NCBI GenBank assembly: GCA_000687975.1
Contig: JIAB01000001.1
Coordinates: 1,488,001 to 1,552,000 of the forward strand
Direction: 5' to 3'
DNA from: Lachnospiraceae bacterium AC2031
Lineage (GTDB): Bacteria > Bacillota > Clostridia > Lachnospirales > Lachnospiraceae
DNA: 64,000 nucleotides
A program made the position numbers and the translations under genes. Below are positions 1 through 64,000 of the stretch, in pieces. Within the stretch, counting starts at the first letter, position 1. Every line of letters starts with the position of its first letter. The notes under the pieces were generated by a model that did no database searches, was not told the DNA's origin, and saw nothing but the letters and a program-made list of their open reading frames with translations.

Positions 1-2389
1 CAAGTGAGTAATCATTACCGCTATGCTCTATCTCCTCTCCTCCGCTAGGGTATAAAACATAGATTTTGTCATCGATCACATCGCCCTCACTTAGCTCCAA
101 TAGTTTTGTTCCTTCCATCTTCTCCTTTCCTTTTTTTAATAACTCCTGCTGCGAAGATAAATCAGTAGTATTATCTCCAGAAAAGTTCAGCATAGATTCA
201 GTGATTTCTCCAGACGAACTAAACATCGCTTCAAGAATATGAGCGTAGTTCTCGTCCACATCGGTATCTTTCGACACAGCTACATAGTCCACCTCGATGC
301 CATAAAGTTCTTGGTTCTCCAGCAGGTACGCCACTCCACTCATGTGATCTAAGTCCATATGCGAAATAAATGCACAGTCCACCCTCGAGACACCGTAGTA
401 CTTTAGTGCAGGAATTATTGTGTAATCCCCAACTCGCTCGTAGCTTGTTGAGCCCCCATCCACCATGTAACACCTGTCCCCTGTGCGTATGATTGATCCA
501 TCCCCCTGTCCTACATCGAGAAATGTTATCCCCGCCGACATCTTATTAAGAAGCTTCACCCCGCCTATCTCTAACGCTGAAACAATTGCGAATGAAGCAA
601 ACACAGCCACCAGCACATAACTACGCCAGCCCACATATTTGCTGAGGCGTTTACGAAATACCAACCAGGCTAATCTTTTTCTTTTTGCATTTTCCAGCTG
701 ATTATTCTTTTTCTTTACTATTGACTCAATTGCTTCTGAATAATCTATATTCTCTTCCTTATCTGATTTCTTTAATTTCTGCTTATCGCCTGATTTCTTC
801 GACTTCTCCTCTACGCTCTCGCCTTCTTCAGCACTCACACCTTCCTTCAGATTCTTCATAACAAGTATCTCATCCTCCAAATCCTTAACTCGCCTTTCAA
901 ACCAAAAAGCGAACTCTTTCTTCCTCTTACTTAGTAGCAAATAGATACTAACTATCAACACTGCAATCAGAAGATACATCAATCCCATCTGCCATATTTC
1001 CACATGCCCAGTTATCACTATTGCACCTGGAATTGAAATGAACACACGGCACAGCCACTCGTAAAACTTCAGCAGCACATGACATCCCCAGACAAATGGC
1101 ATGCTGTACGGTCCCAGTATCGCAACCAACATTCCCATAGCCACAACAAAAGTTAATAGCGGAATGATGATAAGGTTCAGTAGCAGTGAAAAAACAGGCA
1201 CCTCATAGTAGGTCCGCATAATCAACGGCAGCATCCACAGGTTGATAGATATGGAGATTATCACACCCTCAACGAAGCCCTTGATTCGACCCTTTCTCCT
1301 AAGCTTCTTGATAAACTTAAAACTTCGCCTATCAAGCACCTGATGAATCAGCATCTCGCCCGTAACGACACCCATCACGGCCATGTAACTCATCAGCATG
1401 CCCGTGGAAAAGAGAGAGTCGGGATTGTGGATCACCATGATGAGAAGTGCCTCCACCATACTAGTTGGTAAATCCGGCGTCCTACCAACGAGAAATGCTA
1501 TCCTCCCTATGATCAGCATAAGAACAGCTCTCATTGTTGCGTCACTGAAGCCTGTCATTATTCCGTAAAGAACTGCCACGATCATGATGATCACCACTGC
1601 CTTGTTCTTTCTAACCTTTAGCCGAATAAGAAGCCACTCTAGTATGCTTGCTAAAAGACCAACGTGTAGTCCCGAAATAGCTAAGATATGGATAATTCCA
1701 CTTCGCTGATATAGAATCTTTGTTTCATTGCTGAGATCAGACTTATCTCCGAGAATCATAGTTTTTAATACTGCCTCATCAAAATCAACTTTTCCCTCAT
1801 TACTATGTCGTTCCTCATATTCAAGAAATGCCTCATCTATCCTCTCTGCCATCCAGCACTTCATATGGTAGAGTCCATTTACCACCCGATTCTTCTTTCC
1901 ACTTATCACTTCCGACTTCGACACATCCAGCTCATACCGTATCCCTTTTCCAGCATAGTACTGCTCCATGTCGAAGCTTCCCGGGTTTGTGCTTCCCGGA
2001 AGTTCTTCCAGTTTGCCCCGAACTTTCAGGTAGGTTCCGGGCTCGCCAAAGTCGCCAGCAAACATTTCCTTAGAACGTGTATCCTGTGCAATTCCATTTG
2101 ATTTTATATAGATTGTGCCCTCAAAATTCGTGCTCGGTTTTGTTGCTCCAAGCGCGACCTCCAATCCCCCGCCAGCGTAGTATCCTAGCGCCCAGAGGGC
2201 ACCTAAAATCAGGCAACAAAAAAGCAACAAATCTGAGCACCTCGAAGGCGTAGATTTGCTGCTTGCTTTGCAGATCAATATTCCAATTATCACAGTCGCC
2301 GCGGAGTAGAGCGGACTCTCCTCCAACAGCCGATAGGCCAGCTCCCCAAGAACGAAAAGCACGCCCATACAAACTAATGGTCGTTTCAT
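1..2389 (-). CDS. comEC: ComEC/Rec2 family DNA uptake channel protein (3' end cut by window edge)
   Basis: This is a polytopic membrane protein that in the ComEC family forms the channel passing single-stranded DNA across the membrane during competence. The reading frame starts at ATG 2389, seven bases after an AGGAGA site, and stays open to the window start. After N-terminal membrane segments comes a soluble OB-like region. The ComEC competence domain then starts with the motif ISGLHVGLL. A basic, lysine-rich linker follows, and then a C-terminal metallo-beta-lactamase-like domain with FLDVGQGDG and SHMDLDHMSG. The last part of that domain lies outside the window. No other competence gene is visible here. 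It follows the GerMN lipoprotein gene after a short hairpin. Confidence 0.93.
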   Translation of the reverse strand, partial: MKRPLVCMGVLFVLGELAYRLLEESPLYSAATVIIGILICKASSKSTPSRCSDLLLFCCLILGALWALGYYAGGGLEVALGATKPSTNFEGTIYIKSNGIAQDTRSKEMFAGDFGEPGTYLKVRGKLEELPGSTNPGSFDMEQYYAGKGIRYELDVSKSEVISGKKNRVVNGLYHMKCWMAERIDEAFLEYEERHSNEGKVDFDEAVLKTMILGDKSDLSNETKILYQRSGIIHILAISGLHVGLLASILEWLLIRLKVRKNKAVVIIMIVAVLYGIMTGFSDATMRAVLMLIIGRIAFLVGRTPDLPTSMVEALLIMVIHNPDSLFSTGMLMSYMAVMGVVTGEMLIHQVLDRRSFKFIKKLRRKGRIKGFVEGVIISISINLWMLPLIMRTYYEVPVFSLLLNLIIIPLLTFVVAMGMLVAILGPYSMPFVWGCHVLLKFYEWLCRVFISIPGAIVITGHVEIWQMGLMYLLIAVLIVSIYLLLSKRKKEFAFWFERRVKDLEDEILVMKNLKEGVSAEEGESVEEKSKKSGDKQKLKKSDKEENIDYSEAIESIVKKKNNQLENAKRKRLAWLVFRKRLSKYVGWRSYVLVAVFASFAIVSALEIGGVKLLNKMSAGITFLDVGQGDGSIIRTGDRCYMVDGGSTSYERVGDYTIIPALKYYGVSRVDCAFISHMDLDHMSGVAYLLENQELYGIEVDYVAVSKDTDVDENYAHILEAMFSSSGEITESMLNFSGDNTTDLSSQQELLKKGKEKMEGTKLLELSEGDVIDDKIYVLYPSGGEEIEHSGNDYSL

Positions 2390-2403
2390 ATATTTCTCCT
2401 AAA

Positions 2404-2433
2404 ATCTGCCAGGGAGAACCGTCCCCACTGGCT
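2404..2433 (-). terminator. Hairpin with short T-run between GerMN lipoprotein and comEC
   Basis: GCCAG (2408-2412) pairs with CTGGC (2428-2432). On the minus strand the stem is followed by ATTTTAGG. The loop side carries ACCGTCCCCACTGG, which resembles the core of the dispersed GTGCAG repeat seen at 11553, 23252, 24765 and 28698. It could be a weak terminator, a degenerate repeat copy, or both. Confidence 0.45.
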
Positions 2434-2435
2434 GG

Positions 2436-2954
2436 TTATTCATCATAGTAGTAGAATGAGGCGTCGGTGTAGGTCGCCCTTTCGATTTCCTCGCCGGCTT
2501 CATTGGTCATCACTATGGCTACATCGCCAACTTCAAGACCGCTGATGCTTCGAACGATTGCGGCTCTGTTAAGGAGGAGTTCTTCTTCCGTGATTCCTTC
2601 TTTAACAGTGACGAATAGCGTGACATTTTGCGACTCAACGATCAGATACTTGTCGATGGTGAGCTTGTCGCTGAGGGTAAGCTGTTCGATTACTTCCTCC
2701 AGCGCTGCCGCCAGATTGTCAGGCTGCATCAGCTGATATCGCTGTGAATCAGCGACGACACCTGAATCAGTTGCGTGATAAAGCTGGATTGTTCCGGCTT
2801 TCATCACAACACTTTCCGTTGTCACTTCAGAACTTGGTGTTTCACCACAGCCTGAAAATGCCACTAAGCTTATACCAAATATGACCAATGTCAAAAGACA
2901 TTTACCAAGTCTTTTTTTCAATAAGGTATTTTTGAATATACATTTATTAATCAT
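2436..2954 (-). CDS. GerMN-domain lipoprotein
   Basis: A 172-residue exported lipoprotein. Residues 1-36 form a basic N-terminus plus hydrophobic segment ending in a lipobox-like AFSGC, so Cys36 would carry the lipid. The remainder, with TIQLYHATDSG, a mid-protein VIEQLTL segment and TLFVTVKEGITEEE, matches the GerMN (sporulation/germination) domain layout. The domain name comes from recognising this pattern and was not tested by profile. The start lies 11 bases after the stop of the upstream histidine kinase, and its AAGG site overlaps that stop, so the two are probably co-translated. It may be a cell-envelope partner of the kinase; that is inference. Confidence 0.72.
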   Translation of the reverse strand: MINKCIFKNTLLKKRLGKCLLTLVIFGISLVAFSGCGETPSSEVTTESVVMKAGTIQLYHATDSGVVADSQRYQLMQPDNLAAALEEVIEQLTLSDKLTIDKYLIVESQNVTLFVTVKEGITEEELLLNRAAIVRSISGLEVGDVAIVMTNEAGEEIERATYTDASFYYYDE

Positions 2955-2965
2955 ATATACGTGCC

Positions 2966-4357
2966 TTATAGTGGAATCTTGACGGTGAAGGTGGTGCCTT
3001 TACCGGATTCGCTGTAGAGTTTGATAGTTCCTTTGTGGGCGTTGACGATGCTTCGTGTGATGGACAGGCCCAGACCTGTACCACCAGTGTCACGGCTTCT
3101 CGCCTTGTCGACGCGGTAGAATCTATCGAAGACTCTGTCCTTTGCGTCCTCTGGAATTCCCACGCCGGAGTCCGCAACTTTTATGTAGAAATACTCTTTA
3201 TCTGCATTCAGGCTGACACTGATCCAGCCGTTATCAACATTGTATTTGACTGCGTTTTCAATAAGGTTCGAAATGGCAAGCGAAAGCTTCACTGCGTCGA
3301 CGCGTGCCTTAACCTCGCGGAAGCTATCGTAGCTCAGCTTGATCGCACGCTGATTTGCAAGAGGCTTAACCGTCTTCACGATGGTCTCGATCATTTCGTT
3401 GATGTCCGCCTCGTCAAAATTCATTTCATCCTGCTTTGAGTCCGTTCTGACAAGAGTCAGCAGGTCGTTGATTATCTTAGTCTCGCGGTCGATCTCGTCC
3501 ACGATGTCCACCATGAACTCCTTGTAGTCATCAACCGTGGCAGCCTCATTTTGCGTTACCGACTCCGCCAGTACCTTCATAGAAGTGATCGGAGTCTTCA
3601 GCTCGTGAGACACGTTGGAAACGAACTCGGATCTTGTCTGGTCGATAGTGGCCAAACGCTCAAGTACATCGTTATAATTCTCAGCCAACACCTGCACCTC
3701 GATGAAACCTTCATCCTCAGGAAGTCTGTCCTGAAGATTGCCCAACGCAGTATGCATAATCTTCTCATTTACGTCGTTGATGTCCTTCACCGCACGGTGA
3801 GAGATAAATCTGATAGCAATTATATCTACAACCAAAATGATAGCAAAAACTATAAGACTCAGAGTAACCTGACTTTTGATATTATCCTTCGCCTCAACAG
3901 TGGATGCCTTATAAATGACAGCACCAACCACCATGTCATTTGAAACAACTGGTGTCATGATGACCAGTGAATTGCTTGTATCGTAACGAATCTCATCTGT
4001 GTTACCCTTCATCAGATCCATCAGGTTGTCGTTGATAAGATAGGAATTTTCATTTTTACCTGATGAATCCATGAGCACCATGTAGTCGCGGCCGATAACA
4101 AGAACTCGCCCCTGCTGCTCATTGGCGTAATCCTCAACCTTATACTCCAGCCTCACATTGTTGGCTGCAGCCTCCATGCCCTCAGCTTCAAGAACATCGA
4201 GGATTTCACCTGACCTCATCTTCGCTCCATCCTCGACCTCTTTCAGCTCGTTATGAGTAAAGGATACAACAAGAAGCCCTGTCAGGATTGTCAGGGATAA
4301 AACCGTCATAAGAAAAACGGTTATCTTTATGAAGGTTTTAATTCTCAGATTTTTCAT
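2966..4357 (-). CDS. PhoR/VicK-like transmembrane sensor histidine kinase
   Basis: A 463-residue kinase. A membrane segment at about 10-33 and another at about 164-186 flank an extracytoplasmic sensor region. A HAMP-like linker follows, then the H-box FVSNVSHELKTPITSM with the phospho-acceptor at His251. The ATPase domain has the N-box ISNLIENAVKYN, the G1 box DSGVGIP and the G2 box GTGLGLSI. Its ATG overlaps the ppk1 stop by four bases (ATGA), so translation is coupled. No response regulator lies next to it, so its partner must be encoded elsewhere. Linkage to polyphosphate kinase suggests phosphate or envelope-stress sensing, which is inference only. Confidence 0.93.
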   Translation of the reverse strand: MKNLRIKTFIKITVFLMTVLSLTILTGLLVVSFTHNELKEVEDGAKMRSGEILDVLEAEGMEAAANNVRLEYKVEDYANEQQGRVLVIGRDYMVLMDSSGKNENSYLINDNLMDLMKGNTDEIRYDTSNSLVIMTPVVSNDMVVGAVIYKASTVEAKDNIKSQVTLSLIVFAIILVVDIIAIRFISHRAVKDINDVNEKIMHTALGNLQDRLPEDEGFIEVQVLAENYNDVLERLATIDQTRSEFVSNVSHELKTPITSMKVLAESVTQNEAATVDDYKEFMVDIVDEIDRETKIINDLLTLVRTDSKQDEMNFDEADINEMIETIVKTVKPLANQRAIKLSYDSFREVKARVDAVKLSLAISNLIENAVKYNVDNGWISVSLNADKEYFYIKVADSGVGIPEDAKDRVFDRFYRVDKARSRDTGGTGLGLSITRSIVNAHKGTIKLYSESGKGTTFTVKIPL

Positions 4358-6411
4358 TCTACCTCATTTGTTCCAGCCGCCTTATATGCCTCATCGTAGA
4401 AAATCTTCTGGCTGTCGATAGCAGGCTCAGTATGCTTCACGTATGTGTAGTTACCGTCCTTCTTCAGCTCTCTAGCTTTCACGTTGTCAGACATTTGTAA
4501 CTGGAAGAATCCGCGCACGCGGTCTCTAATATCTTTATCATAAAGTGGCGTTGCCACCTCAACTCGTCTTACAGTGTTTCGGGTCATAAAGTCAGCAGAG
4601 CCAATAAACATTTCCTCACGCTCGCCCTTACCGAAAATGTAGATACGAGAGTGCTCCAGGAAACGGCCCACAATACTAATTATGCGGATGTTGTCCGTCT
4701 TGCCCTTAACACCAGGATGCAAACAGCAGATGCCTCGGATTACCATTTCAATCTTAACACCAGCCATGGATGCCTCGATCAGCTTATCGATAATCTTCTT
4801 ATCTGTGAGGGAGTTGATCTTAACGCCCACGTAACCCTCGCCGCCATCTCGCGCGATCTGAATCTCTCTATCGATCTTATCGATGATCTTGTTCTGAAGA
4901 CATTTTGGAGCGACCAGCAGATGTTCGGTACGCTTCATCACCTCGCCCATAGAAAGGGAAGTGAACACCCTTGCCGCCTCAGCGCCGATGCTCTGATTGC
5001 CTGTCATGAGACAGAGGTCTGTATAAAGTCGGGCAGTCTTCTCGTTATAGTTACCAGTACCAATCTGAGTAACGTACTCAACATCCTTGCCCTTCTTCAT
5101 AGTGATAAGGCACAGCTTGCTGTGAACCTTCAGCCCATCCAGGCCGTAGATTACATGACATCCAGCGTCCTCAAGAGTTCTGGACCATTCGATGTTGTTC
5201 TCCTCGTCGAAACGCGCCTTCAGCTCAACCAGAACGTCAACCTCTTTGCCGTTCTCAGCCGCCTCCACCAGCGCCTCAACAACCTTGCTCTGCTTAGCAA
5301 GTCTATATAGAGTCATCTTGATAGAGATGACATTTGGATCGTTAGCCGCCTCATGCAGCATGCTGAGGAACGGACGAATATTTTCATATGGATATGACAG
5401 GAAGCGATCCTTCTCAAGAATCTGTGGAATGATCGGCTTCGTCTCGTCGATAGCAGGTGTCTTCTGTGGAATCCTCTTATCGTAGAACAGAGTCTTGTCA
5501 TGTCTCAGCATGTCCTCGATATCAAAGAGAAATGACATGTCCAGCGGTGCATCTGTATTGAAGACCATCTCCTTGTCAATCTTGAAGAAGTCCATAACAC
5601 GCTTGATTATCTTCTTGTCAACATCGCGTGTGTACTCCAGACGAACCGGCTCCAGCTTTCTACGCTGCTTGATAACCTCAGCCATATGGTCGCGGTAATT
5701 CAGTTCCTCGTCGTAAACCTTGTCCGCATCGATATCCGCATTTCGAGTCACCCTCACAAGTGACTTAGTAGCGATTGTATACCCAGAGAAAATATCAGGA
5801 AGGAAATGTAATATCAGCTCTTCAGCTAACATAAACTTGCCTTTGCTGCCTGGAATCTCTATCAGTCTTGAAAACATTCCGTTGCTGCAAGGTACGATTC
5901 CAACTCTGGACTTTCCACCCTTTGTCTCCAGAATTGCAGTGGCGCAGATTTCCTTATTCTTTATAAAAGGAAATGGCCTCTTCTTGCTTATAGTAAATGG
6001 AGAAAGCAGTGGCTGTATCTCACGCTGGAAGAAGCCCTGAGCAAAAGCTCTCTCTTTGTCATCCAGTTCGCTGTACATGCAGACACGGATGCCTTTCTTC
6101 TCCACTTCCTTCATCAGTTTATGATATGACTCATCCTTACGCTTGCCCAGTTCGCGAACTCTCTCACGAATTGCAACCAGCTGCTCGGATGCAGTCATGT
6201 TAGTCTTATTCTCAGTAGGGTCATCCTCCAGAAGCATCTGATCATGGATAGATCCAACTCTTACCATGAAGAACTCATCAAGATTAGTCTGATATATAGA
6301 CATAAATGTGAGTCGCTCACATAAAGGATTACGCTTATCCTCGGCCTCCTCCAGAACACGCTGGTTAAACTTCAGCCAAGACAGTTCCCTGTTTTCATAA
6401 AGTACATTCAT
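4354..6411 (-). CDS. ppk1: Polyphosphate kinase 1
   Basis: This enzyme makes long-chain inorganic polyphosphate from ATP, reversibly. The 685-residue length is normal for PPK1. It begins with the family signature ENRELSWLKFNQRVLEEA. The phospholipase-D-like catalytic domains contain HSKLCLI, with the autophosphorylated His, then YVTQIGTGNYNEKTARLYTD, and the second His in FLEHSRIYIFG. A strong GGGGAGGT site precedes the ATG. The 3' end overlaps the downstream histidine kinase by four bases, which ties the two into one transcript. Confidence 0.97.
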   Translation of the reverse strand: MNVLYENRELSWLKFNQRVLEEAEDKRNPLCERLTFMSIYQTNLDEFFMVRVGSIHDQMLLEDDPTENKTNMTASEQLVAIRERVRELGKRKDESYHKLMKEVEKKGIRVCMYSELDDKERAFAQGFFQREIQPLLSPFTISKKRPFPFIKNKEICATAILETKGGKSRVGIVPCSNGMFSRLIEIPGSKGKFMLAEELILHFLPDIFSGYTIATKSLVRVTRNADIDADKVYDEELNYRDHMAEVIKQRRKLEPVRLEYTRDVDKKIIKRVMDFFKIDKEMVFNTDAPLDMSFLFDIEDMLRHDKTLFYDKRIPQKTPAIDETKPIIPQILEKDRFLSYPYENIRPFLSMLHEAANDPNVISIKMTLYRLAKQSKVVEALVEAAENGKEVDVLVELKARFDEENNIEWSRTLEDAGCHVIYGLDGLKVHSKLCLITMKKGKDVEYVTQIGTGNYNEKTARLYTDLCLMTGNQSIGAEAARVFTSLSMGEVMKRTEHLLVAPKCLQNKIIDKIDREIQIARDGGEGYVGVKINSLTDKKIIDKLIEASMAGVKIEMVIRGICCLHPGVKGKTDNIRIISIVGRFLEHSRIYIFGKGEREEMFIGSADFMTRNTVRRVEVATPLYDKDIRDRVRGFFQLQMSDNVKARELKKDGNYTYVKHTEPAIDSQKIFYDEAYKAAGTNEVE

Positions 6412-6470
6412 TTTGTTACCTCCCCAATATATTCCTTCTCTATAGTAAACCCTTTTAAATCCTCGGCTAT

Positions 6471-7499
6471 TTACACAGCCTCAAGGACTTTATATATCTC
6501 ATCGCAGTCGTAATAGTTTAAGTTTCTCGACATGTGATAGCTTTCAGAATGAACCACTCTTTCTTTGCTGGCAGTAAATTCACCTGCCACATCAAAGATA
6601 ACCCCTTCGCTAGTTAGTAGCGTTTTAATACTATCTATCGCTTCCTCAGGAACTGCCGCGCACAATTCCCCTGTTCCAAGAAGCTGATATGGATTTATAT
6701 TAAAGAACTCACAGAGTTCTATAGTGGACTGCTTTATTGGAACTCTCTCATGACAGATATCAATTCCAAGTCCTGTATATTCAGACATTTCAACCAGTGT
6801 TCTGTACACACCTCCAAAGCTTACATCATGAAGGTATACCGCACCGGCATCAATTAGTTTTGCGGAAATATCTGCTAAGCCGCATGTATCAAATAAAGAT
6901 TTCTCAACCAAAGGCTTACTATCCAAAGAACTTTCCATGAGGAAATTCTCCTTCAGATAACTCTCCGAAAACCTCTGGCGCAACTCTTCAAACTTCTCTT
7001 TGCAGATCATCGAAGCTCCGCTCTTTCCAGCGTCACCGATTACCACTATCTTATATCCCGGTTTCACCTTTTGTAGAAGAGTCTGTCTCCTCTCAGCAGT
7101 GGTCTTTCCATAAACTGTGACGGTGATATTGCATTTGACTGCCCCGGCATACACTGTATTTCCACCGATTATAGCAACCCCTTGCTCTCTAGATATGTCG
7201 GTGAATCTATGCATGATATCTCTTAAAGTCTGCTCCTGTGTTTCAGGACTGGCGAGAAGGTTGATCATCATTTTAGAAGGTTCAGCCCCCGACATTGCCA
7301 GGTTATTCACCGCGCGAATATAGGCCTGGTCCGGACTGATCTCTGAAAAACCCTCTGCCACTATAATAGCAAATCGCGAGGGCACATCTTCCAACACGGC
7401 GTAGTCTATTCCTACCGCCGCGTTGGTAACATCAGTCCTCGCTATATGCTTAATAATACTTCTTTTTAATATTCTGTTACTTGCAGTGCCTTTATTCAT
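6471..7499 (-). CDS. AIR synthase (PurM/HypE-like) related protein
   Basis: A 342-residue protein of the PurM-like fold. The N-terminal half has the acidic and Gly-rich segments GIDYAVLED and AVNNLAMSGAEP expected of the ATP-binding AIR synthase domain. The C-terminal half resembles the AIRS C domain, with LHDVSFGG and LLGTGELCAAVP. Neither the HypE C-terminal PRIC-type Cys tail nor typical PurM or ThiL signatures are visible, so the substrate is unknown. It lies 20 bases after the VanW gene and 59 bases before ppk1 on the same strand. The ribosome binding site is weak (TAGGA close to the ATG). Confidence 0.72.
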   Translation of the reverse strand: MNKGTASNRILKRSIIKHIARTDVTNAAVGIDYAVLEDVPSRFAIIVAEGFSEISPDQAYIRAVNNLAMSGAEPSKMMINLLASPETQEQTLRDIMHRFTDISREQGVAIIGGNTVYAGAVKCNITVTVYGKTTAERRQTLLQKVKPGYKIVVIGDAGKSGASMICKEKFEELRQRFSESYLKENFLMESSLDSKPLVEKSLFDTCGLADISAKLIDAGAVYLHDVSFGGVYRTLVEMSEYTGLGIDICHERVPIKQSTIELCEFFNINPYQLLGTGELCAAVPEEAIDSIKTLLTSEGVIFDVAGEFTASKERVVHSESYHMSRNLNYYDCDEIYKVLEAV

Positions 7500-7519
7500 A
7501 TCCTATGAAATAACCAAAC

Positions 7520-9109
7520 CTACTCTGTTGTAGCCGGAGGAGCAGCAGGTGCTTCAGTAGGCGCTTCGGTTGCTGCTTCAGTTGCTGCTTCGGTTGCTGC
7601 TTCAGTTGCTGCTTCGGTAGTCTGACCATCTGGATTTGCATTTGGATCTGTTCCATCAGGATTTGTTCCGTCTGGATTCTCCTGATTGTCATCCTCATCC
7701 TCACTGTCTTCCGAGGCTTCATCAGAATTAATAGAAATCTTTGCTGGAGAAGCCTGATACTTACTGCTGTTCATTCTGATAGACTCTGTTCTTACGCCAT
7801 CAACATAAACATACTTCCAAAGCTCACCTGTGTAACCTGTAACTGCAGATGCTGTAACCTGCTCAGTTCCTGGCTCAAGTGTCTTATCCTCTGTATAGAT
7901 AGGTTCATCAGGAGGATTGATAACTCCTGTCTGTATAGACTCAAACTCGATAGTTCTGTTAGATGGTCTATACTCTTCACCGTAAACGTTAAAGCTAAGG
8001 TTTGCTCCGTCGTAGCAAGCCTCAATATATATAGGTGCATCAAGGTTGTTTCTAAGTTTCAGATCCAGAACGCCACCAGCGATAGCTGCATCTGCTGAAA
8101 TAGGAACATATGATACACGGAGACTGTGGCAGTTTCTCTGAACAACCTCAATCTCAGCTCTGATAGCTGCGTTGTAAAGTGTTGTAGCAACCTGGCAAAC
8201 ACCACCACCTGCTGCATCTACAACCTCAGTTCCAACGTATGCATGAGCCATCTCATATCCGTTGCTAACCTCGATAGGTGCGATACAGTTGTAAACAGAT
8301 ATCTGTTCTCCTGGGAACAGTACGTGTCCATCTACAAGTGAAGCAGCACGCTGTACATTATTCTTTCTTGCAGCACCACTGCTTGAATAGCTAGTTGTGT
8401 ATGTACCAAGAAGATCCTTGATACGAGCAAGCTGCTTAAGCTTCTCATTCTGTGAGTCATCAGCAAGCACAACTGCCACATTAACAGCGCCGCCTGCATA
8501 ACCTTCCTTGTTGATCTCATCCTCAACTTTACCCGCTGTCTGAGCAGCATCTACGCTGACTGACTGACCTTCAGCGATAACTTTTATTCCATCTGACTTA
8601 TCAATACTGTACTGATTAAGTCCTTCCATCTCTGTACCAAGCTTTGCTTCAACCAGATAATCCAGAGCATCAGCACTGATAGTACTCTTTGACTCAAACT
8701 TTACTGGCTCTGTCTTCAGGCTTTCGATATCGCGAAAACGCTCGAGGACATTTCCATGATTTCCATAATTAACAGCCTCTTCAATAACCTCTTCAGCGTT
8801 ATTTGAAAGACCAAGCTCACCAAGAGTTGTCTCCACATCACCATAGTCACTGGTAAGTGTAACAGCTGCTGATGCCGCAGAATCATCCACGCCAAACTTA
8901 GCCTTTGCCTGAGATGCTGTTAAGCCTCCAACATTGATATCATTTATAAAAATGTTATCAAGTATTGTTCTCTCCTCATCATCTGTCGCCAAAAGCGCGT
9001 CATTTTCTGTTGCATCTGTTTCACTAGCTGCAAAACTCTTCAGGCCTGGGGCAGCCAAAGTAAGAGTCATAGCAAGTATTACAGACATAACACCTCTAAA
9101 ACGTTTCAT
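7520..9109 (-). CDS. VanW family exported protein with G5 domain and TEA-rich tail
   Basis: A 529-residue secreted or surface protein. Residues 1-28 form a signal peptide (MKRFRGV then a hydrophobic core ending in SFA). A putative peptidoglycan-binding-like region follows. The VanW domain contains NVQRAASLVDG, PGEQISVYN, GGGVCQVATTLYNAA and DLKLRNN. A G5-like segment follows (TEDKTLEPGTEQV, VTGYTGELWKYVYVDG). The C-terminus is an acidic linker plus a TEAATEA repeat ending in PPATTE, with no LPXTG sorting signal. The role in cell-wall biology is known only for the family in general. A GAGG site seven bases before the ATG sets the start. Confidence 0.9.
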   Translation of the reverse strand: MKRFRGVMSVILAMTLTLAAPGLKSFAASETDATENDALLATDDEERTILDNIFINDINVGGLTASQAKAKFGVDDSAASAAVTLTSDYGDVETTLGELGLSNNAEEVIEEAVNYGNHGNVLERFRDIESLKTEPVKFESKSTISADALDYLVEAKLGTEMEGLNQYSIDKSDGIKVIAEGQSVSVDAAQTAGKVEDEINKEGYAGGAVNVAVVLADDSQNEKLKQLARIKDLLGTYTTSYSSSGAARKNNVQRAASLVDGHVLFPGEQISVYNCIAPIEVSNGYEMAHAYVGTEVVDAAGGGVCQVATTLYNAAIRAEIEVVQRNCHSLRVSYVPISADAAIAGGVLDLKLRNNLDAPIYIEACYDGANLSFNVYGEEYRPSNRTIEFESIQTGVINPPDEPIYTEDKTLEPGTEQVTASAVTGYTGELWKYVYVDGVRTESIRMNSSKYQASPAKISINSDEASEDSEDEDDNQENPDGTNPDGTDPNANPDGQTTEAATEAATEAATEAATEAPTEAPAAPPATTE

Positions 9110-9169
9110 CTTTTTTCCTCTTTTTCCTCTATATGAATTTTCTTATTCGATAATGTCAAATGATATCTC

Positions 9170-9280
9170 TTATATTGTTGTTACAAGCAGTCCGATGATC
9201 ATTCCAAGAACTATTAAAATACAGATAATAGTAGCAATAATTCTTGTACTTTTCTTTCTCTTCTTACTAAAATCAATCAT
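9170..9280 (-). CDS. 36-residue single-pass membrane peptide
   Basis: A short ORF below usual length cut-offs. It has a textbook site (AAGGAG, eight bases before ATG 9280) and a clear design: MIDFSKKRKKSTR is polar and basic, then one hydrophobic helix (IIATIICILIVLGMIIGLLV), then a short outside tail. It fills the gap between nth and the VanW gene, 20 bases after nth, on the same strand. Size and layout recall small tail-anchored peptides of Firmicutes such as Prli42, but I do not claim homology. Codon use and the site argue for real translation. Confidence 0.7.
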   Translation of the reverse strand: MIDFSKKRKKSTRIIATIICILIVLGMIIGLLVTTI

Positions 9281-9300
9281 CTTTCTATCTCCTTTTTATA

Positions 9301-9945
9301 TTACATCCCTTTTGGTTTATTCTTACATACCTCTCGCAGAGCGCACTGGCTGCAGCGTGGTCGGTTAGCAATACAGACCGTTCTGCCATGCGCTATTATC
9401 TGGTGATTATACAATATCCACTGGGATTTTGGAACCACTTTCATTAAATCATACTCGATTTTCACAGGATCTTCTTCTTTTGTGAGACCAAGTAATCTGG
9501 ACACTCTCTTTACGTGGGTGTCCACCACGATGGATGCTTCGTTAAAGATATGGCCTCTTATAACATTTGCCGTCTTTCGGCCAACTCCTGGAAGCGTGGT
9601 AAGTATATCAATGTCTGACGGCAATTCGCCATCAAAATCCTGGATAAGTGCGTTGGCGCAGGCGATGATATTCTTCGCCTTATTCCGGTAGAAACCTATA
9701 GAGTAAATGTCACGGCCAAACTCTTCTATATCGGCGTTGGCGAAATCCTTCAGCGTTGGATATTTTTTGAATAGCTCACGGGTCACCATGTTCACTCGCT
9801 CGTCAGTACACTGAGCCGACAGGATCGTGGCAAAAAGCAGCTGCCATGGTTTCTTCTTGTCGTACTCCAGATAGCAGGTAAGATCCGTGCCGTACTCTGT
9901 ATTCAGTAACTCGCAGACCTTTTCTGCTCTTTCCTTCTTCGTCAT
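9301..9945 (-). CDS. nth: Endonuclease III (base-excision repair DNA glycosylase/AP lyase)
   Basis: A 214-residue enzyme that removes oxidised pyrimidines and nicks abasic sites. The helix-hairpin-helix LPGVGRKTANVI, the catalytic Asp in VVDTHVKRVS and the four-Cys [4Fe-4S] loop (C-x6-C-x2-C-x5-C near the C-terminus) are all present. The ORF is open upstream, but the start at 9945 (MTKKERAEKV) fits the family N-terminus, and the extra upstream residues would run through the 9958-9992 hairpin. It lies 46 bases downstream of the DUF815 gene. Confidence 0.95.
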   Translation of the reverse strand: MTKKERAEKVCELLNTEYGTDLTCYLEYDKKKPWQLLFATILSAQCTDERVNMVTRELFKKYPTLKDFANADIEEFGRDIYSIGFYRNKAKNIIACANALIQDFDGELPSDIDILTTLPGVGRKTANVIRGHIFNEASIVVDTHVKRVSRLLGLTKEEDPVKIEYDLMKVVPKSQWILYNHQIIAHGRTVCIANRPRCSQCALREVCKNKPKGM

Positions 9946-9957
9946 ATTATCCCCAAA

Positions 9958-9992
9958 ATGAGTCGATTGGCGAGAGAGCCGAAGTGACTCAT
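9958..9992. repeat. Hairpin sharing GAGCCGAAGTGACTCAT with the 13185 palindrome
   Basis: ATGAGTC (9958-9964) pairs with GACTCAT (9986-9992), with an inner TTGGC/GCCGA pairing. The right arm, GAGCCGAAGTGACTCAT, is the exact reverse complement of the first 17 bases of the larger palindrome at 13185. The element touches the stop codon of the DUF815 gene and ends just before nth. It could terminate or process the transcript there. Confidence 0.7.
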
Positions 9993-11425
9993 TATGATAG
10001 TGAATCAATAAGCTGCTGGGCCACACGACCAGACATGCCGCCGTGGGAGACGCTCCATTTGTTTGCCAGCTCCATCAGCTGTTCCTCAGTCAGTTCAAAG
10101 TTCTCGCCAGAATCCTTCTTAAGATCAGCAAGCTTGCTTCCCAGTCCGCGAACTATCTCCTCATACTCCTTCTTGTTAGGACGCATGTACGGAATGGTTA
10201 CGCCAAAGCGGCTGACAAGTGACAGCTTCTCCTGCAGTGTATCCGAACGATGCTTGTCCAGTTCCACATCATTTGTGTCGTTCCAGGTCTCGCGGATCAG
10301 GTTACGTCTGTTGGATGTGGCATAAATGAGAACATTGTCAGGACGAGTCTCGAGACCTCCCTCAATAACCGCCTTCAGGTACTTGTACTCTGTCTCGTTC
10401 TCTTCAAATGATAAATCGTCCATATATATAATGAAGCGATAATTTCTATTCTTAATGCTGGAAATAAGTGGAGCCAGCAGTTTCATCTGATGCTTATAAA
10501 GCTCGATCATACGAAGGCCGTCATCGTAGTATTCGTTGATCAGCGCCTTTATGCTGGTGGACTTTCCAGTTCCCGCATCTCCGAAAAGCAGCACGTTGTT
10601 AGCAGGCTTTCCAGATATAAAGCTCTCCGTATTTTCACGAAGCCTCTGCTTCTGAACCTCATAACCGATAAGGTCATCCAGCAGCAGCTTGTTTGTATTC
10701 TTAATTGGCGTACAGCTGATGCCTCGGCCAATCTGAAAATCTATACTCTTCTTATTCTGACTGTCTACATTGTATGAGCCCGGTGCGATCTCAGCGATAC
10801 GGAATGCAGCGTTGAGTCCCAGCATTCCAACACCATAAGCCTTGTAGAACTCCTTCATAAGATCCAGCAGCATTTCCGCCGCCACATCATCAGCAGATTT
10901 TGTCTTAAAGTTCTGAGGGAACTTCTTCTCTTCCTCATACACAGAGTTGATGGCAACGATTGAATCGCTGACATCACGAACTTTTTTCGACACATTTCGG
11001 TTATACATCTGATGACGCTTATGCACCGACTCGTAATCTGTAATCGTATAAAAGCAGTCAATCCCCAGACTCTTCTCAAGACGAGAAAAATCGTAATTAA
11101 ACAGATGATTGAAAATCCTCATATCCTCTTTAGCAAAAGAGTTAACGCTGCCTTTTACTGTACCAGCCCTCTCCGCAGTAAGGGTAAATGGATTCTCGTT
11201 AGTTACCAGTGTATAAGCGATGTAGTCATGCCACAGATTTTCATCGAATCCATAATCTGTCGCAATCTCCAGGAGCTTATGAATCTCAGTGTAGATCCTG
11301 CTCACCAGTTCATCCTTAATATATTCACCCGAATCAAAGTCGCGGATAATCTCACTTAGTTTCACTATGATACTATCCTCGCCCAGCTCGCGGTACATCA
11401 TAAGTTTTGGAAGTTCTTTATACAT
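9992..11425 (-). CDS. DUF815-type AAA+ ATPase
   Basis: A 477-residue cytosolic P-loop ATPase. The C-terminal half holds the Walker A motif GDAGTGKST, a Walker B-like IYMDDLSF, and YATSNRRNL at the sensor-1 position. DDLIGYEVQKQRL at the start of the AAA module is typical of the DUF815 family. The N-terminal half is helical and unassigned. I chose ATG 11425 (MYKELPKLMMYREL) because a GAGG site sits seven bases upstream; the longer frame reads through a hairpin and an A/T-rich leader. The family's biological role is unknown. nth follows 46 bases downstream. Confidence 0.88.
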   Translation of the reverse strand: MYKELPKLMMYRELGEDSIIVKLSEIIRDFDSGEYIKDELVSRIYTEIHKLLEIATDYGFDENLWHDYIAYTLVTNENPFTLTAERAGTVKGSVNSFAKEDMRIFNHLFNYDFSRLEKSLGIDCFYTITDYESVHKRHQMYNRNVSKKVRDVSDSIVAINSVYEEEKKFPQNFKTKSADDVAAEMLLDLMKEFYKAYGVGMLGLNAAFRIAEIAPGSYNVDSQNKKSIDFQIGRGISCTPIKNTNKLLLDDLIGYEVQKQRLRENTESFISGKPANNVLLFGDAGTGKSTSIKALINEYYDDGLRMIELYKHQMKLLAPLISSIKNRNYRFIIYMDDLSFEENETEYKYLKAVIEGGLETRPDNVLIYATSNRRNLIRETWNDTNDVELDKHRSDTLQEKLSLVSRFGVTIPYMRPNKKEYEEIVRGLGSKLADLKKDSGENFELTEEQLMELANKWSVSHGGMSGRVAQQLIDSLS

Positions 11426-11446
11426 ATAAACCTCAAAAAAGAAAAT

Positions 11447-11492
11447 GTTATTCCAAGGTGGTTTCACCTCGAAAACCACCTTATAGAATAAC
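11447..11492 (-). other. Strong stem-loop with T-rich tail before the DUF815 gene
   Basis: GTTATTC..AGGTGGTTT (11447-11464) pairs with AAACCACCT..GAATAAC (11474-11492). On the minus strand the stem is followed by CATTTTCTTTTTT and then the ribosome binding site of the DUF815 gene. Upstream, TTGAAA, 17 bases, then TATTCT could be a promoter whose -10 lies inside the hairpin arm. It may be the terminator of murJ or a 5'-UTR attenuator of the ATPase gene. Confidence 0.6.
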
Positions 11493-11552
11493 ACTTCTAA
11501 GCAATTCTTTCAACGCTAGACTTACTTTCTGTTGCATCTCCTTTGTAAAAAA

Positions 11553-11579
11553 GTGCAGTGGGGACGGACCCCGCTGCAC
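11553..11579. repeat. Dispersed 27-bp palindromic repeat (GTGCAG family), copy 1
   Basis: GTGCAG (11553-11558) and CTGCAC (11574-11579) flank GGGG...CCCC around a central ACGGA. It sits immediately after the murJ stop. Near-identical copies occur at 23252, 24765 and 28698. Confidence 0.8.
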
Positions 11580-11580
11580 C

Positions 11581-13170
11581 TTAGCGATGTAAAAATTTTC
11601 GTTTCATTACTGCAAGTACTGAGGTAAGCTCTTCCATCTTCAGGAAGAGGGCCATGGTGAAGTAGGACGCTCCACCTACAGCAACTAGAATTAGTACCTC
11701 AAGGAATTGCATTTTCTTACTTTCAACTGAAAGGTTGTGTTCGAAAACTATGCTTGCGGCTGTGGTTACAAGGAACATTACCGCACAGCAGAATAAACAT
11801 TTTAGAATTGAGTTCTTTATCTCTGAGCCACGCATCGGACCAATCTTTCGGCGGAGGAATACTGTCTGCAGTGTGATACTACAGAGTCCTGCAGTAGAAT
11901 AAGCGATTGCGATTCCATTTGCCCCCCATATTCTAACGAAGAGAGTGGTAAGTCCCATGTTCAGGCACAGGATAAATATGTTGATTGCTACCGGAGTCTT
12001 GGTCTCTTTAATAGCGTAGAAGCCTTGAAGTACCACCTGTCTCGCAGAGTAGCCGATCATTCCGATGCAGTAGAAGGCAAGCAGAGTTGCAAGTATCGGA
12101 ATGTTTTCTTCTGAAAAGTTACCCTGATAATAAACTGCACGGACCAGAGGTTCACGGATAGAAATGATACCTACCGCGCAAGGCAGTATAATAAACGATA
12201 CATTTCTGATTCCCAGCGAAAGGTCTTTCTTGTACTCATCCATCTGGTCTGTGGCGTAATGCTCAACCATGGTTGGGAATATAGACATAGCCAGGGCGTA
12301 TGCGAAGATATTGATCGGAAGCTGGAAGATACGCTGAGCCTGAGTCATATTCGAAAGGGTTCCCTCGTCGAGACCTGATGCGAACCAACGGTTTACCACC
12401 AGATTCAACTGAGTTACAGCAATACCAATAACTACTGGGCCAAAGAGCTTGAAGAACTTTTTAACGCCCTCATGATCAAAATCGATCATCTTCTTATATT
12501 TAAATCCGTGTTTATATATAGGGATTATCTGAACCGCCATGTTGACGATGGCACCTGTTACAACACCGATACAGAAACCAGCAATACCTGTTCCAAGAGT
12601 AAGAAGCAGAACACCAACGCTGATGATGGTTACGTTGTAGAGCACCGAACCGATAGACGGCGGTGTAAAGTCTTTGTAGGACTGAAGGATACCCATGCAG
12701 ATACCAGTGAGACACATAAAGAAGCACTGGAAAAACATGATCCTTGTCAGTGTGATAGTAAGCTCAATAACCTCAGGAGTCCATGTGGATCCTGACTTAT
12801 CAAGGATCAGTGGAAGCAGCTGAGGTGTAAAGATCTCACCAATGATACAAAGAATCGCTGCTGCGATAGCAACTATGTTAAGAATAGAGCTGGCCATCTT
12901 GTAGCCGTCCTCATATTTCTTCTCAGCTATATAACTGCTGAAAACAGGGATAAATGCTGCAGACAGACCGCCACCAACCAGTATGGTATAGATAGTATCA
13001 GGTATTGTGAAGGACGCATTATAAGCATCCGTATACGATCCACTATCGAATACGGAATAAATAATAACGTCTCTTACGATTCCCAGTATACTGGACAGAA
13101 GGTTGGCAATCACGAGAATTCCCGCAGCCTTGATCACTCCATCCTGAACATTTTTCTTTGTTTCACCCAT
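11581..13170 (-). CDS. murJ: Lipid II flippase MurJ (MviN family)
   Basis: A 529-residue polytopic membrane protein of the MATE/MVF fold that flips lipid II during peptidoglycan synthesis. About 14 hydrophobic segments are visible. Family features are FSSYIAEK, the Arg-containing IVNMAVQIIPIYKHGFKYK region, NRWFASGL and the conserved stretch ARQVVLQGFYAIKETKTPV. AAGGATAACGA precedes the ATG. The gene stands between the 13185 palindrome and the 11553 repeat, so it may be its own transcription unit. Confidence 0.95.
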   Translation of the reverse strand: MGETKKNVQDGVIKAAGILVIANLLSSILGIVRDVIIYSVFDSGSYTDAYNASFTIPDTIYTILVGGGLSAAFIPVFSSYIAEKKYEDGYKMASSILNIVAIAAAILCIIGEIFTPQLLPLILDKSGSTWTPEVIELTITLTRIMFFQCFFMCLTGICMGILQSYKDFTPPSIGSVLYNVTIISVGVLLLTLGTGIAGFCIGVVTGAIVNMAVQIIPIYKHGFKYKKMIDFDHEGVKKFFKLFGPVVIGIAVTQLNLVVNRWFASGLDEGTLSNMTQAQRIFQLPINIFAYALAMSIFPTMVEHYATDQMDEYKKDLSLGIRNVSFIILPCAVGIISIREPLVRAVYYQGNFSEENIPILATLLAFYCIGMIGYSARQVVLQGFYAIKETKTPVAINIFILCLNMGLTTLFVRIWGANGIAIAYSTAGLCSITLQTVFLRRKIGPMRGSEIKNSILKCLFCCAVMFLVTTAASIVFEHNLSVESKKMQFLEVLILVAVGGASYFTMALFLKMEELTSVLAVMKRKFLHR

Positions 13171-13184
13171 TCGTTATCCTTAAA

Positions 13185-13256
13185 ATGAGTCACTTCGGCT
13201 CAAAGCCCCTTTGACTCATTTTTGAGTCAAAAGAGCTTTGAGCCAAAGTGACTCAT
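13185..13256. repeat. 72-bp near-perfect palindrome between murJ and nfnB
   Basis: Arms of 34 bases (13185-13218 and 13223-13256) match at 31 of 34 positions around a TTTT loop. The outer ends read ATGAGTCACTT...AAGTGACTCAT. As RNA it would form a very long hairpin. The outer 17 bases recur at 9976-9992. A loop this short and arms this long fit a dispersed palindromic element better than a simple terminator. Confidence 0.8.
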
Positions 13257-13270
13257 AGACACATCAAGTT

Positions 13271-14653
13271 TTATTTATTCTGAATGTAAGCGTCCATTGC
13301 AGCAGCAGCCTTCTTACCAGCGCCCATTGCAAGGATTACAGTAGCAGCACCTGTTACGGCATCTCCACCTGCGAATACGCCTTCACGTGTTGTAGCACCA
13401 TCTTCGTCAGCTACAAGACATCCGCGGTTGTTTGTATCAAGACCATCTGTTGTGCTCTTAATAAGTGGGTTAGGTGATGTACCGATAGATACGATGAAGC
13501 AGTCTGCCTCGATCTCGTTAATCTTACCCTCTACTGGAACTGGGCTTCTACGTCCTGACTCATCAGGCTCTGAAAGCTCCATCTCCTGGCAACGAACAGC
13601 CTTAACACGTCCATCCTCACCAACAACCTCGATAGGATTGTTGAGAAGCTTGAACTCGATTCCTTCTTCGATAGCATGCTCAACCTCTTCCTTACGTGCA
13701 GGAAGCTCTTCCATAGAACGTCTGTAAACGATTGTTACATCAGCACCAAGACGCTTAGCTGAACGAGCAGCGTCCATAGCAACGTTACCACCACCAACGA
13801 TGACAGCCTTCTTAGGATGCTCGATAGGTGTAGAAGATCCTTCTTTAAATGCCTTCATAAGGTTAATTCTTGTAAGGAACTCATTTGCTGAGTAAACACC
13901 ATTCAGGTTCTCACCTGGGATATTCATAAATCTAGGAAGTCCAGCACCTGAACCGATGAATACTGCTTCGTAACCGAAATCATCAAAGAGCTCATCTACT
14001 GTGATAGACTTACCGATAACTACATTTGTCTCGATATCTACGCCGAGAGCCTTAAGACCATCAACTTCCTTCTGAACGATAGCCTTAGGAAGACGGAACT
14101 CAGGAATTCCGTAAGCAAGAACTCCACCTGGAGTATGAAGTGCTTCGTAGATTGTTACTGCATAACCCTTCTTAGCAAGGTCAGATGCACAAGCAAGTCC
14201 TGAAGGACCACATCCGATAACAGCACACTTGTGGCCGTTTGATGCTGGCTTCTCTGGAGCAGCTGTAACGTTAGCATTGTGCCAGTCAGCTACGAATCTC
14301 TCAAGACGGCCGATTGCTACAGGCTCGCCCTTGATACCTCTTACACACTTAGACTCACACTGTCTCTCCTGTGGACAAACACGTCCGCAGACAGCTGGAA
14401 GTGAGCTTGAACGGTTGATTACCTGATAAGCTCCCTCGAAGTCCTTCTCTTTTATCTTCTGAATAAACTCTGGGATTGAAATCTGAACAGGGCATCCGTC
14501 CATACATGGATGGTTAGGACAGTTGAGACATCTCTCAGCCTCGTCGATTGCCTGCTCCTCTGTGTATCCGAGAGCAACTTCTTCAAAGTTCTTGTTTCTT
14601 ACATTTGGATCCTGTGAAGGCATAGGATTCTTGTCCATTCTCATATTTGGCAT
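13271..14653 (-). CDS. nfnB: NfnB/GltD-like NADPH oxidoreductase subunit (FAD, two [4Fe-4S])
   Basis: A 460-residue flavoprotein. The N-terminal Fe-S domain has CLNCPNHPCMDGCP and CGRVCPQERQCESKC. Two dinucleotide folds follow (VIGCGPSGLACASDLAKKG for FAD and VIVGGGNVAMDAARSAKRLG for NADPH), and the C-terminus has GVFAGGDAVTGAATV. Such proteins are often labelled glutamate synthase small subunit, but no large subunit lies nearby and the upstream neighbour is the PyrK-like partner. The pair therefore fits NfnAB, the electron-bifurcating NADH-dependent ferredoxin:NADP oxidoreductase, or the related SudAB. ATG 14653 follows AGGAGG and lies four bases after the nfnA stop. Confidence 0.85.
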   Translation of the reverse strand: MPNMRMDKNPMPSQDPNVRNKNFEEVALGYTEEQAIDEAERCLNCPNHPCMDGCPVQISIPEFIQKIKEKDFEGAYQVINRSSSLPAVCGRVCPQERQCESKCVRGIKGEPVAIGRLERFVADWHNANVTAAPEKPASNGHKCAVIGCGPSGLACASDLAKKGYAVTIYEALHTPGGVLAYGIPEFRLPKAIVQKEVDGLKALGVDIETNVVIGKSITVDELFDDFGYEAVFIGSGAGLPRFMNIPGENLNGVYSANEFLTRINLMKAFKEGSSTPIEHPKKAVIVGGGNVAMDAARSAKRLGADVTIVYRRSMEELPARKEEVEHAIEEGIEFKLLNNPIEVVGEDGRVKAVRCQEMELSEPDESGRRSPVPVEGKINEIEADCFIVSIGTSPNPLIKSTTDGLDTNNRGCLVADEDGATTREGVFAGGDAVTGAATVILAMGAGKKAAAAMDAYIQNK

Positions 14654-14657
14654 TGCT

Positions 14658-15497
14658 CTACACCTCCTTCTTAAGCATGTTACATGCTTCTTCTCTAGCC
14701 TTAAGTTCAAATGGCTTGTAAATGCCACCTCTTGCCATAGCCTCGTCGAAGTCTACTTCGAATCCATCGAAGTCAGGACCATCAACACAAGCAAACTTAG
14801 TCTTACCACCAACTGTAAGTCTGCAGCATCCGCACATACCTGTACCATCAACCATGATAGGGTTCATGCTGACTACAGTCTTTACGTTATATTTCTTTGT
14901 TGTCATTACAACAAACTTCATCATGATCAGTGGTCCGATAGCGATAACCTCATCGAACTCCTCACCATTCTTTATAAGCTCCTCAAGTGGTGCTGTTACA
15001 ACACCCTTCTCTCCAGCTGAGCCATCATCTGTCATCAGGATATAATTATCTGATGCAGCCTTGAACTCATCCTCAAGGATAATAAGATCCTTATTTCTGA
15101 AACCTACTATAGATGTTACTGAACAACCAATGTCGTGCAGTTTCTTAGCTACTGGATATGCGATAGCACAACCAACGCCACCACCTACAACAGCTACCTT
15201 CTTCAGACCTTCAACCTCTGTAGCATTTCCAAGAGGTCCTACGAAGTCATGAACTGACTCACCAACATTAAGTGAGTTAAGTATCTCTGTTCCTGCTCCT
15301 ACAATCTGGAAGATAATAGTAACTGTACCCTTCTCTCTATCATAACCTGCGATAGTGAGTGGGATTCTTTCCCCATCTTCTGTAGCACGGAAAATGATGA
15401 ACTGTCCTGGTTCTGCTTTTCTCGCTACAAGGGGTGCCTCGATTTCCATCAGTGTTACTGTTGGATTAAGAGACTCCTTTCTTACGATCTTGTACAT
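14658..15497 (-). CDS. nfnA: NfnA/SudB-like FAD/NAD-binding and [2Fe-2S] subunit
   Basis: A 279-residue protein of the ferredoxin-NADP reductase fold, related to the dihydroorotate dehydrogenase electron-transfer subunit PyrK. The FAD-binding barrel (RIPLTIAGYDREKGTV) precedes the NAD-binding part (VGGGVGCAIAYPVAK). C-terminal cysteines (GTGMCGCCRLTVGG and FACVDGPDF) hold a [2Fe-2S] centre. The start at 15497 has AAAGGAG eight to ten bases upstream; the longer frame would run through tRNA-Ser. With nfnB it is predicted to couple NADH and ferredoxin oxidation to NADPH formation in the cytosol. Confidence 0.85.
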   Translation of the reverse strand: MYKIVRKESLNPTVTLMEIEAPLVARKAEPGQFIIFRATEDGERIPLTIAGYDREKGTVTIIFQIVGAGTEILNSLNVGESVHDFVGPLGNATEVEGLKKVAVVGGGVGCAIAYPVAKKLHDIGCSVTSIVGFRNKDLIILEDEFKAASDNYILMTDDGSAGEKGVVTAPLEELIKNGEEFDEVIAIGPLIMMKFVVMTTKKYNVKTVVSMNPIMVDGTGMCGCCRLTVGGKTKFACVDGPDFDGFEVDFDEAMARGGIYKPFELKAREEACNMLKKEV

Positions 15498-15553
15498 TTT
15501 CAACACTCCTTTAATTTCGTTACTAAATGCCTTCCAGTTATGAAGGAATAAAA

Positions 15554-15640
15554 TCGGAGTCGGAGGGATTCGAACCCTCGTGCCCCGGAGGGCAAACGCA
15601 TTTCGAGTGCGCCCCGTTATGACCACTTCGATACGACTCC
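15554..15640 (-). tRNA. tRNA-Ser (anticodon CGA)
   Basis: An 87-nt cloverleaf on the minus strand. The acceptor stem is GGAGTCG/CGACTCC with discriminator G. The anticodon loop CTCGAAA gives CGA, reading UCG. The long variable arm is typical of class II tRNA-Ser, and the T-arm is GGTTCGAATCC. CCA is not encoded. It stands between the L,D-transpeptidase and nfnA genes. Confidence 0.95.
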
Positions 15641-15662
15641 ATAGACTACAACAGTATAATAG

Positions 15663-15693
15663 AAAAAAACGAGGTATTCAACCCCGTTTTTTT
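15663..15693. terminator. Bidirectional-type terminator after the L,D-transpeptidase gene
   Basis: AAACGAGG pairs with CCCCGTTT with one mismatch and a 7-base loop. It is bordered by A-run and T-run, so it can end transcription on either strand. Genes here run on the minus strand, so it probably ends the L,D-transpeptidase transcript. Confidence 0.8.
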
Positions 15694-15735
15694 CTTGATT
15701 TATAAACGTTTTTTAGTGATTATTCACAGAAATCA

Positions 15736-16905
15736 CTACTGATAGATAACTACCTTTGTTCCTGAAGGAATCTGCTCATAGATATACTTTGCATTCTCAA
15801 GAGCAAGTCTGATACATCCGTGAGAAGCTGTGATTCCAAGGCGTCCGTCCTGAAGATTAAATGTATTCGGATAGTAAAGAACCGAATGGAACAGGATCTC
15901 GCCAGTGATCTGTGTAGCATACCAGCATGTGTATCCCTTCTCTTCACCAAAATGGTATGTATGGCTTCCAAGTGTAAAAGTACCATTTGGAGTTGATACA
16001 CCATCTGTACAAGAGAATGTCTTAATTGTTGACCAGTTGCCCTGTGAGCCCTGGAAGATATTTACTGTATGTGTTGATCTATTAACAAGGATCAGATAGT
16101 TAGTTGCACTTGAGTAAGCATTTGCCACCTGAGCAGCAGGATCAGAGATTCCACCACTTGCTCCAAGATCATATGTGATTCCATCTACTGTAATGGTTCC
16201 TGTCTGCATAGCACCCGAACCATCAAAGTAGTACCAGTAACCACCGTAGCTTGCCCACTTATTCATAGCAAGTACACCAGATGTCTGGAAGAGATACCAT
16301 GTATTTCCATCCTGCATCCAGCCGATCTTCATAGCACCACTATCTTCTACATAGTACCAGAGACCGTCACGGTTAAGCCAACCTGGGCTTGCCATAGAAC
16401 CATCGTCGAAGAAGTAATAATACTCATTTGAACCACAGTCAAGCCAGCCAGTCTTCATTGTACCGTTCGAATTGAAGTAGTACCATTTGCCATTTTCCTG
16501 CATCCAGCCAGTCTTCATCAGACCATTCTCGTCCATGAAGTACCAAGAGCCACCAACCTGTACCCAGCCTGTAGCCATAGTACCATCGGACTTCATATAG
16601 TACCAAGTACCACCAGCATCGATCCATCCAGTCTTCATATAACCGTTTGTACCGAAATAATACCACTCGCCGTCGATCTTAGTCCAACTAACGGCATAAT
16701 TGCCATTTTTATACTTATACCACCAACCATTTGAATCAGCCATCCAATCGCCTGAATTATCATTCGTTGCGGTTGTGTTCTGATCATTAGTTCCTGTTGC
16801 CTCATCAGCTCTTGCAGGAATTGTAAAAACTAGTAATGAGCATAAAGCTACAGCGGCAATAAGAGTTCTTAAAAAACCAACTTTTCTTGTCATAAATCCT
16901 TTCAT
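15736..16905 (-). CDS. L,D-transpeptidase with N-terminal cell-wall-binding (choline-binding type) repeats
   Basis: A 389-residue secreted enzyme. A signal peptide (about 1-34, ending in PARA) is followed by about nine 20-residue repeats of the GWYKYKNG / GTWYYMKSDGTMATGW type from about 50 to 250. The C-terminal YkuD domain has YLILVNRSTHTVNIFQG at its start and the catalytic SHGCIRL near the end. YkuD enzymes make 3-3 peptidoglycan cross-links or attach proteins to the wall; the repeats would tether the enzyme to the wall. The gene is followed by the terminator at 15663. The start has GGGG seven bases upstream. Confidence 0.94.
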   Translation of the reverse strand: MKGFMTRKVGFLRTLIAAVALCSLLVFTIPARADEATGTNDQNTTATNDNSGDWMADSNGWWYKYKNGNYAVSWTKIDGEWYYFGTNGYMKTGWIDAGGTWYYMKSDGTMATGWVQVGGSWYFMDENGLMKTGWMQENGKWYYFNSNGTMKTGWLDCGSNEYYYFFDDGSMASPGWLNRDGLWYYVEDSGAMKIGWMQDGNTWYLFQTSGVLAMNKWASYGGYWYYFDGSGAMQTGTITVDGITYDLGASGGISDPAAQVANAYSSATNYLILVNRSTHTVNIFQGSQGNWSTIKTFSCTDGVSTPNGTFTLGSHTYHFGEEKGYTCWYATQITGEILFHSVLYYPNTFNLQDGRLGITASHGCIRLALENAKYIYEQIPSGTKVVIYQ

Positions 16906-16990
16906 CTTTTTCCCCTTTAAAATAATTACTTCTATATATTATAGACGTCGCTTGATATTGTACCACAAACTCCTTATTTTTCAAAGATAC

Positions 16991-17019
16991 TTGCGTATTT
17001 TTTTCCAGTGATGTACTAT
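16991..17019 (+). promoter_or_regulatory. Putative promoter of the zinc-ribbon membrane protein gene
   Basis: TTGCGT (16991-16996), a 17-base spacer, then TACTAT (17014-17019), about 50 bases before ATG 17071. Only the sequence supports it. Confidence 0.45.
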
Positions 17020-17070
17020 AACAGATATTCGTATCAAAAAAGCATAGTTTGTCAAAGGGGAGGACAATAA

Positions 17071-17634
17071 ATGATTTGTTATAATTGCGGAAATGAAATT
17101 TCAACCGAGGGTGCTAACTGCCCATTCTGCGGCGCACCACTCAACACAGCCAGCGGCCAGCCAAATCCTGGTCCTTATCAGGCAGGACCTCAGCAGGGTC
17201 AGCCAGGTCCACAGCCTGGACCTCAGCCAAGCTTCCAGCAGGGTCAGCCTCAGCAGGGCTTCCAGCAAGGACAGCCTCAGCCAGGTTACCAGCAGCCACC
17301 ATACGGCCAGCCACAGGGCGGTTCAATGGATCCAAAGACAGCCTCAATCATTGTTTATATTACTTTAATAGGTTTTATTATCGCTCTTGTTTCTGCTGAT
17401 AAGAATGATCCTTTCTTCAAGCGTCATCTCAACAATGCACTTTGCCTGATCATCGGCGGAGCTATTGTCGGAATCATTGGTGTACCACTCTGCTTTATTC
17501 CTGTCATCGGTGGACTTGTTGTATTTGCAGCAGAGGTATTCATCCTTGTATGTGTTATCATGGGAATCGTAAATGCGGTTAACGGTGAGTGGAAGCCACT
17601 TCCAATCATTGGTGAGATTCAGATAATCAAATAA
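17071..17634 (+). CDS. Zinc-ribbon, Q/P-rich, DUF4870-like membrane protein
   Basis: A 187-residue protein. It starts with a zinc ribbon (CYNCGNEI... CPFCGAPL), continues with about 60 residues of Gln/Pro/Gly-rich low complexity (GQPQQGFQQ units), and ends in a membrane domain. The membrane part (SIIVYITLIGFIIALVS, FFKRHLNNALCLIIGG, two further helices, GEWKPLPIIG) follows the DUF4870 pattern. GGGGAGGA precedes the ATG. It is transcribed alone, with a promoter-like site upstream and a terminator directly downstream. Function unknown. Confidence 0.82.
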   Translation: MICYNCGNEISTEGANCPFCGAPLNTASGQPNPGPYQAGPQQGQPGPQPGPQPSFQQGQPQQGFQQGQPQPGYQQPPYGQPQGGSMDPKTASIIVYITLIGFIIALVSADKNDPFFKRHLNNALCLIIGGAIVGIIGVPLCFIPVIGGLVVFAAEVFILVCVIMGIVNAVNGEWKPLPIIGEIQIIK

Positions 17635-17655
17635 TAAGTTTTTAGCTAAACTAAG

Positions 17656-17688
17656 AAGAGAGAAGACATTTGCCTTCTCTCTTTTTTT
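17656..17688 (+). terminator. Intrinsic terminator
   Basis: AGAGAGAAG (17657-17665) and CTTCTCTCT (17674-17682) form the stem, followed by a run of seven T. Confidence 0.93.
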
Positions 17689-17744
17689 CATGGTATCATT
17701 AACAGGTAAATGTAATCTCAGAAGTTATGTTTTCAGGGGGATAT

Positions 17745-19529
17745 ATGAGAAGACGAGCTATAGCAATACTTGTCGCAGCTATGATGACATTAGGTCTTGC
17801 TGGCTGCGGAGGAATAAAGGTTACAGAAAATATAAAGAATAGAGATGATGTTACAGAAGCATCCACGGAGGCTACAACCGAAGCTACAACTGCCGAGGTG
17901 GCGAGCGTCAATGATTCAACTGAGACAACCACTGAAGAAACTGCCACTTCAGGTGATGGTACTGCTCTTGGCATGAATAATGAATCTGACGAAGCAATAA
18001 ATTATGAGGATCTTCTGTTCCCTACTCAGTACGGCGAGAAGGTTACATATGGGGACACACCTTATATCTACGCTAGATCATATTGCTATTATATAGATTA
18101 TAAAAAGGTAAGGATCTACTCAGTCGAGCAGGATCAACTTTTCCTTGGTCCGGGAACTGAGGATAAGTATCCGGGAATCAAGAAAGCTCTTGATGATTAT
18201 AACTCAAAGCATAACTACGGAGTTTCAAATGTAGATGAAGCCGTTCTTGATATGGCAAAAGAACGGGCTGATAGTTATTTTGACGAGGGTCAGCAGGACT
18301 TTGTAGGTTTCTATGACAGAACCAAAGCTTATATAACAAGAGTTGATGATCAGGTTATCAGTATCATGGATGATTCGGAGGACTACGATGGTGGTGCTCA
18401 TGGAATGTACGGCTACGGTGGATATGTTTATGATTCTCAGACCGGTGAAGAGATCAAGCTTTCTGATGTGGTAAGTAGTGCAGATGCATTAAAAGATGCC
18501 GCTATTGATGTTTTTACAAGAGACTACTTTGAAGTTGGTATGATGGAATCCGGCTCAACCGATAATCTTGAGGCGAGCTTTGATGATCTCGATTCACTGA
18601 ATTGGACACTTGGCCCAACCAGTCTGAATCTTTACTATAATCCATATGCGATTGGCTCCTACGCCAGCGGTGTTCAGATTCTCAGAATCCGCTTTGCTGA
18701 CTATCCATCACTTTTTAACAAAGGTTATGGAGCATCAGACGGCAACTGGGCTATGAAGCTTGAGAACTATCTTAATAATGAAATTTATGAAGATATAACT
18801 GGTGATGATGTTGCCGAGTTTATTCGTGTTGATCTAAACAGCGAATATGATGAAGATTTTGGTGAGTCATACAACACCAACATCTTTATCCAGACCTACA
18901 AAGAGGATAAGTCCTTAGATCTTGAAAATGCCAGCTACAATACCGAAGTTTATCTCGTGAAAAATAATGACTCCTACTATATCTTTGTAGTAGGTGAAGA
19001 TGCGGAAACACAGGATTATCCAACCTATATTTATGAGATAACTGGTGGAGATATCCAGGACTGCCGTACCGAGTACGGAAGAATCTCAGTGTTCGGAGAT
19101 CAGAGTGGCCATGGCGATGACTATTACTATAATATCAGAGGCCTCTTCTATAACCCTAATTTCTTTTATAAGTTTTGCGAGACTTATCTGGTAAGCACAA
19201 TATACGGATTTAGACCATATACGTTAGATGGAGATGGAAACGAGGTTCCACTTTCTGATAACTATGTTTATATGTATCACCACGAGCTTACCTCAAAGAT
19301 CGAGCTAAATGTTAGCGAAATAAATGAGTATGGCGAAGTGGTCAAGGGCATCACAGTCCCAGCAGGAACCACCTACTACGTTCTACGTTCTGACGACAGA
19401 ACCTATGCGGACTGTCAGCTTGATGATGGACGTCTTGTGCGAGTAATCGTCCTTGGTACAGAATTCCCACCACTTGTTAATGGTAGTAGTATTTACGATG
19501 CCTTCGATAACGTCTTATATTCAGATTAA
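17745..19529 (+). CDS. Lipoprotein with RsiV/DUF3298-like domain
   Basis: A 594-residue exported lipoprotein. The lipobox LGLAGC lies at the end of a short signal sequence, and a Thr/Glu-rich linker (TEATTEATT-like) follows. Around residues 200-300, DDGGAHGMYGYGGYVYD followed by TGEEIKLSDVV matches the DUF3298 (RsiV/PdaC-type) pattern. The last 250 residues are unassigned. I chose ATG 17745, which follows GGGGG by four bases, over the in-frame ATG at 17727 that lacks a site. It could bind a ligand or cell-wall fragment at the membrane; no sigma factor lies beside it. Confidence 0.75.
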   Translation: MRRRAIAILVAAMMTLGLAGCGGIKVTENIKNRDDVTEASTEATTEATTAEVASVNDSTETTTEETATSGDGTALGMNNESDEAINYEDLLFPTQYGEKVTYGDTPYIYARSYCYYIDYKKVRIYSVEQDQLFLGPGTEDKYPGIKKALDDYNSKHNYGVSNVDEAVLDMAKERADSYFDEGQQDFVGFYDRTKAYITRVDDQVISIMDDSEDYDGGAHGMYGYGGYVYDSQTGEEIKLSDVVSSADALKDAAIDVFTRDYFEVGMMESGSTDNLEASFDDLDSLNWTLGPTSLNLYYNPYAIGSYASGVQILRIRFADYPSLFNKGYGASDGNWAMKLENYLNNEIYEDITGDDVAEFIRVDLNSEYDEDFGESYNTNIFIQTYKEDKSLDLENASYNTEVYLVKNNDSYYIFVVGEDAETQDYPTYIYEITGGDIQDCRTEYGRISVFGDQSGHGDDYYYNIRGLFYNPNFFYKFCETYLVSTIYGFRPYTLDGDGNEVPLSDNYVYMYHHELTSKIELNVSEINEYGEVVKGITVPAGTTYYVLRSDDRTYADCQLDDGRLVRVIVLGTEFPPLVNGSSIYDAFDNVLYSD

Positions 19530-19596
19530 AAAAGTGGTTGCGAAACTAAAGGAATAATTATATAATTGTCTAGCGTTGTAAATGCCAAGCACGTTT

Positions 19597-19670
19597 GGCC
19601 CAGTGGCTCAGTTGGTTAGAGCGCCGCCCTGTCACGGCGGAGGTCACGGGTTCGAGTCCCGTTTGGGTCG
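19597..19670 (+). tRNA. tRNA-Asp (anticodon GTC)
   Basis: A 74-nt cloverleaf. The acceptor stem GGCCCAG/TTGGGTC has G-U pairs, the D-arm is GCTCAGTTGGTTAGAGC, the anticodon loop CTGTCAC gives GTC, and the T-arm is GGGTTCGAGTCCC. It is four bases from tRNA-Leu, so the two are probably one transcript. Confidence 0.96.
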
Positions 19671-19674
19671 TTAA

Positions 19675-19760
19675 GCCGGCGTGGCGGAATTGGCAGACGC
19701 CCGGGACTTAAAATCCCGTGAGGAGCGATCCTCGTACCGGTTCGACCCCGGTCGCCGGCA
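19675..19760 (+). tRNA. tRNA-Leu (anticodon TAA)
   Basis: An 86-nt class II tRNA. The acceptor stem is GCCGGCG/CGCCGGC with discriminator A. The anticodon loop CTTAAAA gives TAA, reading UUA. The variable arm (TGAGGAGCGATCCTCG) is long, and the T-arm is CCGGTTCGACCCCGG. Confidence 0.96.
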
Positions 19761-19764
19761 AAAC

Positions 19765-19798
19765 AAAACCGTAAGTTCATAAGAACTTACGGTTTTTT
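19765..19798. terminator. Terminator between the tRNA pair and the convergent ABC operon
   Basis: A 14-base perfect stem (19765-19778 with 19783-19796) with an ATAA loop and A/T-runs on both sides. It serves the tRNA transcript and probably also the minus-strand ABC permease transcript ending at 19817. Confidence 0.93.
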
Positions 19799-19816
19799 AT
19801 TTCAGATATCATTTAA

Positions 19817-22417
19817 CTACTCTATTCGCAGTCTATCTACCACACTCTTCTTGCTGAGGTTGTTGTATGCAACCACAGGTATTATCAGTATCAGCACAGC
19901 CAGGATTGGCAGACACACTAGAAGTGGTGTAAGGGTGAAATGCCATTTGAACATTACTATTCCGTTAACAAGCGCCTTTATCAATGTACAGTTAAGTATA
20001 GTTCCAAGCACAGTTGCGGTAATAGCCGTCCAGATAAAGTATACAAATCCTTCTTTAATTAGACTCATCTTCTGCTGCTTTCCTGTCATACCAACAGCTT
20101 CAAGCATGGCAAGTTCTCTGCTTCTTACAAGTATAGAAGTGATGATGGTATTAGCGAAGTTCAGAAGCCCAATAAGTCCAAGTATGGCACTTACAACCGA
20201 ACCAACCAGGGCCATCATGTCACCAAATGACTTATACTGAGCAACGATACTATCCTTTGATTTGTAGCTTAGACTTGAATCAACTGAGGTTGTATAGTTC
20301 TTCAGCCACTCTTCAAATTCTTCCTCCTTGTCATCCTCAACATCGACGATTGTTCTCATCGGCTTCCAGTCACCATTCAGACTAAGGAACTCATCTTCAG
20401 GAAGAATCAGGTCACAGTTAAATGTTGAATACATCTGAAGCCCCATAGCATAAGGAATATCTACCACAGCATAAACCTCATACTCCTTCATTGGTGCATT
20501 TTCGTATGTCTCCCTTGGATAGATATCTCCAGTCGGAGCTTCTACTTCAATAGTTTCTCTATACTTAGGATCATGGCTTCTAATCTTAACCTTTTCCCCA
20601 GGATTGAAGAAGTTGAGATACTCTTGGTTGTCATGATTATAATCGAATCTTATGGCCAGCACATAATCGCCAGAATTAAACTTGTCCCAGTCTATTTCTT
20701 TCGAACCATCAATAGATTCAATTACTTTTAATCTCTCTACGGCAAGTTTACTCATTCCATAAGTATTTCCGTCAATTACCTTATCCTCATCGTAACTTGC
20801 AAGATAGTCATCAACATTAAAGTCATCAAATTGTGAATAGTGGTCTTCAAGCATCTGCTTTACCAAATCCTTACTAAGGAAGTTCTCCTTCAGTCTTGCC
20901 CAGGATTCATCATCAAACTCATGGTGACCACAATAGATATAAACATTTCCAACTTCCTCTACACCATCCTGAGCTTCCAGCTCGCTAAGGAACTCCTCAC
21001 TAATTGCCTCCATCTCCTTGTCGTAAACTCCAGGATTATCAAGAGCTGCATCCTGCACACTATAATCAGAAATTATAAGATTGCCTACATATTCGTCCAT
21101 GCTGAAACCAGTGATAAATGCATATGCACCGATCAGTACTATAATCGAAAGACTGAGAGACAGAACAACAAGCGCCATCTTCTTCTTAGGCTTTCCATCC
21201 TTACCTCTGGCCTCAGTAAACTTCATCGCCTCAATAGGTGAAACTTTAGATGCCTTCTTGCATGGCTTTCCAGCACTGATAATCACAGTTAAATATGAGA
21301 AGAGAGCCGCTCCCAGGATAATCCAGATGTTAAGGTGGAGCTGTCCCTTATCGATAGAAACTGTTGAGAATTCATTTGAAATTGTTGGCAAAAGCAGGGC
21401 GCCTACACCAATACCCAACGCAAGACCTATAGGAATTCCGATAACTGATATAAAGCTTGCTCGTCTCATTACCAGCTTTTTCAGCTGTTTTCCTGTAGTA
21501 CCGATAGTCTTAAGAAGTCCGTACTCCTGCATATCGGAAATGATATTGAGATAGAAAATGTTATATATAATAAGGTAACCTGCAGCGAAGAAAGTTAGTA
21601 GCAAAATACTACAAATTACAACCATGCTAGGATCAATCCTGCTTCCAGCATACGCCCAGTTAACTCCGTACTCCACGTCATCACGAATCCCAGTTCTTTC
21701 AATAAGAGCAATCGTTTTCTCCTCTATATTGAAGGAATTACTGAAGTTAAAGTCTGCTGAGATCCAGCCTATATAATCATTATGCTCATATTCAGATAAG
21801 GGCTTCTGCTTTGTAGGTGCGTACTTTTCCTGAAAGGCCTTTGATACAAGTCCCTCCTGGGCCATAGATATAGGGTCCCCTCTGTAATATCCAGAGAGAA
21901 CAAAATCGTAGGTTTTCGTTTCATTCCCTATTGACATATCTATTGAAAGTTTAGTACCAATCTCTTCAGGCACTCCAAGAGCCTTTAGAGTAAGGTCACT
22001 CAGAACGATTTCATTTTCCGCCTCTGGCATCTTTCCTACTTCAGGATAACAGAAGCCGCTCTTTGCAGCCTCAGGTTCAAAATAATTAAACTCCGTATAT
22101 GTCTTATCAAGTCTTCGGTCATCTGCAGCTCCAACTATAATACGGTAGGTTAAATCCTTTATCTCCGGATCATCCTTGAGCTTGTCATACTCTGACTGAC
22201 AAAGATATTTAAATCCCGAATGATGAGTTCCACCTACCTGTCTCATGGTCGATATCTGAATCTCCTTCAGCATGCTTCCGCCAACTGTGAAGAGTGATGA
22301 AAAAAGAAGTGTTGTAAGTATTACAGATGCAATAAGCACCAGGTATTTCTTTATATTTACCTTAATGCCACTAAGGGCCAGGTTATTAATTGCTTTTTTA
22401 TTGTTGACTCTTTTCAT
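19817..22417 (-). CDS. FtsX-type ABC exporter permease (paralogue 1)
   Basis: An 866-residue permease with a duplicated FtsX layout. One helix at about 26-48 is followed by a large extracytoplasmic domain. Three helices come next (about 270-390), then a helix near 430, a second large external domain, and three C-terminal helices. Conserved membrane-proximal motifs are YGLLKTIGTTGKQLKKLVMRR and MLEAVGMTGKQQ. It pairs with the ATPase gene 56 bases upstream, like MacB/LolCDE-type systems that move lipids, peptides or antibiotics out of the membrane. The permease at 46390 is a close paralogue of near-identical length. The substrate is unknown. Confidence 0.92.
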   Translation of the reverse strand: MKRVNNKKAINNLALSGIKVNIKKYLVLIASVILTTLLFSSLFTVGGSMLKEIQISTMRQVGGTHHSGFKYLCQSEYDKLKDDPEIKDLTYRIIVGAADDRRLDKTYTEFNYFEPEAAKSGFCYPEVGKMPEAENEIVLSDLTLKALGVPEEIGTKLSIDMSIGNETKTYDFVLSGYYRGDPISMAQEGLVSKAFQEKYAPTKQKPLSEYEHNDYIGWISADFNFSNSFNIEEKTIALIERTGIRDDVEYGVNWAYAGSRIDPSMVVICSILLLTFFAAGYLIIYNIFYLNIISDMQEYGLLKTIGTTGKQLKKLVMRRASFISVIGIPIGLALGIGVGALLLPTISNEFSTVSIDKGQLHLNIWIILGAALFSYLTVIISAGKPCKKASKVSPIEAMKFTEARGKDGKPKKKMALVVLSLSLSIIVLIGAYAFITGFSMDEYVGNLIISDYSVQDAALDNPGVYDKEMEAISEEFLSELEAQDGVEEVGNVYIYCGHHEFDDESWARLKENFLSKDLVKQMLEDHYSQFDDFNVDDYLASYDEDKVIDGNTYGMSKLAVERLKVIESIDGSKEIDWDKFNSGDYVLAIRFDYNHDNQEYLNFFNPGEKVKIRSHDPKYRETIEVEAPTGDIYPRETYENAPMKEYEVYAVVDIPYAMGLQMYSTFNCDLILPEDEFLSLNGDWKPMRTIVDVEDDKEEEFEEWLKNYTTSVDSSLSYKSKDSIVAQYKSFGDMMALVGSVVSAILGLIGLLNFANTIITSILVRSRELAMLEAVGMTGKQQKMSLIKEGFVYFIWTAITATVLGTILNCTLIKALVNGIVMFKWHFTLTPLLVCLPILAVLILIIPVVAYNNLSKKSVVDRLRIE

Positions 22418-22473
22418 TGTCTTTTCCTTAAAGTCTTTCTTTCTATATTTTATCCCTCTTGATCATCCCTTAC

Positions 22474-23136
22474 TTAAACAATATGTCCATCTTCGATTCT
22501 TATTGTTCTATCTGCCATCTGTGCTATCTCATCGTTGTGGGTAATCATCACTATAGTCTGGTTGAACTTCCTGCCTGTGGTTTTAAGAAGTCCAAGCACA
22601 TCCTGACTAGTCTTGCTATCCAGATTTCCTGTTGGCTCATCAGCAAGAATTATTGCCGGCTTAGAAGCAAGAGCACGTGCTATAGCAACTCTCTGCTGCT
22701 GTCCTCCTGAAAGCTTGGAAGGGAGCACCTTGGTCTTCGACTGAAGTCCAAGAGTTTCGATAACATTTGACACGAAGTCTTCGTCCACCTGCTTTCCATC
22801 CAGCTGAATAGGAAGAATTATGTTGTCATAAACGCTGATCGAAGGAACCAGGTTAAAGCTCTGGAAAATAAATCCGATCTTTCTGCGTCTAAAGATGCAG
22901 AGCTCATCTCCTTTCAGCTTCGAGATATCTTTATCATCAATGACCACTGTTCCTGAGGTTGGAGTATCAAGGCCTCCCAGCATATGAAGCAGTGTGGACT
23001 TTCCACTTCCGCTGGTGCCTATGATACTCACAAACTCACCACGCTCCACGGTAAGGGAAACACCGTCAAGCGCCTTAACAAGAGTGTCATCTTGTCCGTA
23101 ATGTTTTGTCAGATTTTCTGCGACTAATATACTCAT
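22474..23136 (-). CDS. ABC transporter ATP-binding protein (MacB/LolD type, paralogue 1)
   Basis: A 220-residue ATPase. Walker A is GTSGSGKST, the signature is LSGGQQQR, Walker B is [13 protein letters not shown] and the H-loop is [15 protein letters not shown] precedes the ATG by about seven bases. It supplies energy to the permease encoded directly downstream. The product of 49030-49692 has the same length and almost the same sequence. A conserved 9-6-9 inverted repeat lies 73-108 bases before the start. Confidence 0.95.
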
Positions 23137-23208
23137 TATTATGCCTCCATATATTTGAACATGAGTTTTCCTTTTACTCTAATCTAAAAATATCATAGAA
23201 CTCTTACA

Positions 23209-23244
23209 AGAATATTTCTGAATTCTTTCAAAATTGAAAGAATT
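23209..23244 (-). promoter_or_regulatory. Conserved operator upstream of ABC operon 1
   Basis: On the plus strand AGAATATTTCTG is followed at once by AATTCTTTC, six bases, then GAAAGAATT. The same layout stands at 49767-49802 before the paralogous operon. On the minus strand a TATGAT -10-like box follows but no good -35, which fits an activator-dependent promoter. The likely ligand is the OmpR-type regulator encoded at 24881. Confidence 0.7.
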
Positions 23245-23251
23245 AAAAAAA

Positions 23252-23300
23252 GTGCAGCGGGGTCCGTCCCCACTGCACCAAGGTCTGTCCCCACTTGCAC
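23252..23300. repeat. GTGCAG-family palindromic repeat with 22-base tail, copy 2
   Basis: The 27-bp palindrome (23252-23278) is followed by CAAGGTCTGTCCCCACTTGC and AC. The same composite, palindrome plus tail in the same orientation, recurs at 24765-24813, 1.5 kb away on the other side of the LytTR operon. Confidence 0.8.
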
Positions 23301-23329
23301 ATTTTTATCGAAAATATTAGTCGAAAGTA

Positions 23330-23749
23330 TTAGTCGAGATTTAGTTGTTCGATGATCGCATTTGCCTTTCTGATCTGTCTAAAGAAGATCAGGTAGTATA
23401 CAAGAGCACACACGGCAAATGGAATTGTTACGGATATAAACATATCGCGATACGCAGTTGGTGCCAACGTTGCGTAATGACTTACCCACCATACGAATCC
23501 CAAAACAAGGCCTTCTGTTATCAAATACTGTCCAACGAATACAGGGATAAATGGAAATCTCTGCAGATAGTAGTGAACCGCCAGTATGGTGGTGATCAGT
23601 AACGCTATACCAAAACAGAGGAATATGTTCTCTGTATAATGTGGATCCGTGATTCCGTGTGCTTTTTCCCAGATCAGTTTTACGAGGACATTTAGCGTGA
23701 AGCAAATGCATACGATGGATATAAAGTTTTTTCTGTTTATTAGCTTCAC
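23330..23749 (-). CDS. DUF3021-family four-helix membrane protein
   Basis: A 139-residue membrane protein with four hydrophobic segments and a short polar C-terminal tail. Size, helix count and position right after a LytTR regulator fit DUF3021, whose members commonly accompany LytTR genes. It begins four bases inside the regulator's stop (23746-23749), so the two are translationally coupled. It shares the segment TAYRDMFIS with the first protein of the operon (TAYRDVFIN), so the two are probably related. It may sequester or sense for the regulator; that is inference from the pairing. Confidence 0.78.
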   Translation of the reverse strand: MKLINRKNFISIVCICFTLNVLVKLIWEKAHGITDPHYTENIFLCFGIALLITTILAVHYYLQRFPFIPVFVGQYLITEGLVLGFVWWVSHYATLAPTAYRDMFISVTIPFAVCALVYYLIFFRQIRKANAIIEQLNLD

Positions 23750-24204
23750 TTTGCTTTCCCTCCTTGAATCTTAGATAACTTTTCATAAAACTCTTTCTTA
23801 TAGCTTCGGTTCATTATCAACTTCTCGTCATTTTTCAGGAAAATGATAACTCTCATATTCAGGTCACCCTGCAGTTTCTTTATCTTATATACATTTACTA
23901 CAGATGACTTGCTGACTCTTACGAAGCCAATCTTTGAATACTCTTCAATTATATCTCTAAGAGCTTCCTTCACTTCGATACACATATCTTTTGTGTAAGC
24001 GAAGATCTTTCTATCTACAGTTTCAAAGTAGAATATATCAGTTACTGCGACGGTTACCTTCTTATCGTCCACAGTTCCTTCTATATATCTTAGAGTATCA
24101 CGAAGTCTATCCAGAACTGCATTTGTCTCTTCATCAATCTTGTCATAATGGAGTTCCAGATAGTTCTCTTCGATATTCTCTTCTTTTGTCTTAACTAATC
24201 TCAT
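23746..24204 (-). CDS. LytTR-domain transcription regulator
   Basis: A 152-residue protein without a receiver domain. An N-terminal helical part is followed by a LytTR DNA-binding domain from about residue 55 (ILYFETVDRKIFAYT-like strand, YSKIGFVRVSKSSVVNVYKIKK, MRVIIFLKNDEKLIMNRSYKKEF). It overlaps the preceding membrane-protein gene by one base and the DUF3021 gene by four bases. Two direct CTAAGTTGC repeats 21 bases apart upstream of the operon are candidate binding sites, so autoregulation is likely. Confidence 0.88.
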   Translation of the reverse strand: MRLVKTKEENIEENYLELHYDKIDEETNAVLDRLRDTLRYIEGTVDDKKVTVAVTDIFYFETVDRKIFAYTKDMCIEVKEALRDIIEEYSKIGFVRVSKSSVVNVYKIKKLQGDLNMRVIIFLKNDEKLIMNRSYKKEFYEKLSKIQGGKAK

Positions 24205-24611
24205 TAATTCTTCTTAACTTTCTTACGAATTATAGTTGCCACAAGCACAACGATTGTAACAAATATAAAGCCTGCTGTATAGTTAATAAATACATCTCTA
24301 TAAGCTGTACTGGCAAGCTCTGCAGTAAGTCCTCTTAAGAATACATATAACATAACAAGAAGTAATGTTGGTATATATACTGTTACAACTTTTAAGAAGA
24401 AGTTGTTGATCTTTACATACTTTATAAGTGCATATGCAACTACTGCTATTGCTACAAGAACTGCTCTGTCAAGCTCATGCCAGTTACCTGATGGATCTTC
24501 GAAAACTCCCTTACCAAGGTAGATAAGACTGTTCAGTATTGTTGCCGCAAAATAGATCTCAAAATATAAGAATAAAGGTCCTCTTAAATACTTTTCCCAC
24601 ACGTTTTTCAT
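24204..24611 (-). CDS. DUF3021-like membrane protein, first gene of the LytTR operon
   Basis: A 135-residue four-helix membrane protein ending in a basic tail (IIRKKVKKN). The start at 24611 follows GGGAGGA by about seven bases; the longer frame begins inside poly-T leader sequence and is rejected. It shares the STAYRDVFIN segment with the DUF3021 protein two genes downstream. The regulator is therefore encoded between two related membrane proteins. Function unknown. Confidence 0.8.
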   Translation of the reverse strand: MKNVWEKYLRGPLFLYFEIYFAATILNSLIYLGKGVFEDPSGNWHELDRAVLVAIAVVAYALIKYVKINNFFLKVVTVYIPTLLLVMLYVFLRGLTAELASTAYRDVFINYTAGFIFVTIVVLVATIIRKKVKKN

Positions 24612-24717
24612 AATTAGTTCCTCCCTTTGAACACTTTGTTTTTGTTGTTTTTTGTTTGTTTTTTTGTTTACAAACGCATGATACCCCCGCCCCCGGAATA
24701 ACACAATAGAACCTGTG

Positions 24718-24747
24718 CTAAGTTGCAACTCAGCATGTCTAAGTTGC
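24718..24747 (-). promoter_or_regulatory. Candidate LytTR binding sites (two direct repeats, 21-bp spacing)
   Basis: CTAAGTTGC stands at 24718-24726 and again at 24739-24747, separated by 12 bases. Paired 9-bp direct repeats with 12-13 bases between them are the known architecture for LytTR proteins such as AgrA. On the minus strand the inner copy overlaps AACTTA, 17 bases before TTATTC, a plausible -35/-10 pair for the operon. Confidence 0.55.
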
Positions 24748-24764
24748 GAAAATCTCTAAATTTG

Positions 24765-24813
24765 GTGCAGTGGGGACGGACCCCACTGCACCAAGGTCTG
24801 TCCCTACTTGCAC
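24765..24813. repeat. GTGCAG-family palindromic repeat with tail, copy 3
   Basis: The palindrome (24765-24791) is centred on GGGGACGGACCCC and followed by the same 22-base tail as copy 2, with one base changed. It lies between the divergent LytTR operon and the response-regulator gene. Confidence 0.8.
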
Positions 24814-24880
24814 ATTTTCAGTATTTTGTTTATATTGTTTGAGTGGCATAAATTACTGCAGACATTATAGGAGTTTAAAC

Positions 24881-25582
24881 ATGAACATACAGATAGTAGA
24901 AGATGACCGCTCTCTCAGCGAGGGCGTTGCAATAACACTTAGTGATGGCAATTCATTTAATAAGGAATATACAATAGGGGACGCGAAGACAGGATTTCTA
25001 AATTACGGAGACGGACTTAGTCTCATCATCCTGGACCTAAATCTTCCAGATGGCAGCGGGTATGATTATCTGAAGTTTGTCCGCGAAAGAAGCAATGTCC
25101 CTGTACTGATCCTTACAGCAAATGATCTGGAGATGGATGAGGTTACAGGACTTACACTCGGAGCTGATGACTTCCTTACTAAGCCTTTCAGCCTTGCAGT
25201 ACTTAGAGCAAGAGTTGCTTCTTTAATAAGAAGAAGTGAAATGAGTAATGACAAGTCCAGTGGAGATGGAGCAGACAGCAAATCGCTTATTTATGAACTG
25301 GATGATATGACATTTGACTTTGATAAGCTGATCTTTAAGAAGGGTGACGTGGAGATCGTCCTTAGTGTAAATGAACAGAGACTCCTAAAGCTGTTCCTTG
25401 ATAACAAGGGCCGCGTGCTCACAAGAAACATTTTGATGGACAGACTCTGGGGAAATGACGGCGAATTCGTGGATGAAAATGCCCTCTCAGTTACCATTAA
25501 TCGTTTGAGAAGCAAGATAGACGGCGGTGCAGATGTGAAGCATATCAGCACAGTTTATGGACAGGGATACAGATTCGACTAA
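24881..25582 (+). CDS. OmpR-family response regulator
   Basis: A 233-residue two-domain regulator. The receiver has the acidic pair EDD at 6-8, the phospho-acceptor Asp in LIILDLNLPDG, the Thr in LTAND and the Lys in KPF. A winged-helix Trans_reg_C domain with VSVTINRLRSKI-type recognition helix (here ALSVTINRLRSKID) and a C-terminal YGQGYRF completes it. The start at 24881 follows AGGAG; the longer frame runs through the repeat at 24765. The kinase follows 45 bases downstream. The pair is the best candidate to control the ABC operons at 23136 and 49692. Confidence 0.95.
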   Translation: MNIQIVEDDRSLSEGVAITLSDGNSFNKEYTIGDAKTGFLNYGDGLSLIILDLNLPDGSGYDYLKFVRERSNVPVLILTANDLEMDEVTGLTLGADDFLTKPFSLAVLRARVASLIRRSEMSNDKSSGDGADSKSLIYELDDMTFDFDKLIFKKGDVEIVLSVNEQRLLKLFLDNKGRVLTRNILMDRLWGNDGEFVDENALSVTINRLRSKIDGGADVKHISTVYGQGYRFD

Positions 25583-25627
25583 AACTTGATTCAACTTAAT
25601 TTGATTCAGCAATAAAAGGTGAAAAGT

Positions 25628-26482
25628 ATGTTTGAGAATAAGACTATAGCCAGACTTGAAGAGATGCTTGATGCAGCTATAGAAGGAAACTTTGTTGAAA
25701 GTGAATATGACGAGACCAAGCTCTCAAGGCTTGAGTCCAGATGGAAGGAGTTCCTCGGCAGTTCGGCTCTGTCCAATCAGAATCTTGAGGCAGAAAGACA
25801 TAGACTTGAGGAATTCATATCTGATATATCACACCAGACAAAGACTCCAATGACAAATATCAAGATGTACACTGAGCTTCTTAAAGAGGAAGCTGCCCGC
25901 GGAGAAGATGCATCTATCGAGAGGATCAGCAGTTATGCGTCAATGATAGATAAACAGAACACACGACTTGAGTTTCTGGTAGATTCACTTACAAAGCTGT
26001 CTCGACTGGAAAATGGAACTCTAGCGGTTGTTCCTAAAGAAGAACAGATAGATAAGCTGATCACTACTTCCATCTCAGCTGTTGAATCCAAGGCAAAGCT
26101 AAAGAATATATCCATTACTCATAAGAAGGACGAAACACTTAAAGCGTCCTTTGATCTTAAGTGGACTAACGAAGCACTTATCAACATTCTCGACAATGCC
26201 GTAAAGTATAGTCCTGAGAATGGCGCTATAGAAGTTTTTACTGTTCAATATGATATGTATCAGGCCATTCACGTAGTTGATAATGGTCCCGGAATCAGTG
26301 AAGAAGATACAGCAAAGATCTTCGGTCGATTCTATAGAGGTAGCGAGGTTCAGCAGGAAGAAGGAGTCGGTATAGGACTCTATCTTACAAGAGAGATCGT
26401 TGCCAAAGAAGATGGCTACCTTAAGGTTGTTCCAAACAACAAGCGCGAAGGCGGCGAGTTCATCGTCTACCTACGTAGATGA
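25628..26482 (+). CDS. Sensor histidine kinase without membrane segments
   Basis: A 284-residue kinase. The H-box ISDISHQTKTPMTNIK, N-box INILDNAVKYSP, G1 box DNGPGIS and G2 box GVGIGLYL are intact. There is no transmembrane helix: an approximately 65-residue charged, helical N-terminus leads straight into the dimerisation domain. It must therefore sense inside the cell or through a membrane partner, as BceS-like kinases do with their transporter. I chose ATG 25628, five bases after AAGGTGA; a GTG at 25619 is possible. It ends before a convergent terminator and rtcB. Confidence 0.9.
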   Translation: MFENKTIARLEEMLDAAIEGNFVESEYDETKLSRLESRWKEFLGSSALSNQNLEAERHRLEEFISDISHQTKTPMTNIKMYTELLKEEAARGEDASIERISSYASMIDKQNTRLEFLVDSLTKLSRLENGTLAVVPKEEQIDKLITTSISAVESKAKLKNISITHKKDETLKASFDLKWTNEALINILDNAVKYSPENGAIEVFTVQYDMYQAIHVVDNGPGISEEDTAKIFGRFYRGSEVQQEEGVGIGLYLTREIVAKEDGYLKVVPNNKREGGEFIVYLRR

Positions 26483-26510
26483 TTCAACATAAAAAATAAC
26501 AAAATATAAT

Positions 26511-26545
26511 CCAAACCCCAAGGTATTTAATACCATAAGGTTTGG
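26511..26545. terminator. Stem-loop between convergent kinase and rtcB genes
   Basis: CCAAACC pairs with GGTTTGG, with an inner GGTA/TACC. There is no long T-run on either strand (ATTTAG on plus, ATTATATTTTG on minus). It is probably a shared weak terminator. Confidence 0.5.
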
Positions 26546-26559
26546 ATTTAGAGTATCAT

Positions 26560-27699
26560 TTATTTGTCTGCACCGGCTTTGTAGTTATAGATTGGCTTGA
26601 TTATCTTATCGATTTTTACAGTTGGTTCTATAACAGAGGCAATATCATCAATTCCTCGATAGGCGAAGGGACTCTCATCAAGAGTATCCTTATTGATACA
26701 TATAGAGTAGATACCCTCCATAGCCTTCTTGAATTCTGATACAGTATGATGTTCTGCAACCTCAGAACGGCTGTATATTCTTCCAGCGCCGTGTGGTGCA
26801 GAGTAATTCCAGTCAGGATTACCAAGTCCAGTTCCAAGGATTATTCCATCCCTCATATTAATAGGAATGATCACCTTTTCACCTTCTTTAGCACTGATAG
26901 CCCCTTTTCTTAGTATCGGTTTACTACTAACTGAAAAATCAACATAGTTATGAATACTTGTAAAACTGTCTATCACTTTCCATTTCATTCCACTGACAAT
27001 CGTTTCGATCATGGCCTCTCTATTAACCCGAGCAAATTCCTGTATAATCTCGATATCATGAAGGTAGTCCTCCATTAATGCACCAGTAAGACAAGTCATC
27101 TCGTATGGAGCATACCCCTGCTTCTTCATTTGGATCTCTTTTTGTCCAGTTCTAAGGTAGTACTCAGCCACCTCCATCCCCAAATGTCTGCTTCCAGAAT
27201 GAACAACCAGGTATGTATTTCCTTCGTCATCCTTATCCAGTTCAATAAAATGGTTTCCCCCGCCAAGGGTTCCGATGCTGCATCCTGCCTTCCTTGCGTT
27301 AATGTGCCTATAACATCTAAGCTCCGACAGTTCGACTCTGTCAGCATTCTTATGCTCCTTCTTTCGGATCCTTGGACCTACAGGAACATTATCCCTAATT
27401 ACTGTATCCAGCTGTTGAAACTGAAGTGCCTTTGTTTTTACCTTAGCGATAGTCATTCCACAGCCGATATCAACGCCCACCAGACTTGGAAGTATCGAAT
27501 CCCCTATAGTCATGGTAAGACCAATAGTTCCAACCTTTCCAGGATGAACATCTGGCATCACCCTTATGCTGCTTCCTTCTGCACTTGGATGATTTGCAAT
27601 CATCTGAAGTTGCTTCCTTGCATAATCTTCAAGAGCGTAAAGCTCATTTTCTACCGTATAAACGATAGCATTTGTATACTTTCCGTATATTGTAATCAT
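26560..27699 (-). CDS. rtcB: RtcB-family RNA ligase
   Basis: A 379-residue GTP- and Mn-dependent ligase that joins 2',3'-cyclic phosphate (or 3'-phosphate) ends to 5'-OH RNA, used for repair of cleaved tRNA or rRNA. Family residues are present: VGVDIGCGM with the metal-binding Cys, GGGNHFIE, HSGSRHLG, and the C-terminal APHGAGR whose His would be guanylylated. It is slightly shorter than the about 400-residue enzymes but lacks no motif. AAGGATT precedes the ATG. A small Cys-rich protein gene lies 31 bases upstream in the same transcript, and the two sit behind an attenuator-like leader. Confidence 0.95.
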   Translation of the reverse strand: MITIYGKYTNAIVYTVENELYALEDYARKQLQMIANHPSAEGSSIRVMPDVHPGKVGTIGLTMTIGDSILPSLVGVDIGCGMTIAKVKTKALQFQQLDTVIRDNVPVGPRIRKKEHKNADRVELSELRCYRHINARKAGCSIGTLGGGNHFIELDKDDEGNTYLVVHSGSRHLGMEVAEYYLRTGQKEIQMKKQGYAPYEMTCLTGALMEDYLHDIEIIQEFARVNREAMIETIVSGMKWKVIDSFTSIHNYVDFSVSSKPILRKGAISAKEGEKVIIPINMRDGIILGTGLGNPDWNYSAPHGAGRIYSRSEVAEHHTVSEFKKAMEGIYSICINKDTLDESPFAYRGIDDIASVIEPTVKIDKIIKPIYNYKAGADK

Positions 27700-27730
27700 A
27701 TATTAATCCTTTCCATTTTAACTTCTTTTC

Positions 27731-27937
27731 TTATTCAAACTTTTCTTTCTTCCACTGATCATGCCTATCCTTGTCCTTCTGTCTTTTCTCTCGTATAGAC
27801 TCTCTTTTTTCTGAACTCTTTCTTGGTCTATACTTAGGACAATTCTTGCATTTCTTTAAATCAACTTTTACAAATCCCTTTTTACAATCCGCATCCTTAC
27901 ATACATAGTAGATGCATGGTTCTAATCTATCTTTCAT
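27731..27937 (-). CDS. Small Cys-rich, basic protein encoded with rtcB
   Basis: A 68-residue protein. The first half has six Cys (CIYYVCKDADCKKG and KKCKNCPKY), an arrangement able to bind one zinc ion or more. The second half is a highly charged helix (KRESIREKRQKDKDRHDQWKK), as in RNA-binding small proteins. AGGAG lies seven bases before the ATG. It is the first protein after the leader terminator and 31 bases before rtcB. I do not recognise a named family. Its place suggests help with RNA binding or delivery to RtcB, which is inference. Confidence 0.8.
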   Translation of the reverse strand: MKDRLEPCIYYVCKDADCKKGFVKVDLKKCKNCPKYRPRKSSEKRESIREKRQKDKDRHDQWKKEKFE

Positions 27938-27962
27938 TTCTATCTCCTAATTTATTACATAA

Positions 27963-28010
27963 GAAAAACACCCCTTGGTATAGTCTTTACGCCATACCAA
28001 AAGAGGTGTT
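27963..28010 (-). terminator. Intrinsic terminator/attenuator between leader ORF and rtcB operon
   Basis: On the minus strand AACACCTCTTTTGGTAT (28010 down to 27994) pairs with ATACCAAGGGGTGTT (27981 down to 27967) around a 12-base loop, with two bulged bases. TTTTTCTT follows. The 25 bases between it and the next gene hold only that gene's ribosome binding site and no promoter, so expression of the operon needs read-through. The stem's 5' arm could pair instead with AGGGGT inside the leader ORF. Confidence 0.82.
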
Positions 28011-28039
28011 AGTTATCCTTAGTTAGTATTTAATTACTA

Positions 28040-28117
28040 CTATCTACCCCTAGACTCTCCAAGGACAACTAATGCCTCAATGTTTACTATTCTGTTGTTT
28101 CGATTAATTGCAAGCAT
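28040..28117 (-). CDS. 25-codon leader ORF upstream of the rtcB operon
   Basis: A tiny ORF with a near-perfect ribosome binding site (AAAGGAGG, five bases before ATG 28117). The peptide begins MLAINRNNRI and ends GESRGR before a TAG. It has five Arg (codons CGA, AGA, AGG, AGA among them) and four Asn, no membrane segment and no signal sequence. It stands between a consensus promoter and the terminator at 27963, the layout of a cis-acting leader peptide. Part of its 3' half can pair with bases beside and within the terminator arm. Stalling or slow reading could thus switch termination. I do not recognise the peptide. Confidence 0.72.
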   Translation of the reverse strand: MLAINRNNRIVNIEALVVLGESRGR

Positions 28118-28196
28118 AGTGTCCTCCTTTCGTCTCTATGTCAATCTGTTACTAAATCTTTAAAATCCGCGGAGCCTCGTGCTGCTCCAAGTCCGT

Positions 28197-28240
28197 AGTA
28201 TATCACGAATATAATGAATGTCAATTATACCAACGGTATA
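28197..28240 (-). promoter_or_regulatory. Consensus promoter with palindromic operator for the rtcB leader
   Basis: On the minus strand TTGACA (28224-28219), a 16-base spacer and TATACT (28202-28197) form a near-consensus sigma-A promoter. Directly upstream of the -35, TATACC-n3-GGTATA (28226-28240) is a perfect 6-3-6 inverted repeat that could bind a regulator. Transcription would begin near 28190, giving about 73 bases of 5' UTR before the leader ORF, including a GGAGC/GCTCC hairpin. Confidence 0.78.
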
Positions 28241-28247
28241 AATCAGG

Positions 28248-28682
28248 TTACAACCATTGTATAAATGCCGTCTTGTCTTCGCTATTGTATCCTGCATTCC
28301 GATAGAAATTCAGCGTCGACTCTCTCTTTGAACCAGTGAGAAGCATCATCTTGTAGCAGTTCTCAGCCTCCGCAATGCCTTTCGCAAAGTTAAGGCACTC
28401 TGTAGCATAGCCCTTTCCTCGATAGTCACCATGGGTGACCACATTTTCCACGAAAGCGTATGGGCGAATGTTTCTAGTCAAGTTCAGGATGATAACGCAT
28501 ACGCAGGATGAAACTATCTTTCCATCAATTTCATTAACTAATATATGATGATTCTTGTCTGTGATTATGGCATCCCACACATCCTTCAGATGCTGATCCA
28601 TCTCCGGAACGCCGTCCTCATGCAGATATGTATATAGTTCCAGCAGTTCATTTATTTCTTCTTTTCTTACTTCTCTAACCAT
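28248..28682 (-). CDS. GNAT-family N-acetyltransferase
   Basis: A 144-residue GNAT fold protein. The acetyl-CoA motif is GDYRGKGYATECLNFA, preceded by AFVENVVTH and followed by KMMLLTGSKRESTLNFYRNAGY. The start at 28682 (MVREVRKEEI) follows GAGGTG by seven bases; the longer frame includes the repeat at 28698. The substrate is unknown. It ends eight bases before the palindrome upstream of the rtcB leader promoter, so it is a separate unit or reads into that leader. Confidence 0.9.
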   Translation of the reverse strand: MVREVRKEEINELLELYTYLHEDGVPEMDQHLKDVWDAIITDKNHHILVNEIDGKIVSSCVCVIILNLTRNIRPYAFVENVVTHGDYRGKGYATECLNFAKGIAEAENCYKMMLLTGSKRESTLNFYRNAGYNSEDKTAFIQWL

Positions 28683-28697
28683 TTCAGCACCTCGATG

Positions 28698-28724
28698 GTG
28701 CAGCGGGGTCCGTCCCCATTGCAC
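28698..28724. repeat. GTGCAG-family palindromic repeat, copy 4
   Basis: A 27-bp copy with one arm base changed (ATTGCAC). It lies 16 bases upstream of the GNAT start, within its 5' region, so in this place it cannot be a simple gene-end terminator for GNAT. Confidence 0.78.
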
Positions 28725-28864
28725 TTTCTTCATATTGTGTTTCCAATTGTACCATATATTATATACCCGCCTCCACTTGTATATGATAAAATAAGAGGGC
28801 AAAAAAAGTCGAGAGTTTAGATTCCCCTTTAGGCTATTATAAGCGTGCAAGGGAGGTAAGACAG

Positions 28865-29737
28865 ATGGAAGAACAAAGAAAAGCTGTACGAGAAATGCAG
28901 GATTATATAAGTGAACATATCAGCGAAGATATCACCATAAGTGATCTTGCGAAACACGTATCCTTTTCACCGTGGTATGTCAGGAAACTTTTCCTGAAGC
29001 ATGTGGGTATGACACCAGCAGTTTATATCAGGCGCCTTAAGCTGTCCAAGTCAGCCCTGAGACTTCGAGATGAAAGCTGTCAGGTTTTAGACATCGCCAT
29101 GGATATGGGATTTGGAAGTGTTGACGGATATCAGCGAGCATTCAGACGTGAGTTCGGCTGTAATCCTAAAGAATACTCAACCAGCCCGGTACCGATCTGG
29201 CTTTTTACTCCTACACTAATAATAGATAAAGAAAGGAATCAAAACGATATGAGCGAGATAAGAAATGTATTTATTCAAGTAATTGAGAAGCCAGCAAGAA
29301 AGGTTATCATCAAGAGAGGCGTGAATGCAAAGGAGTACTTCAGTTACTGCGACGAGGTTGGATGTGATGTGTGGGGACTCCTCACAAGCATTAAGTCTAT
29401 AAGCGGAGAGCCTGTATGTATGTGGCTTCCTGAGCACCTTAGAAAACCAGTGACAAATGAATATGTCCAGGGTGTTGAAGTAGAAGCAGACTACGATGGT
29501 CCTATCCCTGAAGGTTTTGAGATCATTGATCTTCCAGCATCAACTTTCCTTCTTTTTAGAGGAGAGCCATTTGCTGAAGAAAACTATGTAGCTGCCATCA
29601 CTGAAATCTGGGATGCTGAAAAGAAGTATAATCCTGACTTCATTGGATATGAATGGGATGACAAAAATCCTAGAATCCAGCTTGAGCCTGTTGGTGATAG
29701 AGGATATATTGAACTTGTTCCTGTAAAGAAAAAGTAA
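28865..29737 (+). CDS. AraC-family regulator with GyrI-like effector-binding domain
   Basis: A 290-residue regulator. Two helix-turn-helix motifs of the AraC/XylS type occupy residues 1-110 (ISDLAKHVSFSPWYVRKLFLKHVG and VLDIAMDMGFGSVDGYQRAFRREFG). Residues about 130-290 form a GyrI/Rob-like domain that in relatives binds small hydrophobic drugs (GVEVEADYDGPIPEGFEIIDLPASTFLLFRG region). GGGAGG lies about eight bases before the ATG. It is transcribed alone and divergently from GNAT, with a terminator at 29778. Targets are unknown. Confidence 0.92.
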   Translation: MEEQRKAVREMQDYISEHISEDITISDLAKHVSFSPWYVRKLFLKHVGMTPAVYIRRLKLSKSALRLRDESCQVLDIAMDMGFGSVDGYQRAFRREFGCNPKEYSTSPVPIWLFTPTLIIDKERNQNDMSEIRNVFIQVIEKPARKVIIKRGVNAKEYFSYCDEVGCDVWGLLTSIKSISGEPVCMWLPEHLRKPVTNEYVQGVEVEADYDGPIPEGFEIIDLPASTFLLFRGEPFAEENYVAAITEIWDAEKKYNPDFIGYEWDDKNPRIQLEPVGDRGYIELVPVKKK

Positions 29738-29777
29738 TTCTCCTTAAAAAATGCAGCAACGGGACTGGTATATTAAA

Positions 29778-29811
29778 ATAGCTGGGATGAATAATCCCAG
29801 CTATCTTTTTA
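29778..29811 (+). terminator. Intrinsic terminator
   Basis: An 11-base perfect stem (ATAGCTGGGAT/ATCCCAGCTAT) with a GAATA loop, followed by CTTTTT. It ends the AraC-family transcript. Confidence 0.93.
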
Positions 29812-29839
29812 TCTTTATATGATTTTATATGTTAATGAT

Positions 29840-31069
29840 CTATCTTTTGGCTCCTGTAAGATGTGATATATCAGCATACACAGGAACACCGTCTTTATAC
29901 TCCAGTTCAACTTCTCCACATACCAGTGGACGAACATATTCTATCATTTCTGAAGTAACATCATTTCCTGATTCACTGATCCACTCGATTGGTACCTGCT
30001 TAACCTGATTAGCGATTCCACCTAGTTCAGCTGTCTCAATCTTATATTCATAAGGCTCGTTGGATGTACGTACTATAGTAGTCATATATCCAGTCTTACC
30101 CATTTCAGCATACTCAACAGCCTTCTCGCCCAAGAGTTCAGACTCCTCAAGGTCAGCTGCAGATGCCATATGAGCCGCACATCTCTGAAGAATATTGATC
30201 TCAACAGAACGGCACTTAACACCTATTTCTTCTTTCACAAGATTTTCCAGAATCTTTCCAACGCCAGATAACTGAGCATGACCAAACTTATCACATGCTG
30301 CCTGGGTTGCAGAAAGATATGTTCCGTTCTCATCCTGCAGACCTTCGGAGAGTGCAACAACTACGTTATCAGTTGTCTCCAGCACTTCCTTAACGTCATT
30401 TAAAAAGCTTTCTGTACTGAAAGGAACCTCAGGAAGATAAATAAGCTGTGGGATATCACTGTACTCGTTTCTCGCAAGAGCTGAAGCAGCTGTAAGCCAT
30501 CCCGCATTTCTTCCCATAATCTCTACTAATGTTACTGTTGGAGTTTTGTATACAGATGTATCATGTGCAAACTCCAGCATCGATGCAACTATAAACTTTG
30601 CTGCCGAACCAAAGCCCGGTGTATGATCTGTATTTACCAGATCGTTGTCTATAGTTTTCGGAACTCCCGCGAAGCGGATATCAGTTCCAATCCTACTACC
30701 ATATTCTGCTAGTTTGGATATCGTATCCATAGAATCATTTCCACCAATGTAGAAAAATGCAGCCACCTCGTATCTCTCAAGAATCTCGAAAATCTTTTCA
30801 TAGATTGACGGATCCTCATCCACTGCCGGCATTTTATACCTGCAGGATCCCAGATAACTGGATGGTGTCGCATAGATACGACTTAATTCTTCATCACTTA
30901 AATCCTCAAGATGGATGAAGTCTTCTTTTAAAACTCCGCTTATTCCATAAAGCGAACCAAATACTTTATCATAGCCTCCACCGGATAACGCTCCTTTAAT
31001 AACCCCAACAAGCGATGCATTGATAGCTGTTGTAGGTCCCCCTGACTGAGCAACTATGATATTTTTCAT
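29840..31069 (-). CDS. pfp: 6-phosphofructokinase, PPi-dependent type
   Basis: A 409-residue glycolytic phosphofructokinase. The nucleotide/PPi site has AQSGGPTTAINAS and GGNDSMDT, the catalytic loop is PKTIDNDL, and IMGRNAGWL follows. The Asp in GGNDS and the Lys in PKTIDND are the residues that mark PPi-using enzymes, where ATP enzymes have Gly in each place. The length is that of the about 400-residue group rather than the 320-residue bacterial ATP enzyme. AAGGAG lies 11 bases before the ATG. The reaction is fructose-6-phosphate to fructose-1,6-bisphosphate, reversible with PPi. The gene symbol is by function. Confidence 0.88.
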   Translation of the reverse strand: MKNIIVAQSGGPTTAINASLVGVIKGALSGGGYDKVFGSLYGISGVLKEDFIHLEDLSDEELSRIYATPSSYLGSCRYKMPAVDEDPSIYEKIFEILERYEVAAFFYIGGNDSMDTISKLAEYGSRIGTDIRFAGVPKTIDNDLVNTDHTPGFGSAAKFIVASMLEFAHDTSVYKTPTVTLVEIMGRNAGWLTAASALARNEYSDIPQLIYLPEVPFSTESFLNDVKEVLETTDNVVVALSEGLQDENGTYLSATQAACDKFGHAQLSGVGKILENLVKEEIGVKCRSVEINILQRCAAHMASAADLEESELLGEKAVEYAEMGKTGYMTTIVRTSNEPYEYKIETAELGGIANQVKQVPIEWISESGNDVTSEMIEYVRPLVCGEVELEYKDGVPVYADISHLTGAKR

Positions 31070-31194
31070 TTACTGCAGTATCTCCTTATGTAGTTTATTT
31101 GTGTACGATGTGACCAGCAACGCACACCACGCTACTATAACACCTGATACCGCATCGTTCAATACTGAATATTAAAATCCTCTCAACAATTGCC

Positions 31195-32166
31195 CTAGAC
31201 GTATGGCTCAATAAACTTCTTTATGAACACTATACGGTCTTTTGCTCTTGGGTAAAAAGAAGATGTAATGGCTACTACAAGTGACTTGTCCGGATTGACG
31301 TATATAATATTTCCTCCGTCACCCATGGCCGCAAACCCGTTATCCTTATCACTGAGCCACCATAAGTATCCGTATGGAAGGTTCATCTTCTCCCATCTGC
31401 TATGTTCAGTGGTGCAGTCCTTGACCCATTTTTCTGAAACGATGCGTTGGCCGTTATATACTCCGCCATCCATCATCATCTGTCCGATACGAGCCATCTC
31501 AACAGGTGAAAGGAGAAGTCCCCAGCCAGCTGTGTGTGTGCCGGCAGGATCAGCCACCCACCCCTTCATTGAAGTAGACTTGTAGAATTCCATTTGTTCT
31601 TCTTTACTGTCAAATGTAATATCCTGTTTCACGTCTATATCGAGGGGCTCGAAAAGATTCTCCCTGGCAAAGTCCAGTACCGACTGCCCGGTAACATTCA
31701 CAAGAATTCCGGACAGAACATCAGGACCGATGATAGGCGCATATCTGAACTCACCAACTTTCCCTTTTCCGCCCAGCTTATCAAGAGAAAACTTCACCCA
31801 GTCCATGCTGGTAAAGTACTTTGAATATGGATTCATCTTGTATTTGTAAGGAGCCGTCATGGTGAGAATATCTCTAATTGTAATGGTCTGTAAGGTCTTC
31901 TCTCCACGCTTAACTGTATAGTCAGGAAAGAAATCCAGCACCTTACGGTCCACGCTATCCAGCAGTCCTTTATCAAGAGCGATTCCATAAAGGATCGATA
32001 TAATACTTTTGGTTACTGAAAATACATGAATGTGATTCTCTGCTGTGCAGCCCTTAAAATATCTTTCATAAACATTTTCGCCATCCTTCATTACCGCAAT
32101 ACCCAGCATGTTGTCGTAGTCAGTAACGATGGCATGTTCCATCTCCCTTATCTTATCCTGGTTCAT
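31195..32166 (-). CDS. Serine hydrolase of the beta-lactamase/AmpC-like family
   Basis: A 323-residue penicillin-binding-protein-like hydrolase. The nucleophile motif SVTK (in HVFSVTKSIISILYG) is the SxxK motif. AGWGLLLSPVEMARIG and YGYLWW are typical of the family. There is no signal peptide, so it probably acts in the cytosol on an ester or amide. The start at 32166 follows GGAGG; the longer frame begins inside the MerR gene end. It starts 20 bases after the MerR-type regulator and is its likely target. Confidence 0.88.
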   Translation of the reverse strand: MNQDKIREMEHAIVTDYDNMLGIAVMKDGENVYERYFKGCTAENHIHVFSVTKSIISILYGIALDKGLLDSVDRKVLDFFPDYTVKRGEKTLQTITIRDILTMTAPYKYKMNPYSKYFTSMDWVKFSLDKLGGKGKVGEFRYAPIIGPDVLSGILVNVTGQSVLDFARENLFEPLDIDVKQDITFDSKEEQMEFYKSTSMKGWVADPAGTHTAGWGLLLSPVEMARIGQMMMDGGVYNGQRIVSEKWVKDCTTEHSRWEKMNLPYGYLWWLSDKDNGFAAMGDGGNIIYVNPDKSLVVAITSSFYPRAKDRIVFIKKFIEPYV

Positions 32167-32186
32167 ATTTCCTCCAAATGATTCCA

Positions 32187-33017
32187 CTATTTTTCGGGTT
32201 TCTTTTTGACAGGATAATAAACCTCAGTAATGTTATCTGCTTCGCTGGCCACCTGAGAAGGATCTGTAACATAGACTTCGAATAGTGCATTGGTGCAGCG
32301 GTATCCTTCTCGTTCTGCCCATTCAGTCTGCTTGGTATATACAGAAGAAAGCTCCGAATACGCTCCAGTCACAACCGTCTTAAGGCAGAGTCCAGGAGCA
32401 AAATCTCTGGTTCCCGTTACCACTTCTTTTACAGGGATAGCGAACTCCGTATCAAGACCTGCAGGAGTAAATTCAGAACTATGAAAGAGAACCATTGGCG
32501 CTCCGCACATAGTCAGTCCATCCACCGCGATCCTTCTGAACAGCTTCTCATAGCAGCTCCTATACTCGTCAGGAAAATCCTCAGAGATTACATTTTTCCT
32601 TATGGAAAGAAGGCACATGGTCGGAACCTCAACCAGCTGAACATCGATATCATCCAGGTAGGACATGATAGACTTGCCCTGCTCAATGGTGGATATATCA
32701 CCCTCCAGCTGTGCCAGGATCATGTCATAACTATGCAGCTGTTCCTCGATTTCCTTCTTCTTATGAAGAAATGCTGTGTAAAGGATTTCGTCGCCCTGCT
32801 TATCTCCGTTAACTATCTCCTTAATTTCCTCCAGGGAAAATGAATACGCCTTCAGACGGTTAATGAAGAGCATCTTTTCCAGCTGATCAACGCTGTAATA
32901 ACGATACCCATTTTCTGGATTAACCTCGCTAGGCGTAAGCAGTCCGATCTCCGCATAGTAACGAAGAGTCTTTGTTGATACCTTGCATATGTTTGAGAAT
33001 TCTCCGATTGATAACAT
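32187..33017 (-). CDS. MerR-family regulator with GyrI-like effector domain
   Basis: A 276-residue regulator. Residues 1-70 are the MerR winged helix (LSIGEFSNICKVSTKTLRYYAEIGLL, NGYRYYSVDQLEKMLFI), followed by a coiled-coil linker and a C-terminal GyrI/BmrR-like ligand-binding domain from about 125. The relatives sense lipophilic or cationic drugs. AAGGAG precedes the ATG. It is co-transcribed with the downstream serine hydrolase, and its own promoter has the 19-bp spacer typical of MerR control. Confidence 0.92.
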   Translation of the reverse strand: MLSIGEFSNICKVSTKTLRYYAEIGLLTPSEVNPENGYRYYSVDQLEKMLFINRLKAYSFSLEEIKEIVNGDKQGDEILYTAFLHKKKEIEEQLHSYDMILAQLEGDISTIEQGKSIMSYLDDIDVQLVEVPTMCLLSIRKNVISEDFPDEYRSCYEKLFRRIAVDGLTMCGAPMVLFHSSEFTPAGLDTEFAIPVKEVVTGTRDFAPGLCLKTVVTGAYSELSSVYTKQTEWAEREGYRCTNALFEVYVTDPSQVASEADNITEVYYPVKKKPEK

Positions 33018-33040
33018 ACTTTATCTCCTTGTCATAAAGA

Positions 33041-33071
33041 ACTATAAACCTTACCCTAAGGGGAATGTCAA
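33041..33071 (-). promoter_or_regulatory. MerR-type promoter with 19-bp spacer and operator
   Basis: On the minus strand TTGACA (33071-33066), exactly 19 bases, then TATAGT (33046-33041). The spacer carries the inverted repeat CCTTA-GGG-TAAGG. Overlong spacers with such palindromes are the mark of promoters that MerR-family proteins untwist, so this should be autoregulated by the MerR protein encoded 24 bases downstream. Confidence 0.85.
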
Positions 33072-33075
33072 CATA

Positions 33076-33109
33076 CGAAAAAGTGCAATGAGATATTCCC
33101 ATTGCACTT
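33076..33109 (-). terminator. Terminator of the CoA-transferase gene
   Basis: AAGTGCAATG (33081-33090) pairs with CATTGCACTT (33100-33109), with a 9-base loop. The minus strand continues into TTTTTCG. The stem recalls the GTGCA arms of the dispersed repeat but lacks its GC core. Confidence 0.85.
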
Positions 33110-33114
33110 ATATT

Positions 33115-34632
33115 CTAAAGAGCATTTTCAACTTCAAATGGAAGTCTCGCCAGAATGTCTTTCTGCACGTCGATTCCAGGATAAACCTCAACCAGCTTCA
33201 GTCCATTATCTCCCAGCTCGAAGACGCATCTTTCAGTAACATAGATTACTCTCTGACCATTCTTCTTTGCACGCTTAGCTGAGAAGCTGATGCTGCGTAC
33301 ATTCTCAACAAACTTACTTATAGAACCCTCTTCATTGATGATGACCTCTCCATCCTTTTCTTCAACTGAGAGGCCCTTTGTGTCGAAGGTAAGACAGAAC
33401 ACGACCGTTCTGGTCTTCGCTGTGATGTTAGCGAAACCACCAACACCTGCGAATGCGCCAGGACCTTTATGTGCATTTACATTTCCGTACTGATCTACTT
33501 CCATACCGCCCATGAAGCAGATATCAAGACCACCATTGTTGTAAAGATCAAACTGGTTGGCCATGTCATATATTGAATCGGCACCAATTACCGCACCGAA
33601 AACTTTTCCAGATGCAGGGAAACCACCAACGCCGCCAGACTCAACTGTAAGAGTGATCTTGTCCAGCATGCCATTTATCTTGGCATACTTTGTAACGGTC
33701 TCAGGGATTCCAACACCGATATTAACTATATCATCTTCCTTTAATTCCTGAGCAGCTCTCTTACCGATTATCTCAGCGCATGGGTTCACAACACTCTTTG
33801 TCATGGTACGCTTTTCAAGCATTTCAGCCCAGTCCTGCCACTGAGAAAATGGAATCTCAAAACTACCTGTCAGAGACTCATATGCTGCATGTCTAGGCTC
33901 TGGCTTAATAGGAACTATTGCATCAACCAGACAACCAGGAATGATAGTACTGTGTGGACGAGATGGTCTTACAACAAGACGGTCAACCTGAACGATGACA
34001 ATTCCACCATTTGCTTTTACCGCCTGAGCGATAGACAACGCATCACCAGCAGTGAACATATCTTCAAATGATATATTACCCTTTTTGTCTGCGGCAGTGC
34101 CCTTGATGATCGCTACATCAATCTTTGGAAGCTTGTAGTAAAGGAACTCTTCACCATCCAGCTCCACATACTTAACCAGAGAATCATCCTTTGATATGTT
34201 ATTGATACCCGGACCTTCAAGTCGAGGATCCACAAAGATATCAAGTCCAACCTTTGAAAGTGCACCAGGAAGTCCACCTGCCTGAGCACGAAGTGCATGT
34301 GATATACAACCAAGAGGTAGATTATATGCCTCGAAGCGATCCTCCAGAACCAGCTTCTTAGTACTGTACATTGCTCCAAAATGGCCACAGATTATCTTAT
34401 CAACTGCGCCCTCTCGAATATATCCTTCAGCAGCTCTTTCCTCATCCCATACACCAAAACCGGCACTGGAAACGCAGGTAAGATGCTTTGGAGAACCAGT
34501 CTCCTTAAATCTCGCATATATTGCTTCGTGAAGCTCCACTGGATTATCAATTCCAAGAAACGAATTGAACGCCAGAACATCTCCATCCTTGATCAGCTTA
34601 GTTGCCTCATCGGCTGTTAGTATCTTATACAC
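33115..34632 (-). CDS. Acyl-CoA:acetate/3-ketoacid (propionate-type) CoA-transferase, fused alpha and beta domains
   Basis: A 505-residue family I CoA-transferase that moves CoA between short-chain acyl-CoAs and acids through a glutamyl-CoA intermediate. The alpha half (about 1-270) and beta half are fused. The catalytic Glu is in TVESGGVGGFPASG, and GPGAFAGVGGFANI is also conserved. The length of about 510 residues fits the propionate/YdiF-like group. In butyrate- or propionate-forming anaerobes such enzymes finish fermentation. Its exact acid pair cannot be read from sequence. A terminator follows directly. Confidence 0.92.
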   Translation of the reverse strand: MYKILTADEATKLIKDGDVLAFNSFLGIDNPVELHEAIYARFKETGSPKHLTCVSSAGFGVWDEERAAEGYIREGAVDKIICGHFGAMYSTKKLVLEDRFEAYNLPLGCISHALRAQAGGLPGALSKVGLDIFVDPRLEGPGINNISKDDSLVKYVELDGEEFLYYKLPKIDVAIIKGTAADKKGNISFEDMFTAGDALSIAQAVKANGGIVIVQVDRLVVRPSRPHSTIIPGCLVDAIVPIKPEPRHAAYESLTGSFEIPFSQWQDWAEMLEKRTMTKSVVNPCAEIIGKRAAQELKEDDIVNIGVGIPETVTKYAKINGMLDKITLTVESGGVGGFPASGKVFGAVIGADSIYDMANQFDLYNNGGLDICFMGGMEVDQYGNVNAHKGPGAFAGVGGFANITAKTRTVVFCLTFDTKGLSVEEKDGEVIINEEGSISKFVENVRSISFSAKRAKKNGQRVIYVTERCVFELGDNGLKLVEVYPGIDVQKDILARLPFEVENAL

Positions 34633-34656
34633 CGTATTTTCCTATCCTTCAATTTT

Positions 34657-35304
34657 TTATTTCGTATTATATACTAACCGTCCAAACTTGCCAACATAAG
34701 GTTTCTTGTAGAGTGCCATAGATACTCCATAATACATAAGTGGTGTTAAGAGACAGGTAACAAATGCCATAGCAACAAGGATCTTATTATCTGAGCAAAG
34801 AACCCCTATCTTATTAAATCCGTCCCAGGTTGAAAAAAGAATTGATGCAAAAAGAGGAATTGCACAGAATATTCCAAGTGCCATAATCTTATATAAAACA
34901 GCAACACATAATATCTCTAAAACCTGAAATACCATATAGGACACAAGATATAAATCCAGATTTTCCTCTACCCCAAGTGCATATGCCAGCGCTGTTCTTA
35001 GAATACAGAAGGAGACGAAGCCTATCATGTTACATATCAGAATTATAATTGCCATGTTCTTTGTCATCATTTTCTTATAGCCTTCTGACGACTGAATCAC
35101 ACCAGAGACTGTAACTGCTGTTATCTGAGCAACAATATAACCACTCAGATAATTTGCCCAGAATCCTCCCAACAACTGATGGCTTCTAAATGGAACTGGA
35201 AAGCTTGTAATTAAGCCCGTCCCCAAAAACAGAAATATTGCTATTATATTAAATACATAATTCTGTGTATATTTTAATAACTTAAGAGAATCTCTAATCT
35301 TCAT
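34657..35304 (-). CDS. ABC transporter membrane protein (YtrC/D-like) 2
   Basis: A 215-residue membrane protein with about six hydrophobic segments. The start at 35304 (MKIRDSLKLLKYTQ) follows GGAGG by nine bases and overlaps the end of the previous gene by 11 bases. It is the last gene of the GntR-ATPase-permease-permease operon. With the similar-sized upstream protein it would form the channel. I recognise no close family; the call rests on topology and operon context. Confidence 0.75.
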   Translation of the reverse strand: MKIRDSLKLLKYTQNYVFNIIAIFLFLGTGLITSFPVPFRSHQLLGGFWANYLSGYIVAQITAVTVSGVIQSSEGYKKMMTKNMAIIILICNMIGFVSFCILRTALAYALGVEENLDLYLVSYMVFQVLEILCVAVLYKIMALGIFCAIPLFASILFSTWDGFNKIGVLCSDNKILVAMAFVTCLLTPLMYYGVSMALYKKPYVGKFGRLVYNTK

Positions 35305-35956
35305 ACCATTTAACCTCCACAAGAGTTCTTAGACTCTTCAAACTCATAACAGTAAAAACTATTCCAGGAATTAGATAACTTCCACACAGTATCCAGATAA
35401 ACACCAGCGAACCACTAGCAACTCCAATTGCAGCAGGAATCCCAAGCATCAACATAACGGTTATAAGAATTGTTATTTCATCATTATTCGAAGTATCCCT
35501 GCTCACCTGTATCAACAGAGTAGATATCATATAGAAAGTGAAAAATCCGAGACAAGCTGATGAAACTATCCTATCCATCATATCCATGTAATGCCCTGAA
35601 ATCATAGCCACTAAAACGATACCGCCAAATGTGATCACGCCCTGAAAAAGACGAAGCAGCATCTCTGCATGAATCACTCCCTGGATCAGTTCTTTCCCTT
35701 TAGTTGACGACTTAAGCAATTCCTCACTCTTTCCCTTTTCAGCAAATATAGGACCAACTGTAAGTCTGTCAGCAAAAGCATCAACAAGAACCGACACAAA
35801 AGGTGTACTGATAAGAAGAGCCAAAACTCCGCCCAGGTTATAAGTAATACCAGCAAAAAGTATACTCGCGATTATTAGAACGACTGGATAGACTACATAG
35901 CCAAGAAGCCGAATCTTTCTATTAACATATATGTTGTAACTTTTAAATAATCCCAT
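35294..35956 (-). CDS. ABC transporter membrane protein (YtrC/D-like) 1
   Basis: A 220-residue protein with about six hydrophobic segments. A soluble loop near residues 70-90 (GPIFAEKGKSEELLKSSTKGKE) probably faces the cytosol and meets the ATPase. It starts nine bases after the ATPase stop and overlaps the following permease gene. Function is assigned from operon order, which matches YtrA-type systems that respond to cell-wall-active compounds. Confidence 0.76.
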   Translation of the reverse strand: MGLFKSYNIYVNRKIRLLGYVVYPVVLIIASILFAGITYNLGGVLALLISTPFVSVLVDAFADRLTVGPIFAEKGKSEELLKSSTKGKELIQGVIHAEMLLRLFQGVITFGGIVLVAMISGHYMDMMDRIVSSACLGFFTFYMISTLLIQVSRDTSNNDEITILITVMLMLGIPAAIGVASGSLVFIWILCGSYLIPGIVFTVMSLKSLRTLVEVKWYED

Positions 35957-35965
35957 ATCAGACTC

Positions 35966-36871
35966 CTATATCTCAGGCATACTTATTTTTGAGTTCTGCT
36001 TCATTATTGCAACACTTATATCAAAGAGCCCCGGTGTATCAAACTCAACTTCCATACCAGCAAACTTATCCAGATTCTCAGAAAGCGCAACTCCTTCAAA
36101 TCCAAAACTGTTAGCCTGACAGGTTACAAGATGTGGCTTTGCTGATGAGATATATTCCTTATCTCCCTTAACAATTATGTACTTCTCTTTAAGATCGGTA
36201 ACAAAGCCCTGCTCCATAATATGTCCATCGTCGACGATGATTATGTAGTCAGTAACATTTTCCATGTCCGAAATGTTGTGGGTTGAAAACACTACTGATC
36301 TGTCACCATCACCTTCAGCAAGATATGCTCTTATCATATCTCCCAGCATGTCTCTCATCAGCGGATCAAGTGGTGATGCAGGCTCATCCAGAAGAAGAAG
36401 CTTTGTATCTCTGGCAAAAACTGTAGCAAGCATAAGCTTCATCAGATTACCGTCGGACAGCTTTGATACTACCTTGCCAGTCCTGCCAAATATAGTCTCA
36501 TCTATATTAAGAGACTTGCAGATATTATCGAACTTATCAGCATTAAAGCTATTGAAGAGAACACCCATAAGTTCCCTCACCTGATTGCCATTCCAGTAAG
36601 GAAGGAAGAAATTCTTAGTTCCTGTATAACCGATGGCATCCTTCACACCGCTGTCCTCTATATGACTCTGGCCATCGAAGTAAGTAACATCTCCCTTACC
36701 ATCTCTTCTTATTCCTGCCAGCATATTTATAAGAGTAGTTTTACCGGCTCCATTCTCTCCGATCAGGGCTGTTGCAAAACCCTTTGGAATGTGAAGCTCC
36801 GGAATCTCCAGCTTAAAGTTCTTAAAACTTTTTTCAATCCCCTGTCCTGTTATAACATCTTCGTAATTCAT
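35966..36871 (-). CDS. ABC transporter ATP-binding protein of the YtrA-linked type
   Basis: A 301-residue ATPase. Walker A is GENGAGKTT, Walker B is LLLLDEPASPLDP and the H-loop lies in VVFSTHNIS. The signature motif is altered to LSDGN where LSGGQ is usual. A C-terminal extension of about 80 residues follows the H-loop. It lies 49 bases after the GntR regulator and before two membrane proteins, and all four read in one direction. Confidence 0.92.
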   Translation of the reverse strand: MNYEDVITGQGIEKSFKNFKLEIPELHIPKGFATALIGENGAGKTTLINMLAGIRRDGKGDVTYFDGQSHIEDSGVKDAIGYTGTKNFFLPYWNGNQVRELMGVLFNSFNADKFDNICKSLNIDETIFGRTGKVVSKLSDGNLMKLMLATVFARDTKLLLLDEPASPLDPLMRDMLGDMIRAYLAEGDGDRSVVFSTHNISDMENVTDYIIIVDDGHIMEQGFVTDLKEKYIIVKGDKEYISSAKPHLVTCQANSFGFEGVALSENLDKFAGMEVEFDTPGLFDISVAIMKQNSKISMPEI

Positions 36872-36920
36872 ATCTATCCTCTCATTCTATTCATCAGATC
36901 CCTCAATATATTCGGGATAT

Positions 36921-37295
36921 TTACTCATTCATAAGTGCCTGTAAGGTCTTCAGTGTTTCCCTTAATTCCTTATCAGAAAGCCCCGCAATCTTCGACGCCT
37001 TTATAGCTTCAGTAAGTGCCTCTTCCACTCGGCGCATATGCTGCTCCTTTAAGAGCTCACTGTCCTGTGCATTTACAAGGAAGCCTTTTCCCTGAACCGC
37101 CGTAACAAGTCCCTCGGCAGCCAATTCCTCATAGGCCTTCATTGTAGTGATGACACTTATTCTCAGTTCCTGAGCCAGACCTCTTATAGAAGGCAGATAC
37201 TCACCTTCCTTTATCTTGCCAGCCAGAATATCACTCTTCAGCTGTTCAGCTATCTGTTTATATATCGGAATACTGGAGTTTTGTAATATCTTCAT
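36921..37295 (-). CDS. GntR-family regulator of the YtrA subfamily
   Basis: A 124-residue repressor-type protein. The winged helix occupies residues 8-75 (IPIYKQIAEQLKSDILAGKI, LPSIRGLAQELRISVITTMKAYEELAAEGL), followed by a short helical tail for dimerisation, as in YtrA. I chose ATG 37295 with GGGAGG seven bases upstream; the in-frame TTG at 37310 overlaps that site. It is the first gene of the ABC operon, and its promoter carries an inverted repeat, so autorepression relieved by an envelope stress is expected. Confidence 0.92.
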   Translation of the reverse strand: MKILQNSSIPIYKQIAEQLKSDILAGKIKEGEYLPSIRGLAQELRISVITTMKAYEELAAEGLVTAVQGKGFLVNAQDSELLKEQHMRRVEEALTEAIKASKIAGLSDKELRETLKTLQALMNE

Positions 37296-37319
37296 TCTGA
37301 ATCCTCCCAACTGTTTATG

Positions 37320-37353
37320 TGTTATATATACAGCATATAACAGTAAATGTCAA
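37320..37353 (-). promoter_or_regulatory. Promoter of the GntR-ABC operon with overlapping operator
   Basis: On the minus strand TTGACA (37353-37348), 17 bases, then TATATA (37330-37325). TGTTATAT-n7-ATATAACA (37320-37342) spans spacer and -10, exactly where a GntR repressor would block polymerase. Confidence 0.85.
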
Positions 37354-37388
37354 TACCCTTAAGGAAACGTTAAGGATAGATCACATTT

Positions 37389-38354
37389 TTATCCCTCTAT
37401 AGCCTTTAACAAACCATCTAAATTTGTAAGATGCAGGTAATGACCTCCATCTACAATTTTAACTTCGCCATTACATTTTTCTACAATATCACTATGCAGC
37501 TGTTCCCACTCAGGAATCTGATCACAGTTATCTTTTGAGAGAATATATAACACCTTAACACTCTTTGGAAATGTCATATCATAGCAGTCCCTCATGTTGT
37601 CCGCCATCTTCTTTCCTTCTCGAAGCTGGGTATCATTCATCTGATCAGTGGTATATAGCGCCAGCATAGTATCTTTATCATCATCCCTTATAGTAGGAAT
37701 CTGTTCCAGCACAGAATCAAAACTTACCTCTGTTAATATTCGGTATATTCCTGTATCAACAAGAGTGTACTTAAGCGCTCTGTTGATCTTATACTGCACA
37801 TCAGGCTGTGTAAAAGTATTATCAATATCTATCTGTCTCGGAACCGAAGCATCAATTCCAATAAATGCTTCAACCTCGTTCTCATACATGTTGCAGTATT
37901 TAAGCGCATATATTCCAGCGATGGAATGGCCGATCAGTGTATATCTGTCATATCCCAGACTGGCCATAAGCCCATGCAGCTCCACGCAGTAATTTTCAGC
38001 ACTTCGTTCACGAGTTGTCCCATCACTAAGTCCAACTCCCAGGGGTTCAACTATAAGAATGTCGTATCTGTCACTCAGTCTCTTAGCTAAGGTATCAAAC
38101 TCAAAATGCGCCGACGAGCAGCCATATCCTGGAAGTATAACTGCCAGATCTTCCACCCCATTATCATAAAAAGTGTAGTTAATCCTTTCTCCTTCGGGAG
38201 TGGTGTAATACTCGCCATAGGCATCCTCAACCAGCTTCTCATCTCTGGCACTGAGGATAACATTTCTCACTGACGTAACTCCAACCAGCACTGCAAGTAT
38301 TAACAATAAAATACAAAAGATTCTTAATCCTTTAAAAACTTTAGTTTTGTTCAT
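37389..38354 (-). CDS. Membrane-anchored alpha/beta hydrolase
   Basis: A 321-residue hydrolase. One N-terminal membrane segment (about 9-29) anchors it with the catalytic domain outside. LPGYGCSSAHFEFD resembles the oxyanion loop, and GHSIAG carries the nucleophile Ser. A late His in DGGHYLHL completes the triad. The start at 38354 follows GAGG and lies 13 bases inside the TetR-family gene, so translation is coupled to that regulator. A structurally similar protein is encoded at 51585. The substrate is unknown. Confidence 0.85.
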   Translation of the reverse strand: MNKTKVFKGLRIFCILLLILAVLVGVTSVRNVILSARDEKLVEDAYGEYYTTPEGERINYTFYDNGVEDLAVILPGYGCSSAHFEFDTLAKRLSDRYDILIVEPLGVGLSDGTTRERSAENYCVELHGLMASLGYDRYTLIGHSIAGIYALKYCNMYENEVEAFIGIDASVPRQIDIDNTFTQPDVQYKINRALKYTLVDTGIYRILTEVSFDSVLEQIPTIRDDDKDTMLALYTTDQMNDTQLREGKKMADNMRDCYDMTFPKSVKVLYILSKDNCDQIPEWEQLHSDIVEKCNGEVKIVDGGHYLHLTNLDGLLKAIEG

Positions 38355-39027
38355 TCTTTTTCCTCGTTTCATTATAGCCAACCATAGCGAGGCAGGTCTT
38401 ATAAAACGCGGTAATTGATTCCTTTAGATTATAATCTGTTGAAGGATCCATGCTCTTCTCAATAGAGTACTGAAGTGCGATTCCCTTATAAACAGTCATC
38501 AGATAGTTGATGAGATCAGCTGTTTTCAAGACAGGCTTTATAGTCTTCTTCTTTTTCTCCGCCTCTATATACTCAGCCAGACTGTTGATAAGATAAGCAA
38601 CACTTTCATTTCCCTGTTCACCAGCAAGAGCCATGATATTCTTTACCCTCTCAGGCTCAGTGATACACAGAATATCGAACTGGATCTCCAGCGAAAAAAC
38701 ATCCATCTCACGGGAAGTAATGTATTCGAAAAGAAAGTCCGCTAAACGTTTAAATGTCATCTTCGGCGAACTGTTCTTCGAAGTATCGAAGATCTTCTTC
38801 ACATCCTCTACATAAGAATTATCCTCATTAATCCGCTTGATAAGATCCGCCAGTATCTGGTCAAGACTGTCATAATACCTATAGATAGCCCCTCTTGCCA
38901 TACCAGCTCTTTCTCTGACATCCATGAGAGTCATGTTACTTATAGGCTTTTCAAGTGCAATCTTATACGCCGAATCAATTATCTCATTTCTTTTTTGGGT
39001 ATAATACTCCTCACTTACTTTTGGCAT
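38341..39027 (-). CDS. TetR-family regulator
   Basis: A 228-residue regulator. The N-terminal helix-turn-helix (residues about 10-58, MTLMDVRERAGMARGAIYRYYDSLDQI) is typical, and the all-helical C-terminal domain is variable. AAGGAGAA precedes the ATG. It overlaps and presumably controls the membrane-anchored hydrolase downstream. Two near-identical palindromes lie 23-60 bases upstream and should be its operators. Confidence 0.92.
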   Translation of the reverse strand: MPKVSEEYYTQKRNEIIDSAYKIALEKPISNMTLMDVRERAGMARGAIYRYYDSLDQILADLIKRINEDNSYVEDVKKIFDTSKNSSPKMTFKRLADFLFEYITSREMDVFSLEIQFDILCITEPERVKNIMALAGEQGNESVAYLINSLAEYIEAEKKKKTIKPVLKTADLINYLMTVYKGIALQYSIEKSMDPSTDYNLKESITAFYKTCLAMVGYNETRKKNEQN

Positions 39028-39049
39028 ATTGTTCTCCTTGTTTTAAAAA

Positions 39050-39087
39050 TGAACCGCGGTTCACTATTAAAAGTGAACTGCGGTTCA
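39050..39087. promoter_or_regulatory. Double TetR-type operator
   Basis: TGAACCGCGGTTCA (39050-39063) and TGAACTGCGGTTCA (39074-39087) are palindromes with centres 24 bases apart. The first is perfect and the second has one mismatch. Together they also form a larger inverted repeat. Their place before the TetR-family gene supports autoregulation. Confidence 0.88.
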
Positions 39088-39203
39088 TTTTATAACACAG
39101 GATTTCATATGTCAATCTCTTTTTATGATCTGGGCATGCCAAATTTTACTTTTTTTCAAAGATACGATAAAATATAGACATATTGTTATTGGGGTGAACA
39201 CAT

Positions 39204-40850
39204 ATGGAAAAGAAGGCTGTTGTAAAGAAAATTATAATGGTCATTTTATTGGTTGCCGCAGTAACTGCGGCATTCTTTTTTTTAGTGCGTCCTTATAAGA
39301 AGACTGTCGCTAAACGCACACATGAAAGCATCGTTTCTTACATAGATGTCAACCTAAGTTATGAAGAAGATTCATATGATAAGTACATTAGTGAAATAAC
39401 TGAACTTATGGAACTCCCATACATAACTGATTACGATAAGGGACATCTTTATGAGCGTATAGCTCAGATCTATAAATTCAAGGGAGACACCATAAGTTTC
39501 TACCACTCTCTTGGTAATGCACTCTACTATCTAAACAAATCCGAAGACAAATCCATAGCAGTAAATATTTACGAGGATATAGCAAACTACTATCTGACTG
39601 ATTGCAATCTGGATCAGGCAAAATTATATGCAAATAAGGCAATAGAAACATGTCCTCTTGAAGAGATACAGGATCCTCAGGTTAGATCCTATGCATACAG
39701 AATGCAAGCTATCCTGCTGATAAAGGATGGCAAGCTGGACGAAGCCAAAGAGATGATCGATATCTCAACATCTATTCTTCCAGAAAATGCTGACGCACTC
39801 TGGCATGACTCTTATGTTGCGATCAATGACATGGTTTACGCCTCTCTTGCATATGAAGACGGACGATATGACGATGCCCAAGAGATTCTTGAAAACCATA
39901 AAGAAAGTCCATTCTTCTCATCACCTATTTATGCAGATATAACTACTCGTGATTTTGTATTACCTTATTACGATGTAGCTTGCAAGCTTGCCGCGCAGAA
40001 TAATGATGAAGAAAAACTTATAAGCTACCTTTCTGATTATAAAGCTGCAAGTGAAAAGTTTGGATATTTGAAACAGGAACAAAAGATTCTCACCGAAATA
40101 CTAGAAGGTGATTATAATCTGTCCGAAAAAACAGAGACTGAAATAAATGATCGTAGAATCGAAAACTATGAGACTATCGTAGAAGTACAGAGTGATGACT
40201 ATGCGGCACTTATTACTGAGCCTTTAGAAAGCGGTATCACCGAACAGGCCGAACTAAATGAAGCTCTTGAAGAAGCTCGTCATAAAAACAAGCTCCGTCT
40301 TCTTGATGTTTTTATTGCTCTTACAATTCTTCTGATCATTATCTCTATTGTTTCATATAGTTTAAGAGATCCTCTTACCCACGTTGGCAATAGAAGAAAA
40401 CTTACCTACTGTCTTCTGCCAGGATTAATTTCCTCAAAGAAGGTTTCCTTCATCATGATGGATATAGATAACTTCAAGAGAGTTAATGATACCTATGGTC
40501 ACGATAAAGGTGACGTGGTATTAAAGCGCCTTGGCATCCTACTCAAGCTAATGCATAACCATAAGAACAAATGTTTCCGTTATGGTGGTGAAGAATTTGT
40601 AATGATCGTATACGATAGTGATCCTAATATGGCATTAAGAATCGCTGAAAATATCCGTCGTGATTTCCAGTGGCAAAAATGGGATTTCATGGATGGAGTT
40701 ACTATAAGTCTCGGTGTATCCACAGGACGTCTTTCCCAAAGCACCCTGGTAGAGGCCGATAAGAACCTCTACTATTCCAAGGAACATGGAAAAAATGCTG
40801 TGTCATATACTGTTGATGGTGAGCCTAAGATCGTTTCATCAGAGAACTGA
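39204..40850 (+). CDS. TPR-containing membrane diguanylate cyclase (GGDEF)
   Basis: A 548-residue protein with a membrane segment at about 9-27, an external or periplasm-facing helical TPR-like region (about 40-340; repeats such as ANYYLTDCNLDQAKLYANKAIE), a second membrane segment at about 371-389, and a C-terminal GGDEF domain. The active site reads GGEEF (in CFRYGGEEFVMIVY), which is catalytically competent. DPLTHVGNRR and MDIDNFKRVNDTYGHDKGD are the usual flanking motifs. It should make cyclic di-GMP in response to an external cue. Its gene is transcribed alone, divergent from the TetR gene. Confidence 0.93.
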   Translation: MEKKAVVKKIIMVILLVAAVTAAFFFLVRPYKKTVAKRTHESIVSYIDVNLSYEEDSYDKYISEITELMELPYITDYDKGHLYERIAQIYKFKGDTISFYHSLGNALYYLNKSEDKSIAVNIYEDIANYYLTDCNLDQAKLYANKAIETCPLEEIQDPQVRSYAYRMQAILLIKDGKLDEAKEMIDISTSILPENADALWHDSYVAINDMVYASLAYEDGRYDDAQEILENHKESPFFSSPIYADITTRDFVLPYYDVACKLAAQNNDEEKLISYLSDYKAASEKFGYLKQEQKILTEILEGDYNLSEKTETEINDRRIENYETIVEVQSDDYAALITEPLESGITEQAELNEALEEARHKNKLRLLDVFIALTILLIIISIVSYSLRDPLTHVGNRRKLTYCLLPGLISSKKVSFIMMDIDNFKRVNDTYGHDKGDVVLKRLGILLKLMHNHKNKCFRYGGEEFVMIVYDSDPNMALRIAENIRRDFQWQKWDFMDGVTISLGVSTGRLSQSTLVEADKNLYYSKEHGKNAVSYTVDGEPKIVSSEN

Positions 40851-40960
40851 CTTTCTTATCAAGAAGGCTGAGAGCGTAAAGCTTCTTACAAATTTCAAAA
40901 AATCTGTCTTCATACTTAGATAAAAAAATTCAAACACCCCCATGGGTTCTCCTTTTATCT

Positions 40961-41500
40961 TTAATCATTCCAGATACAATAATATTCATCGTCATCATCC
41001 CAAGGTGTATTACCCTCTGATGGACCGACGTACTTGACCTCATCACCACGTATGATAATAGAGCACTGATGTTCCGGCTCCCAAGGACATTCTGTTTCTA
41101 TACAATAACCTATCTCCTCAACATCTGTTTCATCTTCTGGGAGTTCAACATACAATCGAGGACGAGACAGACAAGTTATCAAAGATTCTTTAGAATTATA
41201 TACCTCTACTGCCTTTTCTGTATCAGCAACTATATCATCATATATGTCCATCTCTTTCCACTCGTCATACATGAATAACATAAACTTTGCCAGCTTCTCT
41301 TGAATGTCATCAAGTATCCCCTGGTTTTCATTTAATTTATTATAATGCTCAACACATTTCTCAGCATATTTCTTCGATTCCTCCGAATCGGAAAATATAG
41401 TAATACTCATTTCCTCCTGAAACAAGGATTTCGAATCGAACTTTCCTTTAAGCCATCCCATATCATTATCATCTGGTTTCAAATCTCTAATTACTGACAT
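40961..41500 (-). CDS. DUF6985-like acidic protein, possible immunity protein
   Basis: A 179-residue acidic cytosolic protein. C-terminal features (IETECPWEPEHQCSIIIRGD, then EVKYVGPSEGNTPW and an acidic tail) resemble DUF6985 proteins, often found as solitary immunity-like genes. The start at 41500 follows AAGGTGA by five bases; a longer frame has no site. It has no toxin gene beside it. The assignment rests on pattern memory only. Confidence 0.6.
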   Translation of the reverse strand: MSVIRDLKPDDNDMGWLKGKFDSKSLFQEEMSITIFSDSEESKKYAEKCVEHYNKLNENQGILDDIQEKLAKFMLFMYDEWKEMDIYDDIVADTEKAVEVYNSKESLITCLSRPRLYVELPEDETDVEEIGYCIETECPWEPEHQCSIIIRGDEVKYVGPSEGNTPWDDDDEYYCIWND

Positions 41501-41567
41501 ACTACTCACCTTTATTATTTCCTTTACTAACATATCAAAAGTTCACATAGTTATTATCTACAATAAA

Positions 41568-41602
41568 AGGAACGTTTCAAGTTCTTAACTTAAAGCGTTC
41601 CT
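41568..41602 (-). terminator. Terminator of small membrane-protein gene 1
   Basis: AGGAACG..TTTCAAGTT pairs with AACTTAAAG..CGTTCCT with a 3-base loop. The minus strand continues into TTTTATTG. It ends the 41627 gene. Confidence 0.85.
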
Positions 41603-41626
41603 CATAACCTTCACTATTTATTCAAA

Positions 41627-41854
41627 CTAAGCAATCACTTCGTTCTTCTTCTCTTTCTTTTGTTTCTCAAGTGCTAAATATGACCAATAACCTGTCTGTA
41701 CACATGCAAGTAATGATGCCTCTCCAATTGTGCGGCTATCTCTAGTAACAACTCCGTAAATCATCATACCAACTATTGCGATAAGAGCCACTACCATAGC
41801 TGCTTTTACTACCATCTTTCCTGTGATTACTACTTCCTTCTTTGAATTATTCAT
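41627..41854 (-). CDS. Small membrane protein 1 of a three-member set
   Basis: A 75-residue protein with a polar start (MNNSKKEVVITGK), one hydrophobic helix, the motif DSRTIGEASLLA, a second hydrophobic stretch and a basic tail ending KKEKKNEVIA. The start is the second ATG of the sequence ATGGAGGATATAACAATG, whose GGAGG is the ribosome site. The protein at 63305 shares KKEVV, GEAS and the KKNEV tail; that at 54288 shares only the KKNEV tail. All three share the upstream region. Function unknown; two-helix small proteins of this kind may be toxins, immunity proteins or membrane-stress regulators. Confidence 0.8.
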   Translation of the reverse strand: MNNSKKEVVITGKMVVKAAMVVALIAIVGMMIYGVVTRDSRTIGEASLLACVQTGYWSYLALEKQKKEKKNEVIA

Positions 41855-41986
41855 TGTTATATCCTCCATAATCTTATTATTTATTTCTGCGATTTGTTCG
41901 CGTTTCTTTATCTTATGTATGGATAATACAACAACATTTATTCTTACGTTGCAATTCTGTTGTGAATGAATCAAAAGATGTCGCGA
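41855..41986 (-). promoter_or_regulatory. Conserved about 130-bp leader, copy 1
   Basis: Read on the minus strand, the segments TTCACAACAGAATT, TAAGAATA, TGTTGTTGTAT, CGCGAACAAATCGCAGAAAT and the start ATGGAGGATATAACAATG recur in this order at 54573 and 63539. ACAACA and TGTTGT form inverted repeats. Conservation is at DNA level, because the reading frame differs in copy 2. Confidence 0.75.
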
Positions 41987-41997
41987 CTGGTTATTTA

Positions 41998-42519
41998 TTA
42001 GGAATCTAATTCTTTTACAATGATTATAATTGATTCTTCATTTTCACCAATCATTTCTACAGATATTTTGTTTACCACTGTTCTAAAAGAGTCATCAATT
42101 CCTTTAATACTTTCGTAAGCTTCATTCATTTCATTTTCTGAAGAAAGCTTTCCAACGGTTATATGAGGAATGTAATCAGAGCCCCATAGATCAAAGTTCT
42201 TAAATTCATATTTATATAATTCATCATGAATTTGAATAATGTTCTCTTTACCATTTACTATATCTAAGAACAGGTAATTCCCAGATGGATCACTGTGTTT
42301 ACTAAAACCTTTTAATTCAACTTCGAAAGGAAATGTATTCGTTAGTCTTGCATCTAAGATAGCAGCAACATCCTCATTACTCATATCTGATTCAAAAGGA
42401 AACACTAAAGTGATATGCGGTCTTACCAGTTTGGCCAACGGATCATATTTATTCCTTATATCATCAATGATCTGCATATTATCAAATTCTGGAAATATCA
42501 TTATAGTTCTAAAACTCAT
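41998..42519 (-). CDS. 2'-5' RNA ligase-like 2H phosphoesterase
   Basis: A 173-residue protein of the LigT/2H superfamily. The two catalytic HxT motifs are both present, as PHITLVF (about 34-40) and PHITVGK (about 118-124). Family enzymes act on 2',5' or cyclic phosphodiester bonds of RNA or nucleotides; the substrate here is unknown. It has no close operon partner. A second RNA-end enzyme, RtcB, lies 15 kb away without evident linkage. Confidence 0.88.
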   Translation of the reverse strand: MSFRTIMIFPEFDNMQIIDDIRNKYDPLAKLVRPHITLVFPFESDMSNEDVAAILDARLTNTFPFEVELKGFSKHSDPSGNYLFLDIVNGKENIIQIHDELYKYEFKNFDLWGSDYIPHITVGKLSSENEMNEAYESIKGIDDSFRTVVNKISVEMIGENEESIIIIVKELDS

Positions 42520-42546
42520 ATAAAAACCTTATCTAATCCTTATCAT

Positions 42547-43047
42547 TTAATCTAAATCTTCTCCAACAACCCAGAGCAGTTTATCAGCTGGAACAACCTT
42601 GTATTCACCAACGCCTTTTCCTATACGAAGATAAACATTTTTAATACCAGCCTGAATGATCATTCTCGCGCATAGTGGGCATGGTCTTGCTTCGTGGATT
42701 GAACTGTCTTCAGGATTAATCCCTGTAAGATATAGATCAGCTCCGAGAGTTTGTTCTCTGGAACAATTAAGTAATGCATTTGCCTCTGCATGAACAGCTC
42801 TGCAAATATCATACCCCTGCCCCTGGTGAAGATTCTTTGCTTTCCTTGGACAATACCCTATATCACAACAATTCTTCTTTCCTCTTGGAGCACCGTTGTA
42901 ACCAGTAGATATTACAGCGTCGTCTTTTACTATGACTGCACCATATTTTCTTTTTAAACAAGTGCTACGATAAGCAAATACTTCAGCTGCATTCAGATAT
43001 GTATCAATCTTTGTCACTCTCTCTTCATTGGAATTTGTGATTACCAT
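42547..43047 (-). CDS. dCMP deaminase family protein
   Basis: A 166-residue zinc deaminase. The zinc site is HAEANAL (His and the proton-shuttling Glu) plus PCPLCARMI (two Cys). GAVIVKDDAVISTGYNGAPRG and extra Cys near residues 60-66 match ComEB/dCMP deaminases, which convert dCMP to dUMP for thymidylate supply. It is 28 bases upstream of the 2H phosphoesterase gene on the same strand, possibly co-transcribed. Confidence 0.93.
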   Translation of the reverse strand: MVITNSNEERVTKIDTYLNAAEVFAYRSTCLKRKYGAVIVKDDAVISTGYNGAPRGKKNCCDIGYCPRKAKNLHQGQGYDICRAVHAEANALLNCSREQTLGADLYLTGINPEDSSIHEARPCPLCARMIIQAGIKNVYLRIGKGVGEYKVVPADKLLWVVGEDLD

Positions 43048-43298
43048 TTCTCTTCCTTTACTACTTCATTCTCTATTAATCTTAATTCTTAAGGGTAAAA
43101 TATAGCTTGGTATATTTTATCATATTCATAATCAGAAACATAAGTGAAACTGTATTCTTCTCCGCCTGTCGTAAAGTAAAAAGTATAAAATCTTCTTTTA
43201 TTGTTTTCCATTTATCTAATCTTCTTTCTGTACATAACTCGCACTCAGATGTTAACAAGAATATACATCCTCAAGCCATCATTCTATATGTATAGGTT

Positions 43299-44084
43299 TT
43301 AGTGTGTCATTAACCAGTTTTTTACTATGTTTTCAAAGATTTCCGACTGTTCTATCTGAAGATTATGACCTGCATTTTCTACCGCAATATAAGTTGAGTT
43401 AGTGTACTTCTCCATAAGATCAAATTGATCTTTATATCCTACCTCTGTATCCTGTTTTGCAGCGATGATGAGACATGGAATCTCACATGGCTCCTCTATA
43501 TCATCTGGATCAAAAGTGAAGCTTCCATCAAGGACATTGTTTAGGAAATCCCAATCCGCGCTTTCCAAAGCAGGCATCAGATATTTCTTATATCTTTCCC
43601 AGACGACTTTAGTCAAAACAACGTTCATGAGAGTAAAGCTCTCACGTTCTTCTTTAGTTAATGAGCCTAGTAATTCATCATCTCTTTGCACAACTTTCAG
43701 CTGTTCTACACGGCCCTTTTTTACTCCCGGTATCATACAGGGAACAAGCAGAATTATCTTGCCGATCAACTCTGGAAACTTGTTAACGAATCCTCTTGCG
43801 AGGAGCCCTGCATAGGACTGACCTATGATCAAAAAAGGCTCCTTTATTACATCAACTGCAAACTCGTGTAACAGCTTTAATATATCATCTGAATTCTTGA
43901 CATCCCCGTGTTCAGAATCGCCCATTCCCGGAAGATCTATATAGAACCTTTTATATCCATCTACCTCACGAAAGATCGGTTCAAAAGCTCCCTTCATTGT
44001 GAGCTTACTGATTCCCCATCCGTGAATAATAAGAACCGGTTCTCCTTCACCTATTACTTCATAATCCAAATTAGCGAACTTCAT
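43299..44084 (-). CDS. Alpha/beta hydrolase
   Basis: A 261-residue cytosolic hydrolase. The oxyanion region is LIIHGWGIS, the nucleophile lies in GQSYAG and the catalytic His in ENAGHNLQIEQ. YIDLPGMGDSEHG is typical of epoxide-hydrolase or lactonase-like relatives. There is no signal peptide. The 251 bases upstream, before the dCMP deaminase stop on the other side, contain nothing I can name. The substrate is unknown. Confidence 0.88.
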   Translation of the reverse strand: MKFANLDYEVIGEGEPVLIIHGWGISKLTMKGAFEPIFREVDGYKRFYIDLPGMGDSEHGDVKNSDDILKLLHEFAVDVIKEPFLIIGQSYAGLLARGFVNKFPELIGKIILLVPCMIPGVKKGRVEQLKVVQRDDELLGSLTKEERESFTLMNVVLTKVVWERYKKYLMPALESADWDFLNNVLDGSFTFDPDDIEEPCEIPCLIIAAKQDTEVGYKDQFDLMEKYTNSTYIAVENAGHNLQIEQSEIFENIVKNWLMTH

Positions 44085-44138
44085 ATATTATTACCTTGTT
44101 TCCTTCAGCTCACTCTTTTTTTCTATTTCTCTCGTTAC

Positions 44139-44756
44139 CTAAAACCTTTCCCAATGGATCTGCGCATCATAATCCACATCAAGCTGCTTAGTAGTTGTCG
44201 CATCCTTAGCAGGTTGTCCAATTCCGATAAAACATGGAATTAAATATTCATCAGGTATATTTAAAGCTTCTTTGGCTACCGATTCCTCATTTCCAAGAGG
44301 AATTCTGACATTACATCCGTAACCTTCTGATGTTGCCGCAAGCCACACATTTTCTATACTGCACCATATGGAAGCATAGCAGTTAAGATCTGATAGGCAC
44401 GAAGGATTCAGTATATCTACCTTCTTTTTCATTAACGGTATTATGATTGCTGCAGCGTCGATCAGCATTCGGTATTGTTTCGGTACGGCAATCTGATAGC
44501 TCTCCTTCTGAACAGGATCAGAGATAAATGTCATCGCATCGACATCCTTAACTGTAAGGTTCTTAGGAACCCCCTCTATAACTCTTTTCATCATCTCTTT
44601 ATCTGACACTACAATATAGTGCCAATCTCTGAAATGATCATTAGCAGGTGCCGAATATGCTGCCTTAACTATCTTTTCCATTATATCTTTAGGTATACTC
44701 TCATCTTCAAAATCTCTAATACTATGCCTAGAATTAATTACATCATAAAAATCCAT
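44139..44756 (-). CDS. Nitroreductase family flavoprotein
   Basis: A 205-residue FMN-dependent oxidoreductase. The N-terminal DVINSRHSIRDFEDESIP and SAPANDHFRDWHYIVV mark the FMN site of the family, and AYxSIWCSIENVWLAA-like residues fill the middle (here YASIWCSIENVWLAATSEGYGC). The start at 44756 follows AAGGAG. It is divergent from a LysR-type regulator that shares its promoter region and probably controls it. Confidence 0.9.
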   Translation of the reverse strand: MDFYDVINSRHSIRDFEDESIPKDIMEKIVKAAYSAPANDHFRDWHYIVVSDKEMMKRVIEGVPKNLTVKDVDAMTFISDPVQKESYQIAVPKQYRMLIDAAAIIIPLMKKKVDILNPSCLSDLNCYASIWCSIENVWLAATSEGYGCNVRIPLGNEESVAKEALNIPDEYLIPCFIGIGQPAKDATTTKQLDVDYDAQIHWERF

Positions 44757-44862
44757 ACGACCATTCTCCTTATATCTCAAACGATTCAATCAATTTATTC
44801 AATCTGAAAAATGCATCTTTCATTTACTACTCCATAATATCATTAAAGAAATATACTGTGAA

Positions 44863-44905
44863 ATGAATTTATGTTATTATTTATAATCATTTAGAATAAA
44901 TTCAT
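44863..44905. promoter_or_regulatory. Inverted repeat in the nitroreductase-LysR divergent promoter
   Basis: ATGAATTTAT (44863-44872) and ATAAATTCAT (44896-44905) are perfect inverted arms 23 bases apart in an AT-rich gap between divergent genes. LysR-type regulators bind such sites to control themselves and the divergent gene. Confidence 0.6.
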
Positions 44906-44953
44906 AGAATAAAATAACGACGTGATATATACCTTTATGAGAAGGAGGTTCCT

Positions 44954-45859
44954 ATGACAACATCTCAACTTGAATGCTTTATCAGCCTGGCCGGCACTCT
45001 GAATTATATGAAGACAGCAGAACAGCTCGGTCTCACACAGCCTGCTGTATCAAAACAGATACAGACTCTCGAAACAGAGCTCAACTGTAAGCTTTTTAAC
45101 AGAACAACCAGATCCGTGACACTGACAAAGGCCGGTGCCGCTTTTCTTGCGGATGCGAATACAATAATCGACACATTTTATCATTCCAAAGAGCGTATAT
45201 CTAACTACCAGGAACAGGAGCTCCATTCCCTCAAAATAGGCTATATGGATACGCACACGATAAACCTTATAAGTCAGATTCTTAAGCCGATCCTCACATT
45301 AAAGCCTAATGTGATACCTGAATTTACCCAGGACCAGACAGATGCTAACTTAAGCCGTCTGGTAAACAACCAGTTGGATCTTATCATCGGCATGAAAGAT
45401 GCAAAGTTTATGGACTCCAATATAACTTTTACCAAGTTATACGATGAGGAGTTATTCTGCGTTATTAATAAAGAACATCCATTAGCAAAAGAATTACGAA
45501 AACTTAAAAAAAAGACGGTAACCACACAAGATCTGTGGGATTACCGCCAGATTATTTCTGTTCCTCCTTATCTGATTAGGAACCTCTTCTCAAGAAGACG
45601 ATATATCGTCCCTGTGAATGAAGATATAGACAATGCTATATGTTCTAATGCCAGTGAAACATACGGTCTGCTTCTTGCAAACTTTGGATATGCACTCCTT
45701 CCAGGTTATGAAATACTAGATCACAAAGATCTTGTCACATATAAGTGGGAGGAATCTCCTCACGCACCTTTCGGAATCTACACCAAGTCGTCTATCCTCA
45801 AGGACAAAACCTCTTTGGAATATTCATTTATCCATCTTGCAAAGGAAAGCAAGAATTAA
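44954..45859 (+). CDS. LysR-family transcription regulator
   Basis: A 301-residue regulator. The winged helix is at residues 1-62 (QLECFISLAGTLNYMKTAEQLGLTQPAVSKQIQTLE) and a substrate-binding-like domain follows. AGGAGG lies about seven bases before the ATG. It is divergent from the nitroreductase gene. Codons for KKKTVTTQDLWDYRQ (45505-45549) also form a minus-strand terminator-like hairpin nearly identical to the real terminator at 46330. The gene end borders the 73-bp repeat array. Confidence 0.93.
   Translation: MTTSQLECFISLAGTLNYMKTAEQLGLTQPAVSKQIQTLETELNCKLFNRTTRSVTLTKAGAAFLADANTIIDTFYHSKERISNYQEQELHSLKIGYMDTHTINLISQILKPILTLKPNVIPEFTQDQTDANLSRLVNNQLDLIIGMKDAKFMDSNITFTKLYDEELFCVINKEHPLAKELRKLKKKTVTTQDLWDYRQIISVPPYLIRNLFSRRRYIVPVNEDIDNAICSNASETYGLLLANFGYALLPGYEILDHKDLVTYKWEESPHAPFGIYTKSSILKDKTSLEYSFIHLAKESKN
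45506..45548 (-). other. Terminator-like hairpin inside the LysR coding region
   Basis: A-run 45506-45513, then GACGGTAACCACACA and TTACCGCC: on the minus strand GGCGGTAA...TTACCGTC plus eight T. About 38 of 44 bases match the terminator at 46330-46372. Confidence 0.75.
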
Positions 45860-45880
45860 AGCAGCATCTTTACAGACCTC

Positions 45881-46290
45881 TCAGCAACATTTTTTGTCTT
45901 TTTACTTGTTTTTGTTGCTTTTTTCCTTCCAATCAACACGTTGGCAGACCTCTCAGCAACATTTTTTGTCTTTATTCTTGTTTTTTGTTGCTTTTTTCCT
46001 TCCAATCACCACATTTACAGCCTTTTCAGCAACATTTTTTGTCTTTATTCTTGTTTTTTGTTGCTTTTTTCCTTCTAATCAACACGTTGGCAGACCTCTC
46101 AGCAACATTTTCTGTCTTTATTCTTGTTTTTTGTTGCTTTTTTCCTTCCAATCACCACATTTACAGCCTTTTCAGCAACATTTTTTGTCTTTATTCTTGT
46201 TTTTTGTTGCTTTTTTCCTTCCAATCACCACATTTACAGCCTTTTCAGCAACATTTTCTGTCCTTTCACTCACTTTTTGTTGCTTTCCCC
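45881..46290. repeat. 73-bp tandem array 1, six units
   Basis: Units start at 45881, 45954, 46027, 46100, 46173 and 46246, exactly 73 bases apart. Each has CAGCAACATTTT, about 20 T-rich bases, then TTTGTTGCTTTT, so the arms AGCAACA/TGTTGCT make a hairpin. Linkers come in two kinds, CAACACGTTGGCAGACCTCT (units 1 and 3) and CACCACATTTACAGCCTTTT (units 2, 4, 5). It fills the gap between convergent LysR and ABC permease genes. No protein gene is present; open frames here are low-complexity Phe/Leu/Ser. Confidence 0.95.
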
Positions 46291-46329
46291 CACCATTTTC
46301 TCTCAAAACGCCTTCCTCACCATTCTTTC

Positions 46330-46372
46330 AAAAAAAAGACGGTAACCACACATAATTTGTGAGATTACCGTC
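46330..46372 (-). terminator. Terminator of ABC operon 2
   Basis: On the minus strand GACGGTAA (46372-46365) pairs with TTACCGTC (46345-46338), with an inner CACA/TGTG, followed by eight T. It lies 18 bases after the permease stop. Confidence 0.93.
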
Positions 46373-46389
46373 CAGTGTAAAAGAACTAT

Positions 46390-48984
46390 TTAACCTTCAA
46401 CTCTAAGTCTATCAATAACGCTTCTCTTGCTGAGTCTGTTATATGCAATTACCGGAATGATAACGATCATTGCAAGGATGAGTGGAAGACATACTCCTAA
46501 AGGAAGAAGTGTGAATCTCCAAACGAACATTCCAAATTCAGCTGCAAGGAATTTGATAACTGTAACATTCATAATAGATGATACAACTACTGATACAATA
46601 AGAGTCCAGATGAAGTATACAAAACCTTCCTTCATAAGTCTCTTTCTCTGCTGACCACCTGTCATTCCGACAGCTTCGAGCATTGCAAGTTCTCTGCTTC
46701 TAACGATGATAGATGTTACCATAGTGTTTGCAAAGTTCATAAGTCCGATGAGTCCAAGGATTACTGCAAGAACTACACCAACCATACCGATTGTATCACT
46801 AAGTGACTTGTACTCTGCTACAACACTTGCCTTTGAAGAATAATCCATAGAAGTATCTTCTGAAGTAGTGTACTCCTTGATCCATTTTTCAAATGCTTCT
46901 TCTTTATCATCTTCAACTTCAACCAGGGTTCTCATAACACCCTTGTCACCTTCTAATTCCAGATATGCGCTTTCTGGAAGAATGTAATTTACTTCAATAG
47001 TATCAGATACGATATATTGCATTGGACGTGGAATTTCTACTGTAGCGTAAACCTCGTATTCCTCCACAGGAGCATTCTCATAACTTTCATAAGTTATCGT
47101 CTGTCCATCTTCTACAGGTTCTTCCATAGTTTCTGCATACTTTGGATTATGACTTCTGATCTGTATCTTATCTCCTGGTTCAACAACATTTGCATAATAC
47201 TGACCATCCATGGTCCATCTTGTAGCTAATACATAATTTCCAGAATTAAGCTTTTCCCAATCGATTGTTTCTGATCCATCAATTGTTTCTACTACTTCAA
47301 GCTTACTTACTGCATATTCATCCATTCCATATGTGCTTCCGCTCATAGACTTGGTGTTTCTGAACTGATCCATAGTTTTTTCATAATCAGAGTTTTCACC
47401 TACAACAAACATTTTCACACAATCAACTACTGCTTCATCTTTGAAGAAGTTTTCTTCTACCTTATTCCAGCTTTCATCTGAAAATTCCTGTCCAAATGTT
47501 GAGATATAAACATTACCTATCTCAGTTACTCCTGGCTGAGCCTTAATCTTTTCAAGCAGCGCTGAATCAACAGAATCTGTTTCATGATTAGAAGCTGCAA
47601 CGTTATCAAGTGTAGCATCCTGAATGCTGAAATCTGCTACAATATCTTTCTTTACATATTCATCTACATTAAATCCGCTTACTAAACCAATTACTCCATT
47701 AAGAATGATAAGAGATAATGATAATGAAAGAATTACTACTGTAAGTTTCTTACTCTTTTTACCACCGTTATCAGAATCTTCTGTATATCTAAGTGTCTCG
47801 ATAGGAGATACCTTTGATGCCTTTCTACAAGGTCTCATAGCACTTAAGAGAACCGTAATATATGAGAAAAGTGCTGCTCCAAGAATAATCCAAATATTGA
47901 TATGTACATTTCCCTTACCAACACTTACTGTGTTCATCTGCTCAGAGATATAAGGAAGAATAACTGCTCCAACACCAACTCCCATAAGAAGTCCGAAAGG
48001 AATACCAACTAATGAGATAATTGTAGCTCTTCTCATTACAACCTTCTTAAGCTGCTTTCCAGTTGTTCCGATAGTTTTAAGGAGTCCATACTCCTGCATG
48101 TCAGATACGATATTGATATCGAAGATATTGTAAATAATAAGGTAACCTGCAATGAAAAATGTTATTAACATCAGTACGCATATAGCTGCCATAGCTGGAT
48201 GAACATCATATCCTGCATAAGCATAGTTAATACCATAATCAACGTCACTTCTAAGACCAGTTCTAGCAATTAATGACTGAACCTGTTTTTCTATGTTAAT
48301 AGTGTTACTAAAGTCCACATTTACACTCATCCAACCAGCAAAACCATTATCTTCACGCTCTGGATAAGTTATCATTTTTACAGGAGCATACTTTTCCTGA
48401 AGCTCCTTTGATACGAGAGCCATCTGAGCCATCGCTACTTTATCACCGTGGAAATAACCACTGAGTACAAAATCCTGTGAGATTTCCTCACCATCAACCA
48501 GAAGAGTTGTAGTAAATTTTGTTCCAACTTCTGCTGGTACACCAAGTTTCTCTAGAACAAGATCACTTGTTACGATCTCATTTGCCTTTGTAGGAAGAGT
48601 ACCTACTTCTGGATAGCAGTAACACTTCTTTGCGTTCTGCTCTTCTGAATAATAAACCTCTGTTGGAAGCTTCTTCAGATCATCACTTGAAAGATAACCG
48701 ACCATGATACTGTACGATATATCCTTAATCTTAGGATCATCTTTAACCTGCTCATACTCAGGCTGACTCATATACTTAAGTCCAGCATGATAGCTTGTAC
48801 CAATCTCTCTCATGGTAGAGATCTGTGTTTCTTCTACTACGCTTCCACCAACTGTAAACAGTGATGAGAAAAGAAGTGTTGTGAGGATTACAGCTCCGAT
48901 TAAAACCATGTACTTCTTTATATTTGCCTTTATTCCACTAATTGCAAGCTTTGATATTACCTTTTTGTTATTTACGTTCTGCAT
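46390..48984 (-). CDS. FtsX-type ABC exporter permease (paralogue 2)
   Basis: An 864-residue permease with the same architecture as the 19817 gene product: N-terminal helix, external domain, three helices, one helix, second external domain, three helices. Stretches such as LTTLLFSSLFTVGGS and YGLLKTIGTTGKQLKKVVMRR are almost unchanged, while the external domains differ, which suggests a different ligand. The ATPase gene lies 45 bases upstream. The strong terminator at 46330 ends the operon. As with paralogue 1, export or sensing of an envelope-active compound is the likely role. Confidence 0.92.
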   Translation of the reverse strand: MQNVNNKKVISKLAISGIKANIKKYMVLIGAVILTTLLFSSLFTVGGSVVEETQISTMREIGTSYHAGLKYMSQPEYEQVKDDPKIKDISYSIMVGYLSSDDLKKLPTEVYYSEEQNAKKCYCYPEVGTLPTKANEIVTSDLVLEKLGVPAEVGTKFTTTLLVDGEEISQDFVLSGYFHGDKVAMAQMALVSKELQEKYAPVKMITYPEREDNGFAGWMSVNVDFSNTINIEKQVQSLIARTGLRSDVDYGINYAYAGYDVHPAMAAICVLMLITFFIAGYLIIYNIFDINIVSDMQEYGLLKTIGTTGKQLKKVVMRRATIISLVGIPFGLLMGVGVGAVILPYISEQMNTVSVGKGNVHINIWIILGAALFSYITVLLSAMRPCRKASKVSPIETLRYTEDSDNGGKKSKKLTVVILSLSLSLIILNGVIGLVSGFNVDEYVKKDIVADFSIQDATLDNVAASNHETDSVDSALLEKIKAQPGVTEIGNVYISTFGQEFSDESWNKVEENFFKDEAVVDCVKMFVVGENSDYEKTMDQFRNTKSMSGSTYGMDEYAVSKLEVVETIDGSETIDWEKLNSGNYVLATRWTMDGQYYANVVEPGDKIQIRSHNPKYAETMEEPVEDGQTITYESYENAPVEEYEVYATVEIPRPMQYIVSDTIEVNYILPESAYLELEGDKGVMRTLVEVEDDKEEAFEKWIKEYTTSEDTSMDYSSKASVVAEYKSLSDTIGMVGVVLAVILGLIGLMNFANTMVTSIIVRSRELAMLEAVGMTGGQQRKRLMKEGFVYFIWTLIVSVVVSSIMNVTVIKFLAAEFGMFVWRFTLLPLGVCLPLILAMIVIIPVIAYNRLSKRSVIDRLRVEG

Positions 48985-49029
48985 TGTTTCATTTCCCTTT
49001 TTTTAAATCTGTGTTTTATAGATAAAGTC

Positions 49030-49692
49030 TTATGCGATGTGTCCGTCTTCAATTCTGATAGTTCTGTCAGCCATCTGAGCTATCTCATCGTTATGTGTGA
49101 TCATTACGATTGTCTGATTGAACTTCTTTCCTGTTGTCTTTAGAAGACCAAGTACATCCTGACTTGTCTTGCTATCCAGGTTTCCTGTAGGCTCATCTGC
49201 AAGGATGATTGCCGGCTTAGAAGCAAGCGCTCTTGCTATCGCAACTCTCTGCTGCTGTCCACCGGAAAGCTTTGATGGAATTCTATCAAGCTTACCCTCA
49301 AGTCCGAGTGTTTCGATTACGCTATCAACAAACTCTTTATCGACTTTCTTTCCATCCAACTGGAGAGGAAGGATAATGTTTTCATAAACGCTGATCGAAG
49401 GAACCAGGTTGAAGCTCTGGAAGATAAATCCGATCTTTCTACGTCTGAAGATGCAAAGCTCATCGCCTCTCAGATTTGAAATATCTTTATCATCGATTAT
49501 TACCTTTCCCTCTGTTGGATTATCAAGACCACCAAGCATGTGAAGGAGTGTTGACTTACCACTTCCGCTTGTTCCTATGATACTGAGGAACTCACCTCTC
49601 TCAACCTGAAGGCTTACATCATCAAGTGCCTTAACAAGTGTTTCGCCTTTTCCATAATGTTTCTTTAAATGTTCTGCTACTAAAATACTCAT
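49030..49692 (-). CDS. ABC transporter ATP-binding protein (MacB/LolD type, paralogue 2)
   Basis: A 220-residue ATPase with [29 protein letters not shown] and THNDEIA, nearly identical to the 22474 gene product. The start at 49692 (MSILVAEHL) follows GGAGG and gives exactly the same length as the paralogue; the open frame 18 codons upstream lacks a site and is rejected. It is first in the operon with the permease at 46390. A conserved operator lies 75-110 bases upstream. Confidence 0.95.
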   Translation of the reverse strand: MSILVAEHLKKHYGKGETLVKALDDVSLQVERGEFLSIIGTSGSGKSTLLHMLGGLDNPTEGKVIIDDKDISNLRGDELCIFRRRKIGFIFQSFNLVPSISVYENIILPLQLDGKKVDKEFVDSVIETLGLEGKLDRIPSKLSGGQQQRVAIARALASKPAIILADEPTGNLDSKTSQDVLGLLKTTGKKFNQTIVMITHNDEIAQMADRTIRIEDGHIA

Positions 49693-49766
49693 TTTTATTC
49701 CTCCATCTACGAGTTTTTCTCGTTTCTTTTTTTTATCTGTACTCATACTATCATGAACTTCTTACC

Positions 49767-49802
49767 AGAATATTTCTCAAATCTTTCACTCTCGAAAGAT
49801 TT
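49767..49802 (-). promoter_or_regulatory. Conserved operator upstream of ABC operon 2
   Basis: AGAATATTTCTC is followed by AAATCTTTC, six bases and GAAAGATTT, the same 12 + 9-6-9 layout and almost the same distance to the ATPase start as at 23209. A further GAAAGATTT lies adjacent (49803-49811 region). On the minus strand a CATGAT -10-like box follows at the same spacing as TATGAT in operon 1. Confidence 0.7.
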
Positions 49803-49923
49803 GAAAGATTTGAAAATTTTAACAATTGGTTACAAGTCTGAAACATCTCTATGACATAATCCACGCATACGATACAAATGTCATGCACCTCTGCATGACT
49901 AATCGACAAAAGGGAGAAATACT

Positions 49924-51489
49924 ATGCGAAAGATAGGAAAGATAGTAGCAGGCGCTTTAGCCGCAGCCATGATACTTAGTTGTGCAGGATGCGAAAAGAA
50001 GGCTACTGAAATTGACGGAGACACAGCAACAGAATCAGCAGCATCAAATGATGTCGAAGACAATGCTTCTGATGATACTTCTTCTGATAACTCAAAGGAA
50101 GAAATCAATTCCACAGTATGGACAGAACATATCGAAGGAGATGGACAAGGCTTTGATTACGTGGATATTAAGAACGCCGAGTTTTTAATCATGGATACCG
50201 ATAACCTTGAGACATCAACCGTTGAGCTTATAGAGTTTGATAAAGATTATATACATGAACTCTGTGACAAGATATTCGATGACGGACAGGTTGAAGTATA
50301 TGATTATGATAATAAAACCAAAAGAGTTTATGATGATCTCATAGCTCAGTATGAAAACCTCCTGGAAATATATGATTCATATATGGCAAATGATGACGAT
50401 GCTCTAAATTATTATCCTTATCAAGTTTATCCATATGAGGGCTGGGAAGTAAGACCCAACACAGAAGAATTCGATAGGTCCGTTATAGAGGAGGATCTTG
50501 AACGCATTAAAGCTGAGAGAGAAGATGCACCTGAGACTATAGAGAACGATTATTCCTATGGCGGATATATTGGAAAGATTAATGGTGAAGAATACTATAT
50601 GTTCCTTGGAAACAAAAAATATGATGAGTATTTTTCTGCACCAGATGTCTACCAGAACAATGGACGTATGATCACAATCATGAAGGTGGATATGGAAGGC
50701 GCTTTCAAGGGACAAATGCAGTCTGAAGAAGCAGATGCTTCTGCAGAACCAGATGAGATAATGAATGCCATAGCAACTGATTATTCCTTTACAAGCTACC
50801 TCACAGAGGAAGATCCAAATGAAGATTATCTCCAGGAGGCAGAAAGTTTTCTTTCCAGGATTGGTTATGGAGATTTTGTAAATAGCAGCTACGAAACTAC
50901 GAATCTTCTTTGGTGTAATTCTGTAACTAACAGTTTCCTAAATGCAAATGACTACCACATGACGGTTAATAATCATGATACAAGTGATGGACAGTGTCTC
51001 TTATATGAGATGAGCAATTCTATCGGAGTATTTCCATCAGAAGAGCTTCTTAATCTTTCAGATTATTCTGAATCTGAACTTTTAGAATCAGATGCCTATA
51101 TCAAAGTAATGATCAATAATTCAGGTTTAATAGGATGTCAGATCTTTAATCCGATAAAAGTACTTAATAAGGAAACTATCAGCAATCTTCTTGATAAAGA
51201 AGATATTAAAGATATCGTAAAGGAAAGTGTAAATGATAAGGATTTGTGGAACATCCCTATTGATAGAGATGTAAATTGCTTCGAGATAGGTGAAGTGAGA
51301 ATGATTTCATTTCCGATTAAGTCCGATGCAAATAGTGGCGAATATACATACGCTCCTTGCTACCTATTCTGGAATGTATCAAGTGAGTACAGCAGTCCAT
51401 TTATACTAATAAATGCAATTGATGGAAGTATTATCAACGTCGAAGATAACCTAGCTGGATACCCAGCAGGTTGGAATAAAGATGAATAA
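49924..51489 (+). CDS. Large acidic lipoprotein (DUF6034-like)
   Basis: A 521-residue exported lipoprotein. The signal sequence ends in a lipobox ILSCAGC, and a Ser/Asp/Glu-rich linker (residues about 30-65) follows. The mature domain is acidic and rich in Tyr and Asn. Its overall form recalls the DUF6034-type lipoproteins frequent in Lachnospiraceae, which I cannot verify. AAAGGGAG lies about eight bases before the ATG. It is divergent from ABC operon 2, with about 230 bases between the starts, and may be functionally linked to it. Confidence 0.7.
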   Translation: MRKIGKIVAGALAAAMILSCAGCEKKATEIDGDTATESAASNDVEDNASDDTSSDNSKEEINSTVWTEHIEGDGQGFDYVDIKNAEFLIMDTDNLETSTVELIEFDKDYIHELCDKIFDDGQVEVYDYDNKTKRVYDDLIAQYENLLEIYDSYMANDDDALNYYPYQVYPYEGWEVRPNTEEFDRSVIEEDLERIKAEREDAPETIENDYSYGGYIGKINGEEYYMFLGNKKYDEYFSAPDVYQNNGRMITIMKVDMEGAFKGQMQSEEADASAEPDEIMNAIATDYSFTSYLTEEDPNEDYLQEAESFLSRIGYGDFVNSSYETTNLLWCNSVTNSFLNANDYHMTVNNHDTSDGQCLLYEMSNSIGVFPSEELLNLSDYSESELLESDAYIKVMINNSGLIGCQIFNPIKVLNKETISNLLDKEDIKDIVKESVNDKDLWNIPIDRDVNCFEIGEVRMISFPIKSDANSGEYTYAPCYLFWNVSSEYSSPFILINAIDGSIINVEDNLAGYPAGWNKDE

Positions 51490-51584
51490 ATTATTTAATA
51501 AACATATAATGCTTTTTTAAAGATTTTTTAATCATCCGTTACTATAATCTCGTTTGTATTAAATTCATGGAGGCAGGTAACGAG

Positions 51585-52553
51585 ATGAAAAAGGTGTTTA
51601 AAGCTATTGGTAAAATTCTTTTAGGATTAATTTCTTTAATTATATTATCTCTTCTAGGAGTATTCATTTATCATAGGGTGAATTTATCGAAAGAAGCCTC
51701 ATTATTTAGCAACCCACCCATCGGTGAGCTTGTTGAAGTGGATGGTCACAAAATGAATGTATACACCTATGGAGAAGGCGAGGATACACTTGTCTTTCTT
51801 GCTGGTGCATTTACAACATCTCCAATACTTGACTTTAAGGACTTTACAGACCAGATCAAAGATGATTATAAAATCGTGATCATTGAGAAATATGGATATG
51901 GATTCAGTGATATAACTGATGATGATAGAACAACTGATATTATGGTAGACCAGGATCGAAAGGCTCTTACTGCAGCAGGAATTGAGGGTCCATATATTCT
52001 TTGTCCACACTCATTCTCCGGCTTAGAGGCCATCTACTGGGCACAAAATTATCCAGAAGAAGTAAAGGCGATAGTTGGACTTGATATGGCTGTTGCAGAC
52101 TCTTATAAGATCGACGACTATTCAGAAGAAAATGTAACTAAGGCAGTAAAGGGACTTAAGATTTACGATGTTGCAAGAAATATAGGAATCGTCAGACTTT
52201 TTGCAAACTCTTCTTCATACCCAGATTACTTATCCGATACAGAAACATCATATATCAAAACAATCGCCAGCCGTGGTTACATGAATAAGACTATTCAGAG
52301 TGAAGTTAGTCATATAAATGATGATGTAGCTCTTGTTGATAAAAATCCAGTACCAGATGTTCCAACACTTCTTCTTATTTCAGATGGTTCAGAAACAACT
52401 GGTGAAAGATGGATCGATTCTGAATTAGACTATGCTTCGAAGCTTTCAAATGGTAAAACTGTTCAGCTTAACTGCGGTCATGCAGTATATCACGAAAAGC
52501 CTGACGAAGTAAAAAATGAAATGGAATCCTTTATCGACAGCTTAGAAGATTAA
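51585..52553 (+). CDS. Membrane-anchored alpha/beta hydrolase 2
   Basis: A 322-residue protein with one N-terminal membrane helix (about 8-32) and an external alpha/beta hydrolase domain. The nucleophile motif is CPHSFSG (GHSxG is usual), with LAGAFTTSPILDF at the oxyanion region and LNCGHAVYHEKP carrying the catalytic His. I chose ATG 51585; an in-frame ATG at 51567 overlaps the GGAGG site. It has the same plan as the TetR-linked hydrolase at 37389. The substrate is unknown. Confidence 0.85.
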   Translation: MKKVFKAIGKILLGLISLIILSLLGVFIYHRVNLSKEASLFSNPPIGELVEVDGHKMNVYTYGEGEDTLVFLAGAFTTSPILDFKDFTDQIKDDYKIVIIEKYGYGFSDITDDDRTTDIMVDQDRKALTAAGIEGPYILCPHSFSGLEAIYWAQNYPEEVKAIVGLDMAVADSYKIDDYSEENVTKAVKGLKIYDVARNIGIVRLFANSSSYPDYLSDTETSYIKTIASRGYMNKTIQSEVSHINDDVALVDKNPVPDVPTLLLISDGSETTGERWIDSELDYASKLSNGKTVQLNCGHAVYHEKPDEVKNEMESFIDSLED

Positions 52554-52576
52554 CCTATTCATTTTTAAGTGCAAAT

Positions 52577-53005
52577 TTAATTCTTATATTCGATATTAAT
52601 AGTACCGCCCATGAGACCGTAATCACGACTCATATAATGGCGAGCATATATAGTGCCCCATTCATAGGTTCCAGAAATCTTTTCATCTGTAGAGGTGTAC
52701 TCACCAATCGTTACGCCCTCCAGCCATTTTTTGCTATCCTCAAGCATGCCTTCGTAGCCACCCTGTGGACGAATAGGTGATATCTCTACAACTCTGGAAC
52801 CATCTTCCTCATCAATATCTATTTCTATCTGTGCGTTAACACCATTATTTTCAACCAATTCAAGAAATCGTATGGAGCAGGAAGATTCATCAAGTCTAAA
52901 AATTTCAACTTTATCACCTTCATACTGTTCAAAATCAGCAAGTGTACAATGTGGAGTGATCACGACTCCGTTGAATTCAATCTCACCAGTTTCAAGATTA
53001 ATCAT
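52577..53005 (-). CDS. Hypothetical acidic protein (142 aa)
   Basis: A 142-residue acidic cytosolic protein of predicted mostly beta structure (VVITPHCTLADFEQYEG, IEIDIDEEDGSRVVEISPI, GTYEWGTIYARHYMSRDYGLMGG). No signal peptide or membrane segment is seen. It is convergent with the hydrolase gene and 89 bases after a monooxygenase-like gene. I do not recognise the family. Its size, charge and solitary place are like those of orphan immunity proteins; that is inference. Confidence 0.72.
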   Translation of the reverse strand: MINLETGEIEFNGVVITPHCTLADFEQYEGDKVEIFRLDESSCSIRFLELVENNGVNAQIEIDIDEEDGSRVVEISPIRPQGGYEGMLEDSKKWLEGVTIGEYTSTDEKISGTYEWGTIYARHYMSRDYGLMGGTINIEYKN

Positions 53006-53094
53006 TTAATTTATTCCCCTTTATTTTAAATACTTTATTAAAATTCTTTATTATATCCTTTATTAAATCTCTCCAGCATCTTATTATATCACTA

Positions 53095-53415
53095 TTATTT
53101 TCTTATATATTTTTCATCTGATTTATATTCATCACTAACAAAGCGTTCCACTGTCATGTGAAGATCGTACTTATCTCGTAGCTCCGCAAGTTGTTTCATC
53201 ATTGGAGATGCATGATGTGCATCTATAGCTTCCTGATCAGACCAGGAATCAATGAGCAACACAGTTTCAGGATCGTTAAATGGTTGAAAATATTCATAAC
53301 GAAGATTGCCCTTCTCTGCTCGAATAGCATCGGCGATTCCAGATGATTCCATCTCTTCAGCAAATGCGCGGGCATTTCCATTTATTCCCTTATAGTACAA
53401 ATTTACTGTTATCAT
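53095..53415 (-). CDS. ABM-domain protein (putative quinol monooxygenase-like)
   Basis: A 106-residue ferredoxin-like-fold protein of the antibiotic biosynthesis monooxygenase superfamily. The pattern is typical: MITVNLYYKG, LRYEYFQPFNDPETVLLIDSWSDQEAIDAHHASPMMKQL, then DLHMTVERF. Relatives such as YgiN act on quinols or handle haem and small aromatics. AGGAGG lies close upstream of the ATG. It is transcribed on its own, with array 2 in its 5' region. Confidence 0.88.
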   Translation of the reverse strand: MITVNLYYKGINGNARAFAEEMESSGIADAIRAEKGNLRYEYFQPFNDPETVLLIDSWSDQEAIDAHHASPMMKQLAELRDKYDLHMTVERFVSDEYKSDEKYIRK

Positions 53416-53475
53416 ACAACCTCCTTGATTGGTTACCCTTAAGCGTATTATTCGGTAGCTTTATTTTAGCCCTAC

Positions 53476-53665
53476 AAACAACAATTTCTGCTTATTTTAC
53501 TTATTTGTGTTGTCTTTTCGCGGCGCAGTTGAATTTTTTTAGTCCCCTCAGCAACACTACTAGGCTTTACGCTTGCTTTTTGTTGTTTTTTCTCCGCTTT
53601 GCAAGATTATTTCAGCCTATCCAGCAACATTTTCCATCAATTTCATAGGTTTGTGTTGCTTTTTA
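53476..53665. repeat. 73-bp tandem array 2, three diverged units
   Basis: Units begin at 53476, 53549 and 53622, again 73 bases apart. Arms are CAACA...TGTTG in unit 1, CAGCAACA...TTGTTG in unit 2 and CAGCAACA...TGTTGCT in unit 3. Sequences between arms differ strongly from array 1. It lies in the 332-base gap between two minus-strand genes; the rest of the gap shows nothing else. Confidence 0.88.
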
Positions 53666-53747
53666 TCATCAAGCTTAGCTCGGTCTCAAAACTTCTAGGC
53701 AATTTATGGACCCCCTTTGACTATATCTTGGTTGCCTCTTCGCACGA

Positions 53748-54152
53748 CTAATCACATGCGTAGAATTCAATCATCACTAGTTCGTCACCCTTTTTTAGAA
53801 CCCTGAAAATATCATTTACATTTCCCCTTGAAATAACATCGTCTTTATCAAATGGTCTGTAATATGCATCTGCACCGCTAATGATATTCATAAGTTTATC
53901 GGCGATTTCATCTTTAATATGCCACAGATCATTTATCATATTGAAATCAGCTGATCTATCTGTTATTTCAGTGGGATTCACGGAAGTTTCTCCTATATCC
54001 GCTTCCAACTTCACAAACAGCTGTTCTAGAGAATTGATATCAGTAATCCTAAATTTCAAATCTTCTACACTCAAAAAATAAGAAGCACCGTATGCGATAT
54101 ATTCATCTCTATTTACTTCTTTTTCAATCTCCTTAAGTAATTCAAAAATCAC
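53748..54152 (-). CDS. Hypothetical protein (134 aa), paralogue of the gene at the right window edge
   Basis: A 134-residue acidic protein, probably alpha/beta, without signal peptide. Its C-terminus (FRVLKKGDELVMIEFYACD) resembles the C-terminus encoded at 63892-64000, so the window has at least two members of this unnamed family. AGGAGGAAGATTTGTG precedes the ATG. It follows small membrane-protein gene 2, whose terminator separates the two. Immunity-like character is a guess from size and context. Confidence 0.78.
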   Translation of the reverse strand: MIFELLKEIEKEVNRDEYIAYGASYFLSVEDLKFRITDINSLEQLFVKLEADIGETSVNPTEITDRSADFNMINDLWHIKDEIADKLMNIISGADAYYRPFDKDDVISRGNVNDIFRVLKKGDELVMIEFYACD

Positions 54153-54234
54153 AAATCTTCCTCCTGCTCAAATAATTAGAGCCAGTCTACTTTCCAAATA
54201 TAACATATATTTTATTCTCTGAATATAACAAAAA

Positions 54235-54263
54235 GCGTCTATGATTTACTTAATCATAGACGC
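54235..54263 (-). terminator. Terminator of small membrane-protein gene 2
   Basis: A perfect 12-base stem GCGTCTATGATT/AATCATAGACGC with a TACTT loop. The minus strand continues into TTTTTGTT. Confidence 0.93.
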
Positions 54264-54287
54264 CTTGTCAAAATTATATTTTATATG

Positions 54288-54572
54288 CTACAGAACAACT
54301 TCATTCTTCTTTGAATCATTATTTTTTGTCTTAATCATTTTTCTATAACTGATTAAAGAACTAACCATATAATATACAGCAAGAAATGTATCAACTCCGA
54401 GTAAAAATATAGCACTCTTCTTACTTGGATCAAAACTGATACCATTCATTATTGCTACGAAGCTCCAGCATACTGCACAGAATACATTAAGAGAAAATAT
54501 TCCTTTAGGTGTCTTGCACTTCTCTTCAAAGGTCATCTTCTTTTCATTGTTTACTGTCATTGTATTTGTCAT
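54288..54572 (-). CDS. Small membrane protein 2 of a three-member set
   Basis: A 94-residue protein with two hydrophobic segments (GIFSLNVFCAVCWSFVAIM and FLLGVDTFLAVYYMVSSLI) and the tail KKNEVVL. The tail and the leader are shared with the genes at 41627 and 63305, but the body is different. The start is the ATG after GGAGGATATAACA. It is flanked by its own leader and a strong terminator, so it is a single-gene unit. Confidence 0.8.
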   Translation of the reverse strand: MTNTMTVNNEKKMTFEEKCKTPKGIFSLNVFCAVCWSFVAIMNGISFDPSKKSAIFLLGVDTFLAVYYMVSSLISYRKMIKTKNNDSKKNEVVL

Positions 54573-54703
54573 TGTTATATCCTCCATCGATTTAATATAT
54601 TTCTGCGATTTGTTCGCGTTTATTTATTTGATGATTGAATGATACAACAACAAATATTCTTATGTGGTAATTCTGTTGTGAGTGGATATAATAATGATGT
54701 AAA
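54573..54703 (-). promoter_or_regulatory. Conserved about 130-bp leader, copy 2
   Basis: This copy has CTCACAACAGAATTACC, CATAAGAATA, TGTTGTTGTATCATTC and GCGAACAAATCGCAGAAATA. The stretch from CAGAAATA to the first ATG is 18 bases here but 20 in the other copies. Any upstream frame is therefore shifted, and the conservation is not of protein. Confidence 0.75.
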
Positions 54704-54760
54704 TGGAAAACTATAGATTATCCATATAAGCTGTAAAAAAAATGAAAGGGTTACTTATAA

Positions 54761-54859
54761 ATGAAAGTATATGTACTTTGGCATGTTTATGAACTCACTG
54801 ACGATTTCGGAAAACATGATTCCTGTTCAGCAACTCCCCGTCAAAATAACAGGTTTTAA
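54761..54859 (+). pseudogene. Truncated remnant of a DUF7336-like small protein
   Basis: A 32-codon frame starting MKVYVLWHVYEL, with AAAGGG upstream. This N-terminus is like a family of about 70-100-residue proteins (MKVYxLxHVYE...) that continue with a conserved GIYSS segment, which is missing here; the frame instead ends in unrelated residues and TAA. It is best read as a 5' fragment left after recombination. The stop is adjacent to the end of the convergent gene at 54860. Confidence 0.5.
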
Positions 54860-55219
54860 TTATTCAGTACTTTCTCTGTCCATGTCCTTTTCAACTTCAT
54901 CACGAATTCCCCGTAACGTAACCATTTTATTGTGAAAGAGTTCAGACGTGAGTAATTCATCTTCGTTATAGACACTCACTGCAGCTCCGACGTTCTGCAG
55001 CATCGATACCAAATTCTCAAAAGACGCTATTCGGTCAATTCCTTCCATATCCTCGGTAATATCCCAGTGTGTAAGATCGTATTGAACAACATAATCGTTT
55101 TCAGTTATTCGCTTCTTTATTTCACCCATTGATAATGAAGAATCAAATTTGCGTATTATAGAAATAACCTTTGCCATATTACCTTGGTCATCTATTTTAA
55201 GTTTATAAACAGTTCCCAT
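54860..55219 (-). CDS. Hypothetical protein (119 aa)
   Basis: A 119-residue cytosolic protein. The N-terminal part (YKLKIDDQG, MAKVISIIRKFDSSLSMGEIKKRITENDYVVQYDL) resembles small alpha/beta domains such as the ribosomal L7/L12 C-terminal fold, where a strand is followed by a helix that lists consecutive interactions; this is a weak likeness. It follows the DUF3592 gene by one base, so the two are co-transcribed. Function unknown. Confidence 0.75.
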   Translation of the reverse strand: MGTVYKLKIDDQGNMAKVISIIRKFDSSLSMGEIKKRITENDYVVQYDLTHWDITEDMEGIDRIASFENLVSMLQNVGAAVSVYNEDELLTSELFHNKMVTLRGIRDEVEKDMDRESTE

Positions 55220-55220
55220 T

Positions 55221-55670
55221 TTAAAACCCTTTTGTTAATACACTATAAGTCAACATGATAGCCACTAATATCCCCATAAATAAACACAATCCACCAGCTA
55301 AAAAATTAAGGATCCCTTTTTCGGATTCATTACTTTTTATTACTATATTCATTTGGGAATCATCAGGTAAAAAACATACTTTTACCGTATCACCAATCTT
55401 ATAATACTTTGCAAAATTATACTTTGTTTTCTTTTTATACTTCTTCCCTTCGTATTCAAATTCAACTTCCACATATTCTGTAGAATGCGGACCCTGACCA
55501 GGATATTTAACACTGGATACGATCCCATCCACTTCAATATGGCTCTCATAATTAATTGGCATGTAATATGTACGATAAGTTTTTATAATTGTTTTTATAC
55601 CTAAAACTATGATTAATATATTTGCCAAGTATGTTAAAGATAATGGAATTAATATAGCTACTGTTTCCAT
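55221..55670 (-). CDS. DUF3592-like membrane protein
   Basis: A 149-residue protein with a membrane segment at each end (about 7-26 and 118-142). Between them is a beta-rich domain (VDGIVSSVKY, STEYVEVEFEYEGKKYKKKTKYNFAKYYKIGDTVKVCFLPDD), which follows the DUF3592 pattern. AAGGAAAATT precedes the ATG. DUF3592 proteins are common in accessory loci with immunity-like genes; no molecular role is established. Confidence 0.82.
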   Translation of the reverse strand: METVAILIPLSLTYLANILIIVLGIKTIIKTYRTYYMPINYESHIEVDGIVSSVKYPGQGPHSTEYVEVEFEYEGKKYKKKTKYNFAKYYKIGDTVKVCFLPDDSQMNIVIKSNESEKGILNFLAGGLCLFMGILVAIMLTYSVLTKGF

Positions 55671-55849
55671 AATTTTCCTTCGTATTTATGTCATTTACCT
55701 ACTCGATCCTCAGTAAATTAATGCAGCGCATAAGTAAAATATGCATGATCCTGATTTCCTGTATCAAGGACATCAAAGCCTGCCATAAGCACACCTGCAC
55801 CATGTTCTTCTTCCCAGGTAGCATCAAAACATCTTTTCTTTCCTTCCTT

Positions 55850-56476
55850 CTAACATACAGAATCAAATGAAAGACTTGGTTCTAGCGTACTATATTCAAC
55901 AGTTATAATGATATCAAAATCGATAATAGCTTCTGGATCCTCCATAGCATCAACGCCAATAAATATTTCTACATGGTCATCATATATAGCGACGCCTCGA
56001 ACATACCATTTTGCTTTTAAATATTCTAAACTAAATTCTTTCTTTAAACTTTCTTCACTATAATCTTTAAAGAACTCAATAAAATCGTTATATATTTCGT
56101 CATAATATGCTTCCATTATTTGATCATCATTTCTATAGATCTTCTCAAGAGAAGCAAGGACATAATCTAAATTATCTTCGTCCACAAGAAACTCATATAT
56201 GTCATAAGTAGCATTCTTCTTGCCGAAAGAGTTTTTATCAAATCCACTAACTACATCAATATAAAAAGGTTTTTCAGAACCCGAAGTCTTTATCAGAATT
56301 CCATTTCCAAAATAAGCGTTTTCAATCTCAACGCCAGATAAATCTTCGTTTTTATAATTCAGATGTTTAATAGATTTTAGGTGTTTTATTCTCGCATCAA
56401 TCTGTTTCTTTTTTTCTTTTTGTTCTTCTGTTAAACCAGAAATTTCTTTATTAAATAAGTTGCTGAAAAATGACAT
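55850..56476 (-). CDS. Hypothetical acidic protein (208 aa)
   Basis: A 208-residue soluble protein. The N-terminus has a basic coiled segment (LTEEQKEKKKQIDARIKHLKSIKHL), and the remainder is acidic with many aromatic residues. AAGGAG lies seven to eight bases before the ATG. I do not recognise the family. It stands alone on the minus strand with array 3 upstream, in a run of other unnamed small genes. Confidence 0.75.
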   Translation of the reverse strand: MSFFSNLFNKEISGLTEEQKEKKKQIDARIKHLKSIKHLNYKNEDLSGVEIENAYFGNGILIKTSGSEKPFYIDVVSGFDKNSFGKKNATYDIYEFLVDEDNLDYVLASLEKIYRNDDQIMEAYYDEIYNDFIEFFKDYSEESLKKEFSLEYLKAKWYVRGVAIYDDHVEIFIGVDAMEDPEAIIDFDIIITVEYSTLEPSLSFDSVC

Positions 56477-56573
56477 AATAAAACTCCTTTTTACATTCCC
56501 GCACTAAAATACAACATGGGCTTATTCTATCATAATTCCAAATGAAATCAAAAAAACCGCTTCAAGCAACATT

Positions 56574-56748
56574 TTTGAGCTCTTTCGCTTATTTTTGTTG
56601 TCTTTTCTTCTTCTCAGAGACATTTTTCAAACCCTTTAACAACAATTTTTTCATTTTGGGTATATTTTTGTTGCCTTTCCCCTTCTCAAAAGCATTATTT
56701 CAGCCATCCTAGCAACAATTTTCTGATATTTCATCCATTTGTGTTGTT
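56574..56748. repeat. 73-bp tandem array 3, three units with one 10-bp deletion
   Basis: Units begin at 56574, 56637 and 56710, giving periods of 63 and 73. Arms are AGCAACA...TTGTTG, AACAACA...TGTTGC and AGCAACA...TGTTG. It occupies part of the 514-base gap between divergent genes (56477-56990). The rest is AT-rich, with a triplicated ATTTGATTAAGG-like stretch at about 56946-56981 just before the next gene. Confidence 0.85.
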
Positions 56749-56990
56749 TTCAATTATAGAACTAAATCTATTTTTCACATCAACCCTAACTTGCTTTTTT
56801 CATCAACTTAAACCTGACAAAAAATCTTCTAGGTAGTCAACAGATTATGCTAGAATTAACACATATAAATTATATAGCTAATTACGCTATGAATCATATT
56901 GATAATTTGTTTTAGAATCACACAGATAATTTGATTATTATTTTTTGATTAAGGATTTGATTGAGGATTTGATTAAGGGATAGATTTATT

Positions 56991-57254
56991 ATGATGATTG
57001 TAATTGCGGTGCTTCCAGTCATACCGATTATAATGGGAATAATAGTTGGGTACATGCTCGACAGGAAGTATTATGATTGGATGTATGAAAAATGTAAAAA
57101 ATGGTATTCCCATATGCCATTTTCAGAGTTCAGCGAAGTTGTTTATAATGTAAAAGCAAGAGCGCATCGAATGCTTTTTATACCACCAATGATTTTGGGA
57201 TTACTCGTTGGTATAGCGATAGCTTGGTTCATAATGAGTTATGTACGACTATAG
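56991..57254 (+). CDS. Hypothetical two-helix membrane protein (87 aa)
   Basis: An 87-residue protein with a hydrophobic helix at each end (IVIAVLPVIPIIMGIIVGYM and FIPPMILGLLVGIAIAWFIM). A basic/aromatic middle loop (DRKYYDWMYEKCKKWYSHMPFSEF) probably faces the cytosol. AAGGGAT lies upstream. It starts a two-gene unit with the larger membrane protein 24 bases downstream. No family is recognised. Confidence 0.7.
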   Translation: MMIVIAVLPVIPIIMGIIVGYMLDRKYYDWMYEKCKKWYSHMPFSEFSEVVYNVKARAHRMLFIPPMILGLLVGIAIAWFIMSYVRL

Positions 57255-57278
57255 ATTGAAATGTGTCGAGGAATATAA

Positions 57279-57836
57279 ATGCTACACTACTTCCTTATAT
57301 TTTTAATATATGCGGGATTTCTTGGAGTAGTTTTTGACTTGAAGAATGGTTATAGAGCTGACAAGAACACAGTGGACTGGCCACCTGCAGTTCTCTTTGG
57401 TGGCTTGTATTTCATTTTGCTCACAGTACTATATGAAAAGTTTCTTGTTTATATTCTGCTGAACATGGTTAATAGTCATGGCACCTTCCTGGTTTTCTCA
57501 ACCATCGGAAGCGGGATGTACATGGTACTTTTTTCATTTGGGACACTTGCACTCAGCAAGTTCACCATGTGCAAAAAACCTGATCTGTGGACATACATTG
57601 TATTTGCAATCGGGCTTTTTATAAACGTCACACTGATGTTTAGAGTTGCCACTCTCAACTACACAGAAATGGTTAAAAAATTTGGCGATGCAGTATTTGA
57701 AGATTTCTACATCACACTTTCTGAGACTGCAAGAACTGACACTGCCAATAGACTGCTGAACCTTAAGTGGATCGTCATGTGTATTCCGAGTGTGTTTTAT
57801 ATAATTCAAATTTCGAAAGACCTGAAAGAGGACTAA
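57279..57836 (+). CDS. Hypothetical polytopic membrane protein (185 aa)
   Basis: A 185-residue protein with about five hydrophobic segments and a soluble stretch at about 130-160 (TEMVKKFGDAVFEDFYITLSETARTDTANR). GAGG lies upstream of the ATG. It is probably co-transcribed with the two-helix protein before it. It has no recognised family or motif. Confidence 0.72.
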   Translation: MLHYFLIFLIYAGFLGVVFDLKNGYRADKNTVDWPPAVLFGGLYFILLTVLYEKFLVYILLNMVNSHGTFLVFSTIGSGMYMVLFSFGTLALSKFTMCKKPDLWTYIVFAIGLFINVTLMFRVATLNYTEMVKKFGDAVFEDFYITLSETARTDTANRLLNLKWIVMCIPSVFYIIQISKDLKED

Positions 57837-57851
57837 TTTTAGTATTCTGAT

Positions 57852-58445
57852 TTAATCTTCCTTCATTGCTGCTCTAATCCTGCTAAGAGATTCCGGTGTA
57901 ATACCAAGATAAGTTGCTATATGTCTCTGAGGTACCCTCTCACTGAGATTAGGATATAGCTTTTTAAAATGTATGTATCTTTCGGTTGCATTTTCTACAA
58001 GGAAGCCATTCTCCCTGTATATCTTATATCTCATGGCGCTTTCTAAAAGATAAATCCAAATATCTTTAAACGAATCATTTTCTTTGATCATCTTTTTTAT
58101 AGCCGCCGTCTCGCAGATCATGATGGTTGTTTCTTCGAGCGTTTCCCACATACAGTTTCTTTCTGTATAGCCAAAAAGGCCCTCATCCATAAACATGACA
58201 CCTTCCGAAGCAAAACCTCTTGTAATGTCATTTCCGTCATTATCTATGTAATACGAACGCGCCACTCCTGACAGGATAAGCCCTGCGTAGGTTGTGTCAT
58301 CTCCAATAGAGGCAAGTATCTCCCCTTTCTTTACCACTCTGAAACTGGCAAGACTCACTATATCACCGACCAGTTCTTCGCTTACATCAATTTTATATTC
58401 TTCTGCAAATATCATCAGCTGTTTTACAAAATAATCTTTATCCAT
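57852..58445 (-). CDS. Crp/Fnr-family transcription regulator
   Basis: A 197-residue protein. The N-terminal cyclic-nucleotide-binding-like barrel (residues about 25-115, VVKKGEILASIGDDTTYAGLILSGVARSYY) lacks the Arg/Ser phosphate cassette of true cAMP binders and has no Fnr-type cysteines. The C-terminal helix-turn-helix (VPQRHIATYLGITPESLSRIRAAM) is short and complete. GGAGGCGTTCCT precedes the ATG. It follows a CPBP membrane protein gene by 12 bases. The effector is unknown. Confidence 0.92.
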   Translation of the reverse strand: MDKDYFVKQLMIFAEEYKIDVSEELVGDIVSLASFRVVKKGEILASIGDDTTYAGLILSGVARSYYIDNDGNDITRGFASEGVMFMDEGLFGYTERNCMWETLEETTIMICETAAIKKMIKENDSFKDIWIYLLESAMRYKIYRENGFLVENATERYIHFKKLYPNLSERVPQRHIATYLGITPESLSRIRAAMKED

Positions 58446-58457
58446 AGGAACGCCTCC

Positions 58458-59153
58458 TTAATGGCTGCCCAAAACAATGATGTATATGATACTAATTAAA
58501 TTAACTCCACCATGTATAATCATAGGAACTATCATGTGTTTTCTTTTCTGATAACCAAAGATGCATACAAGTCCAAGCACAAAGGAATATCCAAAATTAT
58601 ACCAGTCAAGTAACCCAAAGAGCATATTGAATAGCAAAAGTGCCGTAATCTCTCCAAATACTGACCCACAGAATTTTTTCGCGAATCCCCTGTAATATAT
58701 TTCCTTGCAAATTCCACTCACAAAGACCAGTGCGATTACATAAAGAACGGTTATTCCTACTCCCATCTTTTCATCTTCTACAAAAGCAAGTTCTGTGCGG
58801 CCTTTATATATAGGCAAAGAAAGAAGACTTAACAGGCTGGCTGCAATTGCGAGTATCACACCCCAAAGAATATCACCGCCAAGAGTCTCTCTTTCGTATA
58901 TTTCCTTTTTAAGACTGATTCCATTTGCCTTATAAAGAAGCAGCGCACTTGGAAAAAGGACAAGATTTGCAAATATAAATGTAAAAGCAAATATCCATCT
59001 ATTAGCCTGTACATAACTAGCTATATCAAGCAGATTCATTCCCGGCTTATAGAACCTAAGCGCATTTACCATTTCAAAATTGGCAATAAAAAGTGTCAAC
59101 ACAGTGGTAATTGTTAATGCCTTTCCAGCATTCTTGATATCATTTTCTTTCAT
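58458..59153 (-). CDS. CPBP-family intramembrane protein (Abi/CAAX-protease-like)
   Basis: A 231-residue polytopic membrane protein. The family motif 1, usually EExxxR, reads KEIYYRG here, so the first Glu is replaced by Lys and proteolytic activity is doubtful. FGLLDWYNFGYSFVLGLV and a C-terminal MIIHGGVNLI give the remaining conserved His/Asn positions. The start at 59153 follows AGGAGG. It lies 12 bases before the Crp/Fnr-type gene in the same transcript, so they may form one regulatory unit. Confidence 0.8.
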   Translation of the reverse strand: MKENDIKNAGKALTITTVLTLFIANFEMVNALRFYKPGMNLLDIASYVQANRWIFAFTFIFANLVLFPSALLLYKANGISLKKEIYERETLGGDILWGVILAIAASLLSLLSLPIYKGRTELAFVEDEKMGVGITVLYVIALVFVSGICKEIYYRGFAKKFCGSVFGEITALLLFNMLFGLLDWYNFGYSFVLGLVCIFGYQKRKHMIVPMIIHGGVNLISIIYIIVLGSH

Positions 59154-59302
59154 GATGTCACCTCCTGAAAGAAACAATACCATTACATTATATTATTCGC
59201 ATTGACATATGATAAGATTCGAAAATTAGATATTATTGAAATTAACGTTATATTTATTATTTTTTTGCTGTATTTACTCATTAGTCATTCCTGTTTAAAT
59301 AT

Positions 59303-60136
59303 TTATTTGAGGTCTATAATCACGACCTCTGGATGATTAAAGAATCTTGGTGCTATGGTACTCTCTCTTGCCAGCCCACGGCTGACTTCCATTATTCCGC
59401 CATTCGAAAGTGTATAAGTACCATTTACATATTCTGCCATCAGGCCCTGATCAGGAGCATATACTCCCTTATTTAAAAATGGTATTCTTATCTGACCGGC
59501 ATGAGCATGCCCACAAACAACAAGATCAAAATCATATTTTTCGTATACATCAACCTTTTCCGGACGATGTGATACAAGAATCCTCACATGAGATTCATCC
59601 GTTTTAGAAAAAGCTTCATCAATCTGTTTAGTCCACTGCTCCATAGTCATATCATTTGGATCATCAACTCCGCAGATATCAAGTGCACTTCCGTTAATGG
59701 TTACTGTCTCGCAGTCACCAGCAAGAACATGAACGCCTATGGAGTCCATATATTCTTTCATCTCATCAGCTCTATGGCTCCAGTATTCATGATTACCTGT
59801 AACATAATAGCATGGATACTTCTTAACAAGATTCTCCATAAGAAGCTTTGCATTCTTGTCCTTTAAAACATCATCAAATATATCACCGGCTAAAAGTATT
59901 ATATCCGGATGTTCCTTGTCAATTCTCTTTATAAGCCAGTTCTGATCCTTGCCATAATAGCAGGAATGAACATCAGTTATAAGCGCTATTCTTACACCCG
60001 TCCCTGAATCCTTCAACAGTTCAAGTTCCATTCTCTCTGTTACCGGAACCCATGACCACAGAGTCCAGACAATAAAAAAGATAAGGACTATCAAAAAGCC
60101 CTTTCTTATTTTCGGTTTATCATTTTTCTTCTTCAT
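59303..60136 (-). CDS. Membrane-anchored metallophosphoesterase (YkuE-like)
   Basis: A 277-residue calcineurin-like phosphoesterase. One N-terminal helix (about 14-31) precedes the catalytic domain. The five metal motifs are complete: TDVHSCYYG, GDIFDD, GNHEYW, VSHRPE and GHAHAGQ. YkuE-type enzymes in Firmicutes hydrolyse phosphodiesters of lipids or nucleotides at the envelope. The gene is transcribed alone. The 278 bases upstream are AT-rich and hold nothing I can name. Confidence 0.93.
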   Translation of the reverse strand: MKKKNDKPKIRKGFLIVLIFFIVWTLWSWVPVTERMELELLKDSGTGVRIALITDVHSCYYGKDQNWLIKRIDKEHPDIILLAGDIFDDVLKDKNAKLLMENLVKKYPCYYVTGNHEYWSHRADEMKEYMDSIGVHVLAGDCETVTINGSALDICGVDDPNDMTMEQWTKQIDEAFSKTDESHVRILVSHRPEKVDVYEKYDFDLVVCGHAHAGQIRIPFLNKGVYAPDQGLMAEYVNGTYTLSNGGIMEVSRGLARESTIAPRFFNHPEVVIIDLK

Positions 60137-60414
60137 AATAATCTATTAGATTTCTCTTTCTTAACCTTTTCATTTTCAAGCTTTATCAATGCTATCTCCT
60201 ATACATATTATTCTGTAATATAACATACGCTTATTCTAACATAATCATTAACGAAATCAACAAAACAACATTAAAATCAGATCAAAAACACATTAGAAAA
60301 TATTTTTTTCTAAGTAGTCAAAAAATTAGCTGAACTAACCATATATTCCAAAAAACGTTTTCATGCTTTTGAATGGATGTGCTCGAATGATGATTGGAAG
60401 AATGTGAATTTAGA

Positions 60415-60645
60415 TTAGTGAGGCTTATAAAAATTTTTAGTGTCTCTATCATATACCAAATCTGGCACTTCATCAGTTTCAATCACATCAAAATGAATCA
60501 TGTCACAAAGAACTCGCACAAAATTGTCTTCTTGAATATCACAGATTTTTTCAGCTTGTATTATATTTTTATTCAACTCTGAAAAACTAATATTTCCGCC
60601 ACATATTTTTGTGTCATGCTTATAATACTCAATTTCAATTATCAT
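60415..60645 (-). CDS. Hypothetical protein (76 aa)
   Basis: A 76-residue acidic protein beginning MIIEIEYYKHDTKICGGNIS, with LVYDRDTKNFYKPH at the end. The composition is normal for a real cytosolic protein, and it is the only likely frame in this stretch. The ribosome site is weak (GAGAAATG overlaps the start), so confidence is moderate. Array 4 lies directly upstream. No family is recognised. Confidence 0.55.
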   Translation of the reverse strand: MIIEIEYYKHDTKICGGNISFSELNKNIIQAEKICDIQEDNFVRVLCDMIHFDVIETDEVPDLVYDRDTKNFYKPH

Positions 60646-60700
60646 TTCTCACACCAATAATTCTTTTTCTAAACAATTCAGAGATATATTTCAATGCCTC

Positions 60701-61108
60701 CGGCAACAATTATTAGCTCTTTCACTCATTTGTGTTGCCTTTTCTCTATCTCAGAGACATTATTTCAGTGCCTCTAGCAACAATTCTCTGCTATTTCAGC
60801 CATTTTTGTTGCTTTTCTCACTCTCTCGAGCTATAATTCAGTGCCTCTAGCAACAATTCTCTGCTATTTCGGCCATTTTTGTTGCTTTTCTCACTCTCTC
60901 GAGCTATAATTCAGCCCCTTCAGCAACAATTCTCTGCTATTTCGGCCATTTTTGTTGCTTTTCTCACTCTCTCGAGCTATAATTCAGCCCCTTCAGCAAC
61001 AATTCTCTGCTATTTCGGCCATTTTTGTTGCTTTCCTCACTCTCCACAGCAATATTTCAACCTTTTCAGCAACAATTTTAAGCTATTTCACCTATTTTTG
61101 TTGCTCTC
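60701..61108. repeat. 73-bp tandem array 4, six units
   Basis: Units start at 60701, 60775, 60848, 60921, 60994 and 61067, giving periods of 74 and then 73 four times. Units 2-5 are almost identical (AGCAACAATTCTCTGCTATT then CCATTTTTGTTGCTTTTCTC); 1 and 6 are diverged. Linkers carry CTCTCGAGCTATAATTCAG. It fills most of the 589-base gap 60646-61234, with a terminator and a degenerate leader-like element making up the rest. Confidence 0.95.
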
Positions 61109-61114
61109 AAAAAT

Positions 61115-61149
61115 GTGTACCTCCGATGTATTTGTTATCGTAGGTACAC
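61115..61149 (-). terminator. Terminator after the radical SAM gene
   Basis: GTGTACCTcCGAT pairs with ATCGtAGGTACAC. The minus strand continues into ATTTTTGAG. It lies 86 bases downstream of the radical SAM gene, just before array 4. Confidence 0.8.
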
Positions 61150-61170
61150 TTTACAATAGATTTTTTAATT

Positions 61171-61218
61171 CTTGGGTAATGTTGTTGTGAAATCGCCAAA
61201 TGTTGTTGTGACGATTTT
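61171..61218 (-). other. Degenerate leader-like element with two CACAACAACATT repeats
   Basis: On the minus strand TCACAACAACATT occurs twice, 21 bases apart. The second copy continues ACCCAAGAATT, like TCACAACAGAATTACCACATAAGAAT of the small-gene leader at 54573. No small gene follows. Confidence 0.4.
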
Positions 61219-61234
61219 AGATTAAATAAATAGA

Positions 61235-61894
61235 CTAGTTTTCGAAAGGTCTTACTCTTAATGTAACACCCAGTTCATCGCATATTTCCTGACATTTCTG
61301 TATTTTATCTTCAGGCATGACTTGTTCAACTACTGTCATGACCACATTTGGAACATACCTCTTGGCCAGAACTGCAAACTCCTTAAGAGCTTCATAAGAC
61401 TCGATGCCGAATCTTGAGCGAGTCAGCTCCAGAAACTCTTCAGCGTTTGGTGCATTTAGCGAGATTGAGATGGTATCAACTTTTCCGCTGAGTTCCGGTG
61501 TAACATCACGGCCATAAATCAGGTTAGCAAGTCCTATGGTATTTACCCTAACCTTCAGTTCTGGATACTTCTGCTTTAATACACCGATCACAGCACAAAC
61601 ATCCTCAAGTCTTTCCAGTGGTTCACCGTATCCACAGAATACCAGCTCATTTATAACGCTCAGATCATACTGAGAAAAAAGCTCAAGAACAGTATCTACA
61701 TCAGGCTCTCCTTCTTTAAGCCAGAGTTCGTTACCCTCCTCAACTTCCTTAGTATGGCGCAGACAGAATACGCAGTTGCAAGGACATTTGTTTGTCATGT
61801 TAACGTATATATTCTTACCTGTCAGGTCTCCGCTTTTTGAAATATCAAGATATCCTTCGCTACCAACAGCTCCGGTTACAGTATAAAGAATCAT
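61235..61894 (-). CDS. Radical SAM protein of the TatD-associated type
   Basis: A 219-residue radical SAM enzyme. The cluster motif CPCNCVFC (CxxxCxxC) follows IYVNMTNK. The SAM-binding region ELVFCGYGEPLERL and VRVNTIGLANL match the TatD-linked radical SAM group, whose members stand beside or are fused to TatD nucleases; no tatD is visible here. The reaction is unknown. It starts two bases after the pyridoxal kinase gene and is co-transcribed with it. Confidence 0.85.
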   Translation of the reverse strand: MILYTVTGAVGSEGYLDISKSGDLTGKNIYVNMTNKCPCNCVFCLRHTKEVEEGNELWLKEGEPDVDTVLELFSQYDLSVINELVFCGYGEPLERLEDVCAVIGVLKQKYPELKVRVNTIGLANLIYGRDVTPELSGKVDTISISLNAPNAEEFLELTRSRFGIESYEALKEFAVLAKRYVPNVVMTVVEQVMPEDKIQKCQEICDELGVTLRVRPFEN

Positions 61895-61896
61895 AA

Positions 61897-62727
61897 TTAA
61901 ACCTCCAAAAGATCTTTCATATACATCTCAAAGCAGAGTCCCCAATGAGACGGAACATGATTATCTTCACAATACTTTATACATTTTGAAGCGAACTCAG
62001 CAGCCTTCTTGACCGAATCATAGAAGCTGTGTCCGTTCATGTACATTCCAGCGATAACAGAGCTTATGATATCTCCTGTACCACTTCTGTCCTCTCCGAT
62101 CCTGTCCACCATAACGATCTGAGGATCTTCGCCCTTACTATAGATATAGTTCATTATCTGTTTCTTGTGAAATGGAATTCCTGTAACCACAATGTGATCA
62201 GGACCCTTTGCAGAAAGCTCGACGCACATGTCATGCAGATCGTCTACGCTGAATTTTCCATTTCCGAAATCCTTATCAAGAAGCGTGCATAGCTCTGTAA
62301 GATTTGGAGTAAGGATATTAGCGTAACCAACCAGTTCCTTCATCTTCTCACACATTTCAGGAGTATATGTCTTGTAAAGCTGTCCATAATCTCCCATAAC
62401 AGGATCGATAAGGATCACAGATTTATCCGTCTTAAATGTCTGAATAAAATCTGTAACTATATCAACCTGTTCCTTAGAACCGAGGAATCCCGTTGCGATT
62501 CCGTCGAATTCCATATTCAGATTTTTATATGTCTGAATGTAGTCCCTCATCTTTGGGGTATAGTCATCAAAGAAATACTCAGGGAACTGTGTATGTGTCG
62601 ATAAGATTGCTGTAGGTATAGTAACCGCCTGTATCTTCATGACTGATATAATTGGTGCCATTACAGCTATGGAGCATCTTCCAAAGCCTGTAACGTCATT
62701 TATTAGCGCCATTTTTTTCTGTTGCAT
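61897..62727 (-). CDS. pdxY: Pyridoxal/pyridoxamine kinase (ribokinase-like)
   Basis: A 276-residue kinase that phosphorylates vitamin B6 forms for PLP salvage. The N-terminal INDVTGFGRCSIAVMAPIIS and IPTAILSTHTQFP are family signatures. VILIDPVMGD and ANILTPNLTE hold the substrate site, and DRSGTGDIISS has the catalytic Asp. AGGAAG lies upstream of the ATG. It lies 17 bases after the preceding hypothetical gene. The assignment to PdxY rather than another B6/HMP kinase is by overall pattern. Confidence 0.88.
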   Translation of the reverse strand: MQQKKMALINDVTGFGRCSIAVMAPIISVMKIQAVTIPTAILSTHTQFPEYFFDDYTPKMRDYIQTYKNLNMEFDGIATGFLGSKEQVDIVTDFIQTFKTDKSVILIDPVMGDYGQLYKTYTPEMCEKMKELVGYANILTPNLTELCTLLDKDFGNGKFSVDDLHDMCVELSAKGPDHIVVTGIPFHKKQIMNYIYSKGEDPQIVMVDRIGEDRSGTGDIISSVIAGMYMNGHSFYDSVKKAAEFASKCIKYCEDNHVPSHWGLCFEMYMKDLLEV

Positions 62728-62744
62728 TTTAATACTTCCTCTGT

Positions 62745-63203
62745 TTATGCTGTAGCATACTTCTCTATAAATGCATTAAAGTTGTCCTTATGGTATGGGA
62801 AATCCTTCTCGTCAACTCTTGCATATAATTTATGAGACTTACCATCTCTAGTATCTATAGAAATTCTCTTAACCTTTGAATTGAGTAATGCGAATTTCTT
62901 AACTGTAATCTTATCAATATTTTCAGCAGGTATAAAGATACAATTCTCTTTATCAAGGCTCATCTTAGATGGGCTTGCTAATGAAACCATTCCACTGAAT
63001 GCTCCTGCTTTAAGATAGAACATTACTAAACCTTTTTCAGTTGCATTTATCAATAATCCATCATATGGATATTCCATTCCTGCAGCAGCACCGCTAACCT
63101 TCTCTTTGTCCTGACAAGCTACGAAGAAAAGATTCTCATTTCCTAATCCGTTAACGCTTGCAAATAATGCCTTTACCTTTTCGATATTGTTAAACTCTTC
63201 CAT
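62745..63203 (-). CDS. Hypothetical PH-like protein (152 aa)
   Basis: A 152-residue cytosolic protein, mostly beta with a C-terminal helix (YHKDNFNAFIEKYA). The pattern of strands (GLLINATEKGLVMFYLKAG, CIFIPAENIDKITVKKF, KRISIDTRDGKSHKLYAR) resembles a bacterial PH-like domain. The start at 63203 follows AGGAG; the longer frame crosses the terminator at 63224. It is first in the run pdxY-radical SAM. Function unknown. Confidence 0.78.
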   Translation of the reverse strand: MEEFNNIEKVKALFASVNGLGNENLFFVACQDKEKVSGAAAGMEYPYDGLLINATEKGLVMFYLKAGAFSGMVSLASPSKMSLDKENCIFIPAENIDKITVKKFALLNSKVKRISIDTRDGKSHKLYARVDEKDFPYHKDNFNAFIEKYATA

Positions 63204-63223
63204 ATCTGTTACTCCTTGTATGT

Positions 63224-63265
63224 AAAAAAAATTAGAGTGTTTTGTCTCTTGCAAAACACCCTAAT
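63224..63265 (-). terminator. Terminator of small membrane-protein gene 3
   Basis: ATTAGAGTGTTTTG (63231-63244) pairs with CAAAACACCCTAAT (63252-63265), with one G-U or mismatch position. The minus strand continues into eight T. Confidence 0.92.
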
Positions 63266-63304
63266 ATTATATCAAGGTTATTCATTTTTCAATCATAAGA
63301 TATA

Positions 63305-63538
63305 TTAAGTAACTACTTCGTTCTTCTTTGCTTCTTTATCTTTCTTTGCGCCAAAGTAATTCATGCAGAAGATAATTGTTTCAAATACTGCAAGACTTGA
63401 AGCCTCACCAAGCAGATGACTATCTGCTGAAACAATACCAACTATTGTTGCCATTACACATACTACTAGTCCTATAATTGCGAGTCCGCTCACAACCTGT
63501 CTTGCATTTAAAACTACTTCTTTCTTTGTATCCTTCAT
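63305..63538 (-). CDS. Small membrane protein 3 of a three-member set
   Basis: A 77-residue protein beginning MKDTKKEVVLNARQ, with two hydrophobic segments, the motif DSHLLGEASSLA between them and the tail KKDKEAKKNEVVT. It is clearly related to the 41627 product (KKEVV, GEAS, KKNEV in the same order). The start is the ATG after GGAGGATATAACA. It is a single-gene unit with the conserved leader upstream and a strong terminator downstream. Confidence 0.82.
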   Translation of the reverse strand: MKDTKKEVVLNARQVVSGLAIIGLVVCVMATIVGIVSADSHLLGEASSLAVFETIIFCMNYFGAKKDKEAKKNEVVT

Positions 63539-63670
63539 TGTTATATCCTCCATCATCTTATTATTTATTTCTGTGATTCGTTCGTGTCTCTTTATTTGAT
63601 GATTGAATGATACAACAACCGTTATACTTATATAGAAAATCTGTTGTGAATGGATAAAATGATGTCGCAA
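63539..63670 (-). promoter_or_regulatory. Conserved about 130-bp leader, copy 3
   Basis: This copy contains ATTCACAACAGATTTTC, ATATAAGTATAAC, GTTGTTGTATCATTCAATC, ACGAACGAATCACAGAAAT and ATGGAGGATATAACAATG. It also shares GCGACATC at its far end with copy 1. Confidence 0.75.
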
Positions 63671-63679
63671 ATTGAAATA

Positions 63680-63871
63680 TCACTTTACACCTATCACTGT
63701 TTGGGTAGAACAATCAATAAAATATGTTTCAAAAGCAACCGCTAATACATCATCCAAGTTTTCCTTAATTCTTTTTCCAGAACTTACTACAACCGGAAGC
63801 GTTAATTCATCCCAAACTATATAATACTGATCATCATCATTCAGATTTAATACATCAGAATATTTATGCAT
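63680..63871 (-). CDS. Hypothetical protein (63 aa)
   Basis: A 63-residue acidic protein starting MHKYSDVLNLNDDDQYYIVWDE, with TLPVVVSSGKRIKENLDDVLAVAFETYFID after it. GGGTAAAGAA before the ATG is a weak ribosome site. It begins 20 bases after the preceding partial gene, so the two may be co-transcribed. Its form is like small immunity-type proteins, but no family is recognised. Confidence 0.6.
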   Translation of the reverse strand: MHKYSDVLNLNDDDQYYIVWDELTLPVVVSSGKRIKENLDDVLAVAFETYFIDCSTQTVIGVK

Positions 63872-63891
63872 TTCTTTACCCGATAAAGATG

Positions 63892-64000
63892 CTAGTCACA
63901 AATATAAAACTCAAGAAGATAGAATTCATTTCCTTTTTGTAAAAGGCGACAAGTACTCCACAAATATCCATAAGAAGCATACGTTCCATCTGCCCATATA
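63892..64000 (-). CDS. Partial protein, C-terminal end, paralogue of the 53748 product
   Basis: An open frame enters at the window edge and ends in TAG at 63892. The visible 35 residues end LLQKGNEFYLLEFYICD, which aligns with LKKGDELVMIEFYACD at the end of the 134-residue protein encoded at 53748. The N-terminal part lies outside the window. The frame is too short to exceed normal ORF filters but has a clear relative. Confidence 0.65.
   Translation of the reverse strand, partial: IWADGTYASYGYLWSTCRLLQKGNEFYLLEFYICD

Follow-up and report, generated by a model that had tools for sequence, protein, structure and literature searches.

The RNA ligase gene rtcB in the window, i.e., the whole stretch of 64,000 nt of DNA analyzed here, is preceded by a leader that is very likely to be a ribosome-mediated (trp-type) transcription attenuator. 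As far as can be judged from sequence, passage of RNA polymerase into rtcB probably requires stalled ribosomes. Comparative analysis indicates that it is a conserved RNA switch with a tiny gene of its own, located upstream of rtcB in many rumen and gut Lachnospiraceae; its elements and their order, the mutually exclusive co-varying pairings and the link to rtcB are demonstrated by the comparisons of leaders described below.

The rtcB leader and its genomic context

Analysis of the sequence and open reading frames of the window places all leader elements and the downstream genes on the minus strand. With a GNAT acetyltransferase gene on the side away from rtcB, the order is promoter, 5' hairpin, strong SD, 25-codon upstream open reading frame (uORF), intrinsic terminator, Cys-rich gene and rtcB. 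The features are as follows.

28197..28224, minus strand: promoter TTGACA-16-TATACT with a TGn extension, 11/12 consensus bases (motif scan)
28171..28188, minus strand: 5' hairpin GGAGC-AGCACGAG-GCUCC, with the conserved loop GCACGA and a co-varying stem (alignments A1 and A3; arm permutation)
28148..28152, minus strand: conserved GUAAC (16/16 rows of A1)
28118..28130, minus strand: S1, the SD region of the uORF, AAAGGAGGACACU, able to pair with S2
28040..28117, minus strand: uORF of 25 codons plus TAG, MLAINRNNRIVNIEALVVLGESRGR (reading frame; uORFs of relatives)
28094..28099, minus strand: putative sensor codons Asn7-Asn8 (AAC AAC), at -7/-6 relative to S2 (codon statistics)
28088..28090, minus strand: putative sensor codon Ile10 (AUA) (codon statistics)
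28059..28078, minus strand: S2, GAGGCAUUAGUUGUCCUUGG, 5' strand of the antiterminator, within the uORF (folding, duplex energies, permutation)
28003..28022, minus strand: S3, CUAAGGAUAACUAACACCUC, 3' strand of the antiterminator, overlapping the terminator 5' arm (folding, duplex energies, permutation)
27961..28010, minus strand: intrinsic terminator, hairpin 28010-27967 followed by a U-rich tract to 27961 (motif scan, relatives, arm permutation)
27731..27937, minus strand: gene for a Cys-rich basic protein of 68 aa (open reading frame; Pfam/NCBIfam search negative)
26560..27699, minus strand: rtcB, RNA ligase, 379 aa (PF01139, E 1.5e-55)

All the elements named in the first-pass annotation (promoter, SD, 25-codon ORF, terminator with U-tract, Cys-rich ORF and rtcB) are present on this strand, and its description of the promoter as near-consensus is borne out: the -35 element TTGACA (28224-28219) is separated by a 16-nt spacer from a TG-extended TATACT ending at 28197. 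A promoter-like sequence was found in the same place in 46 of the 54 leaders tested, using a lenient pattern. The uORF SD, AAAGGAGGAC, spans 28130-28121 (minus strand). The promoter and terminator motifs alone prove little because their counts in 5 kb, 15 promoter-like sites versus 13.3 expected and four terminator-like sites versus 2.8 expected, are close to those of shuffled sequence and not above chance. What is above chance at this locus is conservation in relatives and the fold of the 253-nt leader, which is unusually stable (z -4.68; none of 200 shuffles as stable). It had also been claimed that the operon needs read-through, and we agree because the approximately 25 bases from the U-tract to the next start codon leave no room for a promoter. 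The palindrome next to the -35, proposed as a second input, is indeed perfect and is the only match in the window (0.10 expected, at most one mismatch); however, it is not conserved, and in 240 loci it was seen only in the same genome, in a 99% identical neighbor and once (L109) far from the leader, so that we rejected it as an input. Control by RtcR/sigma-54 is not suggested by the promoter, which is of the sigma-70 type, or by the immediate neighbors, the next upstream genes being those of the GNAT and AraC-type proteins. The divergent AraC-type regulator (28865-29737, plus strand) shows a weak match to a Cass2 effector-binding domain, below the Pfam cut-off.

Of 78 named loci, 36 have the Cys-rich gene interposed between leader and rtcB. 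Its product has a basic tail and five Cys residues that do not vary across an alignment of 20 relatives, and matches no Pfam or NCBIfam family; the AlphaFold model (mean pLDDT 52) is too poor for a structure search. It is possibly a partner of RtcB or an RNA-binding partner.

Distribution of the leader and co-variation of its pairings

When 61 genomes of the genus were searched at the nucleotide level, 24 yielded matches; at the matched loci the leader precedes the Cys-rich gene and rtcB, or rtcB directly, except for three matches with no rtcB nearby, two of which (L033, L042) look like chance; the third is L038, described below. The covariance model R1, built from an alignment of 16 genus leaders (A1), matches 27 of the 61 genomes at E 0.01, including one chance match (G067) and one genome that has S3 and the terminator only (G022). 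According to a protein search, this rtcB is present in 30 of the 61 genomes. The leader stands before rtcB in 25 of these 30 (divergent in G019, with a displaced terminator in G030), and a different leader of like design in two (G002, G009); in the other three it is truncated (G022), cut by the contig end (G005) or was not found (G061). One genome that already has a leader (G015) carries a second copy (L038, contig C120, 1447-1760); behind it, MKDRLE and then a stop codon are what remains of the Cys-rich gene, and the flanking sequence retrieved contains no rtcB.

The 78 named loci came from an RtcB-alignment scan and have titles of Lachnospiraceae or broader groups (Clostridia, Eubacteriales), Eubacterium ruminantium ATCC 17233, which has the leader (L094), and FB3002 among them. 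At E 2.7e-6 or better, R1 has a match in 60 of the 78, located ahead of rtcB and sharing its strand; one locus is cut by the contig end (L083), and another keeps S3 and the terminator only (L085). In an automatic parse, with the terminator positions of L112, L121 and L139 set by hand, the hairpin, uORF and terminator occur together in 59 of 79 sequences (the 78 loci and the window), of which 55 are distinct. Among 392 sampled genomes of the order, 104 contain rtcB at E 1e-40, and here R1 detected only the leader of the same genome and two weak matches with no rtcB in the fetched flanks. The sequence-only model R2 has matches in 73 of the 392 genomes at E 0.01; among the rtcB matches listed, an R2 match immediately precedes only those in the same genome, G443, G306 and G274, and the remaining R2 matches look like chance. 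Reading by eye upstream of 29 of the 104 rtcB loci, we saw a uORF of similar design in the 11 closest (L183-L193) and no such uORF in the other 18, although for several of these the start codon had been placed wrongly.

Several leaders depart from the common layout. L082 (1874-2250) has approximately 130 additional nt separating the 5' hairpin from the uORF; the remaining elements are kept. The terminator is displaced in L068 and L077; in L068 (genome G030, 300-1190), an insert after S2 shifts it approximately 300 nt downstream, and the candidate S3, GGGACAAC, is still able to pair with the S2 sequence GUUGUCC. A different leader, lacking the GCACGA hairpin, is located upstream of rtcB in L095, L105 and L147 (also L231 and L237). 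It carries AGGAGGACA, a uORF such as MLGTMVLENGKMNSTYAKGGLV, and GGGUG within the uORF, which in L095 and L105 matches a CACCC...GGGUG terminator, while the terminator of L147 is GAGCACC...GGUGCUC-like; by eye, the logic is the same in other letters. The second, more distant RtcB of the same genome (413 aa; L241, 280-1521, minus strand) has no such leader by eye.

The 3' part of the uORF contains S2, which pairs with S3; the last letters of S3 are the terminator 5' arm. In the window, the antiterminator joins GAGG-CA-UUAGUUGUCCUUGG with CUAAGGAUAACUAA-CA-CCUC. The GTTGTCCTT:AAGGATAAC pairing proposed previously is right, whereas the proposed AGGGGT:ACCTCT pairing does not hold: its letters lack conservation, and forming it alongside the better helix would require a pseudoknot; the terminator CCTC pairs with GAGG at 28078-28075, not with AGGGGT. 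Over 55 distinct leaders (L108, with a misplaced S3, included), the mean energy of the S2:S3 duplex is -20.3 kcal/mol, compared to -15.5 when the strands are swapped between loci and -9.4 when S2 is shuffled. In a permutation test with 26 representatives (L108 and L112 excluded), the native S2:S3 value was -19.7 versus -14.6 kcal/mol for permuted pairs, and none of 1000 permutations reached the native pairing for S2:S3, the terminator arms, the 5' hairpin arms or S1:S2, counts which are not exact probabilities because related leaders among the representatives are not fully independent.

The letters of the terminator-capturing helix differ between groups (GAGG/CCUC, AAGGUGU/ACACCUU, GGGUGU/ACACCC, AAGGAUG/CAUCCUU, GGGGCU/AGCCCC), with S2 and S3 changing together and the terminator 3' arm changing along. 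Compensatory changes in a conserved leader, which the first-pass annotation had offered as a check, are thus present across groups of Lachnospiraceae but not within the genus, where no double change in S2:S3 was found and column shuffles were not beaten; the helix there is 93.7% paired, versus 32-62% in slid registers. The annotation's interpretation as an antiterminator/terminator attenuator is supported by conservation and by the co-variation across groups. It mentioned neither the uORF SD as a third pairing partner nor the conserved 5' hairpin with the loop GCACGA. For S1:S2, the gain is small (-11.95 versus -11.01 permuted, i.e., less than 1 kcal/mol), with the native pairing better than the median swap in 17/26 representatives; this pairing was also chosen by RNAalifold. 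The loop GCACGA and GUAAC are among the most conserved letters of the leader; in seven tests, no co-varying partner was found for the loop, the GUAAC region or the Asn-x-AUA segment (native pairing reached by 246-827 of 1000 permutations).

The leader peptide was expected to be conserved. The uORF is indeed kept; its 3' part, S2, is on the comparative evidence kept as RNA and not as peptide because some clades read it in another frame. L098, L101 and L103 read S2 in another frame, the uORF of L135 is frame-shifted at S2 relative to its near relative L136, and that of L141 stops before S2 with the pairing retained.

Proposed switching scheme, candidate sensor codons and rival explanations

Under the attenuator scheme, RNA polymerase would start near 28190 and transcribe the uORF. 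An undelayed leading ribosome would sit on S2 as S3 emerges, and CACCUC of S3 would join the terminator (off). With a ribosome stalled in the first dozen codons, S2 would be free to pair with S3 and remove the terminator 5' arm, and the polymerase would then enter the Cys-rich gene and rtcB (on). In the absence of uORF translation, S1 could pair with S2, which should again favor the terminator. Natural stalling could arise, e.g., from cleavage of the matching tRNAs, perhaps through loss of tRNA-Asn or of the AUA-reading tRNA-Ile. We infer this assignment of on and off states, the need for uORF translation, and stalling at Asn/AUA just upstream of S2 as the signal. The 5' hairpin and GUAAC are given no part in this scheme, which counts against it.

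For the window leader, folding with a masked ribosome supports the switch. A ribosome stalled at the -7 codon gives 0.66 for the antiterminator pairing (T5:S2) and 0.11 for the terminator pairing (T5:T3), compared to 0.93 for T5:T3 when the leader is free or the ribosome is at the stop; a ribosome at the stop of this uORF covers only the end of S2. At equilibrium with a stalled ribosome, T5:T3 exceeded 0.5 in 35 of 50 leaders (L108, L112, L121, L139 and L141 excluded) and T5:S2 in 5 of 50. When the transcript was cut before the terminator 3' arm, T5:S2 exceeded 0.5 in 33 of the 50 with a stalled ribosome, in 23 without a ribosome and in 12 when it was placed at the stop. The switch would therefore have to be kinetic, with the antiterminator forming first during transcription, because the terminator mostly wins at equilibrium.

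Asn accounts for 97 of the 504 codons at positions 2-13 of 42 non-redundant uORFs, while 2000 shuffles of letters within leader and codon position gave 54.5 on average and never more than 73, whereas Lys is depleted (26 seen versus 58 expected). The long ORFs of the window contain 4.8% Asn, and the starts of 25 ordinary window ORFs (300 codons) contain 8.0% Asn and 10.0% Lys. The distance profile covers 27 of the 42 representatives; the other 15 had no automatic S3, hairpin or terminator, were loci outside the parse, or, for L108, had a misplaced S3. Asn peaks at -6 or -7 before S2 (22/27 representatives, 48/54 unique leaders), and Ile at -4/-5 is encoded by AUA in 18/21 cases, versus 3/28 elsewhere before S2 (Fisher 1.4e-7). 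Since AAC and AAU are used equally at -6/-7 (15 and 14 codons), the amino acid or its tRNA is likely to be what is kept. Five leaders (L093, L112, L116, L131, L135) have no Asn at -6/-7, L186 and L188 have a single Asn nearer S2 (hand count), and in one clade AUG or another codon replaces AUA. Sensing of all NAY codons was rejected because the 4-fold enrichment of Asn is not shared by His (1.7), Tyr (0.6) or Asp (0.06). The ribosome footprint extends approximately 16 nt downstream of the P site, and in trpL the Trp codons are similarly far from segment 2; by this measure, a ribosome stalled much beyond the Asn and AUA positions would no longer leave S2 free.

Within the attenuator explanation, two signals have to be weighed. 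One possibility, which we advance only tentatively, is a tRNA-damage sensor: anticodon-nuclease cuts to tRNA-Asn or the AUA-reading tRNA-Ile would starve ribosomes at Asn and AUA codons and turn on the ligase, which would reseal these tRNAs. The equal use of AAC and AAU, the near-exclusive use of AUA for Ile and the absence of a co-varying partner of the segment are signs of this. Alternatively, and quite possibly, although short of probable, the same attenuator responds to translation stress in general, any slow early elongation (e.g., under ribosome-targeting antibiotics) turning on rtcB, and the Asn/AUA codons only keep the region slow or unstructured; this is a variant of the attenuator explanation, and the likelihoods of the two overlap. 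E. coli rtcBA is induced by tetracycline and translation-challenging agents (PMC12606134), and the E. coli toiL uORF senses several classes of antibiotics (PMC12121999), which is in favor of a general sensor. However, Lys codons are equally A-rich, yet Asn is enriched and Lys is depleted, and AUA is favored for Ile at -4/-5 only.

The remaining explanations assign the uORF or the leader a different role. In erm-type leaders, the nascent peptide arrests the ribosome together with a drug, and a conserved N-x-I peptide could similarly stall the ribosome with a drug or metabolite. The uORF peptides are similar across loci, as would be expected in that case, but AUU and AUC should then serve for Ile as well, whereas AUA is nearly fixed; furthermore, the residue between Asn and Ile varies, and the L183-L193 leaders share little beyond Asn, which makes peptide arrest improbable. 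Somewhat less improbable, although still unlikely, is that termination is decided by a protein or ligand bound to the 5' hairpin (loop GCACGA, then GUAAC), with the uORF being secondary. The high conservation of the loop and GUAAC, the co-varying stem and the lack of a co-varying RNA partner of the loop are consistent with this reading; conversely, L095, L105 and L147 lack the hairpin and, by eye, keep the uORF, the terminator-arm mimic and the terminator, and 371 nt around the leader of one relative (L027) have no Rfam match at E 1. A riboswitch or T-box was rejected for lack of an Rfam match around that leader or in the window, where the only hits at gathering scores are three tRNAs. LoaP, a hairpin-binding antiterminator, recognizes a UNCG hairpin (PMC12691694), whereas the loop here is GCACGA, and a LoaP site was rejected as well. 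Finally, there might be no regulation, only a leftover terminator with constant read-through. rtcB can exist without the leader, as in G022, where only S3 and the terminator are left, and in G061, where none was detected; nevertheless, the co-variation across groups and the promoter-like sequence in most leaders make the lack of regulation very improbable.

Comparison with known systems

Leaders of the trp/his type are ribosome-mediated transcription attenuators. The rtcB leader resembles them (e.g., E. coli trpL) in having a uORF, alternative pairings that end in a terminator, and candidate sensor codons a few codons before segment 2. It differs from them in that an RNA ligase gene and not a biosynthesis gene is located downstream, that the first pairing uses the SD of the uORF itself, that a 5' hairpin is conserved, and that Asn and AUA codons are the sensor candidates.

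Antibiotic-responsive leaders of Firmicutes, those of vmlR (PMC9226507) and hflXr (PMC6310831), are similar in placing attenuation before a translation-protecting gene; here, by comparison, there is no known drug-dependent arrest motif, and the gene encodes an RNA-repair ligase. The toiL-topAI uORF of E. coli likewise reports translation stress, but it acts on topAI translation and Rho termination (PMC12121999), whereas the leader described here has an intrinsic terminator. In Salmonella and E. coli, rtcBA is controlled by RtcR, which binds tRNA halves with a cyclic phosphate (PMC7790460). Induction of rtcB by tRNA damage or translation stress would be common to both systems (PMC7790460, PMC12606134); in the RtcR/sigma-54 system a protein senses the tRNA halves, whereas here the position of the ribosome on the leader would be the sensor. 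If the leader is a tRNA-damage sensor, damage would be sensed via the missing function of the substrate, and not via broken ends as with RtcR. The open-licence papers returned by a literature search contain, in their available text, no earlier description of this leader and do not cover rtcB control outside the bacteria with RtcR control. Coupling of RNA repair to ribosome stalling by such a leader would be a simple answer in many Lachnospiraceae of the rumen and gut, and the sensor codons would indicate which tRNAs come under attack in nature.
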